Of a stretch of 64,000 nt of DNA, positions 1 through 64,000 are shown in pieces. The notes below the pieces were generated by a model. It did not search any database and was not told where the DNA came from. It worked only from the letters and a program-made list of their open reading frames with translations. Source of the DNA: Planctomycetota bacterium (GTDB lineage Bacteria > Planctomycetota > Phycisphaerae > Phycisphaerales > SM1A02); assembly GCA_009926625.1 (NCBI GenBank), contig RFON01000001.1:124001-188000 (forward strand), read 5' to 3'. The translations under genes and the position numbers were made by a program. The stretch's first letter is position 1, and each line of letters begins with the position of its first letter.

Positions 1-2441
1 TTGAAATCGATGAGCCACACATCTGCCTGATCGGGCGAGAAGCGCAGCGCAAGATTGGTGATCAACGCATGCAGCAGGGTTGACTTGCCCGAACCCGTCT
101 TGCCGGCAATCAGCGCGTGCTGGCTTGTCCCCACGCCCAGAACCAGCGATTGCAGGCGCGTTGCGCCAGACCGGCCCAGCGGAACGGTGATCGAGTCGTC
201 GGTTGTCTCGGACCAAAGCCTCCCTGGTGTCGGCGCGATGACCGCGAATGGCACCTCGACGCGCTTCGCGCGCTTGGCCGACGCCGCAATGCGCTTCAGC
301 AGCGCCGTGGCTCGGTCGTTGGAAGGGGGCGATCTCGCCGTGAACGGAAAGGGCTCGAGCGGTGTCCCTACGACGGAAAACCGTTCGGACTTCCACACGA
401 GGTTGAGCGCGCGCGCTCGCAGTTCGCGCATGTCCAAGTCACTTGGAACGGACTGCCGCGTGTCGCGCAGGAGGAGCGTGAACACGCCACACCGTGCGCC
501 ACTGGTGATCACGCTGTTGAGACGCCGGATCGCAGCCTCGCTCAGCCCCGCCGGAAAGTCCGCCATCACGAGAAATCGATAGGGCTCCGCGATCTCCCCC
601 GCCTGTCGGTTGTACGCCGCGAGGTCCGCATACTCGTTTCGCAGGAACTTCTGTATGACCGTTTCCATGTGCTCGCAGAGATCGGTCAGTCGCTGCTCCA
701 TCTGGCGCTGTTCAGTCCAGATGCGCTCGCCCACCAAGTGCTCCGCTTCATCGCTGAGGTGCATGAACGCTGCGAAGCTCTCGCCAAGCCCCACAGGATC
801 GAAGATGGTGAATCGCGCCTTGCCCGGCGGCAGCATCGTAAGCAGCCGCAGCATGGCCTCCTGCAGCAGCGCAACGCCAGCCTCGCGACCCTCCATCCCC
901 GCCTCGAGAAGCAGCGATGCCTGCGTCGGAATGGAAAGCGTCACGGGGACATGCATGATCCGCGGAGTGCCCGCAGGCCACGCGAGGTCCGGGGAGACAG
1001 GCAGGGCTCCCTTGACGCCACTCAGCGGGATGGTGATGTGTCCGAGGCTGACCGCACTTCGGGGTTCCGAAGCGCCATCAAAGCGCTCCCACGATGGATC
1101 GCTCCAAGGAAGGAACTGGCGTCGTTCGATTTCGCCGAGCCGTTGGAGGTCTCGAACCACCTGCCCCTGCGCAGTGTGCCAGTCGTTCCGCAGCGCAGTA
1201 CGACGCGCCTCCACCACGGCGCTGATTTCCCGCGCGCGTGTGGTGTGGCGATCCACCTCACGCCCGAGCGTCATCGCATGCCGCGCATCGACTTGTGCCC
1301 GAGCATCTTGGACCGACTTGGCTAAGTTCGACTTGATCTGCGCCAACTGCCCATCGTTCTTGGCGCGCAGCTCAGCCGCGGCTGCCTGCACCCGCTCGAG
1401 GCGGTGCGGCAATTGCGCCTGCAGGGCCGCGCGTCGCTCCGCCAGGGCACTTCGCACGCTCGCGACTTCCTGTTGATGGCGCAGTGAAGCAGCCTCGGTC
1501 AACCGCTCCCGCGTGTCATCGCTCCATCGCAGGGTCGCAGCAAGCAGCTGCTTCAGGCGCTCGCCTCGGTCCGCCACCGCCTGTGCGGTACCGCGCAGTG
1601 AACGACCCGCTGAGAAGAAGATAGCCCCCTGCAAGAGCGCAGAAAGCGCCAGCGCACCGATCACGATGAGTGGTCCAGTCATCTCTGCCCAGCCGACCGT
1701 CAGGGAGACAGCGCCGGCGGACAGCAGCACCACAAGGAGCAGGCACGCCGCGTGGGCAATCTTGTTCCGCAGGATCAGGGCGAACGACATGCGTCGGACA
1801 CTCACGAAGAGTTCGTCCGCGACGGATGCCTCGGCGGCGAACGCCGCCATGGGGTCGGCACCGAGCGCCGGCGAGGATCCATCTGCGTTCTCCGTTGGCA
1901 TCACCAGCGCGCGCCCAAGGAGGTCGCGAGCTCGCATCAGTGTTTCATGTGCACCGTCAAACATCGATTGGAGTTGCTGCTTTCGCTCCTGATGCTCCTT
2001 GAGGAACGAGGGGCGCTGCTCTTCGAAGATCGAGTCGGCAGTCCAGATCTGCTCCTCCATGCGGCTTTGCAACTTGTCCAACTCGGCCTCGAGCTGATCC
2101 TCCGCGCGCTCAAGCGTCCGACGCTCTTCTTCATTGATTTTCGCGGCGTTCGCGCTGTGCCGTTGCGTTGCCTGCGCGAGCACGGCCGTCGCCTTGGCGT
2201 CGATCGCGGCAAGCATGGCTTCTCGCGTTGCCTCCAATCGCTTGACTTCGGCGGCATGTCGTGCCTGCTCGGGAGGTTCGACGGACTGCACGAACGCCGC
2301 CAGCGAGGTTTCTGCCTGCAATCGCGCAGCGGGGGCTGAAGCGATCACGGAAACCACCTCAATGGCGACCTCGGCGAGCGAGCGCTGTTCACTCGAAGCC
2401 ACCGGCGGGGGCGCGGTCGATTCGGCGGCCTGATCACTCAC
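1..2441 (-). CDS. FtsK/SpoIIIE-type ATPase, membrane-anchored, T7SS EccC-like (partial, C-terminus off the left edge)
   Basis: About 813 codons are visible; the gene runs out of the window. Seen: a long charged helical, coiled-coil-like N-terminus (about 50-180), a double hydrophobic stretch (about 229-273), a second coiled coil (about 280-400), then two tandem FtsK-like ATPase modules. The first (about 490-640) has lost Walker A (AGMEGREAGVAL where AGTTGSGKS is expected), and its Walker B position reads FLVMADF. The second carries an intact Walker A, GKTGSGKST at about 779-788, followed by VWLIDF, and continues off the edge. FtsK/SpoIIIE ATPases pump DNA or, as EccC/EssC, drive type VII secretion of WXG100 proteins. 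The upstream WXG100-like gene favours the secretion role, by inference. The GTG start overlaps the preceding stop as GTGA. A DNA translocase role is less likely but not excluded. Confidence 0.8.
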   Translation of the reverse strand, partial: MSDQAAESTAPPPVASSEQRSLAEVAIEVVSVIASAPAARLQAETSLAAFVQSVEPPEQARHAAEVKRLEATREAMLAAIDAKATAVLAQATQRHSANAAKINEEERRTLERAEDQLEAELDKLQSRMEEQIWTADSIFEEQRPSFLKEHQERKQQLQSMFDGAHETLMRARDLLGRALVMPTENADGSSPALGADPMAAFAAEASVADELFVSVRRMSFALILRNKIAHAACLLLVVLLSAGAVSLTVGWAEMTGPLIVIGALALSALLQGAIFFSAGRSLRGTAQAVADRGERLKQLLAATLRWSDDTRERLTEAASLRHQQEVASVRSALAERRAALQAQLPHRLERVQAAAAELRAKNDGQLAQIKSNLAKSVQDARAQVDARHAMTLGREVDRHTTRAREISAVVEARRTALRNDWHTAQGQVVRDLQRLGEIERRQFLPWSDPSWERFDGASEPRSAVSLGHITIPLSGVKGALPVSPDLAWPAGTPRIMHVPVTLSIPTQASLLLEAGMEGREAGVALLQEAMLRLLTMLPPGKARFTIFDPVGLGESFAAFMHLSDEAEHLVGERIWTEQRQMEQRLTDLCEHMETVIQKFLRNEYADLAAYNRQAGEIAEPYRFLVMADFPAGLSEAAIRRLNSVITSGARCGVFTLLLRDTRQSVPSDLDMRELRARALNLVWKSERFSVVGTPLEPFPFTARSPPSNDRATALLKRIAASAKRAKRVEVPFAVIAPTPGRLWSETTDDSITVPLGRSGATRLQSLVLGVGTSQHALIAGKTGSGKSTLLHALITNLALRFSPDQADVWLIDF

Positions 2442-2665
2442 ATGCCACCCCCCTCGCTGCACTCGCTTCGGGCGCGGGAGATCGCCTCACCGAGCTGGTC
2501 GAGAGCCAGCATGGCAAGGCGCACCGACTCCTCCGCGCGTTCCACAACCTCATGCTGGACACGGTCGCTTTGCGCATCGTTCCACTGGCTTCGAATGACG
2601 CCCCACTGCGCCTGCAGGGTACGCACGGCGTCCTTCAACTTTGCCTTGTGCGATGAGTCGCTCAT
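2438..2665 (-). CDS. Small helical protein of the FtsK/WXG100 locus
   Basis: A 75-residue all-helical, charged protein with no membrane segment or signal peptide. It has Trp at 21 and 28, the second in SQWNDAQSDRV, which resembles the W-x-G/D turn of WXG100 proteins. The size and helix-turn-helix layout would fit a second WXG100-like partner, but the match is weak and no family was recognised with certainty. Its ATG overlaps the stop of the preceding gene (ATGA), and its own stop overlaps the GTG of the FtsK-type ATPase (GTGA), so it is very likely translationally coupled to both. Inferred role: secreted partner or adaptor of the ATPase. Confidence 0.65.
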   Translation of the reverse strand: MSDSSHKAKLKDAVRTLQAQWGVIRSQWNDAQSDRVQHEVVERAEESVRLAMLALDQLGEAISRARSECSEGGGM

Positions 2666-3255
2666 GAACGCACCTCGTCGTCCGCCTGATCCTCGCTGCC
2701 CGATCGTCGCATCGATGCCGTCGGGTCCATCGGCGTCACGCCTTCGCTGGACGAGTCGACGATGGGTGAAGCCTGTGCTGCGAGATAGGCATCGACCGAC
2801 GCGGCCATTCGATTGAGCGAGGCGACAGCCGATGGCGCAACTTGATCGACGAATGTCCCGAGAGCACCCATGCCCGCTCGGAAGTTCGCCAAGACCCTCT
2901 GGAACTCCATCACCCAGTATCGCGTCCGCCGCAGGCGACCCTCCGCATCCGCGAGCGCGGCTTCCGCGCGCGCCACCGCCTTGCGCTCATCCACCGTCGA
3001 AGGCGGGCGTCCGTCGGCTGTTGGCTGCATCTGCTTGCGCATGAGTTCGCCTCGCGCCTCGTTGAGCCGAGCCGTTCGAAGGCGCACCTCCCGCTCCCAG
3101 CCACATTGTGCCTCCCCCGACAGCCACATCGCAAACCGCTCCGCATCGGCCTGCGACCCCTCAAGCACCGACGCCATGCTGAGCGCGCACTTGGCGATGA
3201 CGGCCTTCGCGTCCAGGATCGCCTTGGTGTCGCGGATGTTTGCGCCAGCGTCCAC
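2662..3255 (-). CDS. Helical protein of the FtsK/WXG100 locus, unrecognised family
   Basis: A 197-residue protein from a GTG start 9 bp after the WXG100-like gene. It is mostly alpha-helical and looks like a long helical bundle: conserved-looking Trp in AMWLSGEAQCGWEREV (about 43-56), a charged coiled-coil-like stretch at 60-125, another helix at about 128-165, and a polar, low-complexity acidic tail rich in Ser, Asp and Glu. No signal peptide or membrane segment is seen. It overlaps the next gene by 4 nt. The position between a WXG100-like gene and an FtsK-type ATPase suggests a substrate, chaperone or structural partner of the same apparatus. I do not recognise a named domain. Confidence 0.65.
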   Translation of the reverse strand: MDAGANIRDTKAILDAKAVIAKCALSMASVLEGSQADAERFAMWLSGEAQCGWEREVRLRTARLNEARGELMRKQMQPTADGRPPSTVDERKAVARAEAALADAEGRLRRTRYWVMEFQRVLANFRAGMGALGTFVDQVAPSAVASLNRMAASVDAYLAAQASPIVDSSSEGVTPMDPTASMRRSGSEDQADDEVRS

Positions 3256-3264
3256 TGGTGCATC

Positions 3265-3537
3265 TCAGCGCTGCTGCAGATACTCGTCGATTCGGTCAGC
3301 CTTGCGAAGCAGGAACGGAATGTGTTCCTCGCTCGCCTTGAGCAGCCGCTGCAGGACCTTGATCGTCTGCTCGAACTCCTCGGCAAACTTCTGCTGCTCT
3401 TGATCGCGCCATGTTTGCTGCAGCGTGTTCATCCGGGCATGGACCGTGGCGATCCCCCCTTGCATGTCGAGGTTGAACTTGCGCAGTTCTGCAGCAAATC
3501 GCCGAAGTTCTGCGGGATCGACGACCGCTCGTGCCAT
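3265..3537 (-). CDS. WXG100 (ESAT-6)-like protein
   Basis: A 90-residue protein of the size and layout of WXG100 family type VII substrates: two amphipathic helices joined by a turn holding TWRDQEQQKFAEEF, with Trp43, Asp45 in place of Gly, and Phe51 at the usual spacing. No signal peptide. WXG100 proteins form helical hairpin dimers exported by FtsK/SpoIIIE ATPases (EccC/EssC). It is the first gene of a four-gene unit that ends with such an ATPase. Its ATG lies on the opposite strand to the beginning of the aldehyde dehydrogenase gene, so the two transcription units start back to back. Family assignment rests on length, helicity and the W-x-D motif. Confidence 0.72.
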   Translation of the reverse strand: MARAVVDPAELRRFAAELRKFNLDMQGGIATVHARMNTLQQTWRDQEQQKFAEEFEQTIKVLQRLLKASEEHIPFLLRKADRIDEYLQQR

Positions 3538-3569
3538 GCGCGAAGTCTACCGCTGCTACCTTGCGCCGC

Positions 3570-5009
3570 GTGCGCTGCGCCAACCTCATCGGAGGGCGAT
3601 GGGTCGACCCAGGTGACGGTCCCGTGCTGCATGTCCGCGACGCAGCAACGGGGCAGGTGGTTGCGCAGGTCCCGGCGGCGACCGCCGAGGCTGCAAAGGC
3701 CGCCATCGAGGCTGCATCCACTGCGCTTCCACATTGGGCTGCGACAACGACCGCTGATCGCGCCGATTTCCTGCGCCGCTGCGGACAGCGCCTGCGATCC
3801 GATCGCCAACGCCTGGCGAACCTCATCACAGCAGAGGGGGGCAAACCACTTGCCGAGTCCCTGGGCGAGGTCGACTACAGCGCCGACTATCTCGATTCGG
3901 CCGCCGATGAGGCAGTCCGCCTGACTGCGCACACCCTGCCGCAGCGCCGTGAAGGTCGCGTTCAGGTGGCAGTGCCCGACCCAATCGGCGTCGTGGCTGC
4001 GGTGACGCCTTGGAACTTCCCGCTGGCCATGCTCGCGCGCAAGACTGCGCCTGCGCTCGCCGCCGGATGCACGCAGGTGGCGAAGCCCGCGGAGGAGACG
4101 CCCCTCAGTGCGCTGGCGTTCGCGGAGATCCTCGTCGAGGAGGGACTCCCGAACGGCGTGGTGAACATCGTCACCGGAGAGCCAGGCCCGATCGTGGCTG
4201 CATGGCTCGACGACGGGCGTGTGCGAAAGCTCTCGTTCACTGGATCGACGGAAGTGGGGCGGCTCCTCATGCGTGGCGCAGCGTCGCAGGTGGTTTGCTT
4301 GTCGCTCGAACTTGGTGGGCACGCGCCGTTCCTGGTGTTCGCCGATGCAGACATCGGCGCGGCTGTCGAAGCAGCGGTTCTCGGCAAGTTCCGTGTTGCG
4401 GGACAAACCTGCATTTGCCCAAACAGGTTCATCGTGCATTCTTCGGTTGTCGAGGAATTCACCGCACGATTGGCTGCGGCGGCCAAGGATCTTCCAGTGG
4501 GCAGGGGCACCTTGCCAGGTGTCCGCATCGGGCCGTTGATCAGCGACGAAGCCGTTGACCGCGTGCGAGCGCAGGTGCAGGATGCGATCGACCGCGGAGC
4601 TCGTGTGGTGACCGGCGGCGCGACCATCGCCGTTCCAGGCTGCTTGGACAGGTTCTTTGCTCCAACCGTCATTTCGGGGGCAACACCGAGCATGCGATGC
4701 TTCGAGGAGGAGACCTTCGGGCCGCTTGCGCCCATCGCCTCGGCTAGCGACGACGACTCGATGGTCCGCATGGCCAACGCCACGCACTACGGGCTTGCCG
4801 CGTATGCATTTTCTGCCGATCCACAGCGCCTCGCACGAGCGGCGCGCCAATTGGACTGCGGGATTGTCGGCTGCAACACGGCGGCGGTCAGCGACGCTTA
4901 CGCGCCTTTTGGTGGCCGAGGCTGGTCTGGATTCGGACGCGAAGGCGGTCGGTGGGGGGTCGACGAGTACATCTCATGGAAATACATCTGCGAAGCCCGC
5001 CCAGACTGA
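3570..5009 (+). CDS. gabD: NAD(P)-dependent succinate-semialdehyde dehydrogenase-like aldehyde dehydrogenase
   Basis: A soluble enzyme of the aldehyde dehydrogenase superfamily (479 residues from the chosen GTG). Seen: VTPWNFPLAM, the NAD-binding stretch FTGSTEVGRLL, general-base Glu247 in LELGGHAPF and catalytic Cys281 in GQTCICPNRF. The C-terminal GFGREGGRWGVDEYISWKY is typical of succinate-semialdehyde dehydrogenases, which oxidise succinate semialdehyde to succinate. The substrate is inferred from that similarity, and related semialdehydes are possible. An in-frame ATG at 3531 would overlap the divergent WXG100-like gene; family alignment at NLIGGRW favours the later GTG, although no clear ribosome binding site precedes either. 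Convergent with rpoD. Confidence 0.88.
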   Translation: MRCANLIGGRWVDPGDGPVLHVRDAATGQVVAQVPAATAEAAKAAIEAASTALPHWAATTTADRADFLRRCGQRLRSDRQRLANLITAEGGKPLAESLGEVDYSADYLDSAADEAVRLTAHTLPQRREGRVQVAVPDPIGVVAAVTPWNFPLAMLARKTAPALAAGCTQVAKPAEETPLSALAFAEILVEEGLPNGVVNIVTGEPGPIVAAWLDDGRVRKLSFTGSTEVGRLLMRGAASQVVCLSLELGGHAPFLVFADADIGAAVEAAVLGKFRVAGQTCICPNRFIVHSSVVEEFTARLAAAAKDLPVGRGTLPGVRIGPLISDEAVDRVRAQVQDAIDRGARVVTGGATIAVPGCLDRFFAPTVISGATPSMRCFEEETFGPLAPIASASDDDSMVRMANATHYGLAAYAFSADPQRLARAARQLDCGIVGCNTAAVSDAYAPFGGRGWSGFGREGGRWGVDEYISWKYICEARPD

Positions 5010-5061
5010 CCGCCCTCACCGAGACAGCCCCTCTCGTCCCGAGCTCGATCGGCGAGAGTGA

Positions 5062-6972
5062 TCAGTCCATCGAGGGCGGCAGTTCCAGGTTGCCGTCGAT
5101 GTCCCCCTCACCTTCCATGAAGCTGGTGAGACGCTGGCGGCGGACGGGGTGCTGCAGCTTGCGAAGCGCCTTGCTCTCGACTTGGCGAACGCGCTCGCGC
5201 GTCACCTTGAAGATGCGGCCGACCTCCTCGAGGGTGTAGGTGTGTCCGTCACCGATCCCGTACCGCAGCTTGAGAATCTCCCGCTCGCGGTAGGTGAGCG
5301 TCTTCAGCACGTCATTGATGCGCGTGCGCAGCATCTCGCTTGCGGCCGAAATGCTCGGCGCCTCCTGCCGCTCATCCTCGATGAAATCACCGAAGTGCGA
5401 GTCCTCGCTCTCGCCAACGGGGCGATCGAGCGAGATGGGATGTCGGGAAATCTTCAGCACGCGCTTGACTTCATCGACTGGCATCTTCGCGCGCGCGGCG
5501 ATCTCGTCATGATTCGGCTCATGTCCGAGCTCCTGCAGCAAGTGCTTTTGGATGTTGCGCAGCTTCGACATCGTCTCGATCATGTGCACAGGCACGCGGA
5601 TCGTCCGGGCATGGTCGGCGATGGCGCGCGTGATGGCCTGGCGGATCCACCAAGTCGCGTAGGTCGAGAACTTGTACCCACGCTTGTACTCGTACTTGTC
5701 GACCGCGCGCATGAGTCCAGTGTTTCCTTCCTGAATGATGTCGAGGAAGGGCAGTCCACGATTGCGATACTTCTTCGCAATCGATACGACGAGGCGGAGG
5801 TTACCGCCAGAAAGCGCACGCTTGGCAAGTTCATGCTCGACGAAGATGCGATGGATCGCCTTCACCCGCTTGGCGAGGTCCGCTGGTGATTCCAGCACGA
5901 GCCCCTGCAGACCAAGAAGTTCGTCGCGGCGAACCTGCATGTCCTCGGGATCGTGGCTTGACGGATCCGCATCGCCCTGGGCGATGTGACGCGACAGTTC
6001 CTCGCACTTGCGGTTCACGGAATTCAACTTGCGCATGAGCGGCTGGATGCGGCCCGTGCGCAGGCAACACTCCTCAATCAGCGTTGCGATGCGCCGACGG
6101 TTTGCCCAGAGGCGCTGCGACAGCCCCTCGACGCGGTCGGGGGGCAGGTTGCCCTCTTCGAGTTGCGCCCACAAGGCCGTGTTCTGTTCGAGCTTCTGCC
6201 GCACCGTACTCAGGTTGTACGGGATTCGCGCTGCAATGCGGTCCTTCGCATTCGACTCCGCCGTTGAGATGCGCATCGTTCGGTCGAACGGCAGCGATCC
6301 GTCATGCACTTGCTGAAGGATGTCGACCGCCTGCTGCGCGCAGTAGTCGCTCTCGAGCACCATGCGACGAAAGATGTAGCGGCTCATCTCGATCTTCTTG
6401 GCGAGACGGATTTCTTCCTCGCGGGTCAGCAGCGGGATGGAACCCATTTGCGTCAGGTACATGCGAATCGGATCGTCGATACGCACCGGTGCCGCTTCCT
6501 GGACGAAGTCGAGCGAGCCCTGAAGGTCATCTTCGATGCCGTCATCTTCGGCCGCGAACGCATCGGGACCGCCTGGCTGCATCGAGTCCTGCTGGCGAAC
6601 CTTTGCACGCGCTGCAGCGACCGCAGCGGCAGCTGCGCCAACCAACGGCCGCGGGGCCGATGGGGTTGCGGGCGTTGCATGGGCAGTGTCGGGAGCCTTC
6701 CGAACCTTCTTGTCGGTATCGCGGAGGAAGCGGAGGTCCGTCTGCAGTTCAGCTGGGAACGCCTTGAAGCCCTCGCGGCGCATTTCGATCTCATCGATCA
6801 GCACAACGCCCTGTTGCATGATCAACACCAGCAGTTCATCAAGCTGGTACGGATCGACGAAATCGTCGGGCAGGCATGTGTTCAGCTCCTCATAGCTGAT
6901 CCAGCCGCGCTTGCGACCGGCGTGAAGGAGCGAACGAAGGACGGGATGCAGTTCCTGAAGCACGAGGCTCAT
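5062..6972 (-). CDS. rpoD: RNA polymerase primary sigma factor (sigma-70)
   Basis: 636 residues with all sigma-70 regions in order: a region 1.1-like N-terminus; region 1.2 ([21 protein letters not shown]); a long non-conserved insert; region 2 with [36 protein letters not shown] and the -10 reading [17 protein letters not shown]; region 3; and region 4 with [14 protein letters not shown] and the -35 helix [19 protein letters not shown]. It directs core polymerase to housekeeping promoters. It overlaps the end of dnaG by 4 nt (ATGA), reproducing the dnaG-rpoD part of the macromolecular synthesis operon. The full domain set marks it as the primary sigma rather than an alternative one. Confidence 0.97.
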
Positions 6973-8879
6973 GAGTCAATTCTCCTGGCAATGGCACTGG
7001 GTCTTGGCCCGGCCGCACGGATCAGCGCGATCCGTTCGGCGAGGGCCTCTGGTGTGGAAACAGCAGCAGGCTCCGACAAAGCCTGTCTGCGGCGAGTCAG
7101 TTCAAGGGCACGCGCAGCAGCGACCAACCCCGTGCGAGCACTCGGCTCATCGAGGTGACGCTCGTACGCGGTGCGGAACAGCGATGTGACGAATGCCTTC
7201 AAGGCGTCGTCGTCGAACTCCGCAAGCACATCCTGCAGATTGAACGCCGATGCCGCTTCGATGCGCTCGTGCAGGACTCGGAAGACTTGCGCGGTGGGGG
7301 CATCGGCGAACGAATCGGGGCTCACGAACTCGCCGATGGGGAGCGAATCGCCATCGATGGTTTCGAGACGGGAGGTGGTGAGCACAGGCCAGGCCAACAA
7401 GAGCCCGACAAACTCACGCTCGGCCCGCGCGAGCGCCGTCGACGCCGCAGGGATCGTCGCTCCAAGTGTCGCCGTTTCATCGGCAGCAGCACTGCGCCGC
7501 GCGGACGCAGTGGAGCGCATCAGTTCCGCCTCGATGTCGCTTGCAGGGACTCCAGCGGCCGAGGCGATCGCATCGATCACCATGCGTCGCCGCAAGCCGT
7601 CGAGTGAGGCAAGCCCGAGCGATGCCAACTTTGACACCATTGCCTGAATCGTCCGCTGACGCGCTGACATTCCGCTGCGCTCATCCAGTTCACTTCGGAA
7701 ACGCCCCACGAGATGTTCGAGCGCGTCCACCGCCTCGGCAACCGCAGCGTCAAATCGATCTCGCCCCCCAGGCTGGCGGAGCAGTTCGTCGGGATCAAGT
7801 TGATCGGGCAGCGTGCAAATGCGTACATCGATCGGCGCAGCGAAGAACACCTCAAGCGCACGGTCCGCCGCGCGCTGACCCGCGGCATCACCGTCAAACA
7901 ACAGCACCACGGTGTCGCAGAGCCGCTGGAGGATCCGCGCATGATCTCGGGTGAGCGCTGTTCCAAGCGTTGCCACGGCGTTTTCGATGCCTGCGCGGTG
8001 ACACGCGATCACATCGGTGTAGCCCTCGGTGATGATCGCGGTGCGCGAGTCGATGATCGCGCGCTTGGCAAGGTGAATGCCATACAGCGAACGGGACTTG
8101 TGGAAGATCGACGATTCCGGACTGTTGAGGTACTTCGGCTGGTCGTCTGGATCGATCGCGCGCGCACCGAATGCGACGCAGCGACCGATCTCATCTTGGA
8201 TGGGAAACATCACGCGGTTTCGGAAGCCGTCGACGAGTCGACCACCGCGCCGGCGAAGCAGTCCCGCGGACTCAAACGCGGCCCAGATCGCATCCGAATC
8301 GATCGCGTCATCGCCGCTTGCACGCTGGTTCGATGCGAGGCGTTCCACATGGGCAACAAGCGCATCCCCCGAAGCAGGTGCAGCACCCAGACCGAATCGT
8401 TCAATCATCGCTGGCTCGATGGAACGCGCAGCCAGAGCTTGCGCCGACGGGCCGCCGAGCGTTGGCTCCGAAAGGCAGCGAGTGAAGAAGCGAAGTCCCG
8501 CCTCATTCGCGCGGCGCAGCGCCGATGCGCCTTGCCCATCGCCGCCCGCGTTGCCACCTCGCGGACGAAGCTCGATGCCAGCCCGCTGGGCGAGGTATCG
8601 CAGCGCCTCGAGAAAGTCCATCTTGTGATACTTCACCATGAAGTCGATGGCATTCCCGCTCGCTTGACACGCGAAGCAGTGGTAGAAGGCGTGTCCCGTT
8701 TGTGTGACCTTGTGGGTGACCACAGAGAACGACGGGCGGTGGTCTTCGTGGAATGGACACAGCCCGACATGCTCACGCCCCTTCAACCGCAGCGCCACCG
8801 ACTCACCCACGAGCGCAACCAAATCGGTTGCGTCGAGGACGCGGTCACGGTCTGATGTGTCGGTGCGAACAAGCGGCAT
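6969..8879 (-). CDS. dnaG: DNA primase
   Basis: 636 residues. The N-terminal CHC2 zinc finger has Cys41, His44, Cys68 and Cys71 (CPFHEDH...CFAC). The catalytic core holds [20 protein letters not shown], and the TOPRIM domain shows [14 protein letters not shown] and [16 protein letters not shown]. The C-terminal third is the helicase-interacting region and is poorly conserved. It makes RNA primers for replication together with DnaB. The ATG at 8879 is chosen because it precedes the zinc finger by the usual 40 residues. It is transcribed first with rpoD behind it, after a gene-free leader of about 660 bp containing a palindrome at 8900-8916. Confidence 0.97.
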
Positions 8880-8899
8880 TGGGAATCTCTTGGTTGTTC

Positions 8900-8916
8900 C
8901 TGAAACTCTGTTTCAG
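8900..8916 (-). promoter_or_regulatory. Palindromic candidate operator upstream of dnaG-rpoD
   Basis: Perfect 7-bp inverted repeat CTGAAAC-TCT-GTTTCAG ending 21 bp before the dnaG start codon. On the minus strand a TTGACT hexamer (8933-8938) lies 17 nt upstream of the TGAAAC half-site, so the palindrome would overlap the -10 position of such a promoter, although TGAAAC is a poor -10. The binding protein is unknown. It could equally act as a hairpin in the dnaG leader mRNA. Confidence 0.4.
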
Positions 8917-9510
8917 CCAAAGCTCAATCAAAAGTCAATCGAAGGCTTCAAATTCGATTCTCGGTCGTTCGTAAACCATTACTTCACAATCCGATACGCA
9001 AATGACGGCAGCCCTGTTCTAGTGCCTCGACTGAGTTTGCACTGATGCCCGCCCGTTGCCGACATCTGGTGACAAATCAATCGAAAGCCGACGCGCGCCG
9101 AACGAACGGCAACGCAACGCTGTGGCCTGCGAGACCACAAACCCGCACGGAAGGCTCTCTTTCTTCAACAAAGCGTTGGTTTAAGACTGAAGCGTCACCG
9201 AAGCGACGGACCATCTCAACCTATGTCACCGGGATCACCGGCCTCGCCGAGAGTTCGAGTCCACGCCTAGAAGCGCCAGCCATGGCAAATCAGTGGCGGC
9301 CAAGGACCGAAGTCATCAACGAATAGCCCAACATAATCAAAAATCAACGATTGTCAAGCCGAAGTTCGCCTTGCATTCAGAAAAACGCCCCTCGGTGGTG
9401 CGCCTCCCTTGCGGCGCGGAGGAAGCAATGCCAGCCTCAAGCCTTTTCCCTACTTGCTTTTGCGCTCACGCGAACCGCAGCCTAGGCGGTCAAAACGCTC
9501 CGCCGATCGG

Positions 9511-9532
9511 GGACAGAGCGAAGCGCCTGTCC
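9511..9532 (-). terminator. Possible hairpin downstream of rpmB
   Basis: GGACAG-AGCGAAGCGC-CTGTCC, beginning 12 bp after the rpmB stop codon. The stem is six pairs with some pairing inside the loop. No T-run follows on the minus strand, so intrinsic termination would be weak. Confidence 0.3.
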
Positions 9533-9543
9533 AAGGACCTGGT

Positions 9544-9822
9544 TTACGCCGATGCCTTCGCGGCGAGTTTTCGCGTGTAGACAAACTTGCGGCGAAGGGG
9601 CTTCACGACCAAGCCCGAGCGAATGGCTCGAGTGCTTGCCAGAATGCGCGCTGGTCGACCATCGACGACCGCCTTTACACGCTGCAGGTTTGGCTTGAAT
9701 GTGCGCTTGGTCACACTCGTGGTCTTGATGCCGACGCCGCCGAGGTACTTCGCCTTGCCGCGGCGGGTCATACGGTTTCCAGAGGTCGTTCGGGCTCCGG
9801 TGAAATGGCAGCGTCGTGGCAT
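9544..9822 (-). CDS. rpmB: 50S ribosomal protein bL28
   Basis: A 92-residue basic protein with the bL28 signature: N-terminal MPRRCHFTGARTTSGN, then KRTFKPNLQRVKAVVDG and the C-terminal RKFVYTRKL region. It is a component of the large ribosomal subunit. Of the Cys pairs used for zinc binding in some bL28 proteins, only Cys5 is seen. The start is set by the conserved N-terminus, although the reading frame stays open upstream. It is not followed by rpmG, the frequent partner in other bacteria. Confidence 0.94.
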   Translation of the reverse strand: MPRRCHFTGARTTSGNRMTRRGKAKYLGGVGIKTTSVTKRTFKPNLQRVKAVVDGRPARILASTRAIRSGLVVKPLRRKFVYTRKLAAKASA

Positions 9823-9928
9823 GTGGTGGTCTCGAAAGGGGAGTCTCGTAGAGTAGTCATCCCCCGCATTCGGTGCAAGCCGTTTCGGCCGCAAACCTTG
9901 GAAGACCAAGGTGGGGCACTGGGTCACC

Positions 9929-10420
9929 TTACCTTGCCTGTGGTCGCGGCGCGGAGAGCTTCGCCGCCTCCAGCACAGCCCGCAGACCCTCGGCATCCGC
10001 GTCCGAGAAGGTGCCGACTGCGTGACTGTCGGCATCGAGCACGCCCCAGGCGCTGCCATCCGAACGAAGGCAGGGGACGACAATCTCACTACGGTCCAGT
10101 GGATCGCAGGCGATGTAGTTCGGGCCCAGTTCCCGCACATCACGCACTACCAGGGCGTTCCCACCGAGGAGGCACTGACCGCACGCACCATGAAGACCAA
10201 TTGGACTGCACGCCGGTTTGTCCCGCCGCGCTCCGAGGATCAACTGAGGCGCCCCAGTCGGGTCCACCTCGTAGAAGCCGATCCAGGAAACGCCGCGCGG
10301 GTGAAGCGCATCCCACAAGTGATCGACAATCGACTGCATCGTGCCATCACGCGTGCCTGCTGCAAGCGCGATGAGCGAAGCACCGTGCGCAATGGCATCC
10401 CACTCGGCGTCAAGAGGCAT
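9929..10420 (-). CDS. msrC: GAF-domain free methionine-(R)-sulfoxide reductase
   Basis: A 163-residue single GAF-domain protein. It reduces free methionine-R-sulfoxide with thioredoxin-derived electrons. Seen: VSWIGFYEVD, ACSPIGLHGACGQCL and YIACDPLDRSEIVVP; the conserved cysteines in ACSP, in the G-x-C-G region and in IACD match the fRMsr family, including the catalytic Cys in IACD. A TTG at 10444 is an alternative start, but the ATG at 10420 gives the usual length. It lies 31 bp downstream of clpX on the same strand, so it may be co-transcribed as part of a protein-repair and quality-control group. Confidence 0.85.
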   Translation of the reverse strand: MPLDAEWDAIAHGASLIALAAGTRDGTMQSIVDHLWDALHPRGVSWIGFYEVDPTGAPQLILGARRDKPACSPIGLHGACGQCLLGGNALVVRDVRELGPNYIACDPLDRSEIVVPCLRSDGSAWGVLDADSHAVGTFSDADAEGLRAVLEAAKLSAPRPQAR

Positions 10421-10451
10421 GCGCGTGACCGTCGGGTCCCTCAAACCCCAA

Positions 10452-11843
<1,392 letters not shown>

Positions 11844-11875
11844 GAGGCTCGGGTTCCTTGTTGAAGTCGGGAGGA

Positions 11876-12187
11876 TCAGGAAGTCCGCCCTCGATCGCCA
11901 AGACTACCGCCGTCATCTGTCGGCGAAGATTGCTTGCGCACTTGGGAAATCATTGCATTTCTTGCGGCCTTGAATTCCTGCTCGGTGATCTCGCCGCTGT
12001 CTCGAAGCTCTCGCAGGTCGCCGAGCGTGAATCCAGGGGATGTGTCATCCGTGCGCCGCGCCCAGTTGCGCACGAAGTAAATGATGATGCCGCCGAGGAT
12101 GACCGCCGCGAGGACGGACAGCAAGGTTGGAAAGACATCCTCTGGAATCGCCTGCGGCGCGCTCTGCTGTGCCGAGGATGCCAGCAT
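11876..12187 (-). CDS. SHOCT-like single-pass membrane protein
   Basis: 103 residues: a short N-terminus, one transmembrane helix ([20 protein letters not shown], about 19-38), a basic stretch, then a motif like the SHOCT oligomerisation module ([22 protein letters not shown], about 57-78) and a polar tail. SHOCT modules are short and usually terminal; their biochemical role is unclear. The ATG lies 2 bp after the tig stop and the gene ends 32 bp before clpX, so it occupies the place where clpP usually stands. A link to ClpX or trigger factor is only inferred. Confidence 0.75.
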
Positions 12188-12189
12188 CG

Positions 12190-13623
12190 TCAGGACTTCG
12201 AAGCGGGAGCGGCGGACGCGGCACCGGTGGCTGGGATGCGCGGGCCGGCACCCTTGGCCGCGTACTCCTTGTTCCACTCCTCAGCGGGAACATCAGTGAT
12301 GGTTGCCTTGGCGATCACTCGGTCGGCTGACTTGTGCTCTCGGATCTGCAGCGCGATCTCGCCGATGCGTCCGCTCTTCTCCAGTTCGGCGCGCATGGCA
12401 TCGGGGCGAACGCCCCGACTGCGGGCGATGGCCGCGATGCGCCCGTTCACTTCACCATCGGTCGCCTCCACACCGAGCGTCTCGGCGAGGCGGGCGAGCA
12501 GGAAGAACAACTTCAGGCGGCGACGGGTGTCATCCGCGGTGGCGCTACGAATCTCAGCAAGGCGAGCCTCCACGCGCTCGTTGTCGACGCCGCGGTAGAG
12601 CATTTCCAGTCGCTGCCGTTCCAACTCGCGTGCCGCCTGCGCAGCGGACAGTCGTTGCGGAAGCTCAAAGTCAACCTTGGCCGCGAGTTGCTCGAAAACC
12701 TGATCGCGCAGCGCACTTCGTTGCTCATCATCGCGGCGACGCTCAAGAACACCGCGCAGATTCTCCGCCAGCAAATCCTGCGTTTCAACGCCGATGCGCG
12801 CGGCGATCTCCTCGCGCGTGGCCGGGGCGATGCGTTCCGCCCCCGTGATCGTGTATTGGACAACCAGGGGCTTGCCGCGGATCTCCGTGATCTCATGCTG
12901 CGGCGGACCATCCATCTCAATGGTCACCGAGTCGCCAACCTTCCTCTGACTGAATGTCTTGTCCAGTCCCTCCACGAGCAGTCCAAGGAACGGCCCCTTG
13001 CCCTCATCCTCCTCGGCGGGCACCACGGCAAGAGCGTTCTCCGTCTCGAAGAAGACCTTCTCATCGCCCTTGATGCGAACGACCGCCTTGCCGAGCATTC
13101 GGTCGAGCGGTTGGAACGGACCCTCGATGGGAGCGGGCACGCCCAGCCGATAGGAGAGTCGTTCCACTTCTTCGTCGACATGCTTTGGGAGGATGTCGAG
13201 GACGGGGCGGCGAAGTGGCATGCCTTCCCATGTCGGCAGGTCGAACTCCGGCATCACTTCGACTTCGACCGCAATGGTGAAGTCGCGCCCGCGTTCAAGC
13301 GAAGGCTCGGTTGCGCCCTCTGGCAGTTCAGGGTTGCTGATGGGACGGATCTTCTCGTCCTGCAGTGCCTGTTGGTACGCGGAGGAGATGAGTTGCTGCT
13401 TGGCCTCCTGCAGTACTGCATCGCCGAATCGCTTCTCGAGCAGTCCGCGCGGCACATGTCCCTTGCGAAATCCTGGCACGACGGCTTGCTCGGCGAGACC
13501 CGAGAACGCCTGCTCGATCTGCTGGTCAACACGAACTCTCGGTACCGTGATCTCGATGCGCTTGAGGGCGGGGCCTGCGACGGAGACTTTGACGGTGTTG
13601 GGGGCTTCGGTGGCAGCGGTCAT
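12190..13623 (-). CDS. tig: Trigger factor, ribosome-associated chaperone
   Basis: 477 residues. The N-terminal ribosome-binding domain carries the signature GFRKGHVPRGLLEKRFGD (about 51-68). A diverged FKBP-type prolyl isomerase region follows (about 165-255), then a helical C-terminal chaperone domain with many charged residues. It binds nascent chains at the ribosome exit tunnel. Upstream lies glnN with a gap of about 110 bp; downstream follow the SHOCT-like protein and clpX, as in the common tig-clpP-clpX order but with clpP missing. Confidence 0.93.
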   Translation of the reverse strand: MTAATEAPNTVKVSVAGPALKRIEITVPRVRVDQQIEQAFSGLAEQAVVPGFRKGHVPRGLLEKRFGDAVLQEAKQQLISSAYQQALQDEKIRPISNPELPEGATEPSLERGRDFTIAVEVEVMPEFDLPTWEGMPLRRPVLDILPKHVDEEVERLSYRLGVPAPIEGPFQPLDRMLGKAVVRIKGDEKVFFETENALAVVPAEEDEGKGPFLGLLVEGLDKTFSQRKVGDSVTIEMDGPPQHEITEIRGKPLVVQYTITGAERIAPATREEIAARIGVETQDLLAENLRGVLERRRDDEQRSALRDQVFEQLAAKVDFELPQRLSAAQAARELERQRLEMLYRGVDNERVEARLAEIRSATADDTRRRLKLFFLLARLAETLGVEATDGEVNGRIAAIARSRGVRPDAMRAELEKSGRIGEIALQIREHKSADRVIAKATITDVPAEEWNKEYAAKGAGPRIPATGAASAAPASKS

Positions 13624-13734
13624 GGACTTCTCGGTGGAATGGGCGGGTGGAAAAACGCCACCCGCGGATGCGGATGAGTGTGAAAACGACAGACGCGTGA
13701 TCGTACCGAAACTCGGCGCGCGGCCGACTCGCCG

Positions 13735-15888
13735 TCACGATGTGAACAGCAGTTCTGCGTAGCTCGGGATGGGCCAGAGATCCGCCGACACCACGCGCTC
13801 AAGCGCATCGCATGCCTTTCGAACCTCGACCATGGCGGGGATGACCTCGCTGCGGAAGTGCTTCACACGCTTCTCGGCGGCGCTTTCATCGCGGCCGAGC
13901 GCCGTCCCGAGGCACTCCGCTGCCTTGCGCAGCGCGGACACCATCCGAACAAGGTCGCCCAGCGATGCCTCGGTGTCGGGACAGTTCACGCCGGCCTGCT
14001 GGGTTGCAGCGACCACATCTGCCAACTCCCCTTGCGCGCGAAGTGCGGCGGGGAGAATCTGCGTGTGCACCATCTGCGCCAGCGTGCGCGCTTCGATCTG
14101 CACCAGCTTGCAGTACTGCTCCATTTGAATCTCCGCACGCGCATGAAGTTCGCGCGCCGAAAGCACTCCGTAGGTCGAGAAGAGCTTCTGGGCCTTCTTG
14201 GTCAGCAGTGCGGGCAACGCCTCCGCAGTCGAGGGGAAGTTCGGCAGCCCGCGCTTCGATGCCTCGGCGTGCCATTCCGCGCTGTATCCATTGCCGTCGA
14301 AGCACACGCGGCGGTGTTCCTTGACCAGTTCCTTCAGCAGCGCTCGCACGGCGGTCTCCATCTTCGCTGGAGCGGGCGTCTTGCCCACCTTCTTCTCGAG
14401 CGCTGTCGCGATGAAGTCGAGGCTCTCGGCAACGATCGTGTTGAGCACCGTGTTTGGCCAAGCCACGGACTGGGATGAACCGACCGCGCGGAACTCGAAC
14501 TTGTTGCCCGTGAACGCAAATGGGCTCGTGCGGTTCCTGTCGCTCGAATGGCGCGGGATCTGCGGCAGCGTGCGTGCACCGAGGTCGAGTTCGCCGCCCT
14601 TGTTGGATCGCTTTGCCTCGCCGCGCTCGAGTTGGTCGAGGATGTCGGTCAACATCTCGCCGAGGTAGATCGACATGATGGCGGGGGGCGCCTCGTTCGC
14701 GCCGAGTCGGTGATCGTTGTGCGCAGAAGCGATCGATGCACGCAGGATGTCCGCGTGCAGGTCGACTGCACGAATGACCGCCGCAAGGAACACCAAGAAC
14801 TGCATGTTCGAATGGGTTTGATCGCGTGGGTCGAGCAGGTTGGAGCCCGTGTCGGTGGAAAGCGACCAGTTGTTGTGCTTGCCGGAACCATTGATGCCGG
14901 CGAAGGGCTTCTCGTGCAGCAGGCACTCGAACCCGTGACGCCGTGCCACGGACCGCAGGACATGCATCACGGTCATCTGATGGTCGACGGCGACATTCGC
15001 CTTCTCGAAGGTCGGCGCGAGTTCAAACTGCCGAGGCGCGACTTCGTTGTGACGCGTCTTGACTGGGATGCCAAGCTCGAACAGGCGCTCCTCGCACTCG
15101 GTCATGAACGCAAGGACTGGTTCGGGGATCGCGCCAAAGTAATGGTCCTCGAGCTGCTGTCCCTTTGGGGGTTGCGCGCCGATCAGCGTGCGACCGCAGA
15201 TGAGGAGGTCGAGCCGCTCGCTGAACAGGTCGCGGTCGACGAGGAAGTACTCCTGCTCGCAGCCGAGCGTCGAAATGACATTGGTCGCCTTCGTGTCGCC
15301 GAGCAGTTTCACGAGTCGCAGCGCGTGTTTCGACACCGCATCGATCGAGCGCAACAGAGGCGTCTTCTGATCGAGCGCTTCCCCCGTCCAGGAGACGAAT
15401 GCAGTGGGGATGCACAGCGTCTTGTGCCCATCGGCTCCGCGCAGCAGGAACACGGGGCTCGTGGCATCCCATGCCGTGTAGCCGCGCGCCTCGTAGGTAT
15501 CACGAATTCCACCTGAGGGAAAACTCGATGCGTCTGGTTCACCTTGGATGAGCGCGTCACCTGAGAACTTCTCGATCGCACCGCCGTCACCCGTGGGGGA
15601 GAGGAACGCATCATGCTTCTCCGCGGTCGCTCCCGTCAATGGCTGGAACCAGTGGCAGTAGTGCGTCGCGCCATGTTCGAGAGCCCAGTCCTTGATCGCC
15701 GAAGCGACCGTGTTCGCGATCGACCCGTCGAGCGGAAGCCCACTCTGCACGGTGCGCTGGAGGTTCATGAACACTTCAGGCGGAAGTCGCTTCAACATGA
15801 CATCGCCGCTGAAGGTGAGGGAACCGAAGTAGTCCGACGCGCGGGGGGCGGTGTGCTTATGCATGGGAGCTGCTGTCTGCTTGCTCAT
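13735..15888 (-). CDS. glnN: Glutamine synthetase type III
   Basis: 717 residues, the length of the GSIII class rather than the shorter GSI class. Seen: the N-terminal [13 protein letters not shown], the catalytic-domain marker [24 protein letters not shown]-like [16 protein letters not shown], and [10 protein letters not shown]. It forms glutamine from glutamate, ammonia and ATP in the cytoplasm and is the main ammonia-assimilating step. The reading frame is open further upstream, but the ATG at 15888 is chosen for its AAGGAA ribosome binding site and the conserved N-terminus. The GSIII signature is clear; whether a second GS exists elsewhere in the genome cannot be judged here. Confidence 0.95.
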
Positions 15889-15894
15889 GGCGGG

Positions 15895-15900
15895 TTCCTT
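15895..15900 (-). promoter_or_regulatory. Ribosome binding site of glnN
   Basis: AAGGAA on the minus strand, six nucleotides before the ATG at 15888. It decides between this start and several in-frame upstream starts. Confidence 0.65.
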
Positions 15901-16015
15901 GGCGGATTCACTGGCTGGCGTTCCCGACTCGGCAGAGTCGGTTTGCAGCAACACGATGTCGGACCATTCCACCATCATCGGGGATCGACTGGTTTGGCGC
16001 AAGTGCCAAACGAGT

Positions 16016-17134
16016 CTAGTTCCTTCGGGGTTCTGCGGCGTTACTCGAGTCAGCGTCAACCGCTCGCCCGAGCCATCCGCGACGGCGGAAGTACGCCAAA
16101 CTCCCAAGCGCCACGAGCGCCATCGTTCCAAGGACCAGCGGGTAGCCCCAGCGCCATTCGAGTTCAGGCATGACCCTGAAATTCATGCCATAGACCGACG
16201 CGAGGAAGGTCATCGGGATGAAGATGGTGGCGATGACGGTCAAGACCTTCGTGACCTCGCCGATCCGCACATTGACCATGGCAAGGGCGATGTCGGAAAT
16301 CTCACTGGCCATCATTCGCTCGGAGTCGAGCTGATCGGTCAGACGAATGACATGGTCGAGCGCACTGCGCAGCAGGAGTCGGCGTTCCATGTCGAAGTGC
16401 ATCTCCATCGCCATCAATGCCGTGACTGCGTCGCGCATCGGGAAGAGTGCCGAGCGCAGGCGGTGGATGTCCCATTTCACCGCGCGCACGAGGTTCAGGT
16501 CGACGGGCCGGCGGTCCTCCATGATGCGCTCCTCGATCGCATCAAGGCGATCACCGACCATTGTCACGAGGGGGAAGAAACTGTCGATGACGCTGTCGAC
16601 GATCGCAAAGCAAAGCGCCGCTGCGGACCCTGCAAGGGTGCCTCCCGTGTCGTGGGCAAGTTGGCGGCGAACATGCTGCAGGCAGTCGCCGCCTGGACGC
16701 TCGCCGATGGTCAACACGAACCGCGCGCCGAGGAACAGCGACAACTGCTCGGTCTCGAGGTCGCCGGCCGCTGGATCGGGAGCGGGAAACAGCGCGAAGA
16801 GAAGTGGTCCGTAGGGTTCGACCTTCGCGCGCCGAGGCGGATTCTGGACATCTTCCATCGCAAGCGGATGAAGGGCAAAGATCCGCTTCAGCGCGAGGAG
16901 CGTGTCGAGGTTTGGCACCGCGTCGTAGTTGATCCAACAGGGTGTGCCGTGCGCGTGGAGCGCCTCGATGCTGGCAATCGTCGGCGCAGCATCGCGGACC
17001 CATTGAGTGCCGTTCCAGTGATGACACTCCGCCTGCCCAGACGCGGCGCTTGAAGCCGGGCGCAGCGCGCCGGGTGGCGTTCCGATGGGGTGATTCAGCC
17101 TGCTGCGTCGTCGTCGGCGGTGATGCTTGGACAT
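16016..17134 (-). CDS. corA: CorA-type magnesium/cobalt channel
   Basis: 372 residues: an Arg/His-rich N-terminus, a cytoplasmic alpha/beta plus long-helix domain, and two C-terminal transmembrane helices with the YGMNF selectivity motif between them ([15 protein letters not shown]). It forms a pentameric Mg2+ channel in the inner membrane. It starts 4 bp after the end of the preceding small membrane-protein gene on the same strand, in a three-gene run with a phosphoesterase. Related divalent metals (Co, Ni, Zn) are possible substrates. Confidence 0.94.
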
Positions 17135-17138
17135 GTGG

Positions 17139-17615
17139 TCAGGATCCTTCTCGGGTGGTGGTCATGCACATCCAGACGATGGCGGTGACGATTGCGGCGT
17201 GTGCGGTCCACGCGAGCGTTCGAATCCAATTGGTTGACACGAGCCGATCATGCGCCGCGGCATCGAAGCCTGCGCCAAGCACGCCATGCGCGGGCACGGA
17301 GAACGCCGCCGTCGCGATCCAAGCGACCAGCACACACGCGAGACCGCTCCACAGGAGCGGCGCGGACGCAGCAGGCGGGCGAAACGCGAGCAGGGCGACA
17401 GAGGTGCCCAGTTCCGCCAGCATGAGCGGACCGACGAGCGGCGTGATTCGAGACACATGGCTGGCCTGGTATCTCGTGAATGCATCGCTGCCTACCGACG
17501 CAAAGAGCGGGTAATGCACCCACTGCACAGTCCAAATGACTCCGGTCATCGCCCAGGTCGACGCGAAGTTCGACAGCAGCAGGAAGATCGGCAGTGGCGA
17601 TGCAGGTTCAGCCAT
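17139..17615 (-). CDS. Four-helix integral membrane protein, unrecognised
   Basis: 158 residues with four predicted transmembrane helices (about 9-33, 55-75, 83-105 and 130-152). Conserved-looking residues include WTVQWVHYPLF and FTRYQASHVSRITPLVGPLMLAELG, the H-Y-P-x-F pattern seen in several families of small bacterial membrane proteins. The ATG at 17615 is chosen because the hydrophobic region starts shortly after; the frame is open upstream. It lies 14 bp after the phosphoesterase and 4 bp before corA, so the three are probably one operon. Function unknown. Confidence 0.75.
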   Translation of the reverse strand: MAEPASPLPIFLLLSNFASTWAMTGVIWTVQWVHYPLFASVGSDAFTRYQASHVSRITPLVGPLMLAELGTSVALLAFRPPAASAPLLWSGLACVLVAWIATAAFSVPAHGVLGAGFDAAAHDRLVSTNWIRTLAWTAHAAIVTAIVWMCMTTTREGS

Positions 17616-17629
17616 GGCGTTTGGAGAGG

Positions 17630-18142
17630 TCAGGCAATGGTGAGGAACTTGACCAGCCCGCTCGCAGGGCACACAAGCGCAACGGAGAAGGGATCGGCGC
17701 GTGAGAGTGCGCCAGGATTCACCATGCGAGTGCCGTGGATTTGGATGTCCATGGCTGCGTGTGAGTGTCCGACGAACAGCCATGGAACGCGCTTCTCGAT
17801 TGCTGCATCGATGGCGCTGCCGATGTGCCCATGCGTGAACGCGACTCGGATGCCATCGAACTCCAATTCACCCGCGGGATGATGGACCTGGATGCCAAGG
17901 TCCTCCGCGTAGCCGCAAAGTTCGGCTGGTTCGTCGTTGTTGCCGAAGACGATGTGCGCTCGAAGCCCCGCAAGGGGATCGAGACAGCGCGGAATCTCGA
18001 TATCCCCGCAGTGGATGATGTGGGCTGCTCCCTCGCCGAGCAGCGCCTCCACAGCGCGCCGCGTTCGTCCTGACTCGCCATGACTGTCGGAGAGCACTCC
18101 GATCATCGTCGGTGATCCATCGAGCTCGCGAACCGATTCCAT
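17630..18142 (-). CDS. YfcE/MJ0936-type metallophosphodiesterase
   Basis: A 170-residue calcineurin-like phosphoesterase. Metal ligands are seen in IGVLSDSHGESG (D-x-H), HCGDIE (G-D), FGNNDEPAE (G-N-N-D, in place of G-N-H-D/E), FTHGHIG (H-G-H) and VGHSH. The family hydrolyses phosphodiesters such as cyclic nucleotides or model substrates; the natural substrate is unknown. An internal ATG at 18106 (start MIGVLSDSHG) matches family starts even better and may be the true one. It is divergent to gltX (53 bp) and leads the run with the membrane protein and corA. Confidence 0.85.
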   Translation of the reverse strand: MESVRELDGSPTMIGVLSDSHGESGRTRRAVEALLGEGAAHIIHCGDIEIPRCLDPLAGLRAHIVFGNNDEPAELCGYAEDLGIQVHHPAGELEFDGIRVAFTHGHIGSAIDAAIEKRVPWLFVGHSHAAMDIQIHGTRMVNPGALSRADPFSVALVCPASGLVKFLTIA

Positions 18143-18194
18143 GGCCGTTGCATGGTAGGAATGTGGGCGAGTCATCCCGTTTCCCCGAAGCACC

Positions 18195-19871
18195 ATGAGC
18201 GATACAGCATCCATCGTGACGCGATTCGCGCCGAGTCCCTCTGGGAATCTCCATGTCGGCGGCGCACGCACGGCCCTGTTCTGCTGGGCGTTTGCCAAGG
18301 GGCGCGGCGGGCGCTTCGTGCTGCGCATCGAGGACACCGACCAGAAGCGCTCGAGCGATGCCGCGAGCATCGGATTCGCGAAGGACCTGCACTGGCTCGG
18401 GATCTTCTGGGATGAGGGCCCGTTGTGGCAGGGGACAGGCGGTGGCGAGCACGGTCCGTATTTCCAGAGTGAACGCCTCGACATCTACAACGCCCAACTG
18501 CAACGCCTCATCGACGCGGGACACGCGTACTACGCCTTCGAGACCGCTGCGGAACTGGACGCCAAGCGCAAGGCGGCCACTGCTGCAGGTCGCGCGTATC
18601 GCTACGACCGTGCGGCACTGCAGCTGGACTCGGCGCAGGTCAGCGCCAACCTCGCAAGTGGGATGCCCGCGGTCATCCGCTTGAAGTGCCCTGGTCGCGA
18701 TGTCACGATCTGCGACGAAGTCCTCGGTGAAGCCACCATCCCTGCAACGGAGATCGACGACTTCGTGATCCGAAAGGCGGATGGGTTCCCGACCTATCAC
18801 TTTGCCGTCGTCGTGGATGATGAACTGATGCGGATCACGCATGTGCTTCGCGCCCAAGAGCACTTCACCAACACGGCACGCCACATGTTGCTGCAGGATG
18901 CGCTTGGATTCCGACGCCCCGTGTACGCGCACCTGCCGATCATCTGCAATCCAGATGGAAGCAAGATGAGCAAGCGCGACAAGGACAAGGCGCTTCGGAA
19001 GGCGGTCGCCGAGCGATCGCTCACTTCGCCGCCTGCTGCAACGGTCGATGCGAGCGTGTGGAACGCCTGGCTCGCCGACAAGAACATCCAACTCGATCTG
19101 GACGCTGCGCAGCGACTCGCCGATTCAATCGGTGTCGCACTTCCAGAGATCAATGTGGACGACTTCAAGCGGTCTGGCTACTTGCCTGAGGTGATCGTCA
19201 ACTTTCTTGCGCTCAATGGATGGAGCCCTGGCAACGACATCGAGAAGTTCGACCTTGAGTTCCTGCGAACCCACTTTGATCCGCGGCGTGTGGTGAAGAC
19301 GCCGGCAAAGTTCGATCGCGCGAAACTGCTGTCGTTCAACTGCGATGCGATCACGAGCATGCCGGCAGAGGAGTTCGAGCGGCGTGCCGCGGCGCATGGA
19401 AGTGCCTATCACCCCGACTTCATGGCGCGGCTTGGACCAAGTGGATTCACGATGCTCGCCCGCGCAAGCCAAGAACGCAGCAAGACGCTCGACGAGATGT
19501 TCCGCGGCAACCGATTCCTGTTGGTGGCCGACGATGAACTCTGCTGGGAGATGGGCAAGCAGGTGCAGAAGGCGATGCTGGATGGCTCCCCGTGCGGCGC
19601 GGACCACCTCGAGGCGCTTCTGCCGATCCTGGAAGGACATGCATCCTGGTCGGCGGCCGACCTTGAAGCGCTGGTGAAGCCGTTTGCAGATGAGCGCGCG
19701 GCGGGGCAACTGGGAAAGGTGGCGCAGCCGCTGCGTGTTGCCGTGGCTGGGGGCACCGTCTCACCACCGATCTTCGACACGCTCGCAATCCTTGGACGCG
19801 AAAGTTCGCTCGCGCGTATCAGGCGCTGCGTCACACACTTCAAGAGCCTCCGCGAAGCGAACACTCGCTGA
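18195..19871 (+). CDS. gltX: Glutamyl-tRNA synthetase
   Basis: A 558-residue class Ic synthetase. The HIGH-equivalent is APSPSGNLHVGGARTAL (about 12-28), followed by FVLRIEDTD; the KMSKS-equivalent is KMSKR at 257-261. It charges tRNA(Glu), and possibly tRNA(Gln) where a GatCAB amidotransferase is used, which cannot be told here. It is longer than typical bacterial GluRS (about 470-500) because some 65 residues separate KMSKR from the GYLPE motif (about 326), a segment that is normally short. tRNA-Val follows 43 bp downstream. Confidence 0.95.
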   Translation: MSDTASIVTRFAPSPSGNLHVGGARTALFCWAFAKGRGGRFVLRIEDTDQKRSSDAASIGFAKDLHWLGIFWDEGPLWQGTGGGEHGPYFQSERLDIYNAQLQRLIDAGHAYYAFETAAELDAKRKAATAAGRAYRYDRAALQLDSAQVSANLASGMPAVIRLKCPGRDVTICDEVLGEATIPATEIDDFVIRKADGFPTYHFAVVVDDELMRITHVLRAQEHFTNTARHMLLQDALGFRRPVYAHLPIICNPDGSKMSKRDKDKALRKAVAERSLTSPPAATVDASVWNAWLADKNIQLDLDAAQRLADSIGVALPEINVDDFKRSGYLPEVIVNFLALNGWSPGNDIEKFDLEFLRTHFDPRRVVKTPAKFDRAKLLSFNCDAITSMPAEEFERRAAAHGSAYHPDFMARLGPSGFTMLARASQERSKTLDEMFRGNRFLLVADDELCWEMGKQVQKAMLDGSPCGADHLEALLPILEGHASWSAADLEALVKPFADERAAGQLGKVAQPLRVAVAGGTVSPPIFDTLAILGRESSLARIRRCVTHFKSLREANTR

Positions 19872-19914
19872 ACCAGTTGTCGGACTGCCGCGCGGCGGTA
19901 GACTCTGGCCCGTC

Positions 19915-19988
19915 GGACCATTGGCGCAGTTGGCTAGCGCGCCTCCATGACACGGAGGAGGTCACTGGTTCAAGTCCAGTATGGTCCA
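19915..19988 (+). tRNA. tRNA-Val(GAC)
   Basis: A complete cloverleaf: acceptor stem GGACCAT/ATGGTCC with discriminator A, D stem GCGC/GCGC, anticodon stem CCTCC/GGAGG with loop ATGACAC (anticodon GAC after T33), and T arm ACTGG-TTCAAGT-CCAGT. Reads GUC and, by wobble, GUU valine codons. The 3' CCA is not encoded and must be added by the CCA enzyme. Confidence 0.95.
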
Positions 19989-20038
19989 TTCAAGCGGCGT
20001 TCGCGGCAGCCGCCGCGCGGTCAGGGGGCTGCGCAACG

Positions 20039-21088
20039 TCACTTCGGACGGCGCCGGGGTCGAGTCGCAACCGCACACCCCGCCAGTTTGTAAAGCACCC
20101 TCGCGCCCACCGAACCGTTCCACTCGCCGCCATGCTCGTCAGGGGCGACTTCGCACAAGTCGAAGCCGACCACCCGACGCCCGCTGCGAGCCAACATTTC
20201 GAGCAGATGGCACACCTCGGGAAACGTCAGCCCGCCAGGAACGGGCGTTCCCGTGTCGGGGCAATGCTCTGGCGTCAGCCCATCGATGTCGAATGAAACA
20301 TAGACCTCGCGCGGCAGGGCTGCGATCACATCGCGGCACAGCCGAGTCCATGTGGTGCCCGCAAACTGGCGATCGCGCAACCGTTGATCGAAGAATGTGC
20401 GCACTCGACCGCGGGATCGGCGAATGAAGTCGACCTCCCGCGTACCCACATCGCGGATTCCGACCTGGACGAGCCTCCGTACTCCTGGCAGTTGCGTCAT
20501 CACATTGTGGAAGATGCTTGCGTGGCTCCAGGCGAAACCCTCGAAGCGTTCTCGCAGGTCTGCGTGCGCATCGATCTGGAGAACTCCCATGCGGGGATGA
20601 CGGCGCGACAGTTCGGCAATGAGCCCAAATGGCGTGGAGTGATCACCGCCCAGCACTGCTGGGATCCCACCTCGACTGAGGATGCGCTCCGCTTCACGGG
20701 ACACAAACGCGTTCACCCGCTCGCTCGCGGCATTCACGACCTTCAGCGCCTTCGTGTGCGCCGCATTGCCTGGTGCCGCGCCTCCAGCACGGATCAGCGG
20801 CTCCGCAGCTGCCCGTGCACGACGCGACAACGAAGCGATATCCCGCGGAATCGGAATCATCGAGATGCCCGCCTGCCAGATGGGACCAAACTGGATGTCC
20901 TCCAAGTCAACTTGCCTGCTTGCGGCAAGGACATGCGCAGGACCAAGCGCCGTCCCAGCGCGGTAACTCGTGGTCGCATCGAATGGCACGGGAATGACCA
21001 CCACGCCTGCATCGCGCGGACTGCACTCGAGCCCGAACAGTCCGTCACCCGTTGCGGCGGCATCTGGATCGAATGACGATTTACCCAT
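20039..21088 (-). CDS. speB: Arginase/agmatinase-family ureohydrolase
   Basis: 349 residues. The binuclear manganese ligands are visible in order: GGDHS, DAHADLRERFEG (D-x-H-x-D) and SFDIDGLTPEHCPDTGTPVPGG (D-x-D). It hydrolyses a guanidino substrate to urea; agmatine (giving putrescine) is the most likely, as DAHADLR...SHAS and the PVPGG region are agmatinase-like, but related guanidino compounds are possible. The ATG at 21088 is chosen by family length (349), as the frame stays open upstream. Divergent from the secreted enzyme gene, with 155 bp between starts. Confidence 0.86.
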   Translation of the reverse strand: MGKSSFDPDAAATGDGLFGLECSPRDAGVVVIPVPFDATTSYRAGTALGPAHVLAASRQVDLEDIQFGPIWQAGISMIPIPRDIASLSRRARAAAEPLIRAGGAAPGNAAHTKALKVVNAASERVNAFVSREAERILSRGGIPAVLGGDHSTPFGLIAELSRRHPRMGVLQIDAHADLRERFEGFAWSHASIFHNVMTQLPGVRRLVQVGIRDVGTREVDFIRRSRGRVRTFFDQRLRDRQFAGTTWTRLCRDVIAALPREVYVSFDIDGLTPEHCPDTGTPVPGGLTFPEVCHLLEMLARSGRRVVGFDLCEVAPDEHGGEWNGSVGARVLYKLAGCAVATRPRRRPK

Positions 21089-21230
21089 CACGGGCGCGGA
21101 GGATAGGACATGCGCTTCACGAAAGGTCTTCACCCGCCTTACCCGCCCAATTCGAGTGAGATGTACGCGAAGCGGTGAACCCGTTTGCTGCCAAGTGTCG
21201 TAGATGTGTTGTGGTAGGGCGACGGTCACC

Positions 21231-21237
21231 AAAGGAG
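21231..21237 (+). promoter_or_regulatory. Strong Shine-Dalgarno of the secreted CBM2 enzyme
   Basis: AAAGGAG six nucleotides before the ATG at 21244. It fixes the start immediately before a signal peptide, in preference to an in-frame upstream ATG at 21175. Confidence 0.75.
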
Positions 21238-21243
21238 TCGGCA

Positions 21244-23496
21244 ATGACAATCTCTCGATCTTGGCGCGTGTTGTGCGGCGTTCTTGCATGGATCAGTGTC
21301 GGGGGATTCGCAGCAAGTGCCGATGCATCGCCGCCCGTGGTCCTGTTTCGGCAGACAAACGGATGGAGCGGCGGATTCACTGGGGCAATCGAGATCACGA
21401 ACCCTGCAGGCAACCCTGCAATCGCTGGCTGGACCCTTGGCTTCAACTGGGCAGTGCCGTTCACCAACTGGTGGAACTGCGGCGTTGTGCAAAATGGCAG
21501 TGCGTTCACGGTGACGAACGAGAGCTGGAATGGAACGATTGCAGCCGGCGCAACGGTGACGGTCGGGTTCACGGCTGGGAGTCCGTTTGCGCCGACGGTG
21601 ACCAACTGCACGCTGAACGGAGTGGCGGCAACCGTGCAGTACGCCAGCAGCGGGGGCGGTGGAGGCGGAGGCGGTGGCGGTGGCGCTGCGCTGGTACGGA
21701 TCGCTGGCATCTCGGATGACGCCCTCAGCACGGCGATCGATCTTGGCGCGAACTCCTTTGACATGTCGCTGACGGCAGGGAGTTCCGCGACGACATGGAC
21801 GGCGGCGTCCAACAATCCGTCCGTGTGCACGGCGAGTGTGTCGGGAAGCACGCTCACTCTCGTAGGTGGGGGACAAGGGCTCGCAGGAATTCGGCTGAAG
21901 GAGACTGGATCGGGGAGCGAGCGCTGGATCGGTGTGGCGGTTCGCGGAGCGGGCGGTGCGTTTCCTGGCATGCCTCGGCATCTCGCGCTCGGCAGCGTGA
22001 GCGAAGACACCACGAGCCAACTGGATTACTGGAAGGGATTCGGCAGCGGCTTGGCGAATCGCCGCGTGGACATTCGTTACATCTACATCAACGGTGGACC
22101 AGTGACTGGGTGGCGCACATGGACGAATGTGCCGGGAGACCGAGCGCGCAGGTACATCCGCGAGAGCAAGAAACTCGGCTTCATCCCATGCTTCGTGCAC
22201 TACAACGTGCCCGATGGGGGAGAGAGTTTCACGACCGACAGCGAACATCTCGGCAGTGCCGCGTACATGCAGGGCTACTGGAAGGACCTCGAACTGTTCC
22301 TGCGCATTTGCCGCGAGGAAACCAGTGATGGATGGCCCGTGATGATCATCCATGAGCCCGACCTGATCGGGTACATGGCACAGAACAACATTTCGCCGAC
22401 CGCCGCAAGTTGGCCTGCCACGGGCGGCAATACGGTGCAGGTATCCCAGGCCTATTCGACGCTTGGCTGGGATGGCGAGCCGATCATGGGCGCGGGCGAT
22501 CCGGCGTTCCCCAACACGCTCCGCGGTTTTGTCGAGGCGGTGAACCATCTCACGCGGCGCGAGGTGCCGCACGCGGAGTTCGGTTGGCAGTTCAATCTGT
22601 GGGCCTCACCCCCGGGCGGTTGGACTACCCCGGTCCCTGGCCGCGGAATCATGCACCTGACCGACTCGGGAGGTTTCGCTGCACAGTTGGCGAAGGTGCG
22701 GAGTGAAGCGCGCGCCATCGCGCAGTACTACGCCGCGTGCGGTGTGGCGACGCACGGCGCCACGCTCGTCTCGATCGACAAGTACGGGCTCGATGCGGGT
22801 GCCGAGAATGGTGCGGCGAGCAACCCCGGCGGCAGCATCTGGTTCTGGAACATGGACCACTGGAACAACTATCTCGCGTTCGTTGCAGAAATGCATGATG
22901 TCTCTGGACTGCCGGTGGTGCTGTGGCAACTGCCCGTCGGACATGTGAACGTCACTGCCGAGGTTCCCGTGGGCGGCGGCGCGTTCCCAGTTCTCGACAA
23001 CACCAGCAGGAAGTACGAAGACAGCGCGCCGAACTTTTTCCTCGGCGATACTTTCGCGCCCGGCTCTCGACAGGCTCATTTCACCGAGAACAAGTGGAGT
23101 GATCCCAAACTGTCGTCTTCTGGTTCCGCGGTGACATGGACATCGCACGCCGCCGAGGCGCGCGCGGCGGGCGTGAGTGCGATGTTGTTCGGTCCTGGGG
23201 TCGGCGACAGCACCGCGAACATTCCTGCGAGTGGCACCTTTGACACGGTGGGAACCGACGGTGGATGGTTCATGCAGCGAGCGCAGCGATACTTGGAGAA
23301 CCCCATTCCGCTGTCGCCAACCTGCACCGGCGACCTGAGCGGCGACCGCAGTGTCGATGGCTCCGACCTGACCATGATGCTTGGCGCCTGGGGCGGTGGC
23401 ACTCCAGATGCCCCGGCGGACCTCGACCGCGACGGACTCGTTGGCGGAAGCGATCTCGCCATGCTGCTCGGTGGATGGGGCACCTGTCCCGACTGA
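21244..23496 (+). CDS. Secreted modular protein: CBM2-like module, unknown putative glycoside hydrolase-like domain, dockerin-like tail
   Basis: 750 residues. Signal peptide at about 1-28 (cleavage near ASADA). A cellulose-binding CBM2-like module at about 30-135 (NGWSGGFTGAIEITN, GWTLGFNW, VTNESWNGTIAAG). A Gly linker (136-149). An Ig-like module (about 155-235). A central domain of about 440 residues (about 250-690), rich in aromatic residues and with acidic positions in VMIIHEPDLIG and IWFWNMDHWNNYL, which looks like a TIM-barrel carbohydrate enzyme but matches no family I can name. The C-terminal GDLSGDRSVDGSDLTMMLGA and a second DLDRDGLVGGSDLAMLLGG copy form a dockerin-like EF-hand pair (about 693-748). 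Inferred role: extracellular attack on cellulose or another beta-glucan. Confidence 0.82.
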   Translation: MTISRSWRVLCGVLAWISVGGFAASADASPPVVLFRQTNGWSGGFTGAIEITNPAGNPAIAGWTLGFNWAVPFTNWWNCGVVQNGSAFTVTNESWNGTIAAGATVTVGFTAGSPFAPTVTNCTLNGVAATVQYASSGGGGGGGGGGGAALVRIAGISDDALSTAIDLGANSFDMSLTAGSSATTWTAASNNPSVCTASVSGSTLTLVGGGQGLAGIRLKETGSGSERWIGVAVRGAGGAFPGMPRHLALGSVSEDTTSQLDYWKGFGSGLANRRVDIRYIYINGGPVTGWRTWTNVPGDRARRYIRESKKLGFIPCFVHYNVPDGGESFTTDSEHLGSAAYMQGYWKDLELFLRICREETSDGWPVMIIHEPDLIGYMAQNNISPTAASWPATGGNTVQVSQAYSTLGWDGEPIMGAGDPAFPNTLRGFVEAVNHLTRREVPHAEFGWQFNLWASPPGGWTTPVPGRGIMHLTDSGGFAAQLAKVRSEARAIAQYYAACGVATHGATLVSIDKYGLDAGAENGAASNPGGSIWFWNMDHWNNYLAFVAEMHDVSGLPVVLWQLPVGHVNVTAEVPVGGGAFPVLDNTSRKYEDSAPNFFLGDTFAPGSRQAHFTENKWSDPKLSSSGSAVTWTSHAAEARAAGVSAMLFGPGVGDSTANIPASGTFDTVGTDGGWFMQRAQRYLENPIPLSPTCTGDLSGDRSVDGSDLTMMLGAWGGGTPDAPADLDRDGLVGGSDLAMLLGGWGTCPD

Positions 23497-23540
23497 GGGT
23501 TTTCCCGCCACCAAAGTTCACACGGCAACCGCGGGACGAT

Positions 23541-25358
23541 TCAGCGCGTGATCTCGTCGCGCAACTCCAGCACGACGCGGGTGTTGGCCCCAGGCGGTTG
23601 CTCGGCGGCTTCGACCATGGACACGGCCTGATCGATCTTGGCACGAGCCTCGGTTGAATCACCCATGCGCGCCGTAATCCTTGCGTCGAGCGCAATGGCA
23701 ACGGCGCGCGCGGCACTGCCCGAGGGAAAGAGCCGCTCGAGCATCTCAACGGCGACTTTGCAATCGCCCGCCGCCTTGTCGTACTCCCGTCGGTCGAAGC
23801 GAACCCATGCGCGGCACGCATAGGCGCGCGCAGTGGCTTCGTGATCGCCGCCGTGAAGGTTCTCACGCATCTTGATCGCACGGTCGAGGAGCGGCTCGGC
23901 AAGGTCCTCGCGGCTGAGCGACTGCTCCACCAAGGCAAGGCTCACAAGGCCCGCTGCGACCGATGGGTCGTCGCCCTTGTGAATCCGTTCCTTCATGGCA
24001 ACGGCTTGGCGGAAGAGGCGCTCCGCTTCAACCGATTCGCCGAGGTTCTGCTGCACGCTCGCCAAGTTGTGCATCGCATCTGCAACCGCCCAATGATCGC
24101 CCGCATGCAGGTTGCGTTGCATGGCGAGTGCCTCTTCGAGGTTTTTCTTGGCCTCATCCAACTGCCCGAGCGACTGTTGCACGCCACCGATCGACACGAG
24201 CGCCGCCGCGATGTCGGGGTGATCGCCCTTGTGAAGCGCGCGGCGAATCTTGAGGCTTTCTTCAAGCACCTTCAGCGCATCGGCATAGTTGCGCTGGCGG
24301 TCGTAGATGTCCGCGACCTTCTGCAACTCGCGGGCGGTCTGCCACGCCTTCGGTGCGGTGCGCAGCCAGATCGATGCGGCCTCCTCCGCGTATCGCGCGG
24401 CCTCGGGCAGCTTGTTCTGCGCGGCGGCGAGTTGGGCTTGCAGGCCGATGACATCCGCGAGCAGAGGCGAGTCACCTGGACTGATCCGCTTTGCCATCGC
24501 GAGCGCCTCGCCAGCGAGTGGCTCTGCCCCAGCGATGTCACCTGTCGCGATTCGGGCGCGGGCTGCGTCTGCGATGGCATCCGCAAGCTCCTCGTGGTCC
24601 GCAGTGAATCGCTTGCGGCTCTCCACAAGCGCATCATCAAAGAGCTGCTGCGCCAGCGACTCCTCACCGCTGTTGAGCAGCACTGTCGCGATCGTGGTCT
24701 GCGCGAGAGCCATCGCCGCAGGGTCATCTGCAAGAGCGCCTGACTCGAGTTCGTTCACTGCGCCACGCATGACGCCCACGACACTCGTATCGGAGGGACC
24801 AACGGTGACTGGCGCAAAGGGATGAAACGCAGTTTCCATGAACTGTCGCACGCGGCGGTAGCGCGCTGCATCGACGAGCATCTGTGCCTTGGCGGCATCG
24901 GCCTCGGCGCGCGATGCAATCGCGTCCTTGCGGTCGGTCTCCGCCTGCATCTTGGCAGCCGCCGCTTCCTTGGCTCGTTGCTCCGCCGCATCGAGCGCCT
25001 CCGCGAGCGCCTTTCGCTGCGGCTCCGTTTCAGCCTGGATTGCCGCTGCCTTTGCCGCCAAGGCTGCCTCCCGCTTTGCAGCCTCGCCGAGGTCGGCTGC
25101 GGACTTCGTCAACTGAGCAGCCAGGTCCGCGACCTTTGCGGAGGCGTCGGCCGCGCTCGCTTCAGCGCGTGCGAGTTGAGCCCTTGCCTCAACCAATTCC
25201 GACTCTGCGCGCTTCGCTTGACCACTTTGGACGAGGAAGAGAACCGCCATCCCGATCAGCGCCGTGACACAGACGCCAAGAGCCCACACAAGGACAGCGG
25301 GGCGCGCGAAGAACCCGCGGCGGTCTTGGCTTGGATCACTCGGCTGCGGTTCCGGCAT
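23541..25358 (-). CDS. Membrane-anchored coiled-coil/TPR protein
   Basis: 605 residues: a short cytoplasmic N-terminus, one transmembrane helix (about 20-45, LVWALGVCVTALIGMAVLFLV), an Ala/Glu/Lys-rich coiled coil (about 50-165), then a C-terminal array of kinesin-light-chain-type TPR repeats (about 200-590) with recurring ALxxxLHxGDHPxxAxxLxxLAxVQ-type units. TPR arrays mediate protein interactions; no enzymatic motif is present. The same TPR style occurs in the kinase at 30881-33472, where it follows a kinase domain. Probably co-transcribed with the DUF3553-like gene upstream (72 bp). Function unknown. Confidence 0.85.
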   Translation of the reverse strand: MPEPQPSDPSQDRRGFFARPAVLVWALGVCVTALIGMAVLFLVQSGQAKRAESELVEARAQLARAEASAADASAKVADLAAQLTKSAADLGEAAKREAALAAKAAAIQAETEPQRKALAEALDAAEQRAKEAAAAKMQAETDRKDAIASRAEADAAKAQMLVDAARYRRVRQFMETAFHPFAPVTVGPSDTSVVGVMRGAVNELESGALADDPAAMALAQTTIATVLLNSGEESLAQQLFDDALVESRKRFTADHEELADAIADAARARIATGDIAGAEPLAGEALAMAKRISPGDSPLLADVIGLQAQLAAAQNKLPEAARYAEEAASIWLRTAPKAWQTARELQKVADIYDRQRNYADALKVLEESLKIRRALHKGDHPDIAAALVSIGGVQQSLGQLDEAKKNLEEALAMQRNLHAGDHWAVADAMHNLASVQQNLGESVEAERLFRQAVAMKERIHKGDDPSVAAGLVSLALVEQSLSREDLAEPLLDRAIKMRENLHGGDHEATARAYACRAWVRFDRREYDKAAGDCKVAVEMLERLFPSGSAARAVAIALDARITARMGDSTEARAKIDQAVSMVEAAEQPPGANTRVVLELRDEITR

Positions 25359-25430
25359 CCTGTCATCCTAGAACGGGCAGGCACTGTTGTGCTCTGCCAC
25401 TTCGCCGCTCGAGCGAAGCGTCGCAGATTC

Positions 25431-26060
25431 TCAGCGCACCAGTTCGAGCTGACGGCGAACCGCTCGCTGCGCGAGCGGGGGTGCGGTCTTGAGCGCAGCA
25501 TCCACAAGCGCTCGATCGCGCTTCAGTTCGGTGAGCAGCTTCAGGAGTTGCGCATCGACATTGGAGAGCCAACGCTTGTGGAACTGTTCGAGTTCCTGTC
25601 GGTTGAAGCGGCTCATCGGATCATCGAGCCCGCTCTGCGCGACGGCCCACTCCACCAGCCGTGCAGGGGAGCCATCGAAGCGGTACAAGGCCAGGATGTT
25701 TGCCAAGCGCCGCTGCGGCGCCGCGAAAGGGTCGAGCGCTTCATCGGGAACGGCGACCATGACATCGTCGACCTTTCGCTTGGAGACATCCGCCAGCCAC
25801 CCGCCGCCGTTTGCCATGTCCAATTCGTGGACCGTTGGGCGCTCACCAAGCACGGCTGTTGGAGCACCTGAGTCAACAAGTTCAAGGCGCGCAGCACTGG
25901 CGAGCAACGCCTTCTCGCCCGTGCCCGGAAAACGCACCCATATGCGCATGTCTGGAGTGCCACCGCGCGACAGCGTTTCGATGCGCGAGATCGTGCCGGT
26001 GCCCCACTCGGGACGCGATGGATGGCGAACGCGGTCGCCCTTCTTGAAGACAGTCTGCAT
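25431..26060 (-). CDS. DUF3553-like protein
   Basis: 209 residues. The N-terminus (about 5-63) reads KKGDRVRHPSRPEWGTGTIS...VRFPGTGEKALL, matching the small beta-rich DUF3553 module found alone or attached to helicases, which may contact nucleic acid or protein. The remainder (about 85-209) is helical and charged and was not recognised. The start is set by the module; the frame runs open much further upstream, but that part is antisense to the phosphoesterase gene. Divergent from the YmdB-like gene (63 bp). Confidence 0.78.
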   Translation of the reverse strand: MQTVFKKGDRVRHPSRPEWGTGTISRIETLSRGGTPDMRIWVRFPGTGEKALLASAARLELVDSGAPTAVLGERPTVHELDMANGGGWLADVSKRKVDDVMVAVPDEALDPFAAPQRRLANILALYRFDGSPARLVEWAVAQSGLDDPMSRFNRQELEQFHKRWLSNVDAQLLKLLTELKRDRALVDAALKTAPPLAQRAVRRQLELVR

Positions 26061-26123
26061 CGTGCGAGACTCAGGGCATCCCACAGGAGGTCTGCTGCCC
26101 GCGAATCCCACTAGAGTGTAGCG

Positions 26124-26936
26124 ATGTCCGACACTTTCGCGCTCGTGTTCTTTGGAGATTGTGTCGGGCAACCAGGGCGGCGCGCGCTCAAGGCAGCGAT
26201 GCCAGCGGTCCGTGAGCGATACGCGCCCGCGGTTTGGGTGGTCAACGGCGAGAACCTTCGCGGCGGATCGGGCATCACCCCCGATCAATTCCATGACCTG
26301 CATGAGGCGGGATTCAACGCGGTCACGCTTGGGGATCACGCCTTTCGGGAACCGCGAATCGTGCCCTTGCTCGATGACCCCGCCATCCCCATTTGCCGAC
26401 CTGCAAATCTGTCGCAGAAGGGACCTGGGAAGCGTTGGATTCGCATCCCCGCCGTTGGCGGTCGAACCCGCGATGTGTTCGTCGCGACCGTACTCGGTCG
26501 CATCTTCATGAACCTTCCCGCGGATGACCCGTTCGCCTGTGCCGATGCCTTGATCGCATCGCTCCCTGAGCGTGATGCGATCGTCATCATCGAGGCACAC
26601 ATGGAAACAACCGCTGAAAAGGCGGCGCTCGCCCATCATCTCGACGGGCGAGTGACGGCGGTGATTGGATCGCACACCCATGTGCCCACCGCGGATGCTC
26701 GCATCCTCCCAAGTGGCACCGCGTTCATCACCGATGTCGGCATGTGTGGACCGTATGCAAGCATCATCGGTCGTGATCCCAAGGGCGTCCTTCGCGCGAT
26801 GACGACTGGCGTTCACACGCACTACGAGATGGGCGAGGGGGGTGAACGCGCCTGCGGTTGTGTCGTGCTGATCGATTCCGCGACTGGGCGCGCGCGTTCG
26901 ATTGAACGCCTCGATTATCCGCTTGCGGGAAGTTGA
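26124..26936 (+). CDS. YmdB-family metallophosphoesterase
   Basis: 270 residues, the usual length of the YmdB/TIGR00282 family of 2',3'-cyclic-nucleotide phosphodiesterases. Seen: FFGDCVGQPGRRAL (G-D), VVNGENLRGGSGIT (N-G-E-N), TLGDHAFREP where the family has T-x-G-N-H-x-W, VIIEAHMETTAEK (E-A-H) and VIGSHTHVPTAD (G-S-H-T-H-V-x-T-A-D). The Asn-to-Asp change in the GNH motif touches a metal ligand, but the conserved His remains. Cytoplasmic. Followed by a peroxiredoxin gene after about 100 bp. Confidence 0.88.
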   Translation: MSDTFALVFFGDCVGQPGRRALKAAMPAVRERYAPAVWVVNGENLRGGSGITPDQFHDLHEAGFNAVTLGDHAFREPRIVPLLDDPAIPICRPANLSQKGPGKRWIRIPAVGGRTRDVFVATVLGRIFMNLPADDPFACADALIASLPERDAIVIIEAHMETTAEKAALAHHLDGRVTAVIGSHTHVPTADARILPSGTAFITDVGMCGPYASIIGRDPKGVLRAMTTGVHTHYEMGEGGERACGCVVLIDSATGRARSIERLDYPLAGS

Positions 26937-27038
26937 CTGCACGCGAGCGGATGGCGTGCTACCGTTTCGCGCCACCGACCAGTCCCATGTGGGGCTGCTC
27001 GGCAACGCATCGCACACACCCACCTCGGAGAATTCATC

Positions 27039-27506
27039 ATGTCGCTCACCGTCGGATCCAAGGCGCCTGCTTTCACGCTCCCGTCCCAGCCTGGAACACC
27101 TGTTGATGTTGGCGCATTGATCGGCAAGGAGAAGTTGGTGCTGCTGTTCATCCCGCTCGCATTCAGCCCCGTGTGCACGGTTGAAATGTGCCATTTCCGC
27201 GATGCCTGGGAGAAGTGGTCGACGCTCGGCTGTCAGGTCTTTGCGGTGAGTGTGGACTCACCCTTCACCGTGGCAAAGTTCCGCGAACTCGAGCGCATTC
27301 CCTTCGCTGTCCTCAGCGACTTCAACAAGGACATTGCGCGCCAGTATGGTGCGCTTCACGAGGACTTGATGGGGCTGAAGGGGGTTGCCAAGCGCGCTGC
27401 GTTCGTCGTCGATGCCAAGGGAACCGTCCAATACGCGTGGGTCAGCGATGATCCGCGTGTGCAGGTGGACTTCGCCGCAATCGAAGCCGCAGTCAAGGGC
27501 TGTTGA
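27039..27506 (+). CDS. AhpE-like peroxiredoxin
   Basis: A 155-residue AhpC/TSA-fold protein. Peroxidatic Cys46 is in FIPLAFSPVCTVEMCHFRD, with the P-x-x-x-(S/T)-x-x-C context; a second Cys at 51 fits the AhpE type, as does the length. It reduces hydrogen peroxide or organic peroxides using thiol donors. A GGAGA ribosome binding site precedes the ATG. The last residue before the stop is Cys, possibly a resolving residue. Confidence 0.9.
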   Translation: MSLTVGSKAPAFTLPSQPGTPVDVGALIGKEKLVLLFIPLAFSPVCTVEMCHFRDAWEKWSTLGCQVFAVSVDSPFTVAKFRELERIPFAVLSDFNKDIARQYGALHEDLMGLKGVAKRAAFVVDAKGTVQYAWVSDDPRVQVDFAAIEAAVKGC

Positions 27507-27586
27507 CACTCAATCACCCCTTTGGGCGATTGCGCGTCATGCCGACCGCATGCGATCCACTTGTGGTCGGCTAGCCTTCCTGCGAC

Positions 27587-28867
27587 ATGCTGTTGCTGGT
27601 GGACATCGCCTTTGCGCTGTTCGCCCTCATCACCCTGCCAGTCTGGCTGACTGTGCTTTGGTGGAAGGGAAAACTGCGCTCGGACTGGGCTGCGCGCCTG
27701 GGGCTTCGGCGACCAGTCGTGTCGCTTGGACCGCGGAGGGCTGGTGTCCCACGCATCCTGCTGCACGCTGTTTCCGTCGGCGAAGTGCAGGCGATTGCAC
27801 CACTGGCCGAGCGACTGCGCCGCGATGCGGAGGTTGTCGTGAGCGTGACCACCGATACAGGCATCGCGCGCGCGCGGCAGCGGCTCGGCGACATTCCAGT
27901 CGTGCGATTCCCATTCGACTTTTCCTGGGCGATGCGTGGGCTGATTCGCGCGGTGCAACCAGATGCAGTGGTGCTCGCAGAGTTGGAGCTGTGGCCCAAC
28001 TGCACGGCGCTCTGCGTGCGACAGGGCATACGGATTGGGGTCGTGAACGGTCGCCTGAGCCCACGGAGTTTCCGCCGCTACTTTCGCGTCCGCTGGTTGC
28101 TGCGCCCCATGTTCCGACGGCTTTCGTTCGTGGCAGCCCAAGACCGTGCCTATGCCGAGCGGTTCGTCGCCATGGGTGTGGCCCCCGAGCGCGTTTCGGT
28201 CACCGGCACGATGAAGTGGGACAGCGCCGCGAGTGGGGGGGTACTCGGTGAGGATGCGCTCGCCACTGCGCTCGGCATCGATCGAACGAAACCACTCATC
28301 GTCGCTGGATCAACGGCACCGGGGGAGGAGGCGATGTTGCACGCCGCGTGTCCTCTGGGCGTTCAACTGCTGTGCGCCCCGCGCAAACCAGAGTGGTTCG
28401 ATCAAGCGGCATCGGCCATGCCTGGCTGTGTTCGTCGGAGCGATCGACGCAGCGGTCGACACGATGTACCCCCAAGTGGTCGCTTCCTGCTCGACACGAT
28501 CGGCGAACTTCGCGCCGCGTACTCGCTCGCCGATGTCGCAGTGATTGGGCGGTCGTTCGGAAGACTCCACGGTTCTGACATGATGGAACCGGCGGCGCTT
28601 GGGAAGGCGGTGGTCGTTGGTCCCCGCGTCGGCGACTTCCAATCCACGGCGGATGCGCTGCTTGCGGGCGATGCAATGGTGCAGGTCGATGCGGCCGAGT
28701 TGCCTCGCGCACTGGCATCCTTGCTTGCCGATCCCGCACGCCGAAAGCAGTTGGCTGAAAACGCCCGCGCCGTGATCGCGAAGGAGCAGGGCGCTACCGA
28801 TCGCAACGCGGCGTTGATCCGCGCAGCGCTCCCGCGGCATCCTGCGCACGCGGGGGGGCGACCGTGA
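27587..28867 (+). CDS. waaA: 3-deoxy-D-manno-octulosonic acid (Kdo) transferase
   Basis: 426 residues, the usual family length. A single N-terminal hydrophobic anchor (about 1-22), then the GT-B Kdo transferase: WLHAVSVGE-like LLHAVSVGEVQAI, TTDTGIARAR, VVLAELELWPN, SVTGTMKWD and GGTFVPxGGHN-like VAVIGRSFGRLHGSDMMEPA. It attaches Kdo to lipid A precursors at the inner membrane, which implies an LPS-type outer membrane. The final motif reads FGRLHGSD instead of the usual GGHN, a variant seen outside Proteobacteria as far as I can infer. Overlaps thiL by 4 nt (GTGA). Confidence 0.9.
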   Translation: MLLLVDIAFALFALITLPVWLTVLWWKGKLRSDWAARLGLRRPVVSLGPRRAGVPRILLHAVSVGEVQAIAPLAERLRRDAEVVVSVTTDTGIARARQRLGDIPVVRFPFDFSWAMRGLIRAVQPDAVVLAELELWPNCTALCVRQGIRIGVVNGRLSPRSFRRYFRVRWLLRPMFRRLSFVAAQDRAYAERFVAMGVAPERVSVTGTMKWDSAASGGVLGEDALATALGIDRTKPLIVAGSTAPGEEAMLHAACPLGVQLLCAPRKPEWFDQAASAMPGCVRRSDRRSGRHDVPPSGRFLLDTIGELRAAYSLADVAVIGRSFGRLHGSDMMEPAALGKAVVVGPRVGDFQSTADALLAGDAMVQVDAAELPRALASLLADPARRKQLAENARAVIAKEQGATDRNAALIRAALPRHPAHAGGRP

Positions 28868-29799
28868 GCGATGGTCAATCGATCGAAGAGGCGGTCATTG
28901 CACATGCGCTGCGCGTTGCGGGAATGCCAAGTGCTCGCGTGCCAATCGGTGCCGGCGATGACATGGCGCTCGTGAATGTCGGGAATGCCAAGGTGTTGAT
29001 CGCCGTCGACCAAGTGGTGGAAGGCGTGCATTTCCGCATGGGAACGCCGCTTGACCTCGTGGCACGGAAAGCAGTCGCGCGGAATGTGAGCGACATCGCC
29101 GCCATGGGCGCGCTGCCCGCGGCATGCGTGGCATCCGCGGTGCTGCCACTGGACATGTCCGCCGACGACGCGCGAGCACTGGTGGATGCGGTGGCTCACT
29201 GGGCGCGGTTGTTCGACTGTCCGCTCGTCGGCGGAGACACCGCCGTTCACCGAACACCAGATGCGCCGCTCACGCTCTCCGTGACCGTGCTGGCTTCCAT
29301 TCGAGCCGACGGCATCGTTGTGCGCCGCAATGGCGCGTGCGCAGGCGACACGCTGCTGATCGGTGGTCCGGTCGGGGGCTCCTTCGGCGAAGACGGACTC
29401 GGGCGTCACCTGCAGATCGAGCCGCGAGTGACGCAGGCACAACAGTTGATCGACGCGCTCGGAGGCAAGGTGCACGCGATGATCGACATCAGCGATGGAC
29501 TCGGGCGTGATGCCGCGCGCTTGGCGCATGCATCGGGCATTCGAACGGGGCGCGCGCTCCAGGCGCGCCTTTGTGCCACGGATGTACCCCTGCATGGTGG
29601 TGTCACGCTGCGGCAGGGGCTCTGCGACGGGGAGGATCATGAACTCTTGGCTGCGGTGGAGGCAGGCGCGCCGATTCCCGCTGGATGGACCGCCATCGGC
29701 AGCGTCAGGACCCCGCACGCGGGTGATGCGCGTGGGTGTGTCGTCGACGCGCTGGGCGGTGAAGTGGATGCATCGGAATTCGGATGGACACATGGGTGA
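28864..29799 (+). CDS. thiL: Thiamine-monophosphate kinase
   Basis: 311 residues, GTG start coupled to the waaA stop. Seen: IGAGDDMALVNVG (ATP/Mg), VDQVVEGVHFRMG, RKAVARNVSDIAAMGA, VGGDTAVH, MIDISDGLGRDAARLA and DGEDHELLAAVE, all ThiL signatures of the PurM-like fold. It phosphorylates thiamine monophosphate to the pyrophosphate cofactor. It overlaps tsaE by 8 nt, so waaA-thiL-tsaE form a translationally coupled unit, a common pairing in bacteria (thiL-tsaE). Confidence 0.94.
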   Translation: MSDGQSIEEAVIAHALRVAGMPSARVPIGAGDDMALVNVGNAKVLIAVDQVVEGVHFRMGTPLDLVARKAVARNVSDIAAMGALPAACVASAVLPLDMSADDARALVDAVAHWARLFDCPLVGGDTAVHRTPDAPLTLSVTVLASIRADGIVVRRNGACAGDTLLIGGPVGGSFGEDGLGRHLQIEPRVTQAQQLIDALGGKVHAMIDISDGLGRDAARLAHASGIRTGRALQARLCATDVPLHGGVTLRQGLCDGEDHELLAAVEAGAPIPAGWTAIGSVRTPHAGDARGCVVDALGGEVDASEFGWTHG

Positions 29800-30310
29800 C
29801 CAAGCCAAAGGACCTCAACGCACGGTTGATCTCAGCGGCACCGCAGAGCTCGCCGATGAGTGTGCCACCGAGGCGCTCGGTGCGCGCGTCGGTCGCGCGC
29901 TGCGGGCTGGCGATCTTGTGGCGCTTGATGGTCCGCTCGGCAGCGGCAAGACATGCCTCGTTCGCGGGATTGCACACGGCATGGGCATCGACCGAGCGCT
30001 CGTAACGAGCCCATCGTTCATCCTGATGCAGCGTTATCGCGGCGCGCCGAATGCCGCACCGACTGCCGAACCGACTGGGCTCGTCCACATCGACGCATGG
30101 CGCATGCGAAGCGAACTGGACCTCGCCGACCTCGGTCTCGACGAGATCGTTGCCGCGGGCCGAGATGTGATCGCCCTGGAATGGCCGAGCAAGGTGGAAT
30201 CGGCGCTGCCCCAGTCGATTGTTCGGATCACTCTCACCCCAACACCCACGGGAGGTCGGGTCGCCCTCATCGAGGATCAGCGCGACCGTGGCTGCGATCT
30301 CGGGCCTTGA
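29792..30310 (+). CDS. tsaE: tRNA threonylcarbamoyladenosine biosynthesis ATPase TsaE
   Basis: 172 residues. Walker A is GPLGSGKT (47-54), followed by VTSPSFILMQRY and the typical HIDAWR and DLGLDE stretch and ALEWPSKV. It works with TsaB and TsaD to make t6A at position 37 of ANN-decoding tRNAs. The start is the ATG that overlaps the thiL stop. It is somewhat longer than E. coli TsaE because of an N-terminal extension. Its 3' end overlaps the converging Fur-like gene by about 34 bp. Confidence 0.92.
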   Translation: MGDQAKGPQRTVDLSGTAELADECATEALGARVGRALRAGDLVALDGPLGSGKTCLVRGIAHGMGIDRALVTSPSFILMQRYRGAPNAAPTAEPTGLVHIDAWRMRSELDLADLGLDEIVAAGRDVIALEWPSKVESALPQSIVRITLTPTPTGGRVALIEDQRDRGCDLGP

Positions 30311-30792
30311 CCCTTGTGTGCTGGCGCCTTGGTCCCATCGGCGTCTGGACTGACCGCGTAGATCTGGAAGCGATGACCGACCGGGCTCCATCCGAGTTCC
30401 CTGCAGATTCGATTGCGCAAGGCGATCAGTTCTTCGTTCTGGAACTCGATCAGCCGACCAGACTTCATGCAGACCATGTGATCGCGCGGCTGACGGCCGT
30501 AGATCAATTGAAAGTGCGACTGCTTCGAGTTGAACAGGGCTTGCACGATGATCCCGGCGTCCTGGAGCAAATGGATGGTTCGGTACAGCGTTGCCTTCGA
30601 CACGCGTTGACTGCGCCGACGAAGTTCGAGCAGGAGCTCTTCCGCCTCAAAGACACCATCGCGAGCGATGATGGCGTCGAGAACATCCGCGCGCTCGTTC
30701 GTGTACTTCAAGCCGCGGGACTTGAGGTAGCGACGGAACACTGAGCAGAGCGGCGCCATCAATTGCCGAGGCACTGGAGATTGGGGATCCAT
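30277..30792 (-). CDS. Fur-family transcriptional regulator
   Basis: 171 residues. An N-terminal winged helix (LKSRGLKYTNERADVLDAI, recognition helix VSKATLYRTIHLLQDAG at about 64-80), then a dimerisation domain with HFQLIYGRQPRDHMVCMKSGRLIEF. It resembles Fur in the metal-binding region, but the CxxC of the structural zinc site reads C108-x-x-S111, so that site looks lost. The C-terminus carries a basic Gln/Pro tail. Likely an iron or zinc response repressor; the metal is not certain. An in-frame ATG at 30801 is an equally possible start. Convergent and overlapping with tsaE. Confidence 0.85.
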   Translation of the reverse strand: MDPQSPVPRQLMAPLCSVFRRYLKSRGLKYTNERADVLDAIIARDGVFEAEELLLELRRRSQRVSKATLYRTIHLLQDAGIIVQALFNSKQSHFQLIYGRQPRDHMVCMKSGRLIEFQNEELIALRNRICRELGWSPVGHRFQIYAVSPDADGTKAPAHKGQGPRSQPRSR

Positions 30793-30880
30793 GGAGCCCA
30801 TTCGATTCGCTGCTGATCTGGAGTGTTGGACGGGGATTGGATACCCCGAAGGTCCGAGAATGGCTGTTCTGTAAAACGAT

Positions 30881-33472
30881 CTAACGGTTGGCGAACTCCG
30901 CGAGCAAGCCATCGATGTCCGTGACTTCCGCGGCGTTTCCGAGCGATTCCGCCGCCGATCGCGCTTGCTGCAGCCAACGCACCGCATCCGCTGCGTTGCC
31001 AAGATCTGCGGCCGCTCTGCCGGCGGTCTTGAGTGCCACGAGTCTCATGTTGGCGGGAATCGCCCCTTCCGCGGCGTTCGCATACGGCAGTGCCGTCTCC
31101 AGTGCCTCGGCGGGACGGCCAACCTTCATGTACTGCCGAGCCAGCGATACGGCCGGTCCAGCAGCTTGGCGATTTCCAGCGCCGTGCAACTCGTGAAGTC
31201 CGGAAACGCACTCTTCCCAAAGATTGATCGCAGCCTCGGCTCGGTTCATCTCGGTTGCGTACATGAACGCGAGGTTGTGCAGCGAGGTCAGCGTCGAAGG
31301 ATTCCTGTCGCCAAGAGCGCGGCGCTTTCGAGCGATGTTGTCGAGATACACCTGCTCCGCCTCGTCGTGGCGATGCTGCAGTTCAAGGACCATCCCGAGG
31401 TTGCCTTGCACGGTCAGCGTCGTCTTCGCATCGAGTCCCGACTTTGCCTCAAACCGCGAAAGCAGATCGCGGTAGATCGCCTCTGCCTCCTCGAGGCGCT
31501 TGGTGTCGCGGAGGATGCCCGCGAGGTTGTTTCGGGCAATGAGCGTGTGCGGGTGATCCGCGCCGAGCACTCGCGACATTCCTTCCGTCACCGACCGAAG
31601 TGCCTCTTCCGAAGCACTGGTGTCACCGAGCGACTTGAGCACGACCGCGAGGCTGTTCCGCGCCAACAGTGAATCTGGTGAATCCGCACCAAAGACACGC
31701 TGTCGGATTGCCACGGACTCTTCCAACATGGTGCGTGCCGCCTCCAACTTGCCCGTCCGCCGCAGCACATCGGAAAGGTTGTCGAGGGTTCGAAGCGTGC
31801 TCACATGTTCGATGCCCAGTGCTGTTCGCTTGCGAGAGAGCACATCGGCGTACAAGTCAGCTGCCTCGCTAGGTCGACCCTGCTCGTCGCGGAGCCATGC
31901 AAGGTTGTGCATCGACATCAACAGATGCTCGTGACCCTCTGGAAGGCGGCGCCTGCGCACCTCAAGCACCTGCTCAAAGAGCGGCGCAGCCTCGTCGCGC
32001 TGCCCGTTCAAGAGCAACGCATTCGCCAACTCGTTCCGCGCAACCATCAAGCGGCCATCTTCTGCCCCGAGGGTCTCACTCAGGAGTTGCTCATGAAGCC
32101 GCAGATGATGCAGCGCCAAGTCGTACTTTCCGATGGCTCGGTAGGCGATGCCGGCGACCGAGTGCGCATCAGCCGCCAGTTCCGCGTCATCCGCGAAGGT
32201 GCGGTCAATGTCGGCAACGGCCTCCGCAAGGATGGTCTCCATGAGGCGCGTGTCCATCCCCTTGGCCGTATCAGGATCGACGGCAGTCAGCATGGTCGTG
32301 TTGAAGTCGTGAAGGCGCGTTGCGCGCGCGAGTTGAAAGCGCGCCTCGGAAAGTCCAATGGCCATCAAGACCACACCCGTGGTGACCGCTGCTGCCACAA
32401 CGCCTCCAGCGGCGAGGACGAACCGCTTTCGCCGCGCAAACAACCGCAGTCGAGTCAGGGTCGAAGGCGGCGAGGCTTCAACCGGCTCATACGCAAGGAA
32501 TCGATGCACATCCGCCGAAAGCTCTTGGCAGGTCTGGTAGCGATCATTCGGCAGCGGCTCAAGGCAGCGCATCACGATGGCGTCGAGTTGTCCGTGAACG
32601 CGGTCCATCAAGCGGTTCACGCGCAGCTGACGCCGCGCAGCGCGATCTTCCATGTCCGCGGGCGCGGTTGCCGCGGCCATCTGCAGCCGCACGCTCGGGG
32701 GCAAGACCCGCGTCTCGAGCAATCGCTGCAGTTCTGCAACCGACTTCGAGCGAAGCGTGTCGATCTCGCGCGCGGGCAGTCCCGTGATCAACTGATAGAG
32801 CGCCAACCCAAGTGCATAGATGTCCGCGCGTGTGTCGAGCACGGCGGCGGGATCGCACTGCTCCGGCGCCATCGCATCGAGGGTTCCCGCTGACTCGCGC
32901 ACGCCATCTCCTTGCCGCGAATCGATCTCCTCGAAGAGCCGCGAGACTCCAAAGTCGATGATTTTCACCAGCGGTTGTCCGTCCACCTCTCGCACCAGGA
33001 TGTTTGCCGACTTCAGGTCAAGGTGAATGATCCCGCGCGCATGCGCATGCGCGACGGCGAGCGCCACCTGCTGGAAGACGAGCAGCCGCTGATTGAGTGA
33101 CAACTTTCGTTCGTCGCACCATTGAAGCAGCGGCCGACCATCGACCCACTCCATCAACAAGTACGGGCGAGCATCGGACATCGTGCCGGCTGAAAACACC
33201 TGTGCAATGTTGGGATGGTTCAGTTGCGCCAAGAGCCGACCCTCGGCTGCTAGCCGCTCGCGCACTGCCTCGCTCGGCAGCGGGGATCGCAGCACCTTGA
33301 CGGCCACTTTTCGTACCAAGGACCCCTGCTGCTCGCACAGCCAGACGCAACCGAAACCTCCGCTGGCGATCAGCCGCTCCGGCACCACGCCTGGAATGCA
33401 CGGCGGGCGCCCATCCACGCCGCCTTCGCCGACATCCCACAGCGCATTGCTATGCACCCCGCTCATTGGCAC
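30881..33472 (-). CDS. Membrane Ser/Thr protein kinase with C-terminal TPR array
   Basis: 863 residues. Eukaryote-like kinase domain (about 30-300): Gly-rich loop IASGGFGCVW (35-44), Lys59 in VAVKVL, catalytic loop HLDLKSANIL (150-159, with Leu151 where HRD has Arg), and DFG at 173-175. A transmembrane helix follows at about 345-368, then an extracytoplasmic array of kinesin-light-chain-type TPRs (about 410-850). Absence of the HRD arginine marks a non-RD kinase that would not need activation-loop phosphorylation in the usual way. The kinase-TM-TPR architecture is common in planctomycetes. Substrate and signal unknown. Confidence 0.93.
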   Translation of the reverse strand: MPMSGVHSNALWDVGEGGVDGRPPCIPGVVPERLIASGGFGCVWLCEQQGSLVRKVAVKVLRSPLPSEAVRERLAAEGRLLAQLNHPNIAQVFSAGTMSDARPYLLMEWVDGRPLLQWCDERKLSLNQRLLVFQQVALAVAHAHARGIIHLDLKSANILVREVDGQPLVKIIDFGVSRLFEEIDSRQGDGVRESAGTLDAMAPEQCDPAAVLDTRADIYALGLALYQLITGLPAREIDTLRSKSVAELQRLLETRVLPPSVRLQMAAATAPADMEDRAARRQLRVNRLMDRVHGQLDAIVMRCLEPLPNDRYQTCQELSADVHRFLAYEPVEASPPSTLTRLRLFARRKRFVLAAGGVVAAAVTTGVVLMAIGLSEARFQLARATRLHDFNTTMLTAVDPDTAKGMDTRLMETILAEAVADIDRTFADDAELAADAHSVAGIAYRAIGKYDLALHHLRLHEQLLSETLGAEDGRLMVARNELANALLLNGQRDEAAPLFEQVLEVRRRRLPEGHEHLLMSMHNLAWLRDEQGRPSEAADLYADVLSRKRTALGIEHVSTLRTLDNLSDVLRRTGKLEAARTMLEESVAIRQRVFGADSPDSLLARNSLAVVLKSLGDTSASEEALRSVTEGMSRVLGADHPHTLIARNNLAGILRDTKRLEEAEAIYRDLLSRFEAKSGLDAKTTLTVQGNLGMVLELQHRHDEAEQVYLDNIARKRRALGDRNPSTLTSLHNLAFMYATEMNRAEAAINLWEECVSGLHELHGAGNRQAAGPAVSLARQYMKVGRPAEALETALPYANAAEGAIPANMRLVALKTAGRAAADLGNAADAVRWLQQARSAAESLGNAAEVTDIDGLLAEFANR

Positions 33473-34741
33473 TCAAATCCTCGATGAATCGATCTGCATC
33501 GCGACAGTCGCCCCGCTGCCGAGCCCGAGGCCAAAGGCTGAATGCACCGTCTCGAGGGCGCGCTGCCCTTCCGCATGATCGATGATGCAACTGATCTTGA
33601 TCTCACTCGTTGTGATGTTCTGAATGCCGATCCCAGCGTCGCCGAGCGAGCGGAACATTCGGCTCGCGACGCCTGCATGGCTCTTCATCCCGACGCCGAC
33701 CACCGACACCTTCGCCAAGCCGACCTCCACGGACATCTCGCCCTCGCCAAGTTCAGCCAGCGTTCGTGCAACGATCTGCTTGGCATCGCCGAGATCCCCA
33801 TGCTCCACGGTGAATGCGATCATGGTGGATGGCCCCTGTTCCGTCTGGACGATGTCGTCGACCACGATGTTGGAGTGCGCGAGCGCTGAAAAGAGCCGCC
33901 CCTGCAGTCCGACGGCGTTGCGGACCTGTCGGATGCTGACCCGACCAAGTTCGTCCTTCAATGCGCACCCGACGACGGCAAGTTCTTCCATGGATGAATT
34001 CTCCCTTGAAATCATGGTTCCTTGATCAGGCTTCTGGCTGTGCCGCACATGGATGGGCACGCCGTAACGCTCGCCGAACAGCACCGCACGCGCGTGCATG
34101 ACGCCCGCGCCGAGCGCCGCAAGTTCAAGCATCTCCTCGTACGAAATGCGCGGCAACTTCACCGCATGACGGACAAGCCGCGGATCCGCGGTGTACACGC
34201 CATCGACATCCGTGAAGATCTCACAGCATCCCCCTTGATCGCGAACGCGCAGCGCAGCCGCGATGGCGACAGCCGTCGTGTCGCTGCCGCCACGACCAAG
34301 CGTCGTCACTTCGCCGTCATCACTCGTGCCTTGGAACCCCGCCACCACGGGAATCTCACCGCGCGAGAGCATCCGCTCGAGCCTCCCGCAGTCGATGCGC
34401 GTCACCCTCGCACGACCGTGCACACCGTCGGTTCGAATGCCAGCCTGCCCACCCGTGAGTGCGCCTGCTGCACAACCCAGTTCGCGCAGCGCCATCGCCA
34501 CGAGTGCAACACTTGCCTGCTCACCCGTTGCCATCAGCATGTCAAGCTCGCGCCGATCCGGCACTGGGCTGATGCGCTCGGCGAGTTCGATCAGGTCGTC
34601 CGTCGTGCGTCCCATCGCACTTGCGACAACAACGACATCGAAGCCAGCCTTGCGTGCGTCCGCCACCCGCGCCGCCGCCCGCCGAATGCGTTCGGGATCC
34701 GCAACGCTGGTGCCTCCGAACTTCTGCACAATTGTCGGCAT
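33473..34741 (-). CDS. lysC: Aspartokinase
   Basis: 422 residues. Seen: VQKFGGTSVADPERI at the N-terminus, the aspartate-binding VVASAMG...DDLIELA, GFQGTSDDGEVTTLGRGGSDTTAVAIAAAL and EIFTDVDGVYTADPRLV, with two C-terminal ACT-type regulatory repeats (about 270-415; VGVGMKSHAGVASRMF). It makes 4-phospho-aspartate, the first step to lysine, threonine and methionine; ACT domains imply feedback control. An upstream in-frame TTG at 34747 is less likely than the ATG at 34741. Convergent neighbours are absent; typA follows upstream on the same strand by 12 bp. Confidence 0.95.
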   Translation of the reverse strand: MPTIVQKFGGTSVADPERIRRAAARVADARKAGFDVVVVASAMGRTTDDLIELAERISPVPDRRELDMLMATGEQASVALVAMALRELGCAAGALTGGQAGIRTDGVHGRARVTRIDCGRLERMLSRGEIPVVAGFQGTSDDGEVTTLGRGGSDTTAVAIAAALRVRDQGGCCEIFTDVDGVYTADPRLVRHAVKLPRISYEEMLELAALGAGVMHARAVLFGERYGVPIHVRHSQKPDQGTMISRENSSMEELAVVGCALKDELGRVSIRQVRNAVGLQGRLFSALAHSNIVVDDIVQTEQGPSTMIAFTVEHGDLGDAKQIVARTLAELGEGEMSVEVGLAKVSVVGVGMKSHAGVASRMFRSLGDAGIGIQNITTSEIKISCIIDHAEGQRALETVHSAFGLGLGSGATVAMQIDSSRI

Positions 34742-34753
34742 CCCCAAGGGATG

Positions 34754-36649
34754 TTAGACGGAACCCGCGGATGCGCCTTCGTCTGCCGCTGCCGCTGCCT
34801 CTCGGTCCTTCTGCTGGCGGGTCAGGCGTCGTCGATCGCTCTCCTTCAGGATCCGCTTTCGGATTCGAATCGCCGTCGGAGTGATCTCGACCAGTTCATC
34901 GGACTCGAGGTACTCCAGTGCCGACTCCAAGGTCAGCGGCCGCGGCGCCTTCAGGACCACGGTCGCTTCCTTGTTGGACTCGCGCACATTGGACATCGCC
35001 TTGGCCTTGACCACGTTGACGTGCAAGTCGTTGTCTCGATTGTGTTCGCCAACGACCATCCCTTCGTAGATCACATCCGCGTTCGACACAAACATGACCC
35101 CGCGATCCGCCAGATTCAGGAGGGAATAGGTCGTTGCCGTCCCTGGCTCGACAGCCACCATGACTCCATTGATGCGTTTGCGCGGCGCCATGCGCACAGG
35201 GCGATAGTCGCAGAACGAGTGGTGCATCACTGCTTCGCCGCCCGTTGCGTTGAGGATGCGATTGCGGAGTCCGATGAGTCCACGCGCGGGGATGTCCGCT
35301 TCGATGTGTGTGCGCGAGCCGCGCATGTCGACCTTGGTCACCTCGGCACCTCGTTGTCCGATCAACTCCATCGCCGGTCCCATCGCGTGCTGCGCGACAT
35401 CGAGCACGAGGCGCTCATACGGCTCGTGGCGCACCCCGCCGATCTCACGCTCGATCACATTTGGCTTCCCGACGGTCAACTCGAACCCTTCCCGTCGCAT
35501 CGTCTCGAGCAACACGCCCAGATGCAGCAGACCGCGTCCAGAGACATGAAACTCCTCTGCACCATCGCCAGGCGCGACCCGAAGCGCCACATTGGACCGC
35601 AACTCGCGCTCGAGGCGCTCGGCGATCTGACGACTGGTCACGAACTTGCCTTCGCGGCCGACGAGCGGCCCGTCGTTGATGCGGAAGACCATGTGCAGGG
35701 TCGGCTCATCCACATGAACGCGCGGCAGCGGCTTCGGCGAATCCAACTGGCACACGGTGTCGCCGATCTCGATGTCGGTGATGCCTTCGATCAGGCACAG
35801 GTCCCCTGCTTCGATCACGCTCGCCGAGGCACGCGCGAGTCCCTCAAAGCGCTTGATCCCTGACACCTGCGCCTTCCGCACAGAGCCATCGGACTTGCAC
35901 ACCGCGACGGGGCCTGGTTGCAGCGTTCCCTCGAAGACCCGCCCGATCCCGAGGCGCCCCACATAATCGTTGGAGTCGAGATTGACGACGAGGAATTGCA
36001 ACGATTCCTTCGGATCGCCCGTTGGTGGTGGCACATGCTCCGCGATCACCGCAAAGAGATCCTCGACCCCATGCGTCCGATCCTCGCGGTCGCGGCTCGC
36101 CCATCCCTCGCGGCCCGACGCCCAGACGATCGGGAAGTCGAGCGCACGATCGTTCGCGCCGAGGTCGACCAGCAGGTCGAAGACCTCGTCCACCACCGCA
36201 TCGGGACGCGCGTCGGGGCGATCACACTTGTTCACGACCAGGATCGGGCGCAGTCCAACCTCCAGTGCCTTGGAAAGCACGAAGCGAGTCTGCGGCATCG
36301 GTCCCTCCATCGCGTCCGCCAACAACAGGCAGCCGTCCGCCATGCGCAGCACGCGCTCCACCTCACCGCCGAAATCCGCGTGCCCCGGCGTGTCGATGAT
36401 GTTGACGCGGATCGGTTGGTCCTTGCATGGTCCCCGAGTCACCACATGGTCCACCGCACAGTTCTTCGAGAGAATGGTGATGCCGCGCTCGCGTTCAAGC
36501 GGGTTCGAATCCATGACGCATTCGGCGTCCTGCTCCACTTCACTCGCGGCGCTTGATGAACGAAGCAGCGCATCCACAAGGGTTGTCTTCCCATGGTCAA
36601 CATGCGCGATGATGGCGACATTTCGAATGATGGATCGGTCGTATGGCAT
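34754..36649 (-). CDS. typA: Ribosome-associated GTPase TypA/BipA
   Basis: 631 residues with the translational GTPase order: G1 HVDHGKTTLVDALL, the RERGITI switch, DTPGHADFGGEV, NKCDRPDA, then EF-G-like domains II-V (LLHLGVLLETMRREGFEL, C-terminal RGLIGLRNRILNATGGEAVMHHSF). It acts at the ribosome in stress and in 50S assembly. The ATG at 36649 is chosen by homology (MPYDRSIIRNVAIIAHVDHG); the frame continues upstream but overlaps a divergent gene. An acidic Asp/Glu-rich C-terminal tail ends it. Probably co-transcribed with lysC. Confidence 0.96.
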   Translation of the reverse strand: MPYDRSIIRNVAIIAHVDHGKTTLVDALLRSSSAASEVEQDAECVMDSNPLERERGITILSKNCAVDHVVTRGPCKDQPIRVNIIDTPGHADFGGEVERVLRMADGCLLLADAMEGPMPQTRFVLSKALEVGLRPILVVNKCDRPDARPDAVVDEVFDLLVDLGANDRALDFPIVWASGREGWASRDREDRTHGVEDLFAVIAEHVPPPTGDPKESLQFLVVNLDSNDYVGRLGIGRVFEGTLQPGPVAVCKSDGSVRKAQVSGIKRFEGLARASASVIEAGDLCLIEGITDIEIGDTVCQLDSPKPLPRVHVDEPTLHMVFRINDGPLVGREGKFVTSRQIAERLERELRSNVALRVAPGDGAEEFHVSGRGLLHLGVLLETMRREGFELTVGKPNVIEREIGGVRHEPYERLVLDVAQHAMGPAMELIGQRGAEVTKVDMRGSRTHIEADIPARGLIGLRNRILNATGGEAVMHHSFCDYRPVRMAPRKRINGVMVAVEPGTATTYSLLNLADRGVMFVSNADVIYEGMVVGEHNRDNDLHVNVVKAKAMSNVRESNKEATVVLKAPRPLTLESALEYLESDELVEITPTAIRIRKRILKESDRRRLTRQQKDREAAAAADEGASAGSV

Positions 36650-36685
36650 CAGGGGTTCGGGTAGAGTCTTGCAAGCGTACACACC

Positions 36686-37132
36686 ATGGGCGAAATCCAA
36701 GTCAAGACCAACGAGGGGGTGACTGGCAACCCACCTCATTCGGCGTCATCGACCGTTGCTCCCGCGCAAGAGTGGCAGCGGCCGTCATGGATCCGCATCG
36801 TGCTCGCACTCGGCGTTGCCATCGCATCGGATGCGTTCTCATTTCTCACGAGCAGCCTGATCATCACATTGCCCGCGGTTTTTGCAGTCGATGCAGTGAC
36901 CGCGACCCTCCTGTGGCTCGCGCTCGGGCGTCCGCTCTTGATCCTGCCGATTCTCGCTGCCGAAGCGATTCCAGGCGTCGGAACCTTGCCGCTGTGGACG
37001 GTCGTCGTCGTGTTGATCTCGATCTTTGGACGGATTCCGGGTCGCGACCCGACCAAGGCTCTCTCGGACGCGACGGCTCGCCTCTCGAATCCCACTGACA
37101 CCGTTGCACCGCCGCGTCAGGCGAAACCCTGA
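36686..37132 (+). CDS. Small integral membrane protein, unrecognised
   Basis: 148 residues: a polar N-terminus (about 1-33), then two to three transmembrane helices (about 36-58, 60-80 and 88-112; FLTSSLIITLPAVFAVDAVTAT, GRPLLILPILAAEAIPGVGTLPLW) and a basic, Pro-rich tail. Conserved-looking ends include PGVGTLPLWTVVV. It starts 36 bp from the divergent typA. Function unknown; the layout resembles small membrane proteins of the YkvA/TMEM-like kind only in general form. Confidence 0.65.
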   Translation: MGEIQVKTNEGVTGNPPHSASSTVAPAQEWQRPSWIRIVLALGVAIASDAFSFLTSSLIITLPAVFAVDAVTATLLWLALGRPLLILPILAAEAIPGVGTLPLWTVVVVLISIFGRIPGRDPTKALSDATARLSNPTDTVAPPRQAKP

Positions 37133-37180
37133 CGCCACTCTGCGAAGTCCTGCGCGCCCGCACGCCGAAGGCAGAAGAGA

Positions 37181-38734
37181 TCAGAGTCCGTACAGCGGTC
37201 GGAGCTTGCCTTCGAGGTACTCCAGATAATGCTCGCTGCTGAGCGGCTTCCCTGTCGCGCGCGTGCACAACTCCATCGGGGAATACCGACGGCCATGCGC
37301 ATGCACATTGGAACGAAGCCACTGCAGGAGCGGCGCGAACTCGCCCGCAGCAAATCCATCCTCGAGCCCTGGCAACGCCCTGCGTGCCGCGTCGAAGAGT
37401 TGCGCGCTGTACAAGGTGCCGAGCGTGTAGGTCGGGAAGTAGCCGAACAGACCCATGCTCCAGTGCACATCTTGCAGGCACCCGCGGCGGTCATCGGGCA
37501 CATCCAGCCCGAGGTACTCGCGGTATCTGCGATTCCACTCGCTCGGGAGGTCCGCTGGGTCGAGTTGACCGCCAATCAACAGGCGTTCGATTTCGAACCG
37601 CACCATGACATGGAGGTTGTAGGTCGCCTCGTCAGCCTCCACTCGGATGAACCCCGGTTCGACGATGTTTGCTGCGCCGTACAACTCATCGACCGAAAAG
37701 CCCTCCACGGCCTTTCCGAAGTGCGACAGCAGATGTGGGCGACACCATTTCCAGAACGGAAGTCCACGACCAACCTGATTCTCCCACAGCCTGCTCTGGC
37801 TTTCGTGAATCGCCAGCGACACCGCGCTGCCGAGCGGCGTTCCGATGGCGCTCTCCGGCAACCCCTGCTCGTACATGCCGTGGCCCGCTTCATGCATCGT
37901 CGAACCGAGTGCATCGTTCAGGCATGTCTCGCAGTAGCGCGTCGTCATGCGCACATCGTTGCAGTGGCTGCCTCCGCAGAAGGGGTGTGTGCTTGCATCG
38001 AGCCGACCGCGCTGGAAGTCGAAGCCGATTGCCTCGGTCACCATGCGGACGAACGATGCCTGCAGGTCAAGCGACAGTGGCGTTTCGTTGAAGCGATTGG
38101 ACGGTCCATGCTTCGCTTCCCGCAGTTCCGCGATGAGCTTGACGAGCCGAGGCCGCAGCGGCTCAAACACCGCCGTGACCGCTGTGGCTGTGCACCCAGG
38201 CTCGAAGGTGTCTGCCAGCGCATCCCACGCCTCGCCGCCACTGGGGATGCCGAGGCACGCGGCCATGTCTCGCTTCAACTTCACCATGCGCCGCAGCCAA
38301 GGCAGGAACTGCGCGAAGTCGCTGGCCTTGCGGGCCTTGGCCCACTCGTGCTGCGCTTCACTCGTGACCTGCGCCAACTCGCTGACAAGGGACTCCGGCA
38401 ACTTGGTCGCCTTGTCGTAGTCGCGGCGAATCTCCCGAACATTCGCGGACTCCGGCGCCGCACTCTCCATGAAAGTCCGATCCGCCTCGCATGCCGCCAA
38501 GAGATCCCCCACCTCGCGAGCCGTAGCCATCTGGTGATGGATGCGTGCGAGCGCCGCCTGCTGCTTGCCTCGAAGAGCCACGCCGCCCGCGGGCATCATG
38601 GTCTCCTGATCCCAGCCGAGGATGCTCGAGGTCGCCTCGATCAGGTGCGCTTCACGGCACCTCGCGATGAGCTGCTCGTACGCACCAAGAATCGGCACGC
38701 TGCTGCGCGCATCCGCGGGAGTCAGCATCGTCAT
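37181..38734 (-). CDS. M32 metallocarboxypeptidase (Taq family)
   Basis: 517 residues, the usual length of the thermostable carboxypeptidase Taq family. Zinc-binding motif: MHEAGHGMYEQG (HEAGH), with the downstream ESQSRLWENQVGRG (E-S-x-S-R-L/F-W-E-N) and the upstream D-[VI]-R-M-T-T-R-Y. It removes C-terminal residues from peptides in the cytoplasm. The short gap to the next gene (about 11 bp) suggests co-transcription with the DUF1573-ankyrin protein upstream. Assignment is firm at the family level; the substrate preference cannot be read from sequence. Confidence 0.95.
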   Translation of the reverse strand: MTMLTPADARSSVPILGAYEQLIARCREAHLIEATSSILGWDQETMMPAGGVALRGKQQAALARIHHQMATAREVGDLLAACEADRTFMESAAPESANVREIRRDYDKATKLPESLVSELAQVTSEAQHEWAKARKASDFAQFLPWLRRMVKLKRDMAACLGIPSGGEAWDALADTFEPGCTATAVTAVFEPLRPRLVKLIAELREAKHGPSNRFNETPLSLDLQASFVRMVTEAIGFDFQRGRLDASTHPFCGGSHCNDVRMTTRYCETCLNDALGSTMHEAGHGMYEQGLPESAIGTPLGSAVSLAIHESQSRLWENQVGRGLPFWKWCRPHLLSHFGKAVEGFSVDELYGAANIVEPGFIRVEADEATYNLHVMVRFEIERLLIGGQLDPADLPSEWNRRYREYLGLDVPDDRRGCLQDVHWSMGLFGYFPTYTLGTLYSAQLFDAARRALPGLEDGFAAGEFAPLLQWLRSNVHAHGRRYSPMELCTRATGKPLSSEHYLEYLEGKLRPLYGL

Positions 38735-38745
38735 ACAGACGACCT

Positions 38746-40626
38746 TTACTGCCCTGCTGGCTTCGCCGAATCCGCCGACCCGCCCTGCGGCGGAACTGGA
38801 ACAGCACTCGAAGCGCCGTTGGCCTTCAACAGGTCATAAATCGCTCGGCCTGCAGCATCCGTTCGCCGCTGAGCCAAATCGAGCGCCGTGCGCCCCGTTG
38901 CATCCTTCGCGGAAAGGTCCGCCTTGGCCTCGATCAGCAGCTTCACCTTCTCCGCAGTGCCGGACATCGCTGCGAGCTGCACGGGCGTGTAGCCCTGCTT
39001 GTTCACGGTGTTGACATCAGCCTTGCGGTTGATGAGCATTCGCACACTCTCGATCTTGCCGCTGCGAACCGCGCGCATGAGAGCCGTATCGCCTGTCACG
39101 CCGTCCTTGACCTCGAGCGCGAGGTTTGGGTTGCGCTCGAGGAGGATCGCCACCGACTCCGGCTTCCCGATGCCGGCCGCCCAGATCAGCGGCGTGAGCC
39201 CATTGACATCGGTGATGCTGGCATCCGCTCCACCATCGAGCAACACTCGAACGGAATCAGCCGTTCCAAGTCCGCACGCCCAAATCAGCGCGGTACCGCC
39301 GATGGAGTCGCGGTTCGTGACACTCGCTCCCTTGGCAAGCAGAAGCTTCTCCGCATCGATGCTGCCGGTTTCCGCCGCAAGCGTCAACGGGCCCTTGCCA
39401 GTTCGGTCCGTGGAGTTGGGATCCGCCTTGGCAGCGATGAGCATCTCGATGATCTCGGTGCGGTTCTCGCGAGCTGCCCAGTGCAGCGCCGTGCGTCCCG
39501 TACCAGGATCCGTTTCATTCACATTCACGCCAGGCACCGCCAGCAATTCCTTCACGCGCGCCGTGTTGCCCTGCTGCGCTGCCACGACCAATTCACTCGT
39601 CGGCTGCGTGGAGGCTCGCTGCGTTGGCTCGATGGGGTTCGGTCGATCCGTCGCACTGATGGGACGCTTCACCATGACGCCGAGCGAAGCGGCCTTCGGG
39701 TGATCAGTCGCAATCGTCAACTTGATGGGACGCCCCTGATCCTGCCACTTCTGCCAATCCACCTGCAGGATGTGCTCCTGCGAAGCAGTATCAGCGATTG
39801 CCTGAACCACTGGAGGGTTCACCGCCGTGATCTTGAAAGCCTGCTTGTCGACCGCCGCGAGCACGATCTTGCCAGAGTCAGCCTTGGCACTTTCCGGCTT
39901 GTCCGGCCCTTCGATGGCGTCGGGCGTCACCGTGACATAGGCAACCACCTGACCTTCAACGGTCAAGATCACTGGCGCAGCGCCATCGATCTGGAAGGTC
40001 ACGCGCTTGGACATGGTCACGCCCTGCTTCGGACCAGGCTTCAACGTGATTTCCATCTCCGCAAAGCTGCCTGGCGCAATCGGATCCTTCGGCGCATTCG
40101 CGGTGGTGCAACCGCATCCAGGGACCGCACGCGCGATCGTGACCGGCTTGTCGGTGACATTCCGGATCTTGATCATGCCGGTCTTGGGAACATCCGCTTG
40201 CATCTCCCCAAGGTTGAGGACCGGCGGATCGAACACAATGGGTGGCGGTCCCGCGGGCAACTGCATGTTGGTTCCATCAACAGGCGGCTTCTGCATCGGA
40301 GCACCTGGTGTTGGCGACAATGTCTGTGCCGAGTCGGGCTTGCTTCCAGCCGCGGTATTGCTCGTGCTACCTGCCTGATTGTTCTTCGACATCAGGTTCT
40401 GCTTTGAAGTCGAGTCTGGCCGCGCAATCGGATTCCCATCTGGGAGCGCTGGGGGCGCCTCAGGCTGCCCCTGCGGCTGATTCTGCGGCTGATTCTGCGG
40501 ACTTGGGGACAACGCACCCGCCGCGCCACTACCGAGGGTGATGGCACCCACAAGCATTCCAGTGCAGAGTGTGCGGGAGCGGCTTGCGAACAGGGCTGAG
40601 GAGGGCAATCGGGTCATGGGTTCCAT
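38746..40626 (-). CDS. Secreted DUF1573/ankyrin-repeat protein
   Basis: 626 residues. Signal peptide or anchor at about 1-40, a Pro/Gln/Asn-rich low-complexity stretch (about 42-130), then a DUF1573 domain (about 145-230: TKTG-like GMIKIRNVTDKPVTIARAVPGCGCTTAN), a hybrid region and about six C-terminal ankyrin repeats (about 370-610; DPGTGRTALHWAARENRTEI). DUF1573 is an Ig-like domain typical of Planctomycetes and Bacteroidetes envelope proteins; ankyrins normally bind proteins. Exported by inference. The combination of DUF1573 and ankyrin repeats is unusual. Ends 11 bp before the M32 gene. Confidence 0.85.
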   Translation of the reverse strand: MEPMTRLPSSALFASRSRTLCTGMLVGAITLGSGAAGALSPSPQNQPQNQPQGQPEAPPALPDGNPIARPDSTSKQNLMSKNNQAGSTSNTAAGSKPDSAQTLSPTPGAPMQKPPVDGTNMQLPAGPPPIVFDPPVLNLGEMQADVPKTGMIKIRNVTDKPVTIARAVPGCGCTTANAPKDPIAPGSFAEMEITLKPGPKQGVTMSKRVTFQIDGAAPVILTVEGQVVAYVTVTPDAIEGPDKPESAKADSGKIVLAAVDKQAFKITAVNPPVVQAIADTASQEHILQVDWQKWQDQGRPIKLTIATDHPKAASLGVMVKRPISATDRPNPIEPTQRASTQPTSELVVAAQQGNTARVKELLAVPGVNVNETDPGTGRTALHWAARENRTEIIEMLIAAKADPNSTDRTGKGPLTLAAETGSIDAEKLLLAKGASVTNRDSIGGTALIWACGLGTADSVRVLLDGGADASITDVNGLTPLIWAAGIGKPESVAILLERNPNLALEVKDGVTGDTALMRAVRSGKIESVRMLINRKADVNTVNKQGYTPVQLAAMSGTAEKVKLLIEAKADLSAKDATGRTALDLAQRRTDAAGRAIYDLLKANGASSAVPVPPQGGSADSAKPAGQ

Positions 40627-40747
40627 CCTAACTTGTTGAGTTCACTGATTCGGGCGGTCCTTGAATCATAGTCGATCCCGATCTTTCGACGCTACAGAAC
40701 GGCGAAGCGGCAACCATGCGTACCTCGCCCTTACACTCGCGGTCCCC

Positions 40748-41962
40748 ATGACGGACCTCCCTCCTCACCTCGACCGTCCGCACATTCGGCAGTTCCACCC
40801 CATCGGCGTGGAGAATGACCAGAAGAAGGTCTTTGTTGCGCTCCGCGACCCCGCCAATCTGCGAGGTGACGGACAGTGCCCGGTCGTCCCACCTGAACTT
40901 CTGCCCCTGCTCGGTGCATTCCGCGGCGAGAAGAGTTTGCAGGAGATCGGCGAACTCACCGGCGCACCCCAAGACTTCCTGCTTCAACTGGTGAAGGCGC
41001 TCGATGAATCCGGGCTGTTGTGGGGTCCAAACTGCGATCGACTTGAACGGGAAGCAATGGAGCGCGTTGCAACAGAAGGTGGGTTTCGCACCGCTGCCGC
41101 GGATGCGGCCGGTGCGACGGCCGATGAGGCGAGGAAGAACATCAGCAGTTGGCTTGCCGATGCCGAGGACCCTGAACTCGACGGCGAACTGCTCGGCATC
41201 GTGACGCCTCACATGGATTATGCGCGCAGCAAATCGACTTACGCGGCGGCGTACAAGGCCATCGGCTCGCGCGAGCGGTTCTCCCGCGTGGTCATCCTTG
41301 GGACGAACCACTTTGGCAGCGGTGATGGGATCGTGATGAGTCGTTACGGATTCCTGAGCCCCTTCGGCGCGTTCCCTCCCGATACGCAACTGCTCACCGC
41401 GCTCGAGTCGCGACTCGGTGATCGGCTGTTCAAGGACGAAGTTGACTTGCTCGGTGAACACTCGATCTGCATTCAACTGCCTTGGATTCACGAGGTGATC
41501 GGCCGCGTGCCTGTTGTTGCGGCGCTAGTGCCGAGTCCGCTCGTGCCGATGATTGCCGATGACGGTGCGCGCGTTTCGTTCGACGAATTCGTTCGCGCGC
41601 TGCAAGAAGTGCTGAAGGGCGCGGATGGAAAGACCCTGATCGTGGCAAGCGCGGATCTCAGCCATGTCGGCCCGCAGTTCGGCGACCAGACGCCCGTTGG
41701 AACGGAGATTCGCAGCCAGGTCGAGGCGTACGACCGCTCGCTGCTCTCGACCTATCTCGAGGGGAACATGGAGGCGTTCCTTGGAAAGGTTGGGCATGAC
41801 CAGAATCATCAGCGTTGGTGCAGCATCGGCAACATGACCGCAGCGAAGCTCGTCACCGGCGGACTGCCTGAACTGGTCGAGTACAGCCAGTCACCTGCGG
41901 AGCTCGACCCGCAGGGGGCGGCACTCGTGACCTGCGCGGCGATGGCGCTCCTGAAGGTCTGA
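40748..41962 (+). CDS. MEMO-family protein (AmmeMemoRadiSam B) with an N-terminal helical domain
   Basis: 404 residues. An N-terminal domain (about 1-95; VALRDPANLRGDG, LPLLGAFRGEKSLQEIGELTG) looks like the PqqD-like or winged-helix domain attached to bacterial MEMO proteins. The MEMO core (about 130-400) shows TPHMDYARS, VVILGTNHFGSG, LGEHSICIQLPW, LIVASADLSHVG and GHDQNHQRWCS, whose His and Cys residues match the metal site of MEMO1-like proteins. MEMO proteins are linked to copper and to radical-SAM partners by family knowledge. The ATG at 40748 is chosen because the domain begins there. Upstream of dtd (5 bp). Confidence 0.82.
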   Translation: MTDLPPHLDRPHIRQFHPIGVENDQKKVFVALRDPANLRGDGQCPVVPPELLPLLGAFRGEKSLQEIGELTGAPQDFLLQLVKALDESGLLWGPNCDRLEREAMERVATEGGFRTAAADAAGATADEARKNISSWLADAEDPELDGELLGIVTPHMDYARSKSTYAAAYKAIGSRERFSRVVILGTNHFGSGDGIVMSRYGFLSPFGAFPPDTQLLTALESRLGDRLFKDEVDLLGEHSICIQLPWIHEVIGRVPVVAALVPSPLVPMIADDGARVSFDEFVRALQEVLKGADGKTLIVASADLSHVGPQFGDQTPVGTEIRSQVEAYDRSLLSTYLEGNMEAFLGKVGHDQNHQRWCSIGNMTAAKLVTGGLPELVEYSQSPAELDPQGAALVTCAAMALLKV

Positions 41963-41967
41963 TCGGC

Positions 41968-42429
41968 ATGCTCGCGGTTGTGCAGCGCGCTGCCGAGGCG
42001 AGCGTGACCGTCCATGGCGAACTGGTTGGCTCCATTGGTCGAGGGCTGGTGGTGCTGCTGGGTGTCGCTCGAGGGGACTCGCAGCGCGATGCGGAGTGGA
42101 TGTCGCGCAAGTTGGCCGCCCTTCGAATCTTTGGCGATGCCGACGGGCGGATGAATCTCAGCGTGCGGGATGTCGCTGGCGGCGTTCTTGTGATCAGCCA
42201 GTTCACCCTGCTGGGCGATGCATCGAAGGGCAATCGACCTGGCTTCGCCAACGCCGAAGATCCAACGCTTGCTCGCGGTCTTTACGAAACGGTCTGCGGG
42301 CTCCTCGAGGCAAGCGGACTTCCAGTGGCGCGCGGCCGATTCGGCGAGTCCATGCTCGTGACGCTTGTCAACGAAGGTCCCGTGACCATCCTGCTTGATT
42401 CCCACACCGCGACGGGGGCGCACGAGTAG
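41968..42429 (+). CDS. dtd: D-aminoacyl-tRNA deacylase
   Basis: 153 residues, the usual DTD length. Seen: MLAVVQRAAEASVTVHGE at the N-terminus, the SQFTLLGDASKGNRPGF active-site motif (S-Q-F-T-L) and VTLVNEGPVTILLDS with the conserved G-P-V-T. It removes D-amino acids mischarged onto tRNA. It lies 5 bp after the MEMO-family gene on the same strand. Confidence 0.95.
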   Translation: MLAVVQRAAEASVTVHGELVGSIGRGLVVLLGVARGDSQRDAEWMSRKLAALRIFGDADGRMNLSVRDVAGGVLVISQFTLLGDASKGNRPGFANAEDPTLARGLYETVCGLLEASGLPVARGRFGESMLVTLVNEGPVTILLDSHTATGAHE

Positions 42430-42441
42430 CCAGCGATGCGA

Positions 42442-42497
42442 TGAAGTGCGCAAGCTGAAGTGCGCAAGCCGAAGGGCACAAGCCGAAGGGGCAGAAG
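42442..42497. repeat. Four degenerate 14-bp tandem copies
   Basis: Two exact copies of TGAAGTGCGCAAGC (42442-42455, 42456-42469) followed by CGAAGGGCACAAGC (42470-42483) and a weaker CGAAGGGGCAGAAG (42484-42497). It lies between dtd and the uracil-DNA glycosylase terminator. No function is evident; a replication-slippage array is the simplest account. Confidence 0.6.
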
Positions 42498-42535
42498 AAA
42501 AAAGAGCCCGCCGCAGAGTCAACGCGGCAGGGCTC
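42495..42535 (-). terminator. Rho-independent terminator of the uracil-DNA glycosylase gene
   Basis: On the minus strand GAGCCC pairs with GGGCTC (42504-42509 with 42530-42535) with further pairing inside, followed by a run of T (42496-42503, TTTTTTCT). It lies 115 bp downstream of the glycosylase stop. Confidence 0.8.
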
Positions 42536-42649
42536 CTCGTGGGGGTTGCTGTTTCCAATCTTTACGCAGCACAACGCCTCGAGTTCGGGGAAGTGTGAAA
42601 GTTTCCGCAGCGAGCCTCAGGTCGTTGCGCGTTCGCGCAGGCGATGCGG

Positions 42650-43438
42650 TCAAGCGCACTCGGAAAGCCGCTGCATCACAGCCTTCAGGTCGGACCAGAC
42701 TTGCGCACGGGTCTCGAGCGTGTAGTTGCGAAGCAGGTAGGCAGGGTGAAAGGTCGGCATCAGCGCAATGGAGCGGACCGGGCTGCCGACGGGCGCCACC
42801 CACTCCGACCATCCGCCTCGCAACTTCACGATCCCGACATCCGTCTTGAGGAGCATCTTGGTCGCGGGTCCCCCGAGCGTCATGATCACGCGTGGCTGGA
42901 TGATCAACAGTTGCTCGACCAGATAGGGGCTGCAGCGTTCGATCTCCAAAGGAAGCGGCGCACGATTGTTGGGGGGTCGGCTCTTCAGCACATTCGCGAT
43001 GTAACAGTCCTCGCGCCGAAGCCCGATCGCCTGGATCATTTCGTCGAGCTTTCGCCCCGCCCTTCCGACAAACGGACGACCGAGTTCGTCCTCGGTCTCG
43101 CCAGGTGCCTCCCCGACGAACATCAGGCGCGCACTTGGATCGCCCTCACCGAAAACCGTTCGTTGATGAGCCGTTGCTGTGGTGCAGTGCATGCACTCGC
43201 GGTCATGGCGGTCGCGAAGTTCGGCAAGTCGTTCCGCCTGAGTTGCGGTCGTCGGGTATGGCGGCTGGATTGGAGCGGTTGGCGCGGTCGATTGCCGGCG
43301 CGGGTGCCACTGTCCAAGCGGCACATCAACGACCCCCATCAGGCGATCTGACTCAACGCACGCCCGCCATGCCGCGGCGGTCCGCACATCCCGACCTGCA
43401 CCCGCGTCCCCCGAACCAGTGCGCGACGGTTCGGTCAC
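42650..43438 (-). CDS. Family 4 uracil-DNA glycosylase
   Basis: 262 residues. Seen: FVGEAPGETEDELGRPFVGRAGRKLDEM (GEAPG catalytic motif), FHPAYLLR near the C-terminus, and Cys residues in ECMHC, CYIANVLK and ERCSPYL fitting the 4Fe-4S cluster of family 4 UDGs. It removes uracil from DNA in base-excision repair. The GTG at 43438 is chosen because it overlaps the preceding stop as GTGA; the N-terminal WRACVESDRLMGVVDVPLG also aligns with the family's leader region, and a start further upstream is unlikely. A strong terminator follows. Confidence 0.9.
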   Translation of the reverse strand: MTEPSRTGSGDAGAGRDVRTAAAWRACVESDRLMGVVDVPLGQWHPRRQSTAPTAPIQPPYPTTATQAERLAELRDRHDRECMHCTTATAHQRTVFGEGDPSARLMFVGEAPGETEDELGRPFVGRAGRKLDEMIQAIGLRREDCYIANVLKSRPPNNRAPLPLEIERCSPYLVEQLLIIQPRVIMTLGGPATKMLLKTDVGIVKLRGGWSEWVAPVGSPVRSIALMPTFHPAYLLRNYTLETRAQVWSDLKAVMQRLSECA

Positions 43439-44016
43439 CGCAACTCGCGCTGCGCGCCCTTGGCGGCGGGCTCGTTCAACTGGAACATCGACTGCGTTCG
43501 CAGCACCAGTCCACAGTCGCTGCGCAAATGCCATCCCTGCACATGGATTTCGGTGCGGAAGCGCTGCAGATCAAGCAGCGACAGATTGGGCTTGCCGGTT
43601 GTCGCGTCGTTCCACTGGACCGAAAGTGAACCGTTTTCCTTGGCATGCCCCAACATCTCGCGGTAGGTACCCACATAGAGATGGTCGGCGAGCGTCTCTG
43701 TCTGCACCGCGGTCATGAAGGTCAGATTGTCGGACATGGTCTCTTCATGCTCGTGCTCACCCGCGCAGAGCATGTTCTTTGTGAGTCCCCGCTCGGGTAG
43801 TGCGCTCGGGTTGTCAGTCACGATCTCGCAGACGCACAACTTGTCCTTCTGGAATCGCACCACTTGGCCGCCTCGGAACACCCAAGCTTCTGCCTCGATG
43901 GGGCCGTTCTCAATGCGACGACGCGAGTCGATGGCAAAGAACTCTGGATGCACGGCTTTTCGGTAGAGCAGCAGGGTGTACGCCTGCAAACTTGTGGTTT
44001 TCGTGGGGGATTGCAT
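43435..44016 (-). CDS. Hypothetical protein
   Basis: 193 residues from ATG 44016. Predicted soluble alpha/beta protein with no signal peptide or membrane segment. Notable stretches are YTLLLYRKAVHPEFFAIDSR, WVFRGGQVVRFQ, LCVCEIVTD, CAGEHEHEETMSDN (a His/Glu-rich spot), LSLLDLQRFRTEIHVQGWHL and TQSMFQLNE. I recognise no domain. Its stop overlaps the start of the uracil-DNA glycosylase gene by 4 nt, so it is translationally coupled to it. This is the only hint of function. Confidence 0.75.
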   Translation of the reverse strand: MQSPTKTTSLQAYTLLLYRKAVHPEFFAIDSRRRIENGPIEAEAWVFRGGQVVRFQKDKLCVCEIVTDNPSALPERGLTKNMLCAGEHEHEETMSDNLTFMTAVQTETLADHLYVGTYREMLGHAKENGSLSVQWNDATTGKPNLSLLDLQRFRTEIHVQGWHLRSDCGLVLRTQSMFQLNEPAAKGAQRELR

Positions 44017-44170
44017 GACGAGTCCGAAGGTACCGATTTTGCGCCGCGATTCAAGGGTTTTCCAAAGACATCTCCGCATGCAATGTGCCTAAGCCTGAGT
44101 TCCACAATGATTTGCAAATGCATTTCACCCGTGAAATTCCATCCCGTGATTTCGACGGATCGAAAGTGAG

Positions 44171-44196
44171 GCGGATCCCCTTTCGGAGATCCGCCC
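44171..44196 (-). terminator. Hairpin downstream of RNase P RNA
   Basis: GGCGGATC-10 nt-GATCCGCC, an 8-bp perfect stem just beyond the 3' end of rnpB on the minus strand, followed by TCACTTTCG. It has no long T-run, so it is a moderate-quality terminator. Confidence 0.55.
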
Positions 44197-44200
44197 CGCG

Positions 44201-44573
44201 CGTGTGGTCGTAAGCCGAATTCTGTTCCCTTGCGGGCGGCAATCATTTCTCTCTGGACCAGCGTTGCCGCTGGACTCAAAGCACGCGACCCGTCCTCGAG
44301 CCGCGGACAGCGGTTGGCGGAAGATTCCGCCGGAGGACTGCTTGCGCTTGCACGCGGTGGGGTTTGCCGTGCCCTTCCCGTCACCGAGAAGGCGGTGCGC
44401 TCTTACCGCACCTTTTCACCCTTACCGAGGCCGAGGCCGCGGCGGTCTGTTTTCTGTGGCACTGTCCCGAGCCTGCGCTGAGGCTGGTGGCCGTTAGCCA
44501 CCACCGTGTCCTGTCGTGTTCGGACTTTCCTCGCTCGGGGAAATCCCGAGGGCGATTGCCTGACCACCACTGG
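44201..44573 (-). ncRNA. rnpB: RNase P RNA
   Basis: Reading the minus strand: the conserved CR-I element GAGGAAAGTCCGAACAC near the 5' end and AATTCGGCTTACGACCAC at the 3' end, with complementary outermost ends (GTGGTC near the 5' end with GACCAC at the 3' end, helix P1). The length of about 370 nt fits bacterial type A RNase P RNA. It processes the 5' ends of tRNAs. Exact ends are approximate within a few bases. Confidence 0.93.
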
Positions 44574-44647
44574 ATGCTAACCGTGGCCCGCGCCGAATGC
44601 GAGAGCGAGCAGCCGCCTCTATCGTGATGGTGGGTTCAGACCCGATC

Positions 44648-45664
44648 ATGAGCGACACGCGTTCACAGTCCGCGAGTAATGCAGTCGATCACCGTCAGGG
44701 TTCATTGCTTGGAGTGTGGTCTCGGGAATCGCTTCCAGACTGGGTCGTTCGGGGACTACGCAGGCATGCGCATGGATCCGTCCGAATCGGATCGCCCCTT
44801 CGCGCCGTGCGCGATGCCCTCGGCGCGGCGAACGCATCGGAGGGAGATCTGCGGAGCTTCTGCGCTGCACACTCGCAGATGCCGATTCTGCATGTCGGTT
44901 TCGGAAACGCGGACGAAGAGGCCGCCCTGCGAAACCATGCGAGCGTTCTCCTGACCACCGAGCCGTGGATGCGCCCAACAGGACGCGAGGTGCAGCGCGC
45001 CTTGGAGATGCCACTGCCAGGGTTTCCCCACGAGGGATCCTTCGCGCAGGCGAGCGAGTTCATCGCGCAGGGTGCCGCGCCTGAGTTGTTGCATGCGGCA
45101 TCAGTTGCGCCAAGCGACTGCGGGTCCGTGCTCGCACGACTGCAAGAGGTGTCGATCTTGTTGGTGCAGTGGCTCGGCATCCCAGAGCGCGTGAGCGCCG
45201 CAAGCACTGCGGGACGACTGCACCGCGCGCACGAATCGCAACCCGATGCCAGCTCGCGCCTCTTCCGATTGTGGGAGGGATCGATTGCGGTGACATGCGC
45301 GTTCACCGACGGCAGGACTGCGTCGATCACCGCATCGAATCGACATTGGCACTGGCGGCGATGCGCACTTGTCAGCGGATCGATCGGCGCCATCTACGTC
45401 GATGACCAGCACATGGAGTGGCGCTCTCCGACACACGAGGTGCTCGACACTCCGTCGCCGCACTTGACACCCGCACATGCTGCAGCCGACGACAACACGC
45501 CGTCGGCTCTACTGAGCGCTGCGCTGGCTCCCCCGCTGTCGACTGGACTCTCCCCACTGCTGCTGCAGCGCGTTCGCGCAGTGATGGAGGCTTCGTGTTT
45601 GAGCGCACTGACCGGCGAGGCGGAATCGCCGCAGGCCATGATGGACGTTCTTGCGCAGGCGTGA
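44648..45664 (+). CDS. Degenerate Gfo/Idh/MocA-like protein
   Basis: 338 residues from ATG 44648. The C-terminal half resembles the second domain of Gfo/Idh/MocA oxidoreductases (LARLQEVSILLVQWLGIPERVSAAS, then LWEGSIAVTCAFTDGRTASITAS and GSIGAIYVDDQH). The N-terminus has LLTTEPWMRPTGREVQRALEMP, like the -V-L-x-E-K-P- region, but the Rossmann G-x-G-x-x-G motif is not visible at the start. Substrate unknown; it may no longer bind NAD(P). It lies next to, and divergent from, the RNase P RNA gene. Confidence 0.6.
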   Translation: MSDTRSQSASNAVDHRQGSLLGVWSRESLPDWVVRGLRRHAHGSVRIGSPLRAVRDALGAANASEGDLRSFCAAHSQMPILHVGFGNADEEAALRNHASVLLTTEPWMRPTGREVQRALEMPLPGFPHEGSFAQASEFIAQGAAPELLHAASVAPSDCGSVLARLQEVSILLVQWLGIPERVSAASTAGRLHRAHESQPDASSRLFRLWEGSIAVTCAFTDGRTASITASNRHWHWRRCALVSGSIGAIYVDDQHMEWRSPTHEVLDTPSPHLTPAHAAADDNTPSALLSAALAPPLSTGLSPLLLQRVRAVMEASCLSALTGEAESPQAMMDVLAQA

Positions 45665-45679
45665 GCCCGCAGCAAACGA

Positions 45680-45997
45680 TCAAGCCGCGATTTCAGTGAC
45701 CCGCACCTGGACACGCTTCTGCGTGTGTCCCTTGTGACGACGGTAGCCCTTGCGGCGCGAGTACTTGTTCAGCGTTGTCTTTTCCGAAGTGTCGCCCACG
45801 ACTTCTGCCGTCACGGACGCGTTGGGCAGGTACGGAACGCCGATGCGGGCGGCGGAACCATCTTGCGCGCCGACTGCGAGCACCTTGTCGAAAGTCACGG
45901 TGGTCGAACCTTCGGGGATCTTGCGCAGGTCGATGTCGATGACATCGTCCTTGTGCACCATGATCTGCGTTCCGCTGTCTTCGATGATCGCGTACAT
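45680..45997 (-). CDS. rplU: 50S ribosomal protein bL21
   Basis: 105 residues with the bL21 pattern: MYAIIEDSGTQIMVHKDD at the N-terminus, VTAEVVGD in the middle and the C-terminal KYSRRKGYRRHKGHTQKRVQV. Binds 23S rRNA in the large subunit. The gene usually paired with it, rpmA (bL27), is not adjacent here; an aminotransferase gene ends 18 bp upstream on the same strand. Confidence 0.96.
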   Translation of the reverse strand: MYAIIEDSGTQIMVHKDDVIDIDLRKIPEGSTTVTFDKVLAVGAQDGSAARIGVPYLPNASVTAEVVGDTSEKTTLNKYSRRKGYRRHKGHTQKRVQVRVTEIAA

Positions 45998-46015
45998 AGG
46001 GGCGGAAAGCCTACA

Positions 46016-47224
46016 TCAAACTGCCCGTTCCGCCAAGCGGCGGGGCGGATTTGCCTGCAAGCGGCGGCGCGCGTCCAGCATCGTCGATTCCCGCTTGCAG
46101 AAGGCGAATCGGAGCCACCGACGATCCGCATTCGCTGGATCATGAAAGCTGCTCGTCGGAATCGCAGCCACTCCCGCCTCAGCGACAAGGCGGCGTGCGG
46201 CCGTGACATCGTCGGGGAAGCCAGCCTCGATCGCATCAGCGAGGATGAAGTAGGAACCCTCGGGCTCAACGCAGCGGAATCCCGCCTCGTTCAGCACCTC
46301 GAGCATGAGGCTTCGGCGCGCGGCGTACTCAGCGCGAAGCTGCCCGAGGTAGGTCTCATCGCGACAAACAGCGGTGAGCGCATCGGCAGCTGCTCGCTGC
46401 AGCGGTGTCGCCGCGCAGAAAGTAAGGAACTGGTGCGCGCATCGAATGCCTGCCGTGATGGAGGGAGGCGCAATCGCCCAACCGATCTTCCATCCCGTCA
46501 GGGAAAACGTCTTGCCGAGGCTGCCAAGGATGACCGTGCGTTCGCGCAAGCCAGGCATCTGGGCGATGGAGCGATGAGGTCGCGCATAGGTGATGGCGTC
46601 ATAGACCTCGTCCGAGAGGATGATGGCGTCATGCTGCTCGGCAAGGTCGGCAACGATTGCGCACTCGACATCGTCGAACATTCGGCCCGTCGGGTTGTGC
46701 GGCGAGTTCAGCAGGATGGCCTTCGTCCTGCTTGAGAACGCCGCCGAAAGCGACGCGCGAGTGATGCGGAAATCGGGCCCTTCGAGGCGGACGCGCCGCG
46801 CCACGCCGCCGGCCATCGCCACGCAGGCGGCGTAGGAGTCGTAGGAGGGATCGAGCAGAACAACTTCATCGCCTGGCGACAGCAACCCAAGAAGGCACGC
46901 GGCAATCGCTTCGGTGCATCCAGCCGTCACGGTGACTTCGAGGTCAGGGTCCGCATCGAAACCGCAGGTCCGCTTCGCCGCCAGCGCGATGGCGCGGTTG
47001 GTCTCTGGCAATCCGAAGGCGCGCGCATACTGACCATGCCCCTCGGCGATCGCCCGCTGCGCCGCCTGCTTGACGAAGTCTGGACCGTCGAAGTCAGGAA
47101 AGCCCTGGCCGAGATTGACCGCCTTGTGTTCAACCGCGAGGCGGGTCATGGTGGTAAAGATTGACTCGCCAAAGGGAGCGAGGCGGGCGCTGGGACCGTG
47201 CATGCTGTGCGTGGTGGCGGTCAT
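46016..47224 (-). CDS. Class I/II PLP-dependent aminotransferase (methionine/kynurenine type)
   Basis: 402 residues. Fold-type I aminotransferase signatures: NLGQGFPDFDGPDF, VTVTAGCTEAIAACLLGL, LNSPHNPTGRMF, ILSDEVYDAITY, and SLGKTFSLTGWKIGW holding the PLP-binding Lys. The N-L-G-Q-G-F-P-D-F/D start groups it with the methionine aminotransferase/kynurenine aminotransferase subfamily (YbdL-like), which uses glutamine or 2-oxoacids as amino acceptors. It ends 18 bp before rplU, possibly sharing its transcript. Divergent from the pseudouridine synthase. Confidence 0.93.
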   Translation of the reverse strand: MTATTHSMHGPSARLAPFGESIFTTMTRLAVEHKAVNLGQGFPDFDGPDFVKQAAQRAIAEGHGQYARAFGLPETNRAIALAAKRTCGFDADPDLEVTVTAGCTEAIAACLLGLLSPGDEVVLLDPSYDSYAACVAMAGGVARRVRLEGPDFRITRASLSAAFSSRTKAILLNSPHNPTGRMFDDVECAIVADLAEQHDAIILSDEVYDAITYARPHRSIAQMPGLRERTVILGSLGKTFSLTGWKIGWAIAPPSITAGIRCAHQFLTFCAATPLQRAAADALTAVCRDETYLGQLRAEYAARRSLMLEVLNEAGFRCVEPEGSYFILADAIEAGFPDDVTAARRLVAEAGVAAIPTSSFHDPANADRRWLRFAFCKRESTMLDARRRLQANPPRRLAERAV

Positions 47225-47254
47225 GGAGGCTTCGCAACTTGCGTGGACCCTAGG

Positions 47255-48124
47255 ATGTTATGCGTGGAGCATGCGCCAGCGGCCAACCCCACAGTTCCGT
47301 GCGCGGTGCTCCTGCGGGACGATGCAGTTCTTGCGGTGGACAAGTCGGCGGGAACGGTCACGCTTCCTGGGCTTGGGCACGCCGATGACTCGCTCCTGAA
47401 CGGAGCCTTCGCCGTCGACGGCGACGCGCTCTCCGCGCTTGGGTCAAAGCGAGACTGGGGACTGCTGCACCGACTCGACCGCGAGACTTCGGGTGTGGTG
47501 CTCATCGCGCGAACGGCGGTCGCGTACGACTCGCTGCGCGCGCAGTTCGAGGCGCGTTCCGTTGCCAAGACCTATCTCGCCGTCGTGCATGGGCGACTGC
47601 CAGGCACGCACGGGACTTGCCAAGAGCCGCTCGAGGAAGTGCGCCGCGGCGACCTGAAGATCAGTGTTCCTCGCCGTGGCGGTCTCGTCGCCGTGACCCA
47701 TTGGCGCGTTGTGGCAGCGTCAAGCGGCCGCGCGCTGGTTGCATGCGCAATCGAAACGGGGCGACTTCATCAGATCAGGGCGCACCTTGCATGGCTTGGC
47801 GCTCCTGTCGAAGGTGACCGCGTGTACCGCGCACTGCTTCCACCGAACACAAGCGCTCCCCGCGCAGGCCCGACTGCTCCCCCGCTGCTGCTGCATGCAT
47901 GGCGCGTCGGATTCCTCCATCCGCTTCATCGGCGGCGGATTGACATCGAATCCGCCCTGCCCTCGACGATTGTTTTGGCCGCGCTGCGGTGCGCGGGCTC
48001 GGGCGATGATGCAATGGGTCGTGCCCGTCTGGACCAGCTGCTGTCCGCGCTTCGCACGGACTGGTGGGAAACGCCTGCCGCGGGCGGCGGGCGCGGAACC
48101 GCGCCTCGGAAGGGACGCGCATGA
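47255..48124 (+). CDS. RluA-family pseudouridine synthase
   Basis: 289 residues. Catalytic motif LLHRLDRETSGVVLIART (H-R-L-D with the catalytic Asp), KTYLAVVHGR, ETGRLHQIRAHLAWLGAPVEGD. It converts uridine to pseudouridine in rRNA or tRNA; which site cannot be read from sequence. No N-terminal S4 domain is seen. The ATG at 47255 is chosen close to the conserved core; a GTG a few codons on is possible. It overlaps the hydrolase by 4 nt (ATGA). Confidence 0.92.
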   Translation: MLCVEHAPAANPTVPCAVLLRDDAVLAVDKSAGTVTLPGLGHADDSLLNGAFAVDGDALSALGSKRDWGLLHRLDRETSGVVLIARTAVAYDSLRAQFEARSVAKTYLAVVHGRLPGTHGTCQEPLEEVRRGDLKISVPRRGGLVAVTHWRVVAASSGRALVACAIETGRLHQIRAHLAWLGAPVEGDRVYRALLPPNTSAPRAGPTAPPLLLHAWRVGFLHPLHRRRIDIESALPSTIVLAALRCAGSGDDAMGRARLDQLLSALRTDWWETPAAGGGRGTAPRKGRA

Positions 48125-49098
48125 GGAACGAAGTGCTGGTGCTCATTCGCCGTGCGCTGCTCACCATGCTGGTACTCATCGGCTGGATCTGTGTCGGCTT
48201 CGTGGTGCTGTGGAACTGGCCGAGTGGATTTCATGCGGTCGTCACCGCCGCGGGGCGCGCTGCGATAGGCCTGCGAGAAGAGCACCTCCAAGTCAACGGG
48301 CTCGCTGTGCCGTATCTGACGGGCGGTCCTCGGGAAGATCCGCTGCAGCTTGAACGCACTCCCGTCCTGCTCCTGCACGGTTGGGGAACAAGCAAGGAAG
48401 CGATGATGGGGCAGATGCGATGGCTCTCGCCGTCACGGCGCGTGGTGGCGCCAGACCTGCCTGGGTTTGGCGACAATCCCTTTCCACCAGGTGCGAAGCC
48501 GCTTGATGCCGAGGGCTACATCCAATGGATTGAGTCGTTCCGCGTGGCCGCGAACCTTGGCATCGTCGATCTGGTCGGCGAGTCGATGGGCGGCGCCCTC
48601 GCAGCCGCGTATGCGGCGGCGAATCCGAACTCGGTTCGGCGCCTCGTGCTGGAATCCCCCGCAGGACTCCTGCCGCCGAGGTCGAATGCGTTCATGCAGG
48701 AGGTCGCGCGCGGAGGCAATCCGCTCGACATCGCCAGCGACGCTGACTTTGAACGAGTGATGGGGCTGTGCTTTTCGAGTCCACCACCAGTCCCCACGCC
48801 GTTTCGGCGCTTCCTCGTGGGGCGTGCGGTAGAGCGGCGAGCGACCCTGATCGCGATGGTCGAGGCAATCCGTCCATTCCTCCTCGATGGCAACGCCAAG
48901 CGGGTTGCCAACATCAGCGCACCGACGCTGGTCATCTTCGGCGCGCAGGACAAGATCACCGATCCATCATTGCTTGAGGCCTATGTGCACGGCATCCGCG
49001 GCGCGGAGGGGGTGCTCGTTCCTGGCGCGGGACATGTGATCTTCCACGACGCGCCGGCTGCCACGCAGCAAGCGATCATCGGATTCCTTGACCGCTGA
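48121..49098 (+). CDS. Membrane-anchored alpha/beta hydrolase
   Basis: 325 residues. One N-terminal transmembrane helix (about 11-31), then an alpha/beta-hydrolase fold: oxyanion region LLLHGWGTSKE, nucleophile Ser in VGESMGGALA, Asp in the FGAQDKITD region, and His in PGAGHVIFHDAP. The lid (about 190-240) is Pro-rich. Substrate unknown (a lipase, esterase or epoxide hydrolase type). Coupled to the upstream pseudouridine synthase gene by overlapping stop and start. Confidence 0.9.
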   Translation: MRNEVLVLIRRALLTMLVLIGWICVGFVVLWNWPSGFHAVVTAAGRAAIGLREEHLQVNGLAVPYLTGGPREDPLQLERTPVLLLHGWGTSKEAMMGQMRWLSPSRRVVAPDLPGFGDNPFPPGAKPLDAEGYIQWIESFRVAANLGIVDLVGESMGGALAAAYAAANPNSVRRLVLESPAGLLPPRSNAFMQEVARGGNPLDIASDADFERVMGLCFSSPPPVPTPFRRFLVGRAVERRATLIAMVEAIRPFLLDGNAKRVANISAPTLVIFGAQDKITDPSLLEAYVHGIRGAEGVLVPGAGHVIFHDAPAATQQAIIGFLDR

Positions 49099-49116
49099 CG
49101 CCCCCGAACGATCGCG

Positions 49117-50139
49117 TCAGAGGCGATCGATGACCGCCTGGGCGAACTGCTTGGTGTTCAAGGTCCCGCCGAGGTCCCCTGTCTTGCATCCATCGAGGAG
49201 CGCGCGGTCGTATGCATCGCGAATGCGCTTCGCCGTGGCGGCAAGCGCAGCGTCTTCATGTTTCTCCGCGATGTGATTGAGCATCATCACAGCACTCATG
49301 GTGAGCGCAAGCGGGTTGGCAATTCCCTTGCCTGCAATGTCGGGGGCGCTTCCATGCACGGCCTCGAAGACCGATCCCGCCTCACCGTAGTTGGCACCTG
49401 GCACTGCACCGAGTCCGCCCACCAGTCCCGCGCAGAGGTCGCTGATGACATCGCCGTAGAGGTTTTCCATCAGCAGCACATCGAAACGCGTAGGGTCCTG
49501 TACCAACTTCATGCATGCCGCATCGATGATGAGTTCCTCGTACTCGAGTTCAGGGAACTTCGCCTCTCGAACCTCGCGTGCGCAGCGGATGAACATGCCG
49601 TCCGACAGCTTCATGATGTTCGCCTTGTGGAACACGGACACCTTGCGGCGCTTGCGATGGACCGCATAGCGGAACGCGAAGTCCGCAATCCGCGTGCAGG
49701 CATCGCGCGTGGCGACCTTCACGCTCGTGACAACCCCACGCGTGATCTCGTTTTCGATGCCCGCGTAGAGCCCTTCGGTGTTCTCGCGGACCACCACGAG
49801 GTCGACCCCGTCGAAACGGGTCTGAACGCCAGGCAGCGAGCGCACGGGGCGAACGGCACCGTACAGGTCGAGCGTCTTTCGAAGCGCCACATTCACGGAG
49901 GAGAACCCACCTCCGACCGGCGTGGAGCAAGGTCCCTTGAGTGCGTACTTGTGCTCCTTGATGGCAGCAACGGTTTCCGATGGCAGGAGTTCCTTCGCGC
50001 CGCCTTCAAGCGCTGCAATTCCCGCGAGCCGCGGGATCCATTCAATCGGCGCTTGCGCCGCCGCGAGAATCGTCACAACCGCATCGGCCACTTCGGGGCC
50101 GATGCCGTCACCTGGAATGAGCACTGCCTTGTAGGTCAT
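49117..50139 (-). CDS. NAD-dependent isocitrate dehydrogenase-type decarboxylating dehydrogenase
   Basis: 340 residues of the isocitrate/isopropylmalate dehydrogenase family. Seen: PGDGIGPEV, LKGPCSTPVGGG, VVRENTEGLYAGIENEI (the E-N-T-E-G-L-Y-A-G-I-E-N of NAD-isocitrate dehydrogenases, which discriminates from isopropylmalate dehydrogenase), ANIMKLSDG and VFEAVHGSAPDIAGKGIANP. It oxidises isocitrate to 2-oxoglutarate in the TCA cycle using NAD, by family inference; homoisocitrate dehydrogenase is an alternative. The LysM gene lies 120 bp upstream on the same strand, separated by a terminator. Confidence 0.92.
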   Translation of the reverse strand: MTYKAVLIPGDGIGPEVADAVVTILAAAQAPIEWIPRLAGIAALEGGAKELLPSETVAAIKEHKYALKGPCSTPVGGGFSSVNVALRKTLDLYGAVRPVRSLPGVQTRFDGVDLVVVRENTEGLYAGIENEITRGVVTSVKVATRDACTRIADFAFRYAVHRKRRKVSVFHKANIMKLSDGMFIRCAREVREAKFPELEYEELIIDAACMKLVQDPTRFDVLLMENLYGDVISDLCAGLVGGLGAVPGANYGEAGSVFEAVHGSAPDIAGKGIANPLALTMSAVMMLNHIAEKHEDAALAATAKRIRDAYDRALLDGCKTGDLGGTLNTKQFAQAVIDRL

Positions 50140-50183
50140 GGGAGACAGCGCACGATAGCAGCCGATCGGTCGACGCTGCTGAA

Positions 50184-50215
50184 CGAAAATCCCCTCGCCC
50201 TTGTGGGGCGAGGGG
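50184..50215 (-). terminator. Rho-independent terminator after the LysM gene
   Basis: On the minus strand CCCCTCGCC pairs with GGCGAGGGG (50191-50199 with 50207-50215) and is followed by ATTTTCGTT. It stands between the LysM protein and the isocitrate dehydrogenase gene. Confidence 0.75.
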
Positions 50216-50259
50216 TCTTCACGAACATCACCAAACGCTCGGTCTTGCGTCGTCGGCGT

Positions 50260-51168
50260 TCAGCCCTGCCGCGCCGGAATGACGAGCTTCATGCCCACCT
50301 TGAGCGCACTGGGATTTGCCCCGATGACGCTCTTGTTGGCTTCGTAGATGCGCTTCCAGTTCGCTGACGAACCGGTGCCATAGGCCTTGGCAGCAATCGA
50401 GGCAAGCGTTTCGCCTGCGGCCACCGTGTGCTGCGAAACGCCGGCCGTCGCGGCGGACGCTGACTTGGCAGAATTTGCTCCAGTGGTGCCACCCGCCAAC
50501 TTCTCCGCTGGCGATCCAGCCTTCGACGGCAAGTTGAGCTTCTGACCGACGCGAAGCGACTGTGGCGACAAACCAGGATTCACTGCAACGATGTCCTTCC
50601 ACCTCGTCACATCGCGGAACCACTCACCCGAAATGCTGGAGAGGGTGTCGCCCGACTTGACCGTGTAAGTGGTGTAGTTGGTTGCCTTCGCCTTCGCTGC
50701 CTTGGGCGCAGGAGTGGCTGGAGGCGTGTTCGTTGGAGGAACAGTCGTTGGTTGCGTGGGTGGCGTGAGCGTTGTGACCACCGTCGGTGCCGTGGGCGGA
50801 TTGACCGGCTGCGGCTGAACTGGGGTGATGATGGACTCGCTTGGTGCAGTGGAGGGTGGTAGCGCGGTGAGATCACCGAAGCCGTTCACGCCAGACCCAC
50901 CTGAAGTACCCGAGGGACCAGTCGTCGCTCCGCTCGGCGTCAGACCAGGCAGCGTGCCCAAAGCCGAACCCGAATCCGTTGTCGAGTTTGATGGCAAGCC
51001 TGGACCAGGTCCGAGCGTGAGTGAATCGGTGCCCGCGAGCGGGGACGGTTCGGTCACGCCGTCGATCGGCTGCTGCACAGGCGAAGGTGCGAAGAATGCG
51101 AAGTAGACGCCTGCAAGCAGCAGGAGTCCAAAGATGGAACTAATGACGATCTTGGATCCGCGAGTCAT
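50260..51168 (-). CDS. LysM-domain protein
   Basis: 302 residues. An N-terminal signal/anchor helix (about 7-26), a long Pro/Thr/Ser/Gly-rich spacer (about 30-170), then two LysM modules (about 185-235: YTVKSGDTLSSISGEWFRD; about 253-300: HTVAAGETLASIAAKAYGT). LysM binds peptidoglycan or other N-acetylglucosamine polymers, so this is a cell-envelope protein. The start (ATG 51168) precedes the hydrophobic helix; the frame is open further upstream, where it overlaps secDF sense sequence only in part. 130 bp downstream of secDF. Confidence 0.88.
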   Translation of the reverse strand: MTRGSKIVISSIFGLLLLAGVYFAFFAPSPVQQPIDGVTEPSPLAGTDSLTLGPGPGLPSNSTTDSGSALGTLPGLTPSGATTGPSGTSGGSGVNGFGDLTALPPSTAPSESIITPVQPQPVNPPTAPTVVTTLTPPTQPTTVPPTNTPPATPAPKAAKAKATNYTTYTVKSGDTLSSISGEWFRDVTRWKDIVAVNPGLSPQSLRVGQKLNLPSKAGSPAEKLAGGTTGANSAKSASAATAGVSQHTVAAGETLASIAAKAYGTGSSANWKRIYEANKSVIGANPSALKVGMKLVIPARQG

Positions 51169-51298
51169 GGTGTGGACCTCCATGTCCAGTGAAAGTGGTG
51201 ATGATGTACGCCCGAGCTGCAACCATGCAGCTCGGGCATTCGGGCAAAGCCAATCGGCATACGCGCCGACCGTGAAGTCTGTTTCGAGCAATCCGCCG

Positions 51299-54200
51299 TC
51301 AGGCGGGCGTGACTCGGGCAAGCCCGTGCGAGGGAGTCCCCCCCGCGGCGGGCACGCTGCGATCCTCTTCCTTCGAGTAGGTCAGCGTTCCTGCGATGAC
51401 CACCGAGCTGATCGTTCCAGTGATGAGTCCGACGATGAAGGTGAACGCGAACGGCTGGATTGCTGGGCCACCGTAGACATACAACACGCCTGCCGAGATC
51501 AACGTGGTTCCACCCGTCAACAGCGTTCGGCTGAAGGTCTGATTGATGGAGTCGTTCACTGTCGACCATGATGCGTACCGCAGTTTGCCCTTGTTTTCTC
51601 GGATTCGATCAAGGATCACGATCGTGTCATTGAGCGAGTATCCAATGATCGTCAAAAGGGCAGCGATTACATTGAGATCTATGCGAAATGCTTCAAGGAG
51701 GGTCGCCTTGGCGAGATCGGTTCCCGTGAGGCGAAGCGACAGCGCAAGGGCACCGAGGCAGACCAACACATTGAAGACCACGGCGATCACCGTCGCCGCG
51801 GAGTAACGGAAGCTGGAGAATCGCAGCCAGATGTAGATCACCATTCCGACGAGGCTGACGATGATTGCCACGATCGCGGATGCAGCGAGGTTGGCGGCAA
51901 CGACGGGTGAGAAGCTGCTGACCTGTTCAAGGCTCTGCTTGCCTGCGAACGCGGTCTGGATCAGCCGCCATTCGCTCTGCGCAACGACCCGCTCCCAGGT
52001 GGCGGCGTCCACCTTCGTGAGGAGGGCTGACGGCTCTACCGCCATGACTGCCATGGACTTCCAACCCTGTTGAGGGTTTGCTGGGTCGGCAAGTTCAAGC
52101 CCAACCACCTCAAACCGTCGAGCGCTGAGGGCAGAGAAATCTGGCTGCTTGCGCATTCTGGCAATTCGGGTGGTTGCGTCTTCGAGGGTCACGGGGGGCT
52201 GCAGGTCCTTCAAGACCACCGCCACTCCGCCGGCAAAGTCGCCGACCGACCGTTTGTCGGTTGGAACGCCGATGCACGCGCCGAGCGTTTCGCTGCTGAT
52301 GGCATAGGTCGCCGCAGCGCCAACAGAATCTTCCATGCCGGTGAATCGGACGGGCATGGTGACATCGAGCGCTTGGGCGAACTCCGTGGTCAGTGCCTCC
52401 ACGAGCGGCTCGGTCGCGGTTTCCTTATCGCCGAGGTCCGCCGGATTTGCCACTCGGACCTGGAAGCCTGTGGACGCACCATCGGGGGTCGACTCGCCCA
52501 CGGTCAGCACATTCGCGCTTCGAAGCTCCGCGATCACGGGCAGCGATGCCTTGGCGCCGACCTCGCGAACGCGACGCTCGACTTCCTCGCGGTTGAGGAG
52601 CAGCCTTCCGCTCGGCGACGCGGGCTCACCCGCCGCAGCCTTGCGCGTGACCATGGTCATCGTCACGCCACCGCGGAACTCCGTCTCAAGCAGTTCGCGC
52701 CCTGCCCCCACCACGAGCCACAAGCTGGCGATCGAAACGATCCCGCACGCGGTCCACGAAAACGCGCGAAGCCGCAGCCAGTCAATGTCTGGGCGCAGCA
52801 GTTTCATCATGCCCGGCAGGAGCGTCGTCAGCATCGGCATCCGCTTCAACCCGAACCAGTTCACCAGGATCGCCATCATGATCCGCGTGCAGAACAAGGC
52901 CGTGAAAAGCGTCGTGAGGACGCCGATCATCATGGTGAGCGCAAAACCCTTGACCTCCGTCGCCGCGAGCTTGTAGAGCACGACGCACACGATCAGGTTG
53001 GTGACATTGCCGTCGATGATGGCGTTGAACGCGCGCGCAAAGCCAAGGTCGAGCGCGTTCTTGAGCGACTCCTTGTTGTCGATGAGTTCCTCGCGCGTTC
53101 GCTCGAGCACCAGCACATTCGCATCGACGGCCATGCCGACGACGAGCGCGATGCCGGCCAAGCCGGGCAGCGTGAACGACCCATCGATCATCGCCATGAT
53201 TCCGAAGATCATGCCGAGGTTGAGCACCACGGCGATGTCGGCGACGACTCCCGCGAGGAGGTAATAGATCGCCATCAGCACTGCGGTCGCGATCGCAGCG
53301 AGCACAACAGCCGTCAGTCCACGCAACAGGTTGTCGCGACCGAGCGCAGGACCAAGGATGCTGACCGAGATCGGCTCTGGGCGAAGTTTCGCCTCCAGTT
53401 CGCCGCCTTGAAGCACGCGGATCAGGTAATCGATCTCTTCTTGCGTGAAGGAGCCGGTGATCTGACCGTTCCCGGGAATCTGCGACTGCAGGGTCGGGGC
53501 GGAAAAGAGTTGCCCATCGAGCACGATTCCCATCGGGCGACCGATGTTGGCCCCTGTGAGCTTGCCCATCAGGATTCCGCCGGCTGGATCGAGCTGGAAC
53601 GCCACACAGGTTCGTCCAAGTTGGTCTTGACTGGGGAAGACCGCCTTCATCGACCACTGCCGACCACCGAGGTGGTCCAGACTCATCGCATCGGTCGTGT
53701 AGAGAAGCGCGTACGGCTGGCCGTCGTACTTGGCGCCCACCATGTCGCGAGCGCGCAGATAGGAGGCGGGGTCGGCAAGGAAAGACTCAATCTGCTCCGG
53801 CGAGTCGCCCCACTGCTTCGGATCGTTGATGGGGTACCAACGCGCAACGGGCGAATCAGTTCCCGACGGTCCGCGTTCCGCCAACTGCTTGCGGACTTCA
53901 TCAGGATTGACCCCCTCAGGGCCAGCCGCGCTCACGGCGATGCGGAACTCAAGGACGCCAGCGCCTCGGAGCAGCCGCTTGAGGTCTTCGGGATCGTCGT
54001 AGCCGCTGATCTGCGTTGCATAGTCGCCGTATGACTTCGCCAACTCGGCGATATCCGCCGAGAAGTCGGGCAACTGCGCCTGCAGCGCCTGCACCTCGAG
54101 GTCGCGCGGGCTCGGGCCGGTCATTGGAGTGCCGTCGTCAGCGAACTTCGCCTTCCCCTTCTCGTCGCGAAGCCTCGGACGATCCGTCGACAGGGTGACC

Positions 54201-54847
54201 GCGCGCCGCAGCCGCGCCTGATCGATGTTGCCGGCCATGATGACCGCCCGTGCGCTGCGATCACTGACCTCCGCCTGCGCAATGTCTGATTCGAGACGCC
54301 CGAGTTCTGCGGCATCTGCCCCGCGGGTGAGCGCGTCCTGATAGGCCGTCCGTGCCTCGCGCGCCTTGTTTGCTGCCGCCTGCAGCTGCTCGAGTGCCTG
54401 TCGCCGCGGTCCCGCCGCAGCACCTGACACGGGGGCCGGGGCAAGGTCGGGTGCTCGACCCGCATCGAGCGCCGCCTGCAATTCACTTGGAGAAATCGAC
54501 ATCTGATCGCCGAGCAGTGCCATGCGCTCGCGCACGGCGTCCCCTGCGGCCCGTACCTCGGGCGAGGGCAGCGGCATCACGACTTCGATGCGGTCGAGTC
54601 CCTGCGGCTGCAGCGAGATGTCAAGCACGCCTTGTGGGTTCACGCGGCGCTTCAGCGAATCGATCACCTGGGCGAGGATTCGCTGGCGGTCTCCCCCTTC
54701 GGGCATGTCCACCGCATACACCATGCTGACGCCGCCACGGAGGTCTTTCCCAAGGCGAACGCCTGTTTCCCACGGGAAGACCTGCCACACGCAGAACGCG
54801 ATGACGACGACGGCGAAGATGAGGCGCGGCAGGATCCGGAAGTTCAC
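51299..54847 (-). CDS. secDF: Fused SecD-SecF protein translocase subunit
   Basis: A 1182-residue fusion of SecD and SecF. The SecD half has one N-terminal and five C-terminal transmembrane helices, with a periplasmic region enlarged by a coiled coil (about 145-205), and the motif ALVVGMAVDANVLVLERTRE. The SecF half starts near residue 700 and carries LLTIIGYSLNDTIVILDRIRENKG. It uses the proton-motive force to complete Sec-dependent export at the inner membrane. Fusion of the two halves is found in several phyla and is not itself unusual. It overlaps yajC by 4 nt (ATGA) and closes a coupled tgt-yajC-secDF unit. Confidence 0.97.
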   Translation of the reverse strand: MNFRILPRLIFAVVVIAFCVWQVFPWETGVRLGKDLRGGVSMVYAVDMPEGGDRQRILAQVIDSLKRRVNPQGVLDISLQPQGLDRIEVVMPLPSPEVRAAGDAVRERMALLGDQMSISPSELQAALDAGRAPDLAPAPVSGAAAGPRRQALEQLQAAANKAREARTAYQDALTRGADAAELGRLESDIAQAEVSDRSARAVIMAGNIDQARLRRAVTLSTDRPRLRDEKGKAKFADDGTPMTGPSPRDLEVQALQAQLPDFSADIAELAKSYGDYATQISGYDDPEDLKRLLRGAGVLEFRIAVSAAGPEGVNPDEVRKQLAERGPSGTDSPVARWYPINDPKQWGDSPEQIESFLADPASYLRARDMVGAKYDGQPYALLYTTDAMSLDHLGGRQWSMKAVFPSQDQLGRTCVAFQLDPAGGILMGKLTGANIGRPMGIVLDGQLFSAPTLQSQIPGNGQITGSFTQEEIDYLIRVLQGGELEAKLRPEPISVSILGPALGRDNLLRGLTAVVLAAIATAVLMAIYYLLAGVVADIAVVLNLGMIFGIMAMIDGSFTLPGLAGIALVVGMAVDANVLVLERTREELIDNKESLKNALDLGFARAFNAIIDGNVTNLIVCVVLYKLAATEVKGFALTMMIGVLTTLFTALFCTRIMMAILVNWFGLKRMPMLTTLLPGMMKLLRPDIDWLRLRAFSWTACGIVSIASLWLVVGAGRELLETEFRGGVTMTMVTRKAAAGEPASPSGRLLLNREEVERRVREVGAKASLPVIAELRSANVLTVGESTPDGASTGFQVRVANPADLGDKETATEPLVEALTTEFAQALDVTMPVRFTGMEDSVGAAATYAISSETLGACIGVPTDKRSVGDFAGGVAVVLKDLQPPVTLEDATTRIARMRKQPDFSALSARRFEVVGLELADPANPQQGWKSMAVMAVEPSALLTKVDAATWERVVAQSEWRLIQTAFAGKQSLEQVSSFSPVVAANLAASAIVAIIVSLVGMVIYIWLRFSSFRYSAATVIAVVFNVLVCLGALALSLRLTGTDLAKATLLEAFRIDLNVIAALLTIIGYSLNDTIVILDRIRENKGKLRYASWSTVNDSINQTFSRTLLTGGTTLISAGVLYVYGGPAIQPFAFTFIVGLITGTISSVVIAGTLTYSKEEDRSVPAAGGTPSHGLARVTPA

Positions 54848-55266
54848 GATGCGGCTCCTTGCGTGCTGCCCGTTCGCACCTGCGCGATCGCACTCTTGGA
54901 AACGGTCATTCGCACATTCGAGTTCTCATCGATCTTCAAGATGACCGTGTCGTCCTTGATCTCCACCACGGAGCCAATGATCCCGCCGATTGTTTGCACT
55001 TCGTCGTGCCGCTTGATCGACTCCATCAGCGCGGAACGCTTCTTGCGTTCACGGCGCTGCCCGAACATCGTGAACACCACCAGAATGAGCACAAAGGGAA
55101 TGACGATCCACATGCCGCCGAGCGGATCTGCCGCGGGGCGCGGGGTCCCCTCGGTCGCGCCGGTCGGTTGGCCGACCGCGCCTGGCGCCACCACTGGCGT
55201 CTCGCCCGGCAGCGGCGGTGCATCTTGGAGTGCGGTCATGGAAATCGGGAGCAGCATGTCAATCAT
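54844..55266 (-). CDS. yajC: Preprotein translocase subunit YajC
   Basis: 140 residues: an N-terminal Pro/Ala/Gly-rich segment, one transmembrane helix (about 53-72, WIVIPFVLILVVFTMFGQ), then the conserved cytoplasmic QRRERKKRSALMESIKRHDEV, QTIGGIIGSVVEIKDD and VRMTVSKSAIAQV. It is an accessory of SecDF-YidC. ATG 55266 overlaps the tgt stop by a few bases; the ATG at 55257 is another option. The extended N-terminus is longer than in E. coli YajC. Confidence 0.95.
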   Translation of the reverse strand: MIDMLLPISMTALQDAPPLPGETPVVAPGAVGQPTGATEGTPRPAADPLGGMWIVIPFVLILVVFTMFGQRRERKKRSALMESIKRHDEVQTIGGIIGSVVEIKDDTVILKIDENSNVRMTVSKSAIAQVRTGSTQGAAS

Positions 55267-56443
55267 CGGGAGGTCCTGGCTCGTTCCCTTCGCCATGGTC
55301 CAGCGTTGTGCAGGGCCATCGGAGGGGCAGGTCGAGCCACGCATCATCCTCTATCGCGCGCCGAATGTCTAGTAGCAACCTTTGATAGAGACGGATGTTG
55401 TGAATCGATGCCAGCGTCGGGCCGAGCATTTCCCCCGCGAGGAAGAGGTGCCGCAAGTAGGCCCGCGAGAATCCCCCGCGGCACGCCTCACAGTCGCAGT
55501 CTTCCTCGATGGGGCGCGGATCGTCGGCATGAACGGCGTTTCGAAGCCGAAGGGAACCCCCGCGCGTGAAAACCATCCCATTGCGCCCATTGCGAGTTGG
55601 CAACACGCAGTCGAACATGTCGATGCCCGCGGCGACCGCCATCAGGATGTCCGATGGATAGCCGACGCCCATGAGGTATCGAGGCTTGTCGTGCGGCAAC
55701 TTCGGCGCGACATGCTGCACCACGCGGACGATCGCCGTCGGACCCTCCCCCACCGCGACGCCGCCGATGGCGAAGCCCGGCAAGTCGTGGGCACAGGTTG
55801 CATCGAGCGATGCGCTGCGGAGTGCAAGGTCCGTGCCGCCCTGCACGATGCCGAACAGCGCCTGATCATCCCGCGTGTGCGCAGCGATGCATCGTTCGAG
55901 CCACCGAAGCGTGCGATCCTTCGCCTGCACGACACGAGCGCGGGTTGACTCGCTCGGTGCGTCATCGGATGCCGATGGACAGTCGTCGAACGCCATCGCG
56001 ATGTCCGCGCCGAGCGCCTGCTGCACAGCCATGCTCGACTCGGGTCCCAAGTGAACCGAAGCGCCGTCGATGAACGACTGGAAGGCGACGCCGGATTCAT
56101 CGAGCCGATTGATGCCTGCCATCGAGAATGCCTGGAAGCCCCCTGAGTCGGTCAGGATCGGCCCATCCCAGCGCATGAACGCGTGCACCCCGCCGAGGGC
56201 ACGGATCCGTTCGGCGCCGGGCCGCAACAAGAGATGGAACGCGTTGTTGAGGATGCACTCGCTGCCGGTTGCGTTCACTTGCGCGGGCGTCAAGCCCTTC
56301 ATGGCTGCTGCGGTGGCCACGGGCATGAACGCGGGTGTCTCAAACGAGCCATGCGCGGTCGTGATGCATCCACGGCGAGCATGCGGCGCGCCCGAACAGC
56401 CAGTTCGGGTGCTGGCATAGCGGATGCTGTGTCGAGTGGTCAT
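55259..56443 (-). CDS. tgt: Queuine tRNA-ribosyltransferase
   Basis: 394 residues. TIM barrel with LTDSGGFQAFSM (catalytic Asp region), GGVAVGEG, RYLMGVGYPSDIL, DCVLPTRNGR (D with the R-N-G-R) and the zinc site CDCEACRGGFSRAYLRHLF (C-x-C-x-x-C...H). It exchanges guanine-34 for preQ1 in tRNAs with GUN anticodons. ATG 56443 overlaps the rhomboid stop by 4 nt. tgt with yajC and secDF is a common bacterial gene order. Confidence 0.97.
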   Translation of the reverse strand: MTTRHSIRYASTRTGCSGAPHARRGCITTAHGSFETPAFMPVATAAAMKGLTPAQVNATGSECILNNAFHLLLRPGAERIRALGGVHAFMRWDGPILTDSGGFQAFSMAGINRLDESGVAFQSFIDGASVHLGPESSMAVQQALGADIAMAFDDCPSASDDAPSESTRARVVQAKDRTLRWLERCIAAHTRDDQALFGIVQGGTDLALRSASLDATCAHDLPGFAIGGVAVGEGPTAIVRVVQHVAPKLPHDKPRYLMGVGYPSDILMAVAAGIDMFDCVLPTRNGRNGMVFTRGGSLRLRNAVHADDPRPIEEDCDCEACRGGFSRAYLRHLFLAGEMLGPTLASIHNIRLYQRLLLDIRRAIEDDAWLDLPLRWPCTTLDHGEGNEPGPPDD

Positions 56444-57600
56444 CCGCCGTGGCGATGGGTTGCGTCTCGAAGCGTTCGCCGCTCGCTCTCTGTCAACGAG
56501 CCGAGTCCGCTTGATCTGATCTTGTCGAGGATTCGATCCACTTCGCCCGACGATGGTGCGCCCGCGCGGCCCGATCCTGCCTGCCCGCGCGAAGTCCGCT
56601 CGAGGCCCGCGCGCTGGACACGCCGTGCGGAATGGAATGTGCTCGTGGGGTCGACCGCGCCGAGCAGATCGAAGAAACTGCGAAGGCGGTCTGGATTGTG
56701 GATGAGGTACCACCCAGCAACGGCGCCGCCAATGTGCGCTGCCTCGCCGCCGGCGTTTTTCCAGCGCAGCAGCACCGCGGCGCAGGCGAAAAGGACAAGC
56801 CCATAGGCCAGTGTCTTCAGCCGCATGGGAATCACGAAGAACAACAACACCCTTGCGTCGGGCATCAGTCGAGCGGAGGCGATGATGATGCCGAAGACAC
56901 CTGCGCTTGCACCGACGAGCGGCATGTCGGGATCATTGAGCAGCAGTCCAGGTATCACCACACGCGCGCCGGCGGACGCCATGAGGTAGCCAGCGAGATT
57001 CAGGATCAGGTACAGCAGCGCACCCGCAACGCCGCACAGCAAGTAGAAGGCGGTGAATCGTTTCGCCCCGAGATACCGTTCCACCACGGGCCCGAAGAAG
57101 TACAGCCCGATCATGTTGAAGATCAGGTGGTTGAGGTCGGCGTGACAGAACTGGAATCCGATGAACCTCCAGACCTGCAGCGCGCTGACGCCGACCCCTG
57201 GAATGGTCGAGTACAGCGCCGTGGAAGTCGAGAAGTACAGCCAGCGCTGCAAGAACGGCATCGACTGAACGGTGTTCACTGCCACTGGAACGGGGGTTCC
57301 GTCGGCGCGCGGCGCGAAGACAGCCTGTTCCGCGATGAGCACCTTGGCCGGATCCGCGTCGATCGGTCCAACACTGCTCGCACGCACGCCGCTGAGGATG
57401 TCGCGCTGCACCGGCTCTGGCACGCTTGAGTCCCACTGCGAACCGATCACCACCCACTGCCGCGGCAGGAACGCATCCGCGACAAAGACCCCCACACAGA
57501 AGATGATCAACCAGGTCGTGGCACTCCACCCAGATTGCGCCCCCAGCACGCGGCGCGAGGGAGGATCCTCTCGCCAATAGTCGCGGTCAGCGGTACCCAT
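56440..57600 (-). CDS. Rhomboid-family intramembrane serine protease with DUF6576-like tail
   Basis: 386 residues. About six transmembrane helices; the rhomboid core has HADLNHLIFNMIGLYFFG, catalytic Ser in LVGASAGVFGIIIAS (G-A-S-A-G) and catalytic His in AAHIGGAVAGWYL. A large N-terminal extracytoplasmic loop of about 120 residues (about 55-140) separates helix 1 from the core. The C-terminal tail EVDRILDKIRSSGLGSLTESERRTLRDATHR resembles the DUF6576 module attached to many rhomboids. Probably cleaves membrane proteins within the bilayer; substrate unknown. 12 bp after the M50-like gene, sharing a similar tail. Confidence 0.93.
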   Translation of the reverse strand: MGTADRDYWREDPPSRRVLGAQSGWSATTWLIIFCVGVFVADAFLPRQWVVIGSQWDSSVPEPVQRDILSGVRASSVGPIDADPAKVLIAEQAVFAPRADGTPVPVAVNTVQSMPFLQRWLYFSTSTALYSTIPGVGVSALQVWRFIGFQFCHADLNHLIFNMIGLYFFGPVVERYLGAKRFTAFYLLCGVAGALLYLILNLAGYLMASAGARVVIPGLLLNDPDMPLVGASAGVFGIIIASARLMPDARVLLFFVIPMRLKTLAYGLVLFACAAVLLRWKNAGGEAAHIGGAVAGWYLIHNPDRLRSFFDLLGAVDPTSTFHSARRVQRAGLERTSRGQAGSGRAGAPSSGEVDRILDKIRSSGLGSLTESERRTLRDATHRHGG

Positions 57601-57612
57601 TCCGCTCGAAGG

Positions 57613-58623
57613 CTACCCACGCTTGCGCCGAGTTGCCGATCGCAGGAAGCGGCGTTCGCGCCACGACAGCGAACGCATGCCGCCCTTGGCGATCTTGGCG
57701 AGCAGTGTGTCGAGCCGACGCTCCTCGTCGGCGCGCTCCGCGGCACGGCGCGCGCGCAGCGCATCGCGCTCTTCCGGCCAATCCGTCGCCTCGCGCGGCG
57801 CAAGTCCAAGCCGCAGCAACCTGCCGCCGCGCGATCCGACCGACAGCCCGATCCCGCAGGCGAGCAGCGGGAGCAGCGAGTGCGTCCCAAGTGCGATCAC
57901 ACAGCCGAGCAACGCGAGCCCCATGCCGATCCAGAGCGTGCGTTCACGGGCAACCCGTCGAGTCAGTCGCGGCTCGAGCAGACTCTCGAGGATTCGCCCC
58001 CCCGGCATCGGATGAAATGGCAGCAGGCTGACGAGCAGGACCATCGAGGCGGTCCACCCCGCGAGCCAGATGAGCGCATCCACCCAGTCGCTCTCGAGCG
58101 CATGGAATCCCGCATCGGAGTGCGGATTCGGCAGCCAATCCCATGACAGCGGCTGACCACGCAGCGCGAGCGCGCCAGCGGCGATGCCAACCACGAGCGC
58201 GAGCACGACTGGACCAGCTGCAGCGGCGGCAAGCCGATGGACCCATGGGCCGGGCGGGTCGTTCCATCGGATGCCCCCCCATGGCGCGAGCGACAGCGAA
58301 CATGGCGCTGCGCCGCAGCGCCTCGAGACGAACTCGCGCGCGACATCATGGAGCAGCGCGCACCAACAGGCCATCACGAGCACGATGACCCCTGCGCGCA
58401 TCTCGCCCGGCACTGGGCCAGTCGCCACCGGCAGCGCCAACCGAATCAGTTGGAGCAGCACGAGGGCAAGCAGCGAGACATGGACTCGGACTGACCACCG
58501 ACCGACTGGAACGAGCGGCAGATCCCATGTCCACGGGGCATCCGCTAGTCGTGCAACACCCGCGATGTTTCCAGTGGTGTCGACTTCGCGATCCTCCCCG
58601 TCGGCATCGGGCGGCCACTTCAC
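57613..58623 (-). CDS. M50 (site-2 protease)-like membrane protein with degenerate active site
   Basis: 336 residues with about six transmembrane helices. The layout follows site-2 proteases: a hydrophobic helix with LLHDVAREFVSRRCG where HExxH is expected (His92 kept, Glu to Asp93, second His to Arg96), and LLPFHPMPGGRILES where the family has N-P-x-P-x-L-D-G-G (the metal-binding Asp is a Pro). Thus probably catalytically inactive, perhaps a pseudoprotease or adaptor. The tail LLAKIAKGGMRSLSWRERRFLRSATRR strongly resembles that of the adjacent rhomboid. GTG start overlaps the nudF stop (GTGA). Confidence 0.7.
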   Translation of the reverse strand: MKWPPDADGEDREVDTTGNIAGVARLADAPWTWDLPLVPVGRWSVRVHVSLLALVLLQLIRLALPVATGPVPGEMRAGVIVLVMACWCALLHDVAREFVSRRCGAAPCSLSLAPWGGIRWNDPPGPWVHRLAAAAAGPVVLALVVGIAAGALALRGQPLSWDWLPNPHSDAGFHALESDWVDALIWLAGWTASMVLLVSLLPFHPMPGGRILESLLEPRLTRRVARERTLWIGMGLALLGCVIALGTHSLLPLLACGIGLSVGSRGGRLLRLGLAPREATDWPEERDALRARRAAERADEERRLDTLLAKIAKGGMRSLSWRERRFLRSATRRKRG

Positions 58624-59141
58624 GGCTGCATGACTTTCCAGCGAAGGTATGTCGCCAATGTCTTGCCGTCACACACTTCACCCGCAGCGATCATTCGCTC
58701 GAATCCGAGTTGGTCGACGAACTGAACCTCGATTCGCTCATCTGCCTCGAGGCGTGTGGGGCACGGCGTGAGGTCCGTTGCAAGGAACGCATGCATCCGT
58801 TCATCAGTGAATCCTGGTGATGTGAAGAATGTTCCGAGGGGCGTCATGCATCCCGCACTGTGCCCAGTCTCCTCTTCCAACTCACGCCGTGCCGCGTCGC
58901 ATGGGTCCTCGCCAGGTTCGAGTTTCCCCGCACAGAATTCGTGCAGCCACTCGTCCACTGCGATGCGCCTGTTGCGGATCGTGACCAAGCTGCCATCGCG
59001 CCGCAGGGCCATCACGCAGACCGCCCCAGGGTGGCGAACGATGTAGCGTTCGGCCGCCCCTCCAGCGGGCAGTTGAATCGTCATGCGTTCGACATCGAAG
59101 ATGTGGCTGTGCAGGACGATGTCGCGGGGTTCGCGTGGCAT
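58620..59141 (-). CDS. nudF: ADP-ribose pyrophosphatase-type Nudix hydrolase
   Basis: 173 residues with the complete Nudix box GKLEPGEDPCDAARRELEEETG (G-x5-E-x7-R-E-L-x-E-E-x-G). N-terminal beta domain with VRHPGAVCVMALRRDG. Cleaves ADP-ribose or related nucleoside diphosphate-X compounds; the box alone does not fix the substrate, and the length and N-terminal pattern favour NudF. It opens the block of overlapping genes that runs down to secDF. Confidence 0.9.
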   Translation of the reverse strand: MPREPRDIVLHSHIFDVERMTIQLPAGGAAERYIVRHPGAVCVMALRRDGSLVTIRNRRIAVDEWLHEFCAGKLEPGEDPCDAARRELEEETGHSAGCMTPLGTFFTSPGFTDERMHAFLATDLTPCPTRLEADERIEVQFVDQLGFERMIAAGEVCDGKTLATYLRWKVMQP

Positions 59142-59171
59142 GACGACGACCTCCGATCATAGGATGCGACG

Positions 59172-59984
59172 ATGACTGGACCGGCGGACATGCGCGTGGT
59201 GAACCTTCGAAAGCGCTTCAGCCGGCGCGAGGTTCTTCGCGGCATCAGCATCGACTTTGCGCCGGGTGCGATCACGGTGGTGCTTGGACCGTCTGGATGC
59301 GGCAAGAGCGTGATGCTCAAGCATCTTGTGGGGCTCCTGCGACCAGACCGCGGCGAAGTGTGGTTCGGCACGACGCGCATCGACACGCTCGCGGAGCGCG
59401 AACTCGGCATGGTGCGGCGGCAGATCGGCTTCCTGTTCCAGCAGAGCGCGCTCTTTGACTCGTTGACGGTGCGCGAAAACATCGCGTTCCCGCTTCGTGA
59501 GCATGGCGTGAACGATGACGCACTCATCGACGCGAAGGTGCGTCGCGTGCTCAATCTCGTCGCGCTCGACGAAACGATCGACCAGATGCCGGCCGAGCTG
59601 TCTGGCGGTCAGCGAAAGCGCGTGGCGCTTGCGCGCGCCGTCGTCCTTGAGCCACGGGTCGTGCTCTACGACGAACCCACCACGGGCCTCGACCCGATCC
59701 GCTCAGAGGTCATCAACCAGTTGATCCTCAAACTGTCGGACAACCTTGGCATCACCAGCATCGTGGTGACGCACGATCTGATGAGCGCGTATCGCATTGC
59801 CGATCGAATGGTGCTGCTCCACGAAGGGCACGTGGCACTCGAGGGCACTCCACGCGAGTTCGAGGAAACGACCGACCCGATTGCGCGGCAGTTCCTTCGC
59901 GGGGAACTCGGCGCCGATGAACTGGCGCGAATCCGCGGAAGCGGAGATGATGCAACGCTGCCGCGCAACCCTGGGCAGATCTGA
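59172..59984 (+). CDS. mlaF: ABC transporter ATPase, MlaF type
   Basis: 270 residues. Walker A GPSGCGKS (about 43-50), Q-loop FLFQQSALFDSLTVREN, signature LSGGQRKRVALARAVV, Walker B LYDEPTTGLDP, and the H-loop VVTHDLMSAYRIADRM. The LFDSLTV and PTTGLDP context match MlaF/Mkl-type ATPases of phospholipid or lipid ABC systems, which pair with an MlaE permease. mlaD follows with a gap of about 35 bp. Divergent from nudF. Confidence 0.92.
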   Translation: MTGPADMRVVNLRKRFSRREVLRGISIDFAPGAITVVLGPSGCGKSVMLKHLVGLLRPDRGEVWFGTTRIDTLAERELGMVRRQIGFLFQQSALFDSLTVRENIAFPLREHGVNDDALIDAKVRRVLNLVALDETIDQMPAELSGGQRKRVALARAVVLEPRVVLYDEPTTGLDPIRSEVINQLILKLSDNLGITSIVVTHDLMSAYRIADRMVLLHEGHVALEGTPREFEETTDPIARQFLRGELGADELARIRGSGDDATLPRNPGQI

Positions 59985-60018
59985 ACCACCAGCCCAAAGC
60001 GACCACCCCTCAACGACC

Positions 60019-60897
60019 ATGAAAGACAGTGCGCGAAACTTCCTGACTGGCATCGTGTCGATCGTCGGACTCTCGGGATTCGGTTTCCTGCTGCTGCTGT
60101 TCGGGAACATCAACGCGTCACTCCGCCCCTCCTATCCCATTCGCGTTCAGGCCAATCAGGCGCTCGGGCTCCGCGTGGGAAGCCAAGTGAGCATGGCGGG
60201 CGTTCCCATGGGCGAAGTGAAGTCGGTCCGTATCGTGTCCAATCCGCTGCGCCCCGCCGAAGTCATGCTCAGCATCAACGGGGACATCGATGTTCCGCTT
60301 GGCGTGAAGGCACAGGTGTCGCAATCATTGATTGCCGGGACTGCGCGCCTCGAACTCTTGCTGCCCGAGGGCGTTGACACGGGCAGCGTGTTCGCAAGAG
60401 ACGGAAGCGCAACGCTTGACGCAAGCTTCGAGAGCCTCGAACAGAAGGTCAGTCGCCTGCTTGACGAGAAACTTGGCGGACTCGACGCTGCGATGCGTGG
60501 CATTCAGTCCGTGGCCGAGGAAGCGCAGAAGTGGCTTGGCGATGAACAGATGCGAGCCGATGCGAAGACCGCTGTCTGGAAGGCACAGCAATTGATCGAA
60601 ACGGCATCCGTGACGATGCAGTCGATCACCGAGGCGGCTCGCGGCGTTCAAGTCAGTGCGGACGCCCTCGCCGTGCAGCTCAAACCGACGATGGAACAAC
60701 TGTCTGCGACGCTACGGTCGGTCGAGCGCCTCACGGAGCAGGCTCGCGATGGAAAAGGGACCGTTGGTCAACTCATGAGCAACCCAGACTTGTACAACTC
60801 GCTCGTCGACTCCGCCGAGCGTCTCAAGCGGACGCTCGGCGAAGTCGAACTGCTGATGCAGAAGATCCGCGCCGAGGGACTCGGCGTGAAGTTCTGA
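60019..60897 (+). CDS. mlaD: MCE-domain protein, MlaD-like
   Basis: 292 residues: one N-terminal transmembrane helix (about 9-31), an MCE domain (about 40-120; VQANQALGLRVGSQVSMAGVPMGEV, INGDIDVPLGV, ARLELLLPEG), and a long helical C-terminus (about 130-290) with coiled-coil character. MCE proteins form periplasmic rings that carry lipid between the inner and outer membranes. It directly follows mlaF. No mlaE permease gene lies between or next to them. Confidence 0.9.
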   Translation: MKDSARNFLTGIVSIVGLSGFGFLLLLFGNINASLRPSYPIRVQANQALGLRVGSQVSMAGVPMGEVKSVRIVSNPLRPAEVMLSINGDIDVPLGVKAQVSQSLIAGTARLELLLPEGVDTGSVFARDGSATLDASFESLEQKVSRLLDEKLGGLDAAMRGIQSVAEEAQKWLGDEQMRADAKTAVWKAQQLIETASVTMQSITEAARGVQVSADALAVQLKPTMEQLSATLRSVERLTEQARDGKGTVGQLMSNPDLYNSLVDSAERLKRTLGEVELLMQKIRAEGLGVKF

Positions 60898-60928
60898 GTC
60901 CTGTCAACAGGTCAAAGTAGTCACCAAG

Positions 60929-61567
60929 TCAGTCGCCAACCACAACGATCTCGACGCGGCGGCTCTTGGACTTCGTGTCGCGCGGTTGGTCGGGACCAAA
61001 GCTCGAGAGCGAGATGCGCGTGCCATCGATCCCCTTCGAGACCAAGTACTCGCGAACCGCGTAGGCGCGTGCAAACCCGAGGTAGTAGTTGTCCTTGTGA
61101 GGGGAGAACTTGATCGGGTCAGTGTCGGTGAATCCCGCCACATCGATCGCCTTGGTCGAGTAGTTGTCGTTCAGGATGCGGATGATCTTGTCGAGCGACT
61201 TCTTCGCCCCCTGCTTGACGGAGTCCTTTCCCGAATCGAACAGCACATCGCCTTCGATGGAAACATGGATGTCCGTGCCCTGCCCCGTTGCGGTCACACC
61301 CTCAATACCGGCAAACGCTCCCGCGTCAGCTGTCGGGGTTCCCTCGGACGGAGCAGTCGCTGTTCGCTGCTCAGCAGCTCGCGCCTGCGCCAGGGCAGCT
61401 TGCTTCTCCCGCTCCGCAGTCTCGAGCGCGCTTGAGCGCTCCGCCAACTGCTGCTTCAGTGTTTCATTCTCGCTGAGCAAGACGGCGTTCTGCTTCTGAG
61501 CGCCATCGCATCCCGTCATCCCCAGAACCAGCGCCGCAGCGCCACAGACAATCCATGCCTTTTTCAT
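60929..61567 (-). CDS. OmpA-domain lipoprotein
   Basis: 212 residues. A lipoprotein signal peptide (MKKAWIVCGAAALVLGMTGC, lipobox L-G-M-T-G-C), a coiled coil (about 30-75), then a C-terminal OmpA domain (about 95-210) with the DVLFDSGKDSVKQG start, AGFTDTDPIKF and LGFARAYAVREYL motifs and SKSRRVEIV. Pal-like: links the outer membrane to peptidoglycan. The AAAGGA ribosome binding site 7 nt before ATG 61567 fixes the start. Confidence 0.92.
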   Translation of the reverse strand: MKKAWIVCGAAALVLGMTGCDGAQKQNAVLLSENETLKQQLAERSSALETAEREKQAALAQARAAEQRTATAPSEGTPTADAGAFAGIEGVTATGQGTDIHVSIEGDVLFDSGKDSVKQGAKKSLDKIIRILNDNYSTKAIDVAGFTDTDPIKFSPHKDNYYLGFARAYAVREYLVSKGIDGTRISLSSFGPDQPRDTKSKSRRVEIVVVGD

Positions 61568-61574
61568 CAGAGAA

Positions 61575-61580
61575 TCCTTT
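61575..61580 (-). promoter_or_regulatory. Ribosome binding site of the OmpA lipoprotein
   Basis: AAAGGA on the minus strand, seven nucleotides before ATG 61567. It excludes the in-frame upstream start. Confidence 0.65.
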
Positions 61581-61667
61581 CTCCAGTTCGCGAAACAGAA
61601 ATTGTTGTCGTCGGACCTTCCGCCGACAGCGACATTCAACAACTTTCGAGTGGTGAAGTAAAGGGGG

Positions 61668-62870
61668 TCACGCACAGAATGCGGGAAATAGTGCGCGACC
61701 AACTTGCACGAACAGCGGGCGACCGATCATCAACAGCATCTGGGCAAGCGCAAGCCACGGTCCATACGGGATCTCGCGGCTCTTGCAGAGGCGGTCACCG
61801 CGACCGAACAGTCGGACGATGCCGACCCATGCGAGCGCGGGGAACGGGGCAACGACGAACGCCGTGACTGGATCGACCCACCCCATCACCGCGCCGACAG
61901 CCCCCATGAGATGCACATCACCGAGTCCCATCGCTTCCTGACCGCGCCACAGCGTTCCCGCGATGCGAACCGCCCATACAAGCCCCGCGCCCGTGAAGTA
62001 GCCAAGCAGCGATGCGGCAGCAGCTTGCATTACAACTGTGGGAGCCCATTCGAGCCCGCGCCCCACGATCCATCCACCGATCAGCCCCAGTGCGATGGGT
62101 AGCAGGAACCGCACTTCCACCCACATTTCGCGGCGCGCATGCGGGTAGTCGGCGAACACCTCGCCCTCCCGCACGAACTCGCCGTAGTCGTTGAACGAAC
62201 GCCGCCAAATGCCAGCCGATGTCAAGCACAGGGTGATGAGCAGCCCAGCGCCGCCCCCAAGGGCCGCAGCGGTGCCCGCCGCGCCAGGCAGGAACAGCGG
62301 CCACTTCGTGGGCGAAATGGGGAGCGCGATGGCGGCTTGCAGCGGCCACGCGACGAAACCGACGAGCGTGGGCACGAGCGTGATCGAAAGCGGAATCGAG
62401 TAACTGCGAAGGTCAGTGAGCGTTGCCGCCACGAGTGCAGCGAGCAGCACGCCAACGGCGCAGAGCGCAGGGAGCGAAAGGAGGACGCCGTGGGATTGAT
62501 AGAACGCACCGCAGACGGGAGCCCACCAACCGCGGTCGTCCGCTGCGAACAGCTCGAGGTACAGCAGGGCGAACACGATTCCGACGGCGAACTCAATCAT
62601 CGGATATCGAATCGGGATGCGACCACCACAAGACCAACAGCGCCCACCGCAGATGATCCAACCGAACACCGGCAGGTTTTCATGTGCCGCGAGCTTTCGC
62701 CCGCAGTGCACGCAGCGGCTTGGTGGGCGGATGATGCTGATGCCATCGGGCATGCGATCCCCAATCACCTGCACAAAGCTGCCGATGCAGGCGCCGATTG
62801 CCCAGGCGAAGAGCGCACCGACCGCATGCAACCCCCAAGTGGTCAGCCAGTGGTCGATCCCGTATTGCAT
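61668..62870 (-). CDS. pilD: A24 prepilin peptidase/N-methyltransferase
   Basis: 400 residues, about seven to eight transmembrane helices. N-terminal GSFVQVIGDRMP, the CxxC pairs CVHCGRKL and CWSCGGRI (zinc site of the bifunctional type), then catalytic Asp in TDLRSYSIP and GLGDVHLMGAVG (G-x-G-D). It processes type IV pilin or type II secretion pseudopilin leaders and may methylate the new N-terminus. Longer than usual because of insertions after the first Asp region. No pil or gsp cluster is visible next to it. Confidence 0.92.
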   Translation of the reverse strand: MQYGIDHWLTTWGLHAVGALFAWAIGACIGSFVQVIGDRMPDGISIIRPPSRCVHCGRKLAAHENLPVFGWIICGGRCWSCGGRIPIRYPMIEFAVGIVFALLYLELFAADDRGWWAPVCGAFYQSHGVLLSLPALCAVGVLLAALVAATLTDLRSYSIPLSITLVPTLVGFVAWPLQAAIALPISPTKWPLFLPGAAGTAAALGGGAGLLITLCLTSAGIWRRSFNDYGEFVREGEVFADYPHARREMWVEVRFLLPIALGLIGGWIVGRGLEWAPTVVMQAAAASLLGYFTGAGLVWAVRIAGTLWRGQEAMGLGDVHLMGAVGAVMGWVDPVTAFVVAPFPALAWVGIVRLFGRGDRLCKSREIPYGPWLALAQMLLMIGRPLFVQVGRALFPAFCA

Positions 62871-62920
62871 CACATTGATCTATTGACGAGCGTCCATGGC
62901 GTGCGCATTCTCGTGCGAGT

Positions 62921-63232
62921 TCAGCGCGGGGCGTCGCCCTTCGCGAGGTCGGCGGCGGAGATGCGTTCGACCTCGGTCTTCGCGGCATCGAGCACTTCGC
63001 GGCAGCGGCGGACAAGCATCGCTCCGCGTCGGTACTGTTTGAGGCTCTCATCGAGCGCGATCTCACCCGACTCGATTCGATTGATGATTTGTTCCAACTC
63101 CGCGATCGCGACCTCATAGGTCAGCGTCGAGACACTGTCGCCTGCCGAGTCTCGGCCTTCAGAGGTTCCACCGCCAGTCGGTGAGGCCTTGTCGGAAACC
63201 TGCGCGTTGCCAGTTGCCTTCATCGCCGCCAT
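62921..63232 (-). CDS. xseB: Exonuclease VII small subunit
   Basis: 103 residues with the XseB core TYEVAIAELEQIINRIESGE and LDESLKQYRRGAMLVRRCREVLDAAKTEVE, after a polar N-terminal extension of about 35 residues that is not part of the family. Forms exonuclease VII with XseA. Follows xseA with a gap of 48 bp. Confidence 0.94.
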   Translation of the reverse strand: MAAMKATGNAQVSDKASPTGGGTSEGRDSAGDSVSTLTYEVAIAELEQIINRIESGEIALDESLKQYRRGAMLVRRCREVLDAAKTEVERISAADLAKGDAPR

Positions 63233-63280
63233 CGCCGCAGTCTACGCGTGGACTCGTCACCTTGCGGGTTGGGGGAATCG

Positions 63281-64000
63281 CTACGCGGGGGCGTTCGACC
63301 GCTTCGACTCCACCGTGCTTCGAACGCTTCCGTCACTCAGTACTGTTTCAATCAGCGCGCCCGCTTCGATCTCGTGCACCGACCGAACGGTGGTGCCATC
63401 CTGCCGAAGGGTGAGCGAGAAACCGCGGCGAAGCACGGCGTTCGGACCGACCGCCTCGAGGGTTCGCGCCGCCGATTCAATCGCACCAGCCGCACGCAGC
63501 AGAGACCCTTCGATCGCGTGCGACAACTTCGCGCGCGCCGCATCGACGCGAGGACGGTGCACGGCAATCCGCTGAAGCGGATGGTGCCGATCGAGCCGCG
63601 ACGAAAGCGATTGTGCGCGTGCCTGCTGCCCACCGATCCGCGCCGCCATCCTTCCGCCGAGCGCCACCGCGAGCGCGTCCACGCGCGTGGCTTGCACCGC
63701 GATGACGCCCGCTGGATCGGCAACGGCTCGCGCTCGCGATGCCGCGTGGATGCGCGACGCAGCGCGATCAAGCAAGGCGATTTGGGCGCGAGCGAGCCGC
63801 CGCGCAAGTGCCGACACCTGCTCATGCAGCGCGGCTCGGTCTGGAAGCGTCTCGGTGATCGCCCGAGACGGCGTCGGCGCACGGAAGTCCGCGACCAAGT
63901 CGGCGATCGAGGTATCGCTTTCGTGACCAATGCCCGTGACGACCGGCGTTCGGCAAGCAAAGATTGCATCGGCGACGACGCGCTCGTTGAACGACCAGAG
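63281..64000 (-). CDS. xseA: Exonuclease VII large subunit (3' part; 5' end beyond the right edge)
   Basis: 240 codons of the C-terminal half. Visible: VVTGIGHESDTSIADLVADFRAPTPS, the central helical region, and the C-terminal domain with VLRRGFSLTLRQDGTTVRSV. The enzyme degrades single-stranded DNA from both ends. The OB-fold N-terminus lies outside the window, so the start cannot be given. Confidence 0.93.
   Translation of the reverse strand, partial: LWSFNERVVADAIFACRTPVVTGIGHESDTSIADLVADFRAPTPSRAITETLPDRAALHEQVSALARRLARAQIALLDRAASRIHAASRARAVADPAGVIAVQATRVDALAVALGGRMAARIGGQQARAQSLSSRLDRHHPLQRIAVHRPRVDAARAKLSHAIEGSLLRAAGAIESAARTLEAVGPNAVLRRGFSLTLRQDGTTVRSVHEIEAGALIETVLSDGSVRSTVESKRSNAPA

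Follow-up and report, generated by a model that had tools for sequence, protein, structure and literature searches.

In a window of 64,000 nucleotides from a member of the Planctomycetota, two adjacent genes encode a predicted active rhomboid protease and a protein of the M50 (S2P) fold that appears, from its residues, to be catalytically dead, and both proteins end in the same tail, the Pfam family DUF6576 (PF20216). In this analysis, DUF6576 was found to be common to rhomboids, M50 proteins and an SRP M-domain-like protein. Our preferred, though still tentative, reading is that DUF6576 docks its owners to a third partner common to them and that the dead M50 protein is a dispensable adaptor, rather than that the two proteins form an obligate pair.

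A preliminary description of this DNA had placed the two genes 12 bp apart, and this is where they lie (Table 1). They belong to a cluster ordered nudix–M50–rhomboid–tgt–yajC–secDF that is conserved across the 130 loci compared: a secDF homologue is present at 124, the nudix gene is the immediate upstream neighbour at 96, and tgt, for the presence of which all of these loci were chosen, is the immediate downstream neighbour at 126. The M50-like gene of the window has a GTG start and overlaps the nudix stop by 4 bp; the nudix gene matches the NudE model below that model's cut-off, and the 1182-aa ORF is presumed, from its sequence, to encode SecDF. Since tgt-yajC-secDF is a cluster common in bacteria, lying next to it says little about a shared function.

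Table 1. Features of the rhomboid–M50 locus, in positions of the window
Feature	Positions	Strand	Basis
Fused secDF, presumed	51299..54847	-	1182-aa ORF
yajC	54844..55347	-	Pfam YajC 69.9 bits
tgt (queuine tRNA-ribosyltransferase), downstream cluster gene, start approximate	55259..56425	-	Pfam TGT 463.5 bits
Rhomboid intramembrane serine protease (predicted active), 386 aa, C-terminal DUF6576	56440..57600	-	Pfam, alignment, AF2 model
DUF6576 tail of rhomboid, VDRILDKIRSSGLGSLTESERRTLRDATHRHGG, helical hairpin	56443..56541	-	Pfam; model helices 351-364, 371-385
Codon, predicted catalytic His289	56734..56736	-	Invariant in 41 sequences
Codon, predicted catalytic Ser232 (GASAG motif)	56905..56907	-	Invariant in 41 sequences
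M50/S2P-fold predicted pseudoprotease, 336 aa, C-terminal DUF6576	57613..58623	-	phmmer, AF2, Foldseek, VIA
DUF6576 tail of M50-like protein, LDTLLAKIAKGGMRSLSWRERRFLRSATRRKRG	57616..57714	-	Pfam; homologous to rhomboid tail
MPGG (residues 206-209) replacing LDGG: zinc-ligand Asp to Pro	57997..58008	-	Aligned to 3b4r, active relatives
HDVAR (residues 92-96) replacing HExxH: Glu to Asp, second His to Arg	58336..58350	-	Aligned to 3b4r, active relatives
NudE-like nudix hydrolase, upstream cluster gene	58620..59141	-	Pfam NUDIX 58.8 bits

The rhomboid belongs to the Pfam family Rhomboid (PF01694; 96.9 bits, cut-off 22.6), and its AF2 model (pLDDT 87.4) has GlpG (2irv) as its top Foldseek match (6.9e-4). 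The Ser–His dyad (the Ser of GxSG and the His) is invariant in a 41-sequence alignment, and we predict that the protein is an intact, active protease; among 81 rhomboids, the His-motif pattern was unmatched in one, that of locus L179.

The M50-like fold proposed for its neighbour was upheld by an AF2 model (pLDDT 83.8), for which mjS2P (3b4r) is the best Foldseek match (1.9e-8); VIA, which was run on the whole model and which the tail region barely entered, aligned 213 residues (Z 20.0, rmsd 3.5). Whole-sequence phmmer against mjS2P gave an E of 1.3e-4. The protein lies below the Pfam Peptidase_M50 (PF02163) cut-off (20.4 bits vs 27.2), which is passed by the tailed M50 proteins L202, L224, L228 and L229 from outside the order; the dead L210 also lies below it. 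The suggestion that HExxH and the LDG Asp have been lost proved correct, HDVAR aligning with HELGH and MPGG with MDGG of 3b4r. While mjS2P and SpoIVFB (8vjm, Z 13.6), both S2P proteases, keep the catalytic motif, neither the HExxH nor the zinc-ligand Asp of LDG that mark an active S2P peptidase is found in the window protein, which, by this alignment, is a catalytically dead S2P that has lost the catalytic Glu along with two zinc ligands.

As had been noted, the two proteins end in similar sequences, VDRILDKIRSSGLGSLTESERRTLRDAT in the rhomboid and LDTLLAKIAKGGMRSLSWRERRFLRSAT in the M50-like protein, with 16 of 33 positions identical. Their local alignment score of 68 (shuffle mean 20.4) was reached by none of 20,000 shuffles, while outside the tails the two proteins score no better than shuffles do. 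When profiles of 25 rhomboid tails and of 30 M50 tails were compared with each other, the probability was 99.2% and the E 1.2e-19, and six invariant residues, at positions that include Lys, Gly and Glu, are identical between the two sets. The Pfam cut-off for DUF6576 (27.3 bits) is exceeded by the rhomboid (30.8 bits), and by the M50-like protein in a genome search (30.4) but, by a small margin, not in hmmscan (26.8). The module forms a short hairpin of two helices in which hydrophobic positions are conserved; in the M50-like protein the helices span full-length residues 283-314 and 321-335 (AF2 model, numbering shifted by 29). Pfam lists its function as unknown, none of the papers searched mentions it, and a PDB search for a known structure of the tail gave chance-level matches only (best E 0.71 and 0.26).

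In a Planctomycetota sample of 138 loci, composed of the best-scoring matches listed and of ten tail-rich genomes and classed by the best tail per locus, the owner was a rhomboid at 103, an M50 protein at 32 and another protein at three; two of the loci are from the window's order, and one region was counted twice. Of these three others, one is the truncated tail of an adjacent M50 protein, and two are SRP M-domain-like proteins, one above and one below the DUF6576 cut-off. Among ten genomes selected for two SRP_SPB matches each, those of family f26 have a free-standing SRP M-domain-like protein with the tail at its end; the match is clear in six of seven genomes and weak in the remaining one (5.2 bits, E 0.44). 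In three genomes of family f30 the tail search did not hit the second SRP_SPB protein, and the tailed form was found in one family only. A tail on genuine Ffh was ruled out, the tailed protein being a separate short paralogue. Rhomboid, S2P and SRP M-domain families all handle hydrophobic helices. With our own model, no tail was detected on the rhomboid L099, which adjoins a tailed M50 protein, or on the second rhomboids L048, L049 and L096; among control genomes, one of 14, Bacteroides ihuae, matched DUF6576 at E up to 0.01. The pair is conserved in its adjacency, but its tail is not private to it, and with DUF6576 spread over the phylum we dropped a pair-specific tail as the main reading.

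At the 130 loci, the M50 protein was scored as active at 51, dead at 31, absent from the locus at 36 (at one of which, L104, a tailed M50 protein, L103, lies elsewhere on the contig) and unclear at 12. A FastTree tree of rhomboid plus tgt for these loci, from which loci without tgt were left out, requires at least four changes between active and dead states; since two suffice on the M50 gene tree, inactivations may number fewer than four. Identical proteins were dropped from both trees. The rhomboid keeps its tail at all 36 loci without an M50 protein, and its mean tail score, compared here between loci of differing kinship, is 40.6 bits with an active (n=51), 45.6 with a dead (n=31) and 43.8 with an absent M50 protein (n=36). 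Dead M50 proteins also carry the tail, although at a lower mean score (37.7 bits, n=31) than active ones (43.1, n=51). In the window clade, conservation of the M50 tail (0.88) is at least that of the membrane core (0.83), while in a dead clade with HExxT the tail (0.60) has no such edge over the core (0.62). The dead M50 protein has open reading frames and a dN/dS of 0.115-0.146 in all six window-clade pairs (Nei-Gojobori, near saturation for wide pairs), which points to purifying selection and fits a non-catalytic role as scaffold or receptor.

If DUF6576 is indeed a docking module, the same helical hairpin, which would be cytosolic if both proteins have the topology of rhomboids of the GlpG type and of S2Ps with six TM segments, would recruit both the active rhomboid and the dead M50 protein to one common third partner. 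This partner would most likely sit where membrane proteins are inserted or checked: at the Sec/SecDF-YajC translocon, the ribosome or an AAA+ protease associated with them. At this site the rhomboid would cleave transmembrane segments that are faulty or orphaned; the M50 protein, originally a second cutter, would in the window lineage and several others have become a non-catalytic substrate-binding adaptor, helpful but dispensable. In favour of this reading we count the homologous tails, the several owner families, the yajC-secDF cluster, the retention of the tail whatever the M50 state, the low dN/dS, the tail/core conservation in the window clade, the at least four state changes and the lack of clear co-evolution described below; against it, the M50 protein's absence from many genomes of the genus and its faster change than the rhomboid (both taken up below), the mere two changes that the M50 gene tree needs, the lower tail scores of dead M50 proteins, the HExxT clade, the slight edge of cognate tail scores and the confinement of the SRP-type owner to one family, with one of its two Pfam-tested proteins under the cut-off. 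Were it true, a family of unknown function would become a docking tag whose partner could be fished for directly, two intramembrane protease families that are usually studied separately would share one platform, and bacterial S2Ps would have become pseudoenzymes more than once. A bolder version, which we regard as speculative and rather doubtful, makes DUF6576 the tag of a planctomycete surveillance hub, in which a ribosome or Sec partner recruits a rhomboid and an S2P (active or dead), joined in one family by an SRP M-domain-like chaperone; a single site would then serve to capture hydrophobic helices, cleave them or pass them on, a bacterial counterpart of co-translational ERAD.

The preliminary description had taken the common tail to indicate a complex in which the M50-like protein is scaffold or substrate receptor; in the form weighed here, tails that bind each other would hold it together. 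The unrelated folds, the homologous tail, the dead site and the purifying selection on a protein that retains its tail all agree with it, as does the M50 gene adjoining the rhomboid in the same orientation for 51 of the 57 M50 ORFs. Many of the loci concerned were picked as neighbouring tail pairs (L041-L120 were mostly fetched for DUF6576, about half as such pairs), so that the tail and adjacency counts of this set depend on how it was chosen. An M50 ORF is also present at 45 of the 80 named loci picked by rhomboid (L121-L200), which are the best 80 of 415 confirmed relatives, ranked with a query that included the tail, and share genomes with the former set (L045 and L198, for example, are on one contig). 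Cognate tails score slightly higher than non-cognate tails in each of the five distance bands (overall means 65.2 vs 62.8), so some co-variation may exist; yet beyond phylogeny the partial Mantel correlation across 82 pairs is weak (r 0.068), with 174 of 2000 permutations as high. An obligate pair is not supported: the tail is as well conserved on rhomboids without an M50 protein, it was found solely on the M50 protein in five sampled phylum genomes (E up to 0.001), an SRP M-domain-like protein bears it too, and in the window's genus 10 of 19 genomes gave no M50-like match. Together with the Mantel result, these observations argue that a direct, obligate, tail-held complex is not the best reading, and we consider it unlikely.

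We think it similarly improbable that the tail serves a shared partner while the dead M50 protein of the window's genus is functionless, on a path from active to dead to deleted. Its absence from those 10 genomes, together with a faster evolution than that of the rhomboid (window-clade dN ratio 2.1-3.6), fits relaxed constraint before loss too; dead and absent states are interleaved within one clade (nine and eight of 17), and the lower tail scores of dead forms point the same way. The low dN/dS, open frames and conserved tail of the window clade speak against it, as do the long branches on which dead M50 proteins sit in the M50 tree, which imply long retention since catalysis was lost. Still less probable is a hairpin that homo-oligomerises each protease, a module reused without any shared partner: the shortness of the helical hairpin, its conserved hydrophobic positions and the lack of clear cognate co-evolution would suit it, but the invariant Lys, Gly and Glu fit a binding surface as well, and it does not predict that the sampled owners are helix-handling proteins only. 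That tail sharing is an accident of tandem genes, produced by end-of-gene recombination with no functional link, is suggested by the adjacency of the genes in this order, but is largely refuted by tailed M50 proteins and rhomboids on different contigs in three phylum genomes (G205, G299, G185), by two genomes of the window's order in which they are unlinked (L101/L102, L103/L104) and by the third, unrelated protein with the tail.

Among known systems, the docking-module reading resembles that of Bacillus subtilis, in which the rhomboid YqgP works alongside another membrane protease, FtsH, in membrane-protein quality control and also acts as a non-catalytic substrate adaptor (PMC7231995). According to the cited passages, YqgP's partner is an AAA+ protease and its extramembrane domain is N-terminal (PMC7231995), whereas the neighbour in the window has the S2P fold and is itself the dead member, and the rhomboid tail is C-terminal. 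The Shigella rhomboids GlpG and Rhom7 target membrane proteins that are orphaned, as we propose for the window rhomboid, although the cited text mentions no S2P partner (PMC7232013). The iRhoms are dead relatives of intramembrane proteases with a regulatory role (PMC3149277), but there the rhomboid fold is dead, while in the window the S2P is dead and the rhomboid appears intact. The plant protein EGY3 is a highly conserved S2P homologue and pseudoprotease, described in the cited passages as the only pseudoenzyme of its family and as identified in plant cells only (PMC9355673); the dead S2Ps described here are bacterial, have several signatures and carry DUF6576. As an S2P homologue that lacks catalytic residues and seems to be retained by selection, the window protein resembles EGY3 in kind only.

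As the preliminary description had noticed, the adjacent rhomboid and M50-like protein of the window end alike. Both match the Pfam domain DUF6576, their tails are identical at 16 of 33 positions, and none of 20,000 shuffles reached the tail–tail score; with the tails removed, the pair scores 33 versus a shuffled mean of 37.7. Profile–profile alignment of 25 rhomboid tails with 30 M50 tails gave a probability of 99.2% (E 1.2e-19), and both sets share six invariant columns (L, K, G, L, E, L). A helical hairpin is predicted for the tail on both proteins; comparison with solved structures gave no convincing match. No further DUF6576 match was found in the genome (2.58 Mb in 105 contigs) at E up to 1. 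The closest named relatives of the rhomboid query (94% identity over the query) belong to MAGs titled Phycisphaerae, Planctomycetia and Planctomycetota, and several further relatives have record titles reading Phycisphaerales.

Coordinates of features in the window and in fetched loci (L-numbers)
Sequence	Feature	Position	Strand	Basis
Window	nudix	58620-59141	minus	Pfam
Window	M50-like gene	57613-58623	minus	ORF + Pfam
Window	rhomboid	56440-57600	minus	ORF + Pfam
Window	beta-rich insert of rhomboid (predicted)	57259-57459		model
Window	single 1182-aa ORF, apparently fused SecD + SecF	51299-54847	minus	
L045	~1.3 kb separating M50 from rhomboid (same contig as L198)	4512-5837		
L066	paired rhomboids, both tailed, no M50 on locus	3626-5509		
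L232	tandem tailed M50s, HExxH in both	637-1623; 2052-3002		

Nudix stop and M50-like start overlap by 4 bp, and 12 bp separate the M50-like stop from the rhomboid. The same minus-strand cluster includes tgt, yajC and what appears to be a fused secDF. Among 130 loci, all selected for the presence of tgt, tgt lies directly downstream in 126, yajC is present in 125 and secDF in 124, while nudix is directly upstream in 96 (116 have upstream room). At M50-less loci, nudix adjoins the rhomboid in 25 of 36.

The catalytic residues of the rhomboid are intact, Ser232 and His289 being invariant in 41 sequences. In the rhomboid model a beta-rich insert, formed by strands 48-56, 89-97 and 103-114, lies between membrane helices 1 and 2 and is probably periplasmic. 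The M50-like protein, aligned to active relatives, has indeed lost HExxH and the LDG aspartate, as first described: HDVAR and MPGG stand where HExxH and LDGG are expected, so that one of three zinc ligands is retained and the catalytic glutamate is replaced by aspartate. Despite the lost active site, its fold is that of an S2P: the model (pLDDT 83.8) has 3b4r (mjS2P) as best match (Foldseek 1.9e-8, VIA Z 20.0) and SpoIVFB next (Z 13.6).

This inactivation is recurrent. The motif is complete in 56 of 89 distinct tailed M50s and incomplete in the other 33. The window genus shows HDxAR or QDVAR with PGG/AGG; other signatures are ADSVR, RExxR with LDGG intact, HExxT with FRG, HExxR with LTGG/LPGG/LAAG, and HEIGK. 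The M50 tree requires two changes between active and dead, and a rhomboid+tgt tree of the 130 loci (51 with an active M50, 31 with a dead one, 36 with none and 12 unclear) at least four; four further tailed M50s elsewhere in the phylum (L210, L281, L352, L354) also lack the motif.

By the Nei–Gojobori method, dN/dS of dead M50s is 0.115-0.146 within the window clade (six pairs) and 0.080-0.176 within the HDAAR clade (ten pairs), versus 0.052-0.078 for window-clade rhomboids. Finite values span 0.069-0.455 across dead clades (53 pairs; dS infinite in two) and 0.084-0.508 across active clades (22 pairs; one infinite). Divided by that of the rhomboid, dN of the M50 comes to 2.1-3.6 for the window clade, 0.9-3.7 across dead clades and 0.6-2.2 across active ones. 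On these substitution rates, the dead M50 is under constraint, weaker than that on the adjoining rhomboid. Contrary to conservation of the tail, however, the M50 tails of dead proteins average 37.7 bits (n=31), below the 43.1 bits of active ones (n=51).

Mean pairwise identity within M50 clades
Clade	Core (membrane)	Linker	Tail
Window	0.83	0.57	0.88
HDAAR	0.85	0.58	0.87
RExxR	0.68	0.57	0.81
HExxR	0.56	0.36	0.72
HExxT	0.62	0.42	0.60
Active	0.49	0.25	0.52

In the order, 119 of 121 sampled genomes have DUF6576, with 1-2 matches per genome at E up to 0.01. The window and 79 fetched loci (80 minus the duplicate L112, about half chosen as neighbouring tail pairs) contain 57 M50-like ORFs, of which 56 carry the tail. 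Of the 57, 51 have a co-oriented rhomboid no more than 120 bp away, overlaps counted, with M50 first in 46 and rhomboid first in five; one other is separated from the rhomboid by 1,325 bp, and the loci of the remaining five lack a rhomboid. An M50-like match was found in 9 of 19 genomes of the genus, the ten lacking it being 70-96% complete. In 80 named loci chosen by rhomboid (the best 80 of 415 relatives, the query including the tail) plus the window, all 81 rhomboids are tailed and no tailed ORFs besides rhomboids and M50s were found; an M50 ORF is present at 45 of the 80.

Across the phylum, DUF6576 was detected in 184 of 199 sampled genomes, with at most five matches each. At 138 loci, drawn from the best-scoring matches listed and ten tail-rich genomes, the owner is a rhomboid in 103, an M50 in 32 and another protein in three, one being the cut tail of an adjoining tailed M50. 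The other two match the SRP M-domain profile SRP_SPB (DUF6576 29.6 and 25.2 bits; cut-off 27.3). This SRP-like owner is a short paralogue distinct from genuine ffh, present in all seven examined genomes of family f26, which were chosen for two SRP_SPB matches (stand-alone proteins at L244, L255, L269-L274 and L276). Six of the seven have a clear C-terminal tail by a model built here (24.0-34.9 bits) and the seventh a weak one (5.2 bits, E 0.44); in four, the gene lies on the ffh contig within ~3 kb. Three family f30 genomes (L275, L277, L278) encode a second SRP_SPB protein with no tail match. Five sampled genomes, G151, G201, G236, G282 and G286 (86-94% complete), each yielded a single tail, borne by an M50.

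The preliminary description had read the common tail as a sign of a rhomboid–M50 complex. Adjacency and the constraint on the dead M50 favour such a complex, but three facts argue against a bond of the two tails solely with each other. Without an M50, the tail of the rhomboid is conserved equally well (43.8 bits where M50 is absent, n=36; 40.6 active, n=51; 45.6 dead, n=31; groups that differ in kinship). Across 82 pairs, cognate tails show no clear co-variation once phylogeny is accounted for: the partial Mantel r is 0.068, a value reached in 174 of 2000 permutations. Cognate tails do, however, score a little above non-cognate ones in all five distance bands. Finally, the tail also occurs on a rhomboid alone, an M50 alone and a third protein. 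Most simply, all tail owners would bind one conserved partner. Rhomboid, M50 and SRP M-domain families handle hydrophobic helices, and all identified owners in the phylum sample belong to these families or are SRP M-domain-like. Together with the position of the order's genes beside yajC–secDF, this suggests that the shared partner may sit at a site of membrane-protein biogenesis or quality control. Precedents for such a function are rhomboids in quality control (PMC7232013) and a rhomboid as FtsH adaptor (PMC7231995).

None of the three components, DUF6576, rhomboid or S2P fold, is new in itself. Novel within the literature searched are the presence of DUF6576 on intramembrane proteases of two unrelated kinds as well as on an SRP M-like protein, and the recurrence of pseudo-S2Ps in bacteria. 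The literature searched, most subscription-journal papers being outside its scope, yielded no mention of DUF6576 by name and no report of interacting intramembrane proteases. Among the matches listed for rhomboids together with S2P or M50 proteases and for S2P pseudoproteases, titles and abstract openings gave no report of such tail sharing or of recurrent bacterial pseudo-S2Ps. A plant paper calls EGY3 the sole pseudoenzyme of the S2P family (PMC9355673), and the examined passages of a review of bacterial S2Ps (PMC10202637) contain neither tail sharing nor pseudo-S2Ps.

Two adjoining rhomboids occur at the cluster in L048, L049 and L096. Phycisphaerales-type clusters were also found under the titles Bacteroidia, Chitinophaga pinensis and Singulisphaera sp. 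GP187 (L154, L196, L126, L129-L131); the MAGs behind these are probably mislabelled.
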